From NCBI GenBank assembly GCA_001929475.1, contig LXFE01000118.1, positions 1-29,774 of the forward strand: 29,774 bases of DNA. The letters are read 5' to 3'. This DNA comes from Neolecta irregularis DAH-3. Taxonomy: Eukaryota; Ascomycota; Neolectomycetes; Neolectales; Neolectaceae. The notes under the pieces were generated by a model. That model worked only from the letters and a program-made list of their open reading frames with translations, was not told where the DNA came from and searched no databases. This document shows, piece after piece, positions 1-29,774 of this stretch. Position 1 is the first letter of the stretch. The number at the start of each line of letters is the position of its first letter. The position numbers and the translations under genes were made by a program.

Positions 1-159
1 GGTATGGATAGTGTGAAGGAGAGGTACAATCATATCCCGGTGGAATAGGGCCACATAGCCCAAGCATTAGGCACTTGTATATAATTAGCCATGTGGACAA
101 TGGCCGTCATCTTGTTAGTGACGCCTCACTACCACATAGATCACCTCTCCTCTGTGACA

Positions 160-426
160 CTATTTGGCTTGATAAAGTAATCGTGAATGGTGATTTCTTT
201 CAGACATTCCTATGTTTGGCATCTTGTATGGCCTAGAACTCAATATTTCAAATCGAGGCTGCATTTTACCTGAACAAATTGTTCCGTCTTGGCTGTATTG
301 GTTGAAGAGTCTGCTGATATTCTGCAATTTAGTAGAAAGTCTTTCCTTAAATGGAGAGCGCAAGAAGGCGGCTTCAAGTTGGCTGGGTGTTTGGGACACC
401 ATATTAGGATCCATTCCCTCGGCCAT
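160..426 (-). CDS. Uncharacterised short protein
   Basis: An 88-codon frame starting at an ATG (MAEGMDPNMVSQTPSQLE) and ending in TAG. I do not recognise it. The first ~50 residues look like a real amphipathic segment (SPFKERLSTKLQNISRLFNQY), while the rest is less convincing. A possible donor (GTAAAA) follows codon 52, with AG acceptors 37 or 61 nt later; the second would keep the frame, so the true C-terminus is uncertain. It is divergent from ALE1, with 279 bp between the two start codons. It could also be the first exon of a gene that runs beyond the left edge of the window. Confidence 0.4.
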   Translation of the reverse strand: MAEGMDPNMVSQTPSQLEAAFLRSPFKERLSTKLQNISRLFNQYSQDGTICSGKMQPRFEILSSRPYKMPNIGMSERNHHSRLLYQAK

Positions 427-705
427 ATCCCATACATAATGTAGCGTTGACCAAAAAGGTAATTTTATATTTCTGTGTGGCGGGGAACGCGTTTTGTGGC
501 GTTTACAAAAAATAAGTTCTCAAAATGGTAATTTCCACCGACAAGTACAATATTCCCTGTTTTAGAAAATGGAGATACTTTTGGTGTGCGGCTTGCGAAC
601 CCTTAGTAGTAGAGTTCTTCAAGTTGGCGCCATCTAATCTCATTCTCACCACCCACACCAACATCGATACTACGAAACGCCCTTTTGGCAGCTTGGAGCA
701 AAAGG

Positions 706-2569
706 ATGATCCCGTTTGTCGAAGCAGCCTGTGGTCTTGTTGCCCCAACGCTGGGAATCAGCAGCTCTCAAACCAAAATACCCTTATGTTTGGTGCTGTC
801 TCTTCCATTTGCGGCAGTGCTCAAACGATTGCCCGATCATCGCCCAGATATCAAAAACATTTATAGCATCTCGTTTCCAAGTCTTTGTTGAACTGGTGCT
901 GAACTTTCAGCGTCTCACTATTCTACCTGCTCGGTATATTTTCTTTGTGGTGCGGACTGCGAACCCTTTTGATAAGCTCTCTCGGTACATATGTGCTTTC
1001 TGCCTTCATCAAGAATAAGTACATGCCACTCATCGTTTTTGTCTTTGTGCTGGGGCATATGGGCTTCAAGTGACAATGCCCACTTCTTCACATGATTTGA
1101 TTGTATAGTCACTTTCGTAGTTTTGGAAAACCTGATGAAACTGTCGATATCATTGGTGCCCAAATGGTGTTGTGCATGAAGATGACCTCATTCGCCTGGA
1201 ACATTCACGATGGTCGTCAACCAGAAGCCGTACATGTTCCTTCTACAAATATCTTATGTTAGACATTAAGTGCTTTTCAAAAGGATCGAGCTCTCCGATA
1301 TTTGCCATCTTTGCTAGATTTCCTCGGTTATGTTTTTTTCTTTCCATCCCTTCTGGTGATATTACATCCCATCCATAGACTGAATTCAAACAGATCGGTC
1401 CGACTTTCGATATGGCCGAGTATCTGCGATTCATAAATCTCACCATGTTCGATGTCGACGTTCCCGATAAAACTTCAAAAACTGGTAGAGGACGACAGAG
1501 GAAAATCCCTTCAAGTTCAGGTCCAGCATTGAAAATGTTTCTTGAAGGCATAATGTGGTGTTGCCTGTTTAGCGTACTATCGAGACTGTACAATAGGGAC
1601 TTTCCATTGTCTAACGAATATCTCTCCTATTCATTTCTTCAACGGTATTCATCAGTTGATTTTCACCTTGACTCAAAATCAGATTGTTTTATCTTATGGC
1701 CCTGTCATTCACTTATCGGGCCAAGTATTTTGGCGCATGGTACTCTTCAATTTACCAACAACTGATGATCAGGACATTATCGGAAAGCGGAGTAATCTTA
1801 TCCGGATTTGGCTACAATGGGGTAGATTCCAGGGGCAAGCGTCGGTGGGATCGCGTCACTAATATCGAACCATGGACTATGGAAACCGCGCAGAGCAGCA
1901 AGGTAGTTCTTGAAGCCTGGAACAAAAATACGAACAAATGGTTGAAGAATTATGTTTATATGCGAGTCGCAAGCAACAAGAAGGGAGTGCCTGGAACAAA
2001 GAGCAGCCTGTTCACCTTTGCAGTTAGCGGCATGTCCCTTTATAAGGTTTATTTAAGACTCTAGCTTTTTGGCACGGATTTCAAGCAGGGTATTATCTTA
2101 CATTTGGCACCGCTGCTTTTGTTCAAATTTGTGGTAAATGTATCATCCAAACGCGTTTTTCAGCTCGTTGATTACCAGACTATCGACGGCACCTTCGACC
2201 TTTCTTTTTAAATGCAGACTGTACTCCCACCAATAGAAAAATCTATTATGATGTACTTGGTTGGTTTGTCACTAAGATAGCCTACGACTATCTTGTCATG
2301 CCCGTTGCTATGCTTGATTTCAAAAGTTCAATCATATGCTGGTATAGGCTTTGGGTTCGAACCGTTTTTGCATTCTGCCTGCTGATACCTAGTTTTTTGG
2401 TCATGTTGGGATAGCTTTAACTTTAGCATTCTTCATGGGCCCTGGAAAACAATGGATTGATCGAAAGCTAAAGAAGAGAGGTCAACTTCTAGTCGAAGCA
2501 GAAGCAACAGACGAAATTGTAGCGAGCTCCATCGTTGAAGCTTCCGGTAGCCTTACAAATCCTCTGTAG
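706..2569 (+). CDS. ALE1: MBOAT-family lysophospholipid acyltransferase (Ale1-like)
   Basis: Membrane-bound O-acyltransferase of the ER that re-acylates lysophospholipids (Lands cycle). Ten exons join into one frame of about 504 codons, the usual size for fungal Ale1. The nine introns are at 873-910, 1070-1120, 1230-1262, 1356-1393, 1645-1682, 1740-1772, 2030-2064, 2134-2178 and 2355-2392. Family signatures in order are GHMGFN, GAQMVLCMKMTSFAWN, FQKDRALRYLPSLLDFLGY, FFFPSLLIGPTFD, ILSGFGYNG, WNKNTNKWLKNYVYMRV, the SAFWHG box with the catalytic His, and WFFGHVGIALTLAFFMGPG. The protein is hydrophobic throughout with many membrane segments, and its C-terminus is a short charged tail. The start ATG gives an N-terminus (MIPFVEAACGLVAPTLGIS) colinear with other Ale1 proteins. 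Intron 7 needs a GC donor. GET4 follows in the same direction 121 bp downstream. Confidence 0.9.
2030..2064 (+). other. GC-AG intron in ALE1
   Basis: A 35-nt intron with donor GCATGT and acceptor ACTCTAG. Only this donor restores the conserved SAFWHG motif: AGC G / CT TTT TGG CAC. Nearby GT dinucleotides give the wrong phase, and the whole gene stays in frame only with this choice. Confidence 0.7.
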
Positions 2570-2690
2570 TAGCTTCAAAGATCCCCATGATATTTGAACC
2601 TTTTTCTCTTTGTGCTTGTACAAATGTACGACATTGCAAGGAACGTGACCGATGACTTTGACCACCGCATTTTACCAAAATTCACTTAAC

Positions 2691-3879
2691 ATGTCAATTA
2701 AGACGGCTAGGACTCTCGAGAAGCTCCAAAAAAGGTGAGACAGCTACTAATGCCTATAACTCAACTCCAGAGTGAGCGAGGGCGAATATTATGAAGCTCA
2801 TCAGATGTACAGAACTATTGCGAATCGGTATTCAGGAATTCAGTTACATGTCTGACTTGCCGCCAGATATGTCAAGACTCGAGATTATGATTCAGCAGCC
2901 CGCTTGTTGCTGTCCGGATCCGAGATACTTCTAGAACACAAACAAATCGCAAGTGGAGGAGACTTGGCAATCTATTTGGTTGAAGTCTTCAATCAGTCGG
3001 CGAAAATCCCAGATGCTGCTAACAGATGTATGACTTTCCCCAAAGGAATTCCGGAATAACGGAACTAGCTATCATCTCTCATTTATTGGCATTGATGCCC
3101 TATACAGATCCAATCAAGAAAAAATTTATTTTTGAAGCTGTTCAGTACGTACTTTCCATAACTACTCTGAAGTGGCAGATGGTCTTCTACTTGTGGTGAT
3201 ATACCAACTGGAGATCCTGAACTACAGCATTTGATAGGATGTAATCTCCTGAATGGTATAATTTAAATACCCTCTACATTGAATCCGTTGTTGACTTCGC
3301 TTAGATGACGATGGTCAAGCCGAAAAGCATTTCCTTTTCGGAACACAAGACAGTTGCATTGCATATGCAAAAATGCTTTATGAGTGGCATAAAGAAGACG
3401 AGGCGCATACAGCACCACAATACATTGGACGAGCAGTGTTACAATATCTGCGATTGCAGAATATTGAGTTTGCCACAAAATCACTTGATATATTTGTTCA
3501 ACTCTTGAAACAAAACGAATCCCTTCCTAATCAGGAATTAAGCTCGTCACAAAGTGAGATGGTCGTCTTTCCAACCTTTCCGCTGCTCAATTTTCTGCGA
3601 TTGTTGGTTTGTTCTGCTCAGCGGCAAAGTTATGATCTTTATTCAAAGCTTAAAAGCCACTACCAGACTGCGATCGATGAATCGCCTAACTGGAATGAGG
3701 TAATTTCCATGAATAACACATCTCGACTAATAAAAAAGAACATGACAAAAATCGCGGAGATTCACTTTGGACAACGGCCCGCCCGTCAAAATAATATGCT
3801 TTCGGATCTTCTTGGAATGCTCGCACCACCAATATCGAAACCAACATCAACTTCTGTCAAGCAGGATGACCTGGATTGA
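2691..3879 (+). CDS. GET4: Get4, guided entry of tail-anchored proteins
   Basis: Cytosolic Get4 forms a complex with Get5 and bridges Sgt2 to the Get3 ATPase during delivery of tail-anchored proteins to the ER. Six exons give about 329 codons; introns are at 2735-2770, 2828-2866, 3028-3068, 3145-3178 and 3256-3304. The alpha-helical repeat family is recognisable from YYEAHQMYRTIANRY, YDSAARLLLSGSEILL, GGDLAIYLVEVF, GDPELQHLIG, AEKHFLFGTQDS and the C-terminal FPLLNFLRLLVCSAQRQSYD. The start is the first ATG and gives MSIKTARTLEKLQKRVSEG. The C-terminus is a short proline/serine tail ending QDDLD. The downstream gene is convergent, with 112 bp between stop codons. Confidence 0.88.
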
Positions 3880-3991
3880 TGTGGGAAAGAATGCTGAGCC
3901 CTGAAAACATTGATTAATGTACTACATATACTAGCAAATGCGACATCCCGTCTGGACTCCTTCATCGATGTCGTCACTTCAAACACCAGAC

Positions 3992-4393
3992 TCAAACATC
4001 CACTTTTCGCTTGTCTCCAACTCTTTGACCTTCTTTTTGAGGCTTGTATACAATGTGATGCTCGAATCTGGCGATAAGTGGCACGAAAATATATGAACGC
4101 CCACCTTGATCGTATCTTAGACCAGTGTAAATGTTTTTAATTGCCTGTGCTTCCCGAGCATCATCGACTACTCATTAACTTATTAATTTTCCAATGTATA
4201 ATTCACGTTCTTTCTTGACTTCTTCATCAGGAATCTCAGGCATTGGTGGATCTTCCAGATCGCTCAAACGATCAAGATCAGCGACAATATCTGTCACAGC
4301 GCCTTGGAACCTTGGCACGCTTTCTTTTGTACCAAACATATTTCTGTTAAACAGTTGCCTTCTCACAGGGTTTGGTGCTTTGGCAGTGTTCAT
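3992..4393 (-). CDS. Uncharacterised 120-aa protein, two exons
   Basis: Two exons (4207-4393 and 3992-4167) around a 39-nt intron (4168-4206, GTGAAT...GAGTAG with a TTAAT branch-like motif) encode 120 residues. The first half is rich in acidic and proline residues (LEDPPMPEIPDEEVKKE). The second half looks folded (IKNIYTGLRYDQGGRSY, IFVPLIARFEHHIVYKP) and ends in a basic tail. No signal peptide or membrane segment is visible, and I cannot name the family. It is divergent from MSW1, with the inverted-repeat element filling the space between the two starts, and convergent with GET4. Confidence 0.6.
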
Positions 4394-4431
4394 AATGTCC
4401 GAGGTGGATTGTGGTTAAAATGAATCCTAAG

Positions 4432-4479
4432 TGTTCTGTCTGTCCCACCAGTGGAATCGTCCAGCCTCACCACCAAATC
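4432..4479 (+). repeat. Left terminal inverted repeat
   Basis: Pairs with 5088-5131. It differs from that arm by a 4-nt CTGT insertion near the outer end and two substitutions. Confidence 0.75.
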
Positions 4480-4908
4480 CACCAGCCTCATCACACCCGT
4501 GCTTATAAAATCTACCAACCTCCTCAATGGCATCCCCCATCATGTCTGTTGCCAAGGAATATGATCCTTTGCAGCCACACAGCCCAGTGGAGATATTTAC
4601 ACAGTCTTCAATTCAGGCATTCCAGCACTCTCTTGAGAACCAACCAAAAAATGAGAGTTTGGATGGGATAAAGATGACCCAGTAATGCAACTTCCTTTAG
4701 TAGCCAAAGCAACAAGTGGGTGATAAGAAGGTTTTAGGGGCAAAGAAGTACCATGAGTTGTATAGAATAAGAAATATTGCCCTCAACAAATATTGACTTG
4801 ATGAGAATTCAAACCTATTCTGCAAGGCTACAGCAAATAGTGGTGTAACTGAGAATAGAAGGGCTGTTTTGACTTTTGATGCATACTCATATATTTGAAA
4901 ATCACACC

Positions 4909-4924
4909 TAGGGTTTAGGGTTAG
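4909..4924 (+). repeat. Telomere-like interstitial repeat
   Basis: TAGGGTTTAGGGTTAG, about two and a half units resembling TTAGGG/TTTAGGG, inside the inverted-repeat element. It is too short to say more. Confidence 0.4.
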
Positions 4925-5047
4925 ACCTTACGACCAGGTGTGGAGGAGATTTGTATATTACTATTGATTAGCATTGGAATTCAAGGTTACTTACCCTAGT
5001 AGCTGGTGGTAGTGAGGTAGTGGTGAGGTGTATAATTGGCTGCAGGC

Positions 5048-5123
5048 GGTGGTGAGATTGGTGGATTCCACAGGTAGGAGGGTCACAGATTTGGTGGTGA
5101 GGTTGGACGATTCCACAGGTGGG
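5048..5123 (+). repeat. Two direct repeats, 45-bp period
   Basis: Copies begin at 5048 and 5093 with the shared pattern GGTGGTGAGRTTGG followed by GATTCCACAGGTRGG. The second copy lies within the right inverted repeat. The duplication is absent or degraded at the left end, where only partial CCTCACCACC-type matches occur. Confidence 0.65.
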
Positions 5124-5131
5124 ACAGAACA
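5088..5131 (-). repeat. Right terminal inverted repeat
   Basis: Reverse complement of 4432-4479 at 42 of 44 aligned positions. It ends GGGACAGAACA, 48 bp before the MSW1 start codon. Confidence 0.75.
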
Positions 5132-5179
5132 GATGTGTGAAAATCTTTTACCCATGCTTATTATTCTATACATCAAATA

Positions 5180-6530
5180 ATGCTTGCATCTCACAAAACA
5201 ATTGCGCTGGCGCAAAAATTCCAGGCGGAAGTGTGCTCCTCAACTTTGAAAAGATATGAGTATGTTTTCAGGCGGAGAGTATCCTCAAGATCTCCGAATA
5301 AGCCACCTCGCACAATATTTTCGGGAATTCAACCGACAGGAACTCCTCATCTGGGAAATTATCTAGGCGCAATAAGACAATGGGTGCATATGCAGAAGTT
5401 AGAACCCGAAAATTCGACAATTCTCATATGTATTGCGGACCATCATGCTATCACCCTTCCTCAAAATCCTAGAGATCTCAGACAACATAAACAAGAGATG
5501 TTTGCGAGTGTCATTGCCTCTGGAATTGATCCCGAGCGCTGCATCCTTTTCGAACAATCCGATGTTGGTGTTTTTTTCGACGACTTTATGTTTTAACGAA
5601 TGAAGGTTAAAGAACATACTGAACTTGCGTGGATATTCAATTGCATTGCATCTATGGGACAACTCAACAGAATGACACAGTGGAAGGTGACAACCCCAAT
5701 GCTTCATATGCTAAGAATGAGAGTAAATTCAATGCTGTGACAGGCGATCAAGATGAAGCTGAATCTCTCAGTCTGTCAAACCTGAAGCTGGGATTGTTTG
5801 CATATCCCATCTTACAAGCCGCCGATATACTTCTTTACCGGTGCGAGACCATCTTTATATCTATCTTGAACCTCTTAGAGCTACTCATGTTCCTGTCGGA
5901 CAGGATCAACACCAGCATTTGGAATTGGCACGACAAATAGCGCGGACTTTCAACAATCAATTTAAATCAGAAGTATTTCTTGATCCCCAGGCAATCTCTA
6001 GTTGTACCTCGCCTCCGGGTCTCAGCTGATTGATAGCCTCAACCTCACGTATCATGTCTCTTCGCGACCCCACGAAAAAAATGTCCAAATCGCATCCGGA
6101 TATTAGGTCCCGAATTTTGATAACCGATTCACCTGACACAATCCGCAAGAAAATTGCAGGTGCAGTGACTGATTCGGTGTTGGGGATAACCTGGGACCCC
6201 GAAAACCGGCCTGGCGTCGCGAATCTACTCTCGATCATGAATGCTCTTGACGGCAATAGTGGAGTCACACCCAGTGGTATTTCTGATGAAACTACCATAG
6301 AGCAAAAAATGCAGCTCGCCGAGAAACTTGCAGCTTGCGACCATAAGGATCTGAAAGCGCAGGTTGCAGAAGTTGTCATTGAAAGCCTTGAAAATATTCG
6401 GAGTGAATGGAATCGCCTCATGGGCGACCCCGAGGCTTTGAAAAATTTGAGTTACAGGAACGCTGGAAGGGCACGGCTGATAGCTCAATCGACAATGAGT
6501 GGGGTCAAAGAGAATATAGGTTTTATTTGA
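5180..6530 (+). CDS. MSW1: Mitochondrial tryptophanyl-tRNA synthetase
   Basis: Class I aminoacyl-tRNA synthetase that charges mitochondrial tRNA-Trp. Five exons (introns 5564-5605, 5687-5721, 5841-5878, 6001-6036) give 399 codons in frame. The N-terminus is basic and serine-rich ([19 protein letters not shown], then [10 protein letters not shown]), as expected for a matrix presequence. Catalytic signatures are the HIGH-type PHLGNYLG near residue 60 and KKMSKS in the last third. Typical TrpRS blocks are [64 protein letters not shown] and [16 protein letters not shown]. Intron 2 (35 nt) is among the shortest here. The upstream element begins 48 bp before the ATG, so the promoter may lie partly inside it. 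Confidence 0.92.
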
Positions 6531-6677
6531 TTGAGTTTATAAGTTGCATATTTGAATGCCATCTTTATAAAACTGCGTTTCTATAACGGTTTAGAGTGGT
6601 AATCAGTGACGAATATTGGTGGTGGTGGCTTTCGACCACTACATCTGTGAAAAATAGAAATCGTTCGAGTCTTCAAT

Positions 6678-7487
6678 ATGGTCTTACACAAAGATAAATG
6701 GAAGGCGAAAGCTTCGAGAGCTTATCACAGAAAACATAAAACTATGTCGAATGGGCCCAAGCAAGAACCCTGTAAAGCTATTCCCCCAGCTGTAACGGAT
6801 GATGACAAACAACGGGCAATATCGACAGCAGAGTTGGACAATTCTCAATCTTTCGAGGACGAGTCTATCACTTCTGAAAATATCAGTTCAATCAACCTCG
6901 AATCGGATGGCTCAGATCCCTCAGATAAGGAAGATTCTGCTGAAACTGGTTTGAATATAGCCGCAGAGAAACAAACGGAAGATGAAATTCTTGCAGAGGA
7001 TCAATCGAAGAATCAATTTTCTCGACGACGTATAATTGAATCAAACTCTTGGCGCTACGAAGAATTTATTCCTGACCCACATTTGCCTCAAGGTATCATT
7101 TTTCGAATCATTGACATGCTTATAAGAGGTCCAGCGCAGAGCGAAGAAGATATCGATTATGCACATCTACCTGCTCGCGAGTTCGAGATCAACACGCCAA
7201 ATTTACCTCTCTTTGAGCATGATCGTCGGCATCTGAAACACGAGATGGTTAAATCAACTAGGATACAGTTCGTTGACCGAAGCGAGTACACAGAACTCAA
7301 GACTAATATCGACAACGCGAATGCGGTGAGAGCCTTTAGAGAGCGTTTTGGTACACAGAAACATCACAGAGGCGATATCGCTTTAAGCGAGCAGCCACAG
7401 TCAGTCCTCCCAGACGACAAGATCGAAGACGAGGAATTTGATGATTTTATGAGTTCCCTATCATTACAAAAGGGTACTAGTCTATAA
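6678..7487 (+). CDS. Uncharacterised acidic fungal protein, intronless
   Basis: A single uninterrupted frame of 269 codons, unusual in this intron-rich window. The first ~20 residues are strongly basic (MVLHKDKWKAKASRAYHRKH), followed by a long acidic, serine-rich and probably disordered stretch to about residue 115. The second half looks more ordered (NSWRYEEFIPDPHLPQG, FEINTPNLPLFEHDRRHL, NAVRAFRERFGTQ). The acidic tail ends EDEEFDDFMSSLSLQKG. The basic start resembles those of unnamed conserved fungal proteins, but I know no function. The ATG is the first in frame and lies 147 bp after the MSW1 stop. Confidence 0.72.
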   Translation: MVLHKDKWKAKASRAYHRKHKTMSNGPKQEPCKAIPPAVTDDDKQRAISTAELDNSQSFEDESITSENISSINLESDGSDPSDKEDSAETGLNIAAEKQTEDEILAEDQSKNQFSRRRIIESNSWRYEEFIPDPHLPQGIIFRIIDMLIRGPAQSEEDIDYAHLPAREFEINTPNLPLFEHDRRHLKHEMVKSTRIQFVDRSEYTELKTNIDNANAVRAFRERFGTQKHHRGDIALSEQPQSVLPDDKIEDEEFDDFMSSLSLQKGTSL

Positions 7488-8468
7488 TCAGCCTATATAT
7501 GGAATTGACTCAAATAGAAAAGCCTAATTTTGGAACCGAAGCCAAGCTATGTGGTTTGTTAAAACAAACAGGATCTACGGAAGAAAATGGCGACCAATTT
7601 CTTGACAGCCTTCTCAATCGGAGATGACACACAGCGCAGAGAAACCCATCGATACTTTCCGATTCTCGCATGACTCAAACAGTATCCGGAAGTAAATTTG
7701 AGAGGACCTATCTGCTGCACCTAATTATATTAGTGTATGGAAGTGTTGGGCATGAAGTCATAATACATAAAGTGTATAGGAATCCCAACACGCGGGATGG
7801 ACGAGTTGGATGGCTAGATTTTGTAGTTCTGCTCATAGCATACAAATGATAACAGAAGGTTTTGATCCATCCATCAACCTTGCTTTTTCAATTGCATAAC
7901 TTTATACCTCTGGGAAATATCTGATTGTTACAGAAATCATTGGATATGAAGAACTTGGACACAAACAGTGTCTAATTTTCGGCGCTCATCCACATTCCTT
8001 GCCAAATCGAAGTTGCTCTACTTGAATTGCACAATTCTTACAAAGCATATCTGTCATTCAAGATGGTGGTTTTGACAAAAAGGAGATGATGTTTGCAAAC
8101 TCCAAGGATTATCAGAAAGAGAAAACTCCCTTGGGGTAGGAGGGGTAAGAAACTGAATGCATTAAAGGAGTACCATAACCAATAATATGCCAAGCTAACA
8201 ATCTGTAGTTCTTGAGAGGAAGGCTTAGTAGGAAAGAAGAATCATCCTTTCGTTATCCCTTTGAAAGCTAAAAATGATGTATGTCAATGGTGAAACATTG
8301 TGGGACGGAGCTTTTTAGGGCCTGTTTCAGTTCTGAAAGGCGGTCCGTGTCAAGATCAGATATAGCGTGTCCTCGCAATCAGTTTAGACATTGCCACCCT
8401 TTGAGATTTCGCCTGAAGAGCCGGTGACTGTCGTGTCCGTTCCTTCTCTTGCTTCTTTTCAATTCTAC
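7488..8468. other. Gene-free interval of about 980 bp
   Basis: No frame with convincing coding character was found on either strand. It should hold the 3' end of the 6678-7487 gene and the promoter of the next gene. A short inverted repeat is present: GTGTTGGG at 7743-7750 against CCCAACAC at 7784-7791. No tRNA-like fold was seen. A minus-strand frame at 8379-8723 is open, but it overlaps the better supported plus-strand model. Confidence 0.5.
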
Positions 8469-10024
8469 ATGCTCGCTGAAAAGCTCAAGCTTAATGTTGG
8501 CACCTGGCCTTCTGGACGACCACTCTTTGTTTTTGTTTTTCCAGATTTCTTTAGCAATCGCGCTGGTATGACTACTTGTCTTACGAATTCCCTTTAAATC
8601 TAGATGGGACACGTCTTTATCTGAAACGTCAAGATATCCAGATAATGCTTGGTTCAAGCGCAACTTCAATTCTTGCTTCGATTCCGGCAGAAGCGCCTTC
8701 GAAGCTTTGCACAGAGCCTCCAACCGAGAGCGAATTCGTGGATGAATACGTGTTGTGCAACGTTTTATCCAGCGAGGGTTCCGCTAACGAAGCTTTCGCG
8801 GACTTTTGTTCACTTACTTATTCTCAACTCAAGTCTGGAAGTGGAGCACAGATTTTGCCACGACTTGGTTGTAGGGCAGTCCAAGTACCTTCAGAATCTT
8901 CATTTCTATACCGTCTCTGCAATTTGAGGGCCTCTTTTTCTTGTAGTGCTCGAGAAATATCCACAGTTTTGAGAAAAAGATATCCGGAAGAAGGTATGGA
9001 CGGTGTCGAATCTCTACGGAACCGTTCTTCGAGCGATCCCACATCTTTAAGAGAGTCACATATTCGTCTGAACCTCCGGTAGTCATGGATCGAGAAGCAA
9101 GTAACTGACTTATTAGTTCTCCAGTCATCAAGAGAGAGCTCGAACAAGAACTCGCTCTTCCGTCTCTTAGTTCTCAATTGCTCTATCACCAGTCATCGAC
9201 GAATGATACGGTACAGTCTTGTTCTCCTTCCGGAGAACGGCCTATAAAACGCCAGAGAACACTACAATACGCCTACGCTTGCCTGAGTCCAGGTCTATCC
9301 GCGAAAGCTTCGAATAATGCAGAAGTCCGAAGTCATATTGCTGCCAGCATCGGTGTTATGGAACAGCAAAAAGCTCTTATAGAGGTTCATTGTCTCATTT
9401 CTCCTCAGCTAAATCTTTCAGGCTCGGCTGAATGCCAAGTCAGATTCATTGAGAGTATCTGCTCACTCCCATCTTAACAGAGTATCGCCAAGTTTACCGA
9501 AAACAAGGTTTCTTCACCGAGGAAAGAAAGGTCCTCCACCTCCTCTTAAACTAAAACCTCGCTACCATCTTGAAGATGAGTTGCCTCTGGCTGTACAATC
9601 TGCTCCGCTTAATGCATTTTCTCCCCTGAGATCACCCAACATGTTGCCTCCGATTACAAACATGTTTCCATCGACACCAATCAGTTCTCACCATGTTCCA
9701 CTGGTCACCGAATATTCTAGCAGTCATCGCAGAACCTCACAGACAAACAACTCTAGCTGGAGAGGACCGCTTGTGTCACGACCGGAAACTTTAGACAACG
9801 CGTCTTATTCTGGATATACAGGGCCCACTGAAAATCAAATATTCCCCAGATTACCTCAGTTCATACGGCCATTGCCCCGTTCGCCTCCTAGCCCCCCGAA
9901 ATCGGGGCAACATCTCGAGAATAATCACTCTCGAGAGGCTTTTGTGTGTCAGAAGAAAGATGAATATATGGCTCTTTGCTCTAGAGCCTTCGATGTTATG
10001 ATGGATGCAGCACTATGTAAATAA
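8469..10024 (+). CDS. Uncharacterised proline/serine-rich protein
   Basis: A four-exon model (introns 8496-8554, 9079-9116 and 9385-9421, all GT-AG) gives one frame of about 473 codons. The start is the least certain part, because an earlier exon may exist. The N-terminal third reads WYDYLSYEFPLNLDGTRLYL and looks folded. The middle has SPVIKRELEQELALPSL, with a sumoylation-like IKRE, then a basic GERPIKRQRTLQYAYACLSP that could be a nuclear signal. A helical EQQKALIEARLNAKSDSLR follows. The last 200 residues are proline/serine-rich (KKGPPPPLKLKP, RSPPSPPKSG) and end in a short helical DEYMALCSRAFDVMMDAA. This composition suits a nuclear regulator, but that is inference and no family was recognised. 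Confidence 0.55.
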
Positions 10025-10215
10025 ATCACGCTACCCAGCAGATTTATACATCTTCATGCGCCATACCCAGTATAGAATTTTGTAAATAGAATCAGAACAA
10101 TGCCCATATAGCGCTGCAAGAACGTCGTCGAGCATATTAGTTCTACAACGATTGACTGAAGGACTGCCAACATACACTTAATCTATACTATCACAAGGTA
10201 ATTAAAGTACCAAGG

Positions 10216-13200
10216 CTAATCCATGGAGGCAGAAATCCCTGAAGCTATTCCTTCTTGTCCCTTTTTGGAATGCTTTATTGACACCGCCTCTTTGGAGCGA
10301 AACATCGCATAAATCTTTGCGAGCACCTTTCTTGCAGCTAAAACCTGCTCCTTGGGCTCCTTGATGTCATTCAACTCGTTCTTAATTCGCTTCACAATGA
10401 AAGAATGGTTAAGAGCTGGACACTGGCGACTTCCAGTCCAATGAAAACCGGTGCAAATATTGCACTGTTCAGCTAATATTTCTCGTAAGGGACATTTTCC
10501 GGGAAAATGATCGCTTTTCCCGCAAGCAATACACTTCCGTTTTCCATTCGAGATAAACTTGGAGGGCTTCAGCAACACTGCCTGTTTATTTCTAAAGCTT
10601 TTAGCGTACCAGATATCCTCAAGGTGAAGTTCTGCATCAGGCATATTGGTTGCAGATATTTCCACCTTTGCTCCACCCGGTAACTTTGTCACAGAGGGAT
10701 CTGATACTTTAGCAACGTTGTATATTGCTGTACTCGAATCATGTACACTTGTTCGGATGTCTTTCCGTATCGATGGTACATCTGCGATCTCCTTAGCAAG
10801 GTCGTGGGGGTTGAACAGTTCTTCTAGATCTATATTGTCGCCGCTTTCCGACTCGCACTCAGCTGCTGAAACCAAAAAATCATCATCGTTGTGACTTTGT
10901 TTCCCTTTGTCTTTTTGTGGACTATCCTCGTAGTATGTTTTATAATCGATCTTGTAGTATCAGTGAATGTCCCTGCAAGAGCCTACCTTTGCATTTTTTC
11001 TTCGCCCTTTAGCAAATGCAGCCTCTTCGCGGTCCCTTTGCTTCTGAGCATCCTCCTCCCGCTTCTTCAATATACTATCCCATAGTGCCAAGTCAGGTTC
11101 GTTATCAGCATTTCCATCTTCACCTCGTTGTTCTTCCAGCTCGCCAGCATTTTCATTGGCCCAGATTCTAGCAAAGGCGAAGGAATTAGCGTTCTTTGGT
11201 TGCTGATGACTGGACACTTCCTCCAAGACGTTTCTATCGAGTAGACTGTCGATTGCAGCATCGTCATATTTTACGACAGTATCATCGTTTCCTTCAAACA
11301 AAGCCCTTGCGCCAAACTGCAATACATTCGCAATATCAAGAGACTCCGGTTCATCAACATCTAGTCTCTCAATGATCAGATGGTCCAGGACCAATTTTTT
11401 ATTCCCAATTCGAATGATCTTTTCTATTACTCAGTCGAATCACCATTAAAACAATATCACCTTCAACGGTACCCTTTGTAACTAGTTTTAATACCAAAAC
11501 CTTATTCATTTGACCGATCCGATGAGCTCTGGCGAGAGCCTGCATATCTATAGCCAGTTGATTTTAGAAGATACTAATAGCTATACCTTGGTGTGGATTG
11601 AAGTCTGGGTCATAGATAATAATTGTGTCTGCAGTCGCGAGGTTGATACCCACGCCACCAGCACGCGTGCTTAGTAAAAAAACGAAAAGAGTTGAATCTG
11701 GCCGATTGTATTCGTCAATGGCTTGCTGGCGATCGTCAGAAGAAGTTGAACCGTCAATCCTCGCAAACGGCATATCCAGAATATTTAGAAAGTCTTCTAG
11801 GATATCTAGCATGTTCAAAAATTGACTGAAAATTAGGACTCGATGACCCTTCTCTTTTAGCTTCGGGAGCAGGATATTGAGTAGTTCCAGTTTTCCCGAG
11901 GCGCCGATGAGATTCCTTCTTTCAAGGTCTTTGTCGCTAGTCTTTTCTTCAATCTCTTGAGAGTAAACATAGGGATGACATAAACATTTGCGTAATTGTA
12001 TCATGATATTGTTCAGGCTTCCTTTATGCTTAGTCTTTTCACCCGTACCGGAAGACATGATGGCTCTAATTAGGTCGGCGTTCTTTTCGAGAATCGATTT
12101 GTAGAGACGTTTTTGAACCGAGACCATACTGACAGGTACAATTACTTCCGATTTTGAAGGCAAGAAGGTCAAAACGTCTGCTTTTGTTCGACGAAGAAAA
12201 AAGGGTTTAAGGAGAACATGCAGTTCGGTTATTTGCTCTGCACTCAAAGGTTCATTCGAATTATATTTCGCTTCAAGACTTGAGGCATTGAGATCTGGTT
12301 TCAAGAATCTTAACCATCAGTTTCTGACATAGAACAGGGTATATACTGCAAAAGGTTTAAAAGTTCTCGAATATTGTTTTGAAGTGGAGTGCCTGTGAGA
12401 AGAAATTTTTGACCGACTTTTAAAGTCATTAAGTCACGATATAAATTAGAGCTATCGCATTTCAATCGTTGGCCCTCATCGACGATAAGTACTTCCCATG
12501 GAAAGGCTTTGAGTGTGGCGATCTCGCTCATAGCAGATTGATAACTGGTGATAATGACATGCGCTTTTAACCCTTTAGGTTGGGTTAATAACTCGTAGTT
12601 CTTCTAATCAGGTTAGTGGAATTTACGAAGGCGAGAGAACAATAAGCTTTTTCGTAGATTCCAAGCCCGTTAATGCAACCACGCGCATTGACGGGGCCCA
12701 TTTTTCGACTTCACGTTTCCAGTTTGGCACTGTTGAATTGGGTGCAACAACTAGAAACGGCCACGTCCTATGCTCATGGTACAAGGTCGCCAAGAGACTG
12801 ATAATCTGAATTGTCTTTCCTGATGGTATTTAGAAGCAATCCGGTGTTTTACTTATACCTAACCCCATCTCGTCCGCCAGAATTGCGGGGTGGTTTCGAG
12901 CCCATTGGTAATACAGCCAGCTATGGAATGTATCAGCATCGAAGAAATACAAAGACCCAGAGACTTACTTCATTCCTTCCATTTGATAATCCATCAGCTT
13001 ACCTCCTACAAGGTAAGCTTGCTGTTCCTTGAACTCTATGTCTTCGAATTTTCCTTTGGGTTTGGAAGCCTTTTGTCGGGGAAGCTCGACGTAACACCCC
13101 CGAGCCCATTCAAAATATGCTTTTTTATAATTCTCGTATCTTTCAGGCTGATCTCGTGACGGAGGCTTTTCCCAACAAACTAAAAAGTTTCAGCTCAAGA

Positions 13201-14893
13201 ACAGGGAGATATAATACCATCAACATACGGTCGTTCAAGCCACTTGACATAGACTCGTTCAACTTGATCGATCGACCTCTTTAATTCTTCTTCTCCGGAG
13301 AAACACATGACCGCACGGCTCTTAGCTTCCATAAATTCGACATCGAGACAGATTTCAATGTTGCACCATTCCTCTTTCACAACCTCGCTCTTCTCCTTGA
13401 TTATTCTCTGGTACTTATTGTCGAAATTGTCTTTCTTTCGAGGAGATATGCCTGCTAACCATGTCCCTCGGATCCACTCGGTCTTAATGAATGACACATC
13501 TTGGAACTTGACCAAATACCTATCAAATGCATTGCGACCAAGCACAGAATCAACTTTATGATCTAGATGCAATATGCAATCAGGACATTTCCACTGACTT
13601 AAGTTGTCAGGAGCGTGTGACCAACAAAGAGTTTGATAACAGAAGTAACAACGAAAGAAAACCTGCGAAACTGCATTGTCTCCGTTGAAAACCTGCACCT
13701 TGTCGCACTTTGTGCACACATTGATACTTTGATCGTTGCGTGCTTTCCCTATACATCGGAAACAGCGGAGTTGGTTGTCACTGTCATTCAATTTTATGAT
13801 CTGGTTTCGAGTTTGAGCGAGACAGGTTTCGTGTAAACATAAGGAACACGATTGGCAAGGAACGACATCCCCCGCTTTATCACACTTATCACAGTATCCG
13901 GAATGCCGAACCGAAAAATCATCTTGTGAATTTTGATCAAGTAGCCCAAATTGACCTACTTGTTTCTTTTTTGGATCTTGCCTTTTCGACGACTGAATGT
14001 GAGTTTGGCCGTTTGAGGAAGGTTCATTATCCGAATATAATTCTGTAGGCGTGCCTGAATGTGTATAACTAATGACCCTTGTATTCCTGGCACTTCTTCT
14101 CTCTGGTTCGTTCTTATGCTTTTTGTGCTTGGGCCGATCAGAGTCGCTATCGGTAGAAGATTCCTCAAGTACGTCATAACTCAAGCTCTGAAGGTTGGAA
14201 AGCCCTGAGGAACGAGTTTTCCTTGTCCCATTCCGCATTGCGAGAAGAGACCGCTTCTTAATGTTCTCAGGATGTATGACAATATTCGACTCAGGCAAAT
14301 CAATCTCTGGCGAGATTTCTTCGATCTGAGTGGTGTCAGTCTCAGAATCGCGGGATGATCTTGATCTAGATTCAGGGCTGCCGTTGTCTCCTTTCACTGC
14401 CTGTAATGTGTTTCGAGAACTTACCAAGGATTTGGGTTTGAAGAGTGCTCGGCTCTGCAAGTTCACAGGTTGCGGGGTACCACTGATCCCCCTCTCTGTG
14501 TTTACAGAATTCGACGGTACGATGAGATCCTCTCCCAGACCATCGCTGTCACTCTCAACCAACTGAGGTAGGTTTTCCTTTTGTGTACCCCAAATTTTAA
14601 TTGCTCGACAGGCATTTTCAAACTTATATAGCTGTGGTAGAGCAATCTATAAAATATTAGGAGTTGAATCCAATGGTTTGCTTATGTACGCGAAGCCTAT
14701 AATCTGCCTCTAGCTCAACCAAATATTCCTCGTTTTGGTATTCCCTGATAATTCGACGAACAATTGTTTCTCTGGGGTGAAAAGAGTACTGATCCAAGTC
14801 TTCTTGCAAAATTGTGTCAACAACGACTTGCGGGACCAGAGACGAAGATGGTGTTTCTTGTTCGGAGAGGAAAGATGAGAATGGCTCTTCCAT
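10216..14893 (-). CDS. MIT1: Mit1/CHD-type SNF2 chromatin remodelling ATPase
   Basis: Homologue of fission-yeast Mit1, the remodeller of the SHREC silencing complex; about 1,400 residues once introns are removed. In order it has an N-terminal chromo-like segment (EYLVELEADYRLR, 14647-14689 intron, ALPQLYKFENACRAI), a long serine/acidic linker, and two Cys-rich zinc fingers of PHD type (CDKCDKAGDVVPCQSC; CTKCDKVQVF...CYFCYQTLC). A chromodomain-like VYVKWLERPYVD follows, then the SNF2 ATPase: DEMGLGKTIQ (Walker A), VDEGQRLK (motif II), LLTGTPLQNN, LRRTKADVL, LIFSQFLNMLDILEDF, LSTRAGGVGINL and ARAHRIGQ. The C-terminus carries CIACGKSDHFPGKCP and CNICTGFHWTGSRQCP, the Mit1 C-terminal zinc-finger pattern. 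The intron at the P-loop splits GLG/KT. It is divergent from the JMJD4-like gene. Confidence 0.9.
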
Positions 14894-15255
14894 ATTATCA
14901 GACGAGCGGTATCAGGCGTGCAGTATTCTATTGCGCGACGAGACAGTTCCTCGAGACACCTTCTGATGGGATTCAAATGAACCGACTCCAGATGATCAGA
15001 AATCGTTTCTGTTCTGTTCCTTGTATTCTATCCCAATATGAATGTGTAAGGTTTGAGAATAACCAGTGGTTTCGCCCACCTGTTTAGTCTACATTGTAGC
15101 AGATAACGCTACCATAAAAGTAAAAACTTCTTCTTCTTCTTCAGTGGACGGCTTGAATTTAACAGATTTAAGGATATTTCCCATGTATAATCAGATTTAT
15201 TACATTGATGGTGATAACCTTTTGAGTAGACTAGAGATTGTTCGTCCGTCATACA
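14894..15255. promoter_or_regulatory. Divergent interval between MIT1 and the JMJD4-like gene
   Basis: 362 bp between two start codons on opposite strands, so both promoters should lie here. A run of TTC triplets (around 15127-15141) is the only simple repeat. No convincing coding frame or RNA gene was seen. Confidence 0.45.
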
Positions 15256-16717
15256 ATGCCCACCACGGTCATTGACAGACTCGTAAATCACCCCTCCTAT
15301 CGTCAGTTTTCCAGGGAATATATGTTCCCTCTAATCCCAGTCATTATTGGTCCAAACTCATCGAAAATTGGAATGCACCAAAGGACTGGGTGTCTGAAGG
15401 TGCTCCTAATGTTGAAATATTACAGAGTCTGTTAGGCACAACCCAAGTTCCCGTCAGAGAAACACTGTCAATCCGATATGTAAATCTATGACGTTCGCCG
15501 AATTTCTCAAAGAGAGAACTTTGAATTCGACATCCCGGCCTTATCTGAAAGATTTTCACGCTATCCGATGTGTCAAATCATCTTATATTCCTTATGAAAC
15601 GCCGGATATTTTTAAAGGTATGTGCGGCTATCTCTAATGCGATATGTTTTTCTCATTCTTTAGCCGACTGGTTGAATGACTTTTCTATGGCCCAAACTAA
15701 TGATGATTTTCAAGCATGCTTTTTTGGCGAGAAATCAGGAACTGACTTGATAGTTTCTATACTTAGGGGATGACGGGTTCGCCATTTCAATCGTTCGTCT
15801 TCCAACCCCTGTAGTACCTTTACGCCAATGCATCGTGACGTTTATCACAGTCACTCATTTTCCCCCAACTTGTGTGGGCGCAAGAAATGGATTTTTGTCC
15901 TACCCGAGTTCACATCTTATCTTTACGGCTACAATAAAAATACATTAATAACAGATCTCTTCAATGCAGACTCTTCTAATTATCCTTATATCGCACAAGC
16001 TCAAGAATCCGTCGTAGAAGTCTGCCAGACGATCTCTGTTCCCTCAGGATGGTAGTACTTCCATTTTCCTAAGTTCGCTTATTATTATAGGTATCACTCA
16101 GTCTCAAATCCTTCCGATACGGTTCCACTAAACCTCAACTGGATCAACGTCAGCTGCCTGGAATCGATGTTATCAATGGGCTGTAAGGGCAAATTTTGCA
16201 GCTTTGCATGCTCTAAGAGATCTTGTGGAATCAACAAATAATCTTCAATTTCTTGAATTATCGCAGAAATTAATGCGCGAAAATGATGGAGTGGACTGGA
16301 CCGACTTCTTCAAGCTTCTCTTATGGATATTGGAACAACTCTTGGGAATGAACGACATCAGGCTTCGGAAAATTTTCGTCCCGATTCCCAACTTTAATAC
16401 AAACTCATCGAAAAACTCACTCGTCACTTCATCCAGCAGCCGGAGTCCCGCTTTATTTGTCAAGATATGGAAGTTGATAATGGTGTTCTAGTAGCGTGCG
16501 ATACTCATAAGATCGCACTAGAAATATCAGAGCTCTGATTAAGGTGTAAGCAATTACTATCCAATCCCTCTATTTACAGATGTGCAGGACTCAACTTTTT
16601 ATACAAAGAACATTTTGGGAAGCAATACATAAAGTCTCTATGACCGAGACTGGGATCCAAAAACTGGATCATCCAAGGCTTCTTTCATCAGCCATGCCTG
16701 AAATCGTATGGAACTGA
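15256..16717 (+). CDS. JMJD4-like JmjC hydroxylase, frame apparently broken
   Basis: Resembles JMJD4, the Fe(II)/2-oxoglutarate lysyl hydroxylase that modifies release factor eRF1. Visible blocks are HPSYRQFSREYMFPLIPVII, KLIENWNAPKDWVSEGAPN, SMTFAEFLKERT, the JmjC core FTPMHRDVYHSHSFSPNLCG with the HxD iron ligands followed by RKKW, then VPSGWYHSVSN with the distal His, and NLNWIN. Clear introns include one starting GTATGTGCGG near 15619 and one starting GTAGTACTTCC near 16053. However, adjacent blocks sit in different frames at three places (near 15355, 15465 and 16170) with no normal-length intron able to join them. The region between the GEKSG segment and FTPMHRD is also unresolved. The last exon ends VWN-stop. 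Either this is a decaying copy or the assembly has small indels. Confidence 0.6.
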
Positions 16718-16720
16718 CGG

Positions 16721-18523
16721 TCAGCACGAATCACTGGGAGTAAAGACTGACTTATCTCCCGCATTATCCACATTCACGACGTCATCATAATCAAACGGGT
16801 CAAAATCGTATTTTATTCGATCTCTAGCTCTCTCATCATGTAGCTCTCCGCATAATGTACGCGAACGAAGGTACATGGGGCATTCTACTAAAGTGCGATT
16901 AGAACGACCAGTTCTTCGCGATATCGGCAATCGAGTAATTTGAAATCGATTTAATCTAGTTTTGAAAGAAAATGCATTTGATAGTAACGAATTAGACAAA
17001 GGCAGATCTTGAGAGGTGCTCGATAGAACCTCCTGAGGTTCTACAGGTATGAACGAAACGTCTCGAGTAAAATTCGATGGTATTCTAGCTACCGTAACGA
17101 CAGGTGAAATCTGGGGTTTCAGTGGGTTAGCGTCAGTGATTTTACCTCTGATAAATCGGACCATCCTGCCTGCAAAGCTTTCTCTACACCGAGCGCTTCA
17201 CTTACTGCTAACTCGGTTTCTCGAACTTTGTTAGCTCTGACGTCTTCGAGCCTAATGAGTGGTTCTTCGGGTCGAAGAGATCCGTGACGAAGTACAGCAT
17301 GTCGAACGAGCGGAATAGCACCAACCTCTGACTGTATACGCGGTTTTTTGATCTAGACGTTGAAAACAGCATCGGGGCTTTTTGATACCTTATGAGAAAC
17401 GAGGTCTTCATCTTCGCCTTGAATTCCAAGTTTTCGCTTCACGTCTTTGACTGTACATCGCTGGTTGAAAATAAGATGATCCATGACCAGGCTATCTTTC
17501 CTCATCTTCTCGCGATCACGAACCATAGCTATCAAATCACGAGCTTCTATCATTTCTGCTCTCAGTTTCCGCAGCTTTTCTGAGCTTTGGGCATCCGTGC
17601 GACGAGTTTTCCGAACCTGACGAATTTCCCGACGCCGAAAGCATACGTATGGGTCCCCCTCGTCTTTTTCATTTTCCTCAAACTATCGTTAGGCGAATCT
17701 CTGAAGCTGGCTTTTCACTCTTAGCACAGGCATCAAGGGCTTTCCAGCATTCTCAAGTCTTCTGCGCCTCCAATGGCCGTATATAGATTTTGCGGATGAG
17801 CGATACTTAGAAAGCTCACAACGTTCAAGGCTCTTTTCGAGTTCTTCAAATGACGATACATTCGTCGGATCCTATCACTTTAGGGTTTCATTCATAAGAC
17901 AATGGTACCAGCGACAGGAAGGGCTGGTTTTCATTCGTAATTTGCTCAAAAAATTGCATTACAAGCTCAAAAACGTCTTCCGAAATATCCGTTTCTTTGG
18001 AGCGCTTCGAAATCATTTTACGAAGGAATGCTTCATCCTGCTCATCCATGCAATATGGACATCCCTCATAATCTTCGACTGTGGCAGAGGAGCGTATATA
18101 TGAAGTTGGCTGGGAGAAGCTTTTGGCATAATGGACATCATAATCCTTAACTTTCTTAGAAGCATCCGGCGTAGGGATGTATAAGTGCTCGGGCTTGGGT
18201 CCAGTAGCGACTGCCTGTGAAGCGAGAGCAGCCTGGAGATGGTGTTCCTGCAAAGATTAGTGTGCTGCATGCAGGGTGGACTCGTCTATGCGACAAACTC
18301 ACCACCAAAAAACCCGCAGGTGGTGATGTTTTGGTGGCAAAGCAGGGGGATGACTCACCACTTCTTCGTCCTTATCAACCCCCGTTTCAATCTGTGTAGC
18401 GCTCCGCTGAAAGGCAGAATCCTCATCAATGTCCGGGATATCTGGGCCGCGGATGATTGTGAGATACTGCTTAATGGAGATTTTCCGGTTGCGGATGCGT
18501 GCGGACCCGCCCTTTGTGGCCAT
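16721..18523 (-). CDS. EPL1: Enhancer of polycomb-like protein (NuA4 subunit)
   Basis: Epl1 is the scaffold of the NuA4/Piccolo histone acetyltransferase, holding Esa1 and Yng2. The start ATG gives MATKGGSARIRNRKISIKQY. Exon 1 (18359-18523) is followed by a 111-nt intron (18248-18358, GTGAGT...TTTGCAG), longer than most here. EPcA-domain blocks are PDIPDIDEDSAF, TGVDKDEEVEHHLQAAL, YIPTPDASKKVKDYD, VEDYEGCPYCMDEQDEAF and NENQPFLSL. A second block, DEGDPYVCFRRREIRQVRK followed by RRTDAQSSEKLRKLR, then DHLIFNQRCTVKDVKRKLG, is diagnostic of Epl1. The C-terminal part is variable and ends in an acidic DRIKYDFDPFDYDDVVNVD segment. Its stop lies 3 bp from that of the convergent JMJD4-like gene. Confidence 0.9.
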
Positions 18524-19082
18524 CTTTCCATGCAACAGAGAAAACAGGTCTCGGTAAGGGCGGGTCTCAGAATTTGCGGAGAGCCAGACAGCAAGGCGTG
18601 GTCAGAGAAAGCAGATTCAGGGATAGCGCCAATAAGGGGGGCGTGAGGGGTGCAAATTTTCACTCAGCCTGTTTTGGGTGGAGAGTTTGGGCGACGCGAA
18701 GGATCGCCACCTCCATTCTTGCGACAACCACCTCTGTTTCCCAGAGCTAGTATGCTGTTTGTAGGGTCTTTGCCGGCCGATAGAGTAGACAGTTTCTTCA
18801 TTGCACCAGCGAGTAGCAGTATGAAATGCATGAGGACAATAGATATCGCACTATCCATTTGAGACATGACGTCAATGTCCACCGTGTTAGGTTGCCTTCA
18901 GGATGTCAGTCATACCAGGAACACACCTGTATGCTCAGCGAACCAGATAGGGTTTTAGAGCTATGGGTACTCTGAGTCGGGTCTAATCTTCCGTGAGAAA
19001 CTGAAACACGATTGATAAACACGTAGCCCTGGTGTACTTGGAACGAACACCACCAGATTCTCAATTGACCTAATTTTCCACT
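18524..19082. promoter_or_regulatory. Divergent interval between EPL1 and CNB1
   Basis: 559 bp without a supported gene. It carries a GC-rich half next to EPL1 and a CRE palindrome nearer to CNB1. Short frames exist on both strands, but none has conserved character or splice support. Confidence 0.45.
18867..18874. promoter_or_regulatory. CRE/ATF-type palindrome
   Basis: TGACGTCA, the full cAMP-response element bound by Atf1/CREB-type bZIP factors, 208 bp upstream of the CNB1 start codon and also upstream of EPL1. An 8-bp match can occur by chance. Confidence 0.35.
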
Positions 19083-19739
19083 ATGGGCCAGGGCAACTCC
19101 CAAATCTTGGACTTGGTGTCCCAATCGCATTGTTCTATTCAGCCGTTCGGGGGTTTTCTGATTATCCAGTCTCGGCTGCAGAAGTCGATCGATTGCGTAA
19201 ACGTTTTATGAAGTTGGACAGGGACGGCTCAGGCTCAATCGACCGCGACGAGTTTTTATCTATTCCTCAGATTGCCAGTAATCCTCTTGCTACTCGCTTG
19301 ATTTCAATTCTGGATGAGGATGGCGGCGGTGATGTCGATTTCAAAGAATTTATCACCGCTCTAAGTGCTTTCTCTAGCAAAGGGAATAAGGACGAGAAGT
19401 TACGATGTATAAGGCATCTTCCAAGGGGATTCTGAGTTTAGTTGCCTTTAAAGTTTATGACATGGATCGAGATGGTTATATCTCAAATGGGGAATTATTC
19501 ATCGTGTTAAAGATGATGGTTGGGAATAATCTGAAAGATCAACAGTTACAACAGGTACATTCGCTAGTACCATTAATAGCCTCTAAACCAATTGTAGATT
19601 GTTGATAAGGTAGCTTGTCCAAAATGGTTCCGGATGGAAGCTTACATTCATATTGCAGACAATCATGGAAGCTGATAAGGACAGAGACGGAAAGATATGT
19701 TTCGAAGAATTTAAGGAAATGGTTCAAACTACTGTATAG
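19083..19739 (+). CDS. CNB1: Calcineurin regulatory subunit B
   Basis: EF-hand Ca2+ sensor that binds and activates the calcineurin phosphatase catalytic subunit. Five exons give 163 codons (introns 19132-19169, 19407-19441, 19555-19597, 19610-19658). It starts MGQGNSQ, with Gly2 placed for N-myristoylation. Four EF-hand loops are seen: [36 protein letters not shown] and [12 protein letters not shown]. The [18 protein letters not shown] stretch is typical of the family. The codons for IVDK, between EF-hands 3 and 4, are carried by a 12-nt exon. The length is close to the usual 170-175 residues, and the C-terminus ([11 protein letters not shown]) matches known proteins. It is divergent from EPL1. 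Confidence 0.93.
19598..19609 (+). other. 12-nt micro-exon of CNB1
   Basis: ATTGTTGATAAG (Ile-Val-Asp-Lys) lies between acceptor TTGTAG and donor GTAGCT. The family sequence [14 protein letters not shown] requires these four residues, and the flanking introns are 43 and 49 nt. Confidence 0.85.
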
Positions 19740-19908
19740 CTCCTTCCTTTTGACTAGGTTTATCATTATTAGGACATTGCCATGAGTATGACACTAGATC
19801 AGTTCTAGTACGAGAAACCATTGGAATATAGATGATATTATATGGTATGATAAATGAATAAATAAATAATGATCCAACAGTAATCCACGATACCCCTCCT
19901 GCTTGCTG

Positions 19909-20895
19909 TCATCGTCCTGAAGAACCCTCCTTTTGGAAATTCGGTGATCCCGCTGAATGGTGTTCCAGTTCTTCCACCTGTGCAATTTGCAGTTGTTTTC
20001 GAGCCTCTAGTACCTCTATCAGACCTGTTTTAGTTGGCATATGCGATACGTATGGTTTTTGATACCATTAATAAGTTTTTCTTCATGAAATCCCAATTCA
20101 TAGTCCACCAGTCCTTTAGGCTCAAGGGTGTCTTTCATTTTGAGCGTGTGAGACCTTTCTGGGTGACAAACCTGCCCATCTTACAATCTCTCTTCCTATG
20201 AGCTCAAGATGCACCTGACTCAACATCTGTTCTGGTGACGAGGATCCAGCAGTAATATTCGTGACTTCGCATCGAAATAAATATAGCCAACTGGAAGATT
20301 TCAGTTTTTGGTTCAGTCTAAAGAGTATTGATATACCCATTATTGAGATCCCTCCAGAAAGCGCAACGATCTTGAAACAAGGTGGGGTCATCAGTTGTTA
20401 GGCCTTTGGTTCGAGTTAGTAGGCATTCTTGCAACTCTATATACCTAAATCACTCACACTTTGAACGATCCAGTTCGTTAAAGCCCATAGAGTTCGAGAA
20501 GCATCAAGGGTACTTCCTGCCCCGATCTGGCGAACCGAATCTTTGAGCATCATATCGAACCGATTGAAAGCTCGCTCAAGGTAAACATCAGGAGAATGGT
20601 CTAGCATCTGTTGGTTTCCGTATTGCGTATCGTAACCGGTTACTCCGTACGAATCTGGAATTTCTGAACCTAACGACTTGACAGGGCGATTTAGAGATTG
20701 TAAAGGTGATCCAATCTGTTGCTGCGTCACCGGTATAAATTGCCGAGAATCCTGCGTTTGTTGTGGCATATACTGTGGCTGAGAACCGAACGAATCGGAT
20801 GGGTTCTGATAAGACATGAGATCTTCTGGACTTTGGTTATAGAGTGCGTTGGAAGCACCAAGGTCATGCTGCACCCTGGCGGTAGGGTTTGTCAT
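19909..20895 (-). CDS. Uncharacterised conserved-looking fungal protein
   Basis: A five-exon model, in frame at 272 codons; introns are about 40-46 nt (GTATAT, GTATAT, GTTTGT and GTATCA donors). The first ~100 residues are Gln/Ser-rich and probably disordered (PQYMPQQTQDSRQF, IPVTQQQIGSPLQSL). From about residue 105 a helical domain begins (YLERAFNRFDMMLKDSVRQ, TLDASRTLWALTNWIVQ, SVSDLGLTTDDPTLFQDR). It continues with HLELIGREIVRWADTLEP, GLVDYELGFHEEKLI and IEVLEARKQLQIAQVEEL. I recall unnamed fungal proteins with a similar helical pattern, but no function. The last exon ends in a Ser/Gly-rich tail. Confidence 0.65.
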
Positions 20896-21961
20896 CCCTC
20901 TTTAGGCAAATAAAAGAGCACGAACTCGAGCTTACTCGTTCGTTCGAAGGTGTTTTGAACCCACCGATATTCCAGAGGCTGCGAGAAGCCCTATTTAAAT
21001 GCCAGATTGATGAACACGTTGTGCAACAGGATTCCTGTGACCAGACCTTGTAGTCTGCCCTGATATTTCGAAAACTTCAATCTTGAAATGTTGAGACTAG
21101 AGAAGAGAGACGTATTAAAGTCGTGCAATTTAGATGAGTTATAACGAAACGAGGGAGTGGAGCTGGAAGAGGTAGAAGAAGTAAAATGCCATTATCTTTA
21201 GAGATAACCCTGTCCACTAGTCAAACTTGAAAGTCGAGTTGGCCGTTTTGAAGTGTAGTGAACTTAACATCCTACTATCAATTCTGTTGAAAGATACCCA
21301 TGATTGCTAGGCAAATATTTTCACTGCTGGTGGAGTTTCATAGAAGATAGGAAATTCATATCCATTTTCTGCTTCAGTATATCGTATTGGCAAAGTCACC
21401 TTCTTGCCACATACCCGTAACGATCGTCCACTCAATAGAACACATTCAAATCTACTCGAAATCAAATATTTTTATTTCGAATATTTATCCTAAAATCATT
21501 GTCATTGGTTTCCTTCAGATTCATGCGCCTTTAATTTATTTCATCCTCGGCATATCACGGAAGAGGTTCATCGTTTGATTATCTTCCAGAGTATTCTTGA
21601 TAATCGGGAGTATGCGGAGCGCTTGGGGAAGTCACTAGATAGACTCCAGGGGTGGATATTCCGTGTTCTTTCTTTTATAATTTTTACTTATTACCCTGGC
21701 GGGTATCGATTCTCTGTAGTCTCGATAGTTAATTAGGCAGGTTTGTCTCGTTTTTAGTATCAGACAATTAGATAACTCCAACTTTTCTTATTATTACGAA
21801 TATCCCGAGAGAAGTAAATAGCACTGCTGTTTTTGCTGTGATAAACAAGCAGTTCACTTGGCCTCGATATGAACATAGATGAAGTGGTTATACTTAACAA
21901 ATTATACAAATTTTTATCTTGATCAGCAGGATCAATTCACTAGAGTGGGGAAACCAGGGTA
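20896..21961. other. Gene-free interval of about 1.07 kb
   Basis: AT-rich sequence between the start of the 19909-20895 gene and the stop of the 21962-23327 gene. No frame with coding character and no tRNA-like fold was found. A short inverted repeat, TTGATC-AGCAG-GATCAA (21919-21935), lies just past the stop of the right-hand gene and may fall in its 3' UTR. The interval is unusually large for this compact region. Confidence 0.45.
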
Positions 21962-23327
21962 TTACTTGCCGCGTTTCAGACTTTGCATACGGCGAAAGCT
22001 AACAAATGTACCTGCGGGTTGATGCGTGTCATTCGATATCGTGGAGTCTGCAGGCCCTATGGAGTTGGCGGGAGACGACTGGATAAAAGAAGGACCTGCC
22101 GCATCTTCTCCTATTCTTGAGGATTTAGTTACCATTTCCCATTCTGGCTCTTCAATTCCAGCCTGGTAATACTTTTTCAAAACCTTTCTGGCATTCGCAC
22201 GATTGTATATATTTGCCATTGTGTACGAAAAAGGAACTTCTGTCGTTGGATCATCATCATCTGAGCCTGCGCTGGGGGAAGAGGCCGTGGAATTTATCTG
22301 AGAAGGCGAACGTTTGCTCGTATGTTGTACGACATGAATTGCAGATTCCTGGTTTTTGGTGCGATTTTGTACACGATCATGACTAGTTTCCAAGCACGAT
22401 GGCTCCAAAATGCCGAAACTTGCCTCTGTGTGGGCAGGAACTGTGGGTGCTAGATGTTCATTTTCTAGAGGAACGATAGAACCCATAGCCAATTGGTTAA
22501 ATTTGAGGTCCAGGAAATCATCCATAACGAAAATAGGAATTTCAATGTCCAATCGTGGCGGGGTATCGGTAAACGATGGTAATTTTAGCACAGGAGGAAT
22601 TTCTGGCTGTTGCTTCATGTCTTTGGAAGAACTTTTTCTGTAAAAAGAGAAACGTCTCCTCAAAGCAGATCGAATTCTATTACTTTTTGACAACGCAGGT
22701 TTTGAAGAAACTGGGCTGATTGTGGTTTCCGATCCTTTACTGCTCTCTAGGGATGTGGAGCATGTATCGCTGAATGTACGAACTGCAAAATGAACCGCCG
22801 GAATAGACTCATCTCTCTGCAATATTTTGGGGGGAGTAGAGTTAAGTTTAGGAGAACCACGAGGACGAATGAGTGTAGTAGAACGACAGCGGTGGAGTTT
22901 TCGGTTTGTAGGGCTTTTCTTGAGATCTTGCAGAGATGCTGAACGGCATAGCTTGGTAAGAAGAGAAGGGGTTTGTTCTGTCATTTGAGTGTCCCAAAAG
23001 CTGAAAGGTTGTAGGAAATCCAAATAAAGAACCACGACACAAGCGATATATCGAATGGTAGCTATAAAAATGAGCGACCGATCAGAAAATAGAGTTGAAT
23101 GAGAGATGCCAAGGTCCTGCTTGGCATCCAAAAGTTGAAGCAGATAGTGGAAAGTGGCTGAGCACATCGCAAAGATCAACCTGTCAGAACAAGCGTCAGG
23201 GGTTTGAATAGCCTGGATTGACTGGTTTCATTGTTTCATGAAAACCGTGTTCATGGCAACATGTTTGTTGATCCGGCAAAGATTAAGCATACAACAGAAT
23301 AATTTCAACCAAGTTGATGATGTTCAT
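21962..23327 (-). CDS. Uncharacterised two-helix membrane protein with long cytosolic tail
   Basis: Exon 1 (23293-23327) joins exon 2 (21962-23180) across a 112-nt intron (GTATGC...CTGACAG), giving 417 codons. The join creates a first hydrophobic helix (VEIILLLIFAMCSATFHYLL). A second one follows near residue 55 (LIFIATIRYIACVVVLYLDF). The remaining ~340 residues are Ser/Pro-rich and basic, with RIRSALRRRFSFYRKSSS and a conserved-looking VPFSYTMANIYNRANARKVL near the C-terminus. No enzyme motif is seen and I do not recognise the family. A shorter protein could start at an ATG at 22984 and would lack both helices. The long start lies only 17 bp after the ATP19 stop codon on the same strand. 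Confidence 0.62.
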
Positions 23328-23344
23328 GGGACTGCAGAGTACTC

Positions 23345-23661
23345 CTAATGTGCTGGTGGGCTGCCAGCAGACAACTGAGCCTTACCGCCTTCACGTTTTA
23401 CGTAGTCGCTAAAATCAACAAAAATGCCAAAAAACCATACCGAATGAATGCCTCCTCTGCGCTGGAATTGGCAGTGATTTGAGGCTCCCCTGAAGATTTT
23501 TCTGCCGCATCAGCAGCTTTATTTCCCCGCATAGCAAGCCAGGATCCAACTCCTACAAGCGTAAGCGTGCCGATAGACAGCTAGATATATTCAGTGATAT
23601 TTCATGTCGATGTACTCACATATTCAGAGGCAATTCTCTTGCCGAATATGACGTAGGACAT
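23345..23661 (-). CDS. ATP19: ATP synthase subunit k (F1Fo dimer-associated)
   Basis: Small inner-membrane subunit associated with dimers of mitochondrial F1Fo-ATP synthase in fungi. Three exons (39-nt and 32-nt introns) give 81 codons. The N-terminus MSYVIFGKRIASEYLSIGTL is the family signature, followed by one membrane helix (LTLVGVGSWLAMRG) and a hydrophilic tail ending EEAFIRDYVKREGG. The length is slightly above that of the yeast protein. It is divergent from MRPS9 with 55 bp between start codons, which suggests a shared promoter for two mitochondrial proteins. Confidence 0.78.
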
Positions 23662-23716
23662 GGTGTTGAATATTTGCCGAGGAATTTCTTTTGACCTTTA
23701 GAACACCAGAATAACG
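23662..23716. promoter_or_regulatory. 55-bp divergent promoter, ATP19/MRPS9
   Basis: Entire space between two ATG codons on opposite strands. Both 5' UTRs and any core promoter must lie here or inside the neighbouring coding sequence. No TATA box was seen. Confidence 0.6.
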
Positions 23717-24804
23717 ATGGCCCTGACTCTGCACTATTACAGCAAGAAGTCTTTTTTTTCTGGTGCAAAACGCTTTCTTACCACAGAGTCTCAGACACAC
23801 TCTCGCGGTGACGCGAATAGACCTGGAAATCGACCCGATGGAATGAGCAGACAAGACGAAAAGATGGAACGAGCGCGTAGGATCCGGCGAGAGCAGATTG
23901 AGTGGAATATTACCCCAGAGAGTCCAGCTTACTTCTCTGGTCATGCAAAAGTATACGAGGATATAGCCGATTTGAGAGGAACGCTGCGACAATATGCCTC
24001 GTTTCCCGAATACGCAAAGTGTACGCAGACAACTCAGAGCGCTTTTGTCGAATCCCTCATCGATTCTACTACCAGAACTCCGCCTACTAATTGGATGCCA
24101 CTATCCGAATATCGAGCTACCGTTGGAGGAGCGAAAGTGTCATCGTCTGTTTACGGAAAACTCACCGACGTCTTGGGAAAGTTGAATCGGAAACACCGTC
24201 AATTTTTACCTGAAGATATAGCAAAGTTAATTGAGTCGTATCGAAGGCCTTCAGTAGACAACGTTAATGCTGGTAAATACGAAGGACCTGATCACTGGGG
24301 ACGGACATATGGTCTTGGACGACGCAAAACCGCCACTGCTCGAGCGTGGATCGTTGAGGGAGAAGGAATGGTCATGGTAAATGGGAAATTACTGGGTGAT
24401 GTGTTCGGCAAACTTAGCGATCGCGAAGAAGTCATTTGGCCGCTTAAAGTTCTTGACCAACGAGAGAACTTTAATGTGTGGGCAATAACCAGCGGCGGAG
24501 GCACAACTGGTATTGTCTACCTTTAGCTACGTGAATCTAAATTCAAGGTCAAGCACAGGCAATCAAGCTAGCAATAGCGAGAGCTCTCTTGCAACGCAAT
24601 CCATTCTGGAAGCAAGTCCTTAGAAAAGGTTGGATTTCTCATTTAGATACCACTCACTCGTTTAGCTGGTTCCGTTACTCGAGATTCACGCAAGGTCGAA
24701 CGGAAGAAACCCGGTCAAGCAAAAGGTTGCCTCTCTCAGTCGTCCTTGATGTACTGGCTAATTCATTTCCAGCACGAAAGAAGTATACCTGGGTCAAACG
24801 TTAA
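23717..24804 (+). CDS. MRPS9: Mitochondrial ribosomal protein uS9m
   Basis: Protein of the mitochondrial small ribosomal subunit. Four exons (introns 24510-24547, 24629-24665, 24726-24772) give 321 codons. A basic Ser-rich N-terminus (MALTLHYYSKKSFFSGAKRF) serves as a likely matrix presequence. The uS9 domain is in the C-terminal half: YGLGRRKTATARAWI, MVMVNGKLLGDVFGKL, WAITSGGGTTGQAQAI, KLAIARALLQ, TRDSRKVERKKPGQAKARKK and the conserved last residues YTWVKR. The C-terminal KR reaches the P-site tRNA in bacterial uS9. The long N-terminal extension is usual for fungal mitochondrial uS9. It is divergent from ATP19. Confidence 0.92.
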
Positions 24805-25049
24805 AAGCTTTATTCTTTGGACAAGGATTATATTTTCTGCAGCCACAGTTTGCATCGTTTCAGCATGTCACTACGAAATTGCTTATAGTTCTAAAGAGGA
24901 ATGAGATTATAATGTATTTTCAGTGAATCCCGTATTTCTTGGGCCCATGTTTGTCAAAATTTGCTCCTTTAAGCCTGAATTAGCGGCCTTTATTACTTTG
25001 TGAAAAGTCGGCGACTCACCGCCAAGGTTGTTTGCTCATATTCAAGACG

Positions 25050-26662
25050 ATGGCGCCTTTTGGAAAACTCTATACCTTCGAGGTATGCGTAGACTCCTAA
25101 ACAACCCTGGGCTTATCATTCAAGGACAATGCCCGGTCAATCGCTCCTCGAATCGTAGCTCGGGAGAATGACTTGGAAATCCAGATTATCCCAACACAGC
25201 CAGGCAACGTAAATTCTGCATATCTCGAGAAATTCCCAATGGGAAAGGTACCCTCTTTTAGATGGAAACTTTGTGTTGATGAAGATACCTGCCTTTGAAT
25301 CGGCCGATGGATTTCAACTCCATGAAACCATCGCAATAACGCTTTACTGTAAGAGATTTTCTCCTCTTCTACTCAGTTCAATTACATATGATGAGTGTTT
25401 TTTACACAGTTATCCCTGGCTGAACTACTGTTGACAACATACTTCACTGATAATTCCATCTCTATCCTACCTTTTCTTTCATTGCGTTCTATACTGATCT
25501 CGTAGTTGCCGCTCAGAACGAGAAATGTACTCTTCTCGGAAAGACCAAAGAGGAATACGCTTCTATAATTCAGTGGATGTCTTTTGCAAACTCTGAAGTT
25601 CTTCCCAATATCGCCGCTTGGTTCCGACCTCTTTCTGGTCTTCAGCCCTACAACAAGAAAGACGTGCAAACCGCTCAAGAGAAGGTTAATAAAATTGCTA
25701 CCATTTTGGAGAAGAAACTAAAGTCTTGCACTTTTCTTGTCGGAGAACGATATTCTCTTGCGGATATTGTTATGGCTGCTCATATGACTCGAGGATTTGA
25801 AAGGGCAAGGTTGAGTACACTTCACTTTTTCTCACAAGACAGGTCCTTGATGCCGAATGGCGAAGACAGCATCCCTGTATTACCCGTTGGTATTTAACTG
25901 CTCGAAATCAACCAAGCTACAGAAAAGTCGCCGATGAACCCAAGCTCGTCGAGCAAGCCATCCAATATTCTCCTCCCAAGAAAGAGGTCAAGAAGGAGGT
26001 TTCCAAAGCTGCTGCTCAACCCAAGCCTACCGATGCGGAAGAAGAGGACGATATGCCCAAGGAAGAGCCCAAGGCCAAACATCCACTTGAGGCTCTCGGA
26101 AAGCCAAATCTCGCTCTTGATGAATGGAAGCGCTTCTATTCTAACAATGAGACGCGACCTGATGCTCTCGAATGGTTCTGGAAGAACTTTGATTCTTCTG
26201 ATTACAGCTTATACCGGGTCGACTATAAGGTTTATCTCCGCATCGCAGTGTAGCTGATCAAACCAGTACAATCACGAGTTAACCCAAGTATTCATGAGTG
26301 GAAATCTTGTTGGCGGTTTGTATGCCCGGCTTGAAGCAAGTCGAAAGGTATCCCAATTCTCCAGAATTTCGCTCACGCTCGTAGTACTTGTTCGGAAGCA
26401 TGGGTGTTTATGGCACTAATAACGATAATTTGATCAGTGGTGTTTTCATGGTACGTGGTAATGATTATTTACACGCGTTCGAAGTTGCACCGGATTATGG
26501 TATATTTCTTGTATCATACATACTAACCATTACTCAGAGAGCTATTCCTTTAAGAAGCTCAACCCATCCAACTCTCAAGATATGGCATTTGTTGAAGGCT
26601 GTTGGGCCTGGGACAACTCTGTTGATGGAAAATCTTATGCTGACGGAAAGGTGTTCAAGTAG
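25050..26662 (+). CDS. TEF4: Translation elongation factor eEF1B gamma
   Basis: Gamma subunit of the eEF1B exchange factor complex, which recharges eEF1A with GTP. Eight exons give 408 codons with introns at 25083-25124, 25248-25284, 25349-25505, 25805-25842, 26230-26266, 26348-26384 and 26500-26537. The N-terminal half is a GST-like domain (GKLYTFEDNARSIAPRIVAR, FPMGKIPAFESADGFQL, LGKTKEEYASIIQWMSF, RYSLADIVMAAHMTRGFE). A Lys/Glu-rich linker (SPPKKEVKKEVSKAAAQPKP) follows, then the conserved C-terminal domain (HPLEALGKPNLALDEWKRFY, EWFWKNFDSSDYSLYRVDYK, FMSGNLVGGLYARLE, AFVEGCWAWDNSVDGKSYAD). The third intron is by far the longest and holds a C/D snoRNA. Confidence 0.94.
25380..25455 (+). 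ncRNA. snR38: Intronic C/D box snoRNA, snR38-like
   Basis: Lies in intron 3 of the eEF1B-gamma gene. The terminal stem AATTA (25380-25384) pairs with TAATT (25451-25455). C box ATGATGA is at 25388-25394, D' box CTGA at 25420-25423 and D box CTGA at 25447-25450; C' is weak. The guide upstream of D', CAGTTATCCCTG (25407-25418), is the reverse complement of the large-subunit rRNA peptidyl-transferase sequence CAGGGATAACTG. Counting five nucleotides from D' points to the middle G of GGG, which corresponds to yeast Gm2815. In budding yeast snR38 modifies that nucleotide and is encoded in the TEF4 intron (established knowledge), so host gene, guide and target all agree. Confidence 0.85.
25805..25842 (+). 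other. GC-AG intron in the eEF1B-gamma gene
   Basis: A 38-nt intron with donor GCAAGG and acceptor AAGACAG gives GFERVLDAEW, matching the family length. A GT alternative (29 nt, GTTGAG...CACAAG) also keeps the frame but is very short and adds three residues. Confidence 0.6.
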
Positions 26663-26751
26663 ATTGAATCCGTTTATAGTCCCTAAATACTGTTTATAAA
26701 AGTATTTGCCCTTGACGCCCCGAAACTATATGTTATGCTATAACCTGCCTA

Positions 26752-27370
26752 TTATTGCGGTCTGCTATACGGAAGACGCCGCTTCTCCTTTGAACTATTC
26801 TTCTTCCGTCTTCGTTCCAGAGCTTTTTCTAGAGCACTTGTTCCCTGCAGATAATTGAATTTGTCTTGTAGAATGAGCATTTTCTGGTCCGCTGAATGGT
26901 CAGTAAGACAAGAATTGTAGAAATTTTACATTTCTTCAAGAAGAACGGCTTCTTTCCATTCTTGACTAGCTCTCGTTCCTTTGCCTTTTGTTCTCGCAGA
27001 ATCTCTTCGGCCCTATTCTTATCCTCTCTGGCCTTTTGACGCGATTCCTGGAGGTCAAAAGAAGATTAGATGCGATAGACACCATTGAACGCAGAGTATT
27101 TTGTAACCTGTCGCGCTCTTCTGGAATCTTTGTCTGTTTAATCTGCTTCCTGATCATCTCAATTTCTGTTTTCTGGTATTCTTGCAGGAAAGCATAGTTC
27201 TTTGTATGGCGATTGTCCTCAACCTGGGCGGACGACGAATCAAACCGCGGGTCTCTCCTCTCGATCTTAGGGACATGAACAGCTTGTCGTCTACGCGGTT
27301 GGGGTTTTTTGCTGGAAGTCTCCATAGGCGCATGCTTGCTTGATCGTGGTGCTGCAGATTTCAGTGTCAT
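26752..27370 (-). CDS. RRP36: rRNA biogenesis protein Rrp36
   Basis: Nucleolar component of the SSU processome/90S pre-ribosome, required for early 18S rRNA processing. Three exons give 181 codons (35-nt and 38-nt introns). Family blocks are SSKHAPMETSSKKPQPRRRQ, KIERRDPRFDSSS, NYAFLQEYQKTEIEMIRKQI, ESRQKAREDKNRAEEIL, ELVKNGKKPFFLKKSDQK and the basic end ERRRKKNSSKEKRRLPY. The acidic N-terminal region found in longer homologues is missing; the ATG used is the first one in frame. It is convergent with the eEF1B-gamma gene (89 bp apart) and divergent from the phosphatase gene (57 bp between starts). Confidence 0.92.
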
Positions 27371-27427
27371 TCTGAGTCTGTTTTTGAAGTGGTGTGGCTA
27401 AAAAGTTACCGCCCAAAAAATACTTCA
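27371..27427. promoter_or_regulatory. 57-bp divergent promoter, RRP36/phosphatase
   Basis: Complete space between two opposed start codons. It contains an A-rich stretch (CCCAAAAAATACTT) on the phosphatase side and no TATA box. Confidence 0.55.
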
Positions 27428-28458
27428 ATGCTGACTCGTCTGCAACGAATGACTGGACGCGCGTTCGGTCCTGTTCGAAAATCTTCTCACCGCTGTAACT
27501 CATCGTATTCGTTTGAAGAAGATGTTCCGCGATATGTTCCTCCTGGGAGAAGAGGACAGAATGTGCAGGAACATGAATCACGACCGCGCAGTTATGGAAG
27601 AGGAGAAACAGATTCAAAACCTCGTTCTGCTCGACGGTTCTTCGTTTTATTAGGATTTCCTGACTGTTTAGGTCGAAAGGGCGCCTTTGTCGCCAACTGG
27701 ATGTGAATTTCCAACCGCCGCTTATTGTTGAATACAGCAATCACGACCTGCCGATGCCCTTTCCTCGAATCGGCATACCTGCGCCAAAACCGAGTGATCA
27801 GTACTTGACAGGCGCAATGGAAGAACCGAAACGGCTAGACTTGCCGTCGTCGTCGCATTTGCTGATCCTCGACCTAAACGGGACTCTTCTTTACAGAGAC
27901 AAGTCTGATCCGCACAGAGGAAGCACTAAACCATATCCGCGTCCGCATCTCAAGGAGTTTATCAACTATGTTCTTGCAAACTTTAAAGTCATGATCTGGT
28001 CCTCGGCGACGCCTGTGAATGTACAGGCTATGATCAACGACTGCTTCACCCACGAGCAACGCGAGCAGCTTGTTGCAGTTTGGTCGCGGGATACGCTTGG
28101 TCTGACGCCGATGGAATACAAGAAAAAGGTCAAAACCTTCAAATTGCTTCCCAAAGTATGGAGATACCCGTCATTTCAGGGCCAGGTCGGACCTTGGTCA
28201 CAAAAAACTACCATATTGCTAGACGACTCGTTCATAAAGGCACAGGCTCAGCCATACAACCACGTCGAAGTACCCGAATACAATGCGCAGAGACTGCAGG
28301 AGGGAAACGATACAGTATTGCGACAAGTGGCCGGCTATCTCGAGGAATTACGATACCAAGAAAACGTTAGTGCATTCATACGGACAAAAAAGTTTGAAGT
28401 AGGACAAGGATGGGCAAACGATGTTTTATTCATGGATAACGATTTATCTGCGCCATGA
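27428..28458 (+). CDS. NIF/FCP1-like HAD phosphatase domain protein
   Basis: Two exons around a 35-nt intron (27637-27671) give 331 codons. The catalytic domain starts near residue 140 with [13 protein letters not shown], the DxDxT-type motif I of NIF (NLI-interacting factor)/FCP1 phosphatases, but with Asn in place of the second Asp. Further blocks are [20 protein letters not shown] followed by SSATPVN (motif II), and [20 protein letters not shown], which holds the DD of motif III. The first ~45 residues are basic with few acidic residues ([20 protein letters not shown]), so mitochondrial import is possible. The substrate is unknown. The 3' end overlaps the coding end of KAE1 by 15 bp on the opposite strand. 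Confidence 0.82.
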
Positions 28459-29665
28459 TACATGAACCTGGTCTGTTCGAAATCTCTGTGTACATCTAGA
28501 CTCTGCAATAGGCGTTTGTAATCCTGTTTTGAACGCAAGTAATCCCGCATGGGCTATCATAATGCCGTTGTCGATACAGAATCTAGATATTAAAATGTGG
28601 AATATACCAACTTGCCTTTCGTCAGTTGCGAAAACTGCTCCTCCTCGCTCCGTGGCCATCATAGCCATCATTTCTTGTAATCGTTCGTTGCAGCCCACAC
28701 CTCCCACAATCAACACCTCTTGACTGCCAACATGTGCCATGGCTCTCTCAGTAATCTCAACAAGCATGGCGAATATTGTTTCTTGTAATGTAAAACACAA
28801 GTCTTCCTTGGTAATGAGAGCGCCATCAGATTCGCTCTTCAAGGTCTTCCGTAACATCAAAGATGCATATGAGTCTACTCTTTCAAGGATGCCAGTGAAG
28901 GAACAATCCATTCCTTTGACTGCGTACGGCAGATCCACGAAACGAGAACCGCTACACACATTTATACATGTCTTCCCTGTAGACATACCGTTTAGCATAC
29001 TGCTCAATGTTATAGCCAGGACTGGGATCATTTGGCAAATTGATGGTTCGCGCAAAGCGGTCTAGGCAGTTCCCAACAGCAATATCGAGTGTTTCTCCAA
29101 ATATTCGGTATCTCTGGTCAGTTGTTCTAATACTGCGACGCACCGTTGTTTTGAATACGCAATGACCTGAGTATTTCCTCCGCTCACATACAAAACTATT
29201 GGATTTTCAGCCCCTGTGATCTCACGCCCCATTTCAATGTCTATATTGAGAGTTATTCATAAATATTCCCAGGCGAAATACGTCCGACACAATGATTGAC
29301 TCCCACAAGTGGTTTCCTCCATAAAAGTGACAATGTTCTCGCAACTAGAGCAACAGATTGTAAAGGAGCGCCCATCCCAGGTCCTTTTGATCAGGAAAAC
29401 ACGCAGTTGACGTACCTTGAGTGAAGCATATACAATCAATGTCATTTGGCGTGATTCCACTTTCTTGCAAAGCTGTCTTTACTAGCTTGTTCGCCCACTC
29501 TCTGTGGTGTTGTGCAGTATCCCTCGGTAGGAATCCTTGACCGGGCGGCGTTATATATGTATGTCTGATATTCGCAAGAATTTCTGCTCGACCATTTGGG
29601 TAAGGATGACGGATTATCCCAACACCAATTTTATTGGCAGAGCCCTCAAGACCAATCGCGATCAT
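28444..29665 (-). CDS. KAE1: Kae1, tRNA t6A synthesis (EKC/KEOPS complex)
   Basis: Catalytic subunit of KEOPS, which transfers the threonylcarbamoyl group to A37 of ANN-decoding tRNAs. Six exons give 348 codons, the usual length. It starts [17 protein letters not shown], then shows [29 protein letters not shown], the metal-binding VNHCVGHIEMGR with its two His residues, [81 protein letters not shown] and the C-terminal [16 protein letters not shown]. All ASKHA active-site blocks are intact. The last intron has a GC donor. The next gene starts 55 bp away in the opposite direction. Confidence 0.95.
28583..28615 (-). other. GC-AG intron in KAE1
   Basis: A 33-nt intron with the classical strong GC donor AG/GCAAGT and acceptor ATCTAG. 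It is the only join that yields the invariant ATDERFCIDNG sequence. Confidence 0.85.
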
Positions 29666-29720
29666 TGTATCAAATCACCTCTCCCGGTACTATCAACGAT
29701 ATCACAAGTCTGTGTTCAAT
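29666..29720. promoter_or_regulatory. 55-bp divergent promoter, KAE1/unknown gene
   Basis: Space between the KAE1 ATG and the opposed ATG at 29721. No TATA box or other known motif was seen. Confidence 0.5.
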
Positions 29721-29774
29721 ATGTCTGGCAGAATCAAAGGCTTATCGGAGCTTGTTTCGGATCAACTTGGTCAG
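29721..29774 (+). CDS. Start of an unidentified gene, cut by the window edge
   Basis: Begins MSGRIKGLSELVSDQLGQ and runs off the right edge. Eighteen residues are too few to assign it. It is supported by an in-frame ATG at the same ~55-bp spacing from KAE1 as in two other divergent pairs here. Confidence 0.45.
   Translation, partial: MSGRIKGLSELVSDQLGQ

Follow-up and report, generated by a model that had tools for sequence, protein, structure and literature searches.

A predicted snR38-like box C/D snoRNA at the yeast TEF4 intron position in the eEF1B-gamma gene of Neolecta irregularis

Introduction

Is the guide RNA that baker's yeast carries in the intron of a translation-factor gene also present in the corresponding gene of Neolecta irregularis and, if so, how old could the association be? 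In S. cerevisiae, snR38 is located within the intron of TEF4, the gene for eEF1B-gamma, according to the available text of PMC3454408, PMC2705663 and PMC11194063. Relatives of this RNA are well documented. In the accessible part of PMC3511168, snR38/snoR38 is catalogued for plant, human and yeast, and the plant snoR38Y and the vertebrate snR38A/B/C have the same LSU site and belong to the same Rfam family as the RNA considered here. The chicken homologue GGgCD64 is found in intron 2 of ENSGALG00000001886 (PMC2653536, available text). The snR38 homologues CD23 of N. crassa and SnR38 of F. graminearum are intronic, as in N. irregularis. From the open portions of the two papers, CD23 guides 26S-Gm2773 via its D' guide with 11 bp (PMC2780460), and the deletion of Dbr1 in F. 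graminearum lowers the intronic SnR38 while snoRNA-bearing lariats increase (PMC9606315). On the other hand, Hoeppner and Poole (PMC3511168, same part) describe intronic snoRNA locations as unstable across eukaryotes.

The RNA family, its target and its yeast host are already known, and how far back the host link reaches is a modest addition to them. The main addition of this analysis is that host and intron position are shared between Saccharomycotina and a Taphrinomycotina-like genome. A host link outside Saccharomycotina was not found in the literature searched, which consisted mostly of papers open without subscription, in the parts available; the survey of Canzler et al. (2018) may list one. 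The DNA analysed is a stretch of 29,774 nucleotides, referred to as the window.

Host gene and its introns

All features are collected in Table 1. The host protein gave a Pfam match to EF1G with 149.9 bits together with GST_N and GST_C; the version searched was a model of 411 aa, which differs from the final one of 408 aa by three residues because intron 4 was set differently, while the stop position is the same. The JGI protein P0001, with 88% identity, is the best match among the homologues listed, and the remaining 119 of them have 50-56% identity (the best 120 of 2061 found). In the joined-exon gene model the seven introns measure 42, 37, 157, 38, 37, 37 and 38 nt, so that intron 3 is about four times as long as the six others. 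Near the gene, an open reading frame on the + strand (23717-24526) contains a partial Ribosomal_S9 domain at its C-terminal end (59.1 bits), perhaps of a mitochondrial uS9.

Table 1. Features of the eEF1B-gamma locus (window positions) and of other snoRNA loci in the genome (positions within loci L014 to L027)
Feature	Position	Strand	Basis or remark
Host gene eEF1B-gamma	25050..26662	+	8 exons, 408 aa; GST domains and EF1G domain
Intron 3, snoRNA host	25349..25505	+	157 nt, phase 1 in codon 74, GTAAGA...TAG
snR38-like box C/D snoRNA, about 76 nt	25380..25455	+	RF00213 and RF02403 matches
Terminal stem, 5' arm AATTA	25380..25384	+	complementarity
C box ATGATGA	25388..25394	+	aligned with C box of RF00213 model; agrees with RUGAUGA
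D' guide CAGTTATCCCTG, 12 nt	25407..25418	+	complementary to LSU rRNA CAGGGATAACTG
One-base spacer between guide and D'	25419	+	
D' box CTGA	25420..25423	+	
C'-like box TGTTGA, imperfect	25429..25434	+	within stretch common to Afu_328
D box CTGA	25447..25450	+	agrees with CUGA
Terminal stem, 3' arm TAATT	25451..25455	+	complementarity
Candidate branch site CTGAT	25494..25498	+	8 nt from 3' splice site; distinct from D box; pattern match
Intron 4	25805-25842	+	38-nt GC-AG, GCAAGG...CAG; seen by comparison with P0001
snR191-like H/ACA RNA	L016 2147-2368		NOG2 intron, between exons reading LNKCDLVPTSVA and ARWVKILSKEYP
snR54-like C/D RNA	L027 1128-1206		IMPDH intron, as in yeast IMD4; flanking exons identified
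U24-like C/D RNA	L021 982-1059	-	RACK1 (ASC1) intron, between WDRVVK and VWELTK
RPL7 intron C/D RNA	L014 about 1651-1775	-	C and D boxes; guide with ACCATCTTTCGGG adjoining D

Anatomy of the intronic RNA

An earlier note on this DNA, made from the letters of the sequence, had proposed an snR38-like guide in this intron; the intron itself and every element listed there were found again at the same coordinates, and the C'-like box is an addition to them. Within the intron, 31 nt separate the RNA from the 5' splice site and 50 nt separate it from the 3' splice site. Its C, D' and D boxes and its guide are all perfect and its C' box is imperfect, while the terminal stem consists of five pairs, all of them A-U. 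The folding of the intron RNA is ordinary (z 0.19), and folding the whole intron to its minimum energy does not produce the terminal stem.

The guide is identical over its 12 nt to the D' guide CAGUUAUCCCUG of snR38/snoR38, which targets the G of CAGGGAUAACUG, and both its register and the spacer of one nucleotide to the D' box are those of the RF00213 consensus. The predicted site of 2'-O-methylation is the middle G of CAGGGATAACTG, which is paired with C25415, the fifth base 5' of the D' box. We take this G to be yeast Gm2815, and the same assignment had been reached in the earlier note by the D'+5 rule.

The rRNA itself could not be read from this genome. The only exact occurrence of the 12-mer target is the one within intron 3, the peptidyl-transferase segment of the LSU is absent from the assembly, and an LSU-like query of 185 nt gave no match in it; the rDNA was probably dropped in assembly. 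Since the segment is missing, the target was taken from its universal conservation. The intronic RNA very probably guides 2'-O-methylation in the peptidyl-transferase centre of the ribosome.

Family assignment and significance

The scan of the whole window with Rfam at the gathering threshold was empty, because the scores for both RF00213 and RF02403 are below gathering, and a relaxed scan was needed. With RF00213 the RNA scores 40.5 bits (E 1.2e-4 for all 8.96 Mb of the genome) against a gathering score of 45, a catalogue threshold and not a biological feature; in this respect it differs from S. cerevisiae snR38 (RF00213). The next three sites genome-wide reach 21.6, 20.1 and 19.2 bits, and no second RF00213 site with E < 1 was found in the assembly. 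The best Rfam match is RF02403, the A. fumigatus RNA Afu_328, with 49.2 bits over the full model (E 1.1e-5 for a 1.7-kb stretch). Both RNAs have in common the guide, the D' side and the stretch flanking C', and the N. irregularis RNA differs from that family in scoring under its gathering value of 70. The genome-wide E of RF00213, together with the EF1G match of the host, bears out the proposal of an snR38-like guide in an eEF1B-gamma intron. Because snR38 escapes a gathering-threshold scan here, it can go unnoticed when divergent fungi are annotated routinely.

The contribution of chance was evaluated with 200 dinucleotide shuffles of the window on both strands. The arrangement of boxes is not significant by itself (on average 0.345 occurrences per shuffled window), whereas the 12-mer guide is beyond chance (mean 0.005). 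A search of IMG/VR with the C box/guide/D' pattern returned a sole locus, L009, which was rejected as a chance match since it is located inside a viral open frame of 2120 codons, of phage type, and has no Rfam match at E 0.1.

Phylogenetic placement

The tree was constructed from 47 sequences of a single protein, namely the N. irregularis eEF1B-gamma and 46 chosen from 240 listed homologues. The N. irregularis protein groups with P0001 (100/100), then with Saitoella (95/83) and then with Protomyces (95/88). The 10 Saccharomycotina rows are separate (100/100) and the 33 Pezizomycotina rows form another group (82/62). By this one-protein tree, the source fungus is Taphrinomycotina-like and outside Saccharomycotina. 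The earlier note had called the link between host, guide and target very old if the genome lay outside Saccharomycotina; that is where this tree puts it, and the link would be very old for this reason.

Intron position compared with yeast TEF4

The primers for deletion of the TEF4 intron are given in the accessible part of PMC2705663, where the exon-1 primer ends with ...ALAIQFY and the exon-2 primer begins with GTGGCTAAT. The latter reads G-TG GCT AAT, and the yeast protein P0121 has Leu before Ala-Asn-Gln; the first G of the primer is therefore the last base of the intron, and exon 2 starts with TG. Deduced in this way from the primers, one of which carries one intron base, the TEF4 intron would be in phase 1 in the codon of Leu69. 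In the MAFFT alignment, this codon is aligned with the phase-1 codon 74 of N. irregularis.

The TEF4 search listed 120 proteins, and 18 partial open reading frames of 300-390 aa among them were used to check the boundary. If the intron-final G and the exon TN are read through, Val or Met is expected at the boundary. It was found that the residue directly before codon 70 is Val in 9/9 frames that have one, and two more frames begin with Met at codon 69, while the other seven begin later and are uninformative. Val or Met is thus present in all 11 informative frames (11 of 18), compared with 3 of the 102 longer proteins of the same listing, which served as control (Leu 86, Phe 9, Ile 4, Val 2 and Met 1); many of the proteins come from contigs without species name, and these counts are not species counts. 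Among the homologues listed for the N. irregularis query, Val is at the boundary place in 20 of 119, and the Val/Met test is not transferable there.

A comparison of eEF1B-gamma introns had been suggested in the earlier note. Carried out for TEF4 and N. irregularis, it gives the same position and phase, those of TEF4 being deduced. The N. irregularis RNA therefore agrees with snR38/TEF4 of S. cerevisiae in guide, D' register, host gene, and intron position and phase, and also in the target G. The genes themselves differ: TEF4 has a single intron according to the literature, as far as its text was available, and the N. irregularis host gene has seven, six of them of 37-42 nt.

Discussion

We consider it very likely that the RNA at 25380-25455 is a working snR38 orthologue in eEF1B-gamma, with host and intron position shared since the common ancestor of Taphrinomycotina and Saccharomycotina. 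This reading draws on the anatomy of the RNA, its family similarity, the lack of a second significant site, the placement by one protein, and the position and phase of the intron. From these we infer expression, processing and methylation, as well as the common descent of the pairing as opposed to two insertions. Since baker's yeast has this RNA in the corresponding intron, the association probably dates back to the origin of the ascomycete fungi.

According to this explanation, snR38 would be transcribed within the eEF1B-gamma pre-mRNA, intron 3 would be spliced out and its lariat debranched by Dbr1, and exonucleases would then trim the intron down to the protected C/D core. Protection of such a core by Snu13, Nop56/58 and fibrillarin is general C/D biology. 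The D' guide would then pair with the peptidyl-transferase sequence CAGGGAUAACUG, and the central G of GGG (yeast G2815) would be 2'-O-methylated by fibrillarin. The snoRNA, the host gene and the intron position would have been together already in the common ancestor of the two lineages.

Among the other explanations, the one that survives best is that the RNA is a working snR38 which entered this intron independently, the shared host being due to a bias towards translation genes with high expression. Two insertions are conceivable because intronic locations are unstable across eukaryotes: in the available text of PMC3511168, snoRNAs are mobile and unrelated ones can occupy orthologous introns. 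Moreover, our sequence-level comparison covers two lineages. However, gene, guide, and intron position and phase are all the same as in yeast, and the pairs NOG2/snR191 and IMPDH/snR54 are kept too (see below), so that independent entry would require snoRNAs to have returned several times to their yeast hosts, which is unlikely. We regard independent entry as improbable.

A still smaller likelihood is given to a decayed relic of snR38 that has retained its boxes and guide but no longer yields a stable RNA, with the site served by another guide or by none. The sub-threshold Rfam scores, the imperfect C' box and the terminal stem composed only of A-U pairs would fit such decay. Against it, the C, D' and D boxes and the guide are perfect, the assembly has no other RF00213 site with E < 1, and a relic is not expected in the one intron that exceeds its neighbours about fourfold in length. 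That a random C/D-like arrangement met a chance 12-mer is hardly credible: the boxes alone do arise in shuffled windows and the loose pattern did match once in a phage-type frame, but the genome-wide E is 1.2e-4 and the best site is located in the eEF1B-gamma gene, which takes up 1.6 kb of 9 Mb and is orthologous to the host known from yeast.

With a working snR38 orthologue as the preferred reading, a guide for the peptidyl-transferase centre would be tied to a single intron of a single translation-factor gene on both sides of a deep split of Ascomycota. The divide between Taphrinomycotina and Saccharomycotina is generally taken as the deepest one in this phylum. Within one phylum, the locus would also stand against the instability of intronic locations described in the accessible part of PMC3511168.

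Other host/snoRNA pairs in the genome

Seven yeast host/snoRNA pairs were looked for, TEF4/snR38 included, and 5 of the 7 are present, four of them with E < 0.01 and one weak, all at sub-gathering scores. TEF4/SNR38, NOG2/SNR191 and IMD4/SNR54 are yeast pairs in the available text of PMC11194063. The NOG2 (PF08153) intron contains snR191 with 32.2 bits (gathering 46; E 1.5e-4 over 6.5 kb), and the IMPDH (PF00478) intron contains snR54 with 47.5 bits (gathering 50; E 2.6e-4 over 7.2 kb).

ASC1/U24 is likewise a yeast host/snoRNA pair. In the RACK1 intron, U24 was matched with 32.2 bits (gathering 41), with E 0.006 genome-wide and 6e-4 locally; the better of the two U24-like sites of the genome (40.7 bits) is outside RACK1. 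The weak case is the RPL7 (PF08079) intron, where a C/D RNA gave weak matches to SNORD2 (E 0.016) and snR39 (E 0.068) and no match at E 0.5 when more sequence was searched. If the D+5 rule is applied to its guide, the target may be the G beside the A807 site of snR39.

The two remaining pairs gave no snoRNA. For eEF1B-alpha/U18, PF00736 had no match in the genome and RF00093 gave nothing below E 2.6; because the host gene is itself without a match, this pair is not read as lost. The search for uS8/snR44 gave a single S8 locus, which may code for a mitochondrial protein, and no snoRNA match was obtained in that locus.

From these pairs, it is fairly likely, although we hold this with less confidence than the reading of the snR38 locus, that S. 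cerevisiae owes most of its protein-coding host/snoRNA pairs to the ancestor of all Ascomycota, in which they were already fixed, and that these pairs have resisted the drift between hosts known from eukaryotes as a whole. If this is true, the snoRNA would be what keeps these introns.

Some minor observations were made at the same loci. The U24-like RNA of 40.7 bits in L020 (about 835-890) and a nearby element that looks C/D-like by eye (1063-1133) are beside a gene with RPL14-like frames, also seen by eye, and possibly represent a non-coding snoRNA cluster. A match to mir-607 at L027 was rejected as the foldback of an inverted repeat. Similar inverted repeats, recognized by eye, are present at L027 55-171 and L020 about 2040-2160, and perhaps belong to a MITE.
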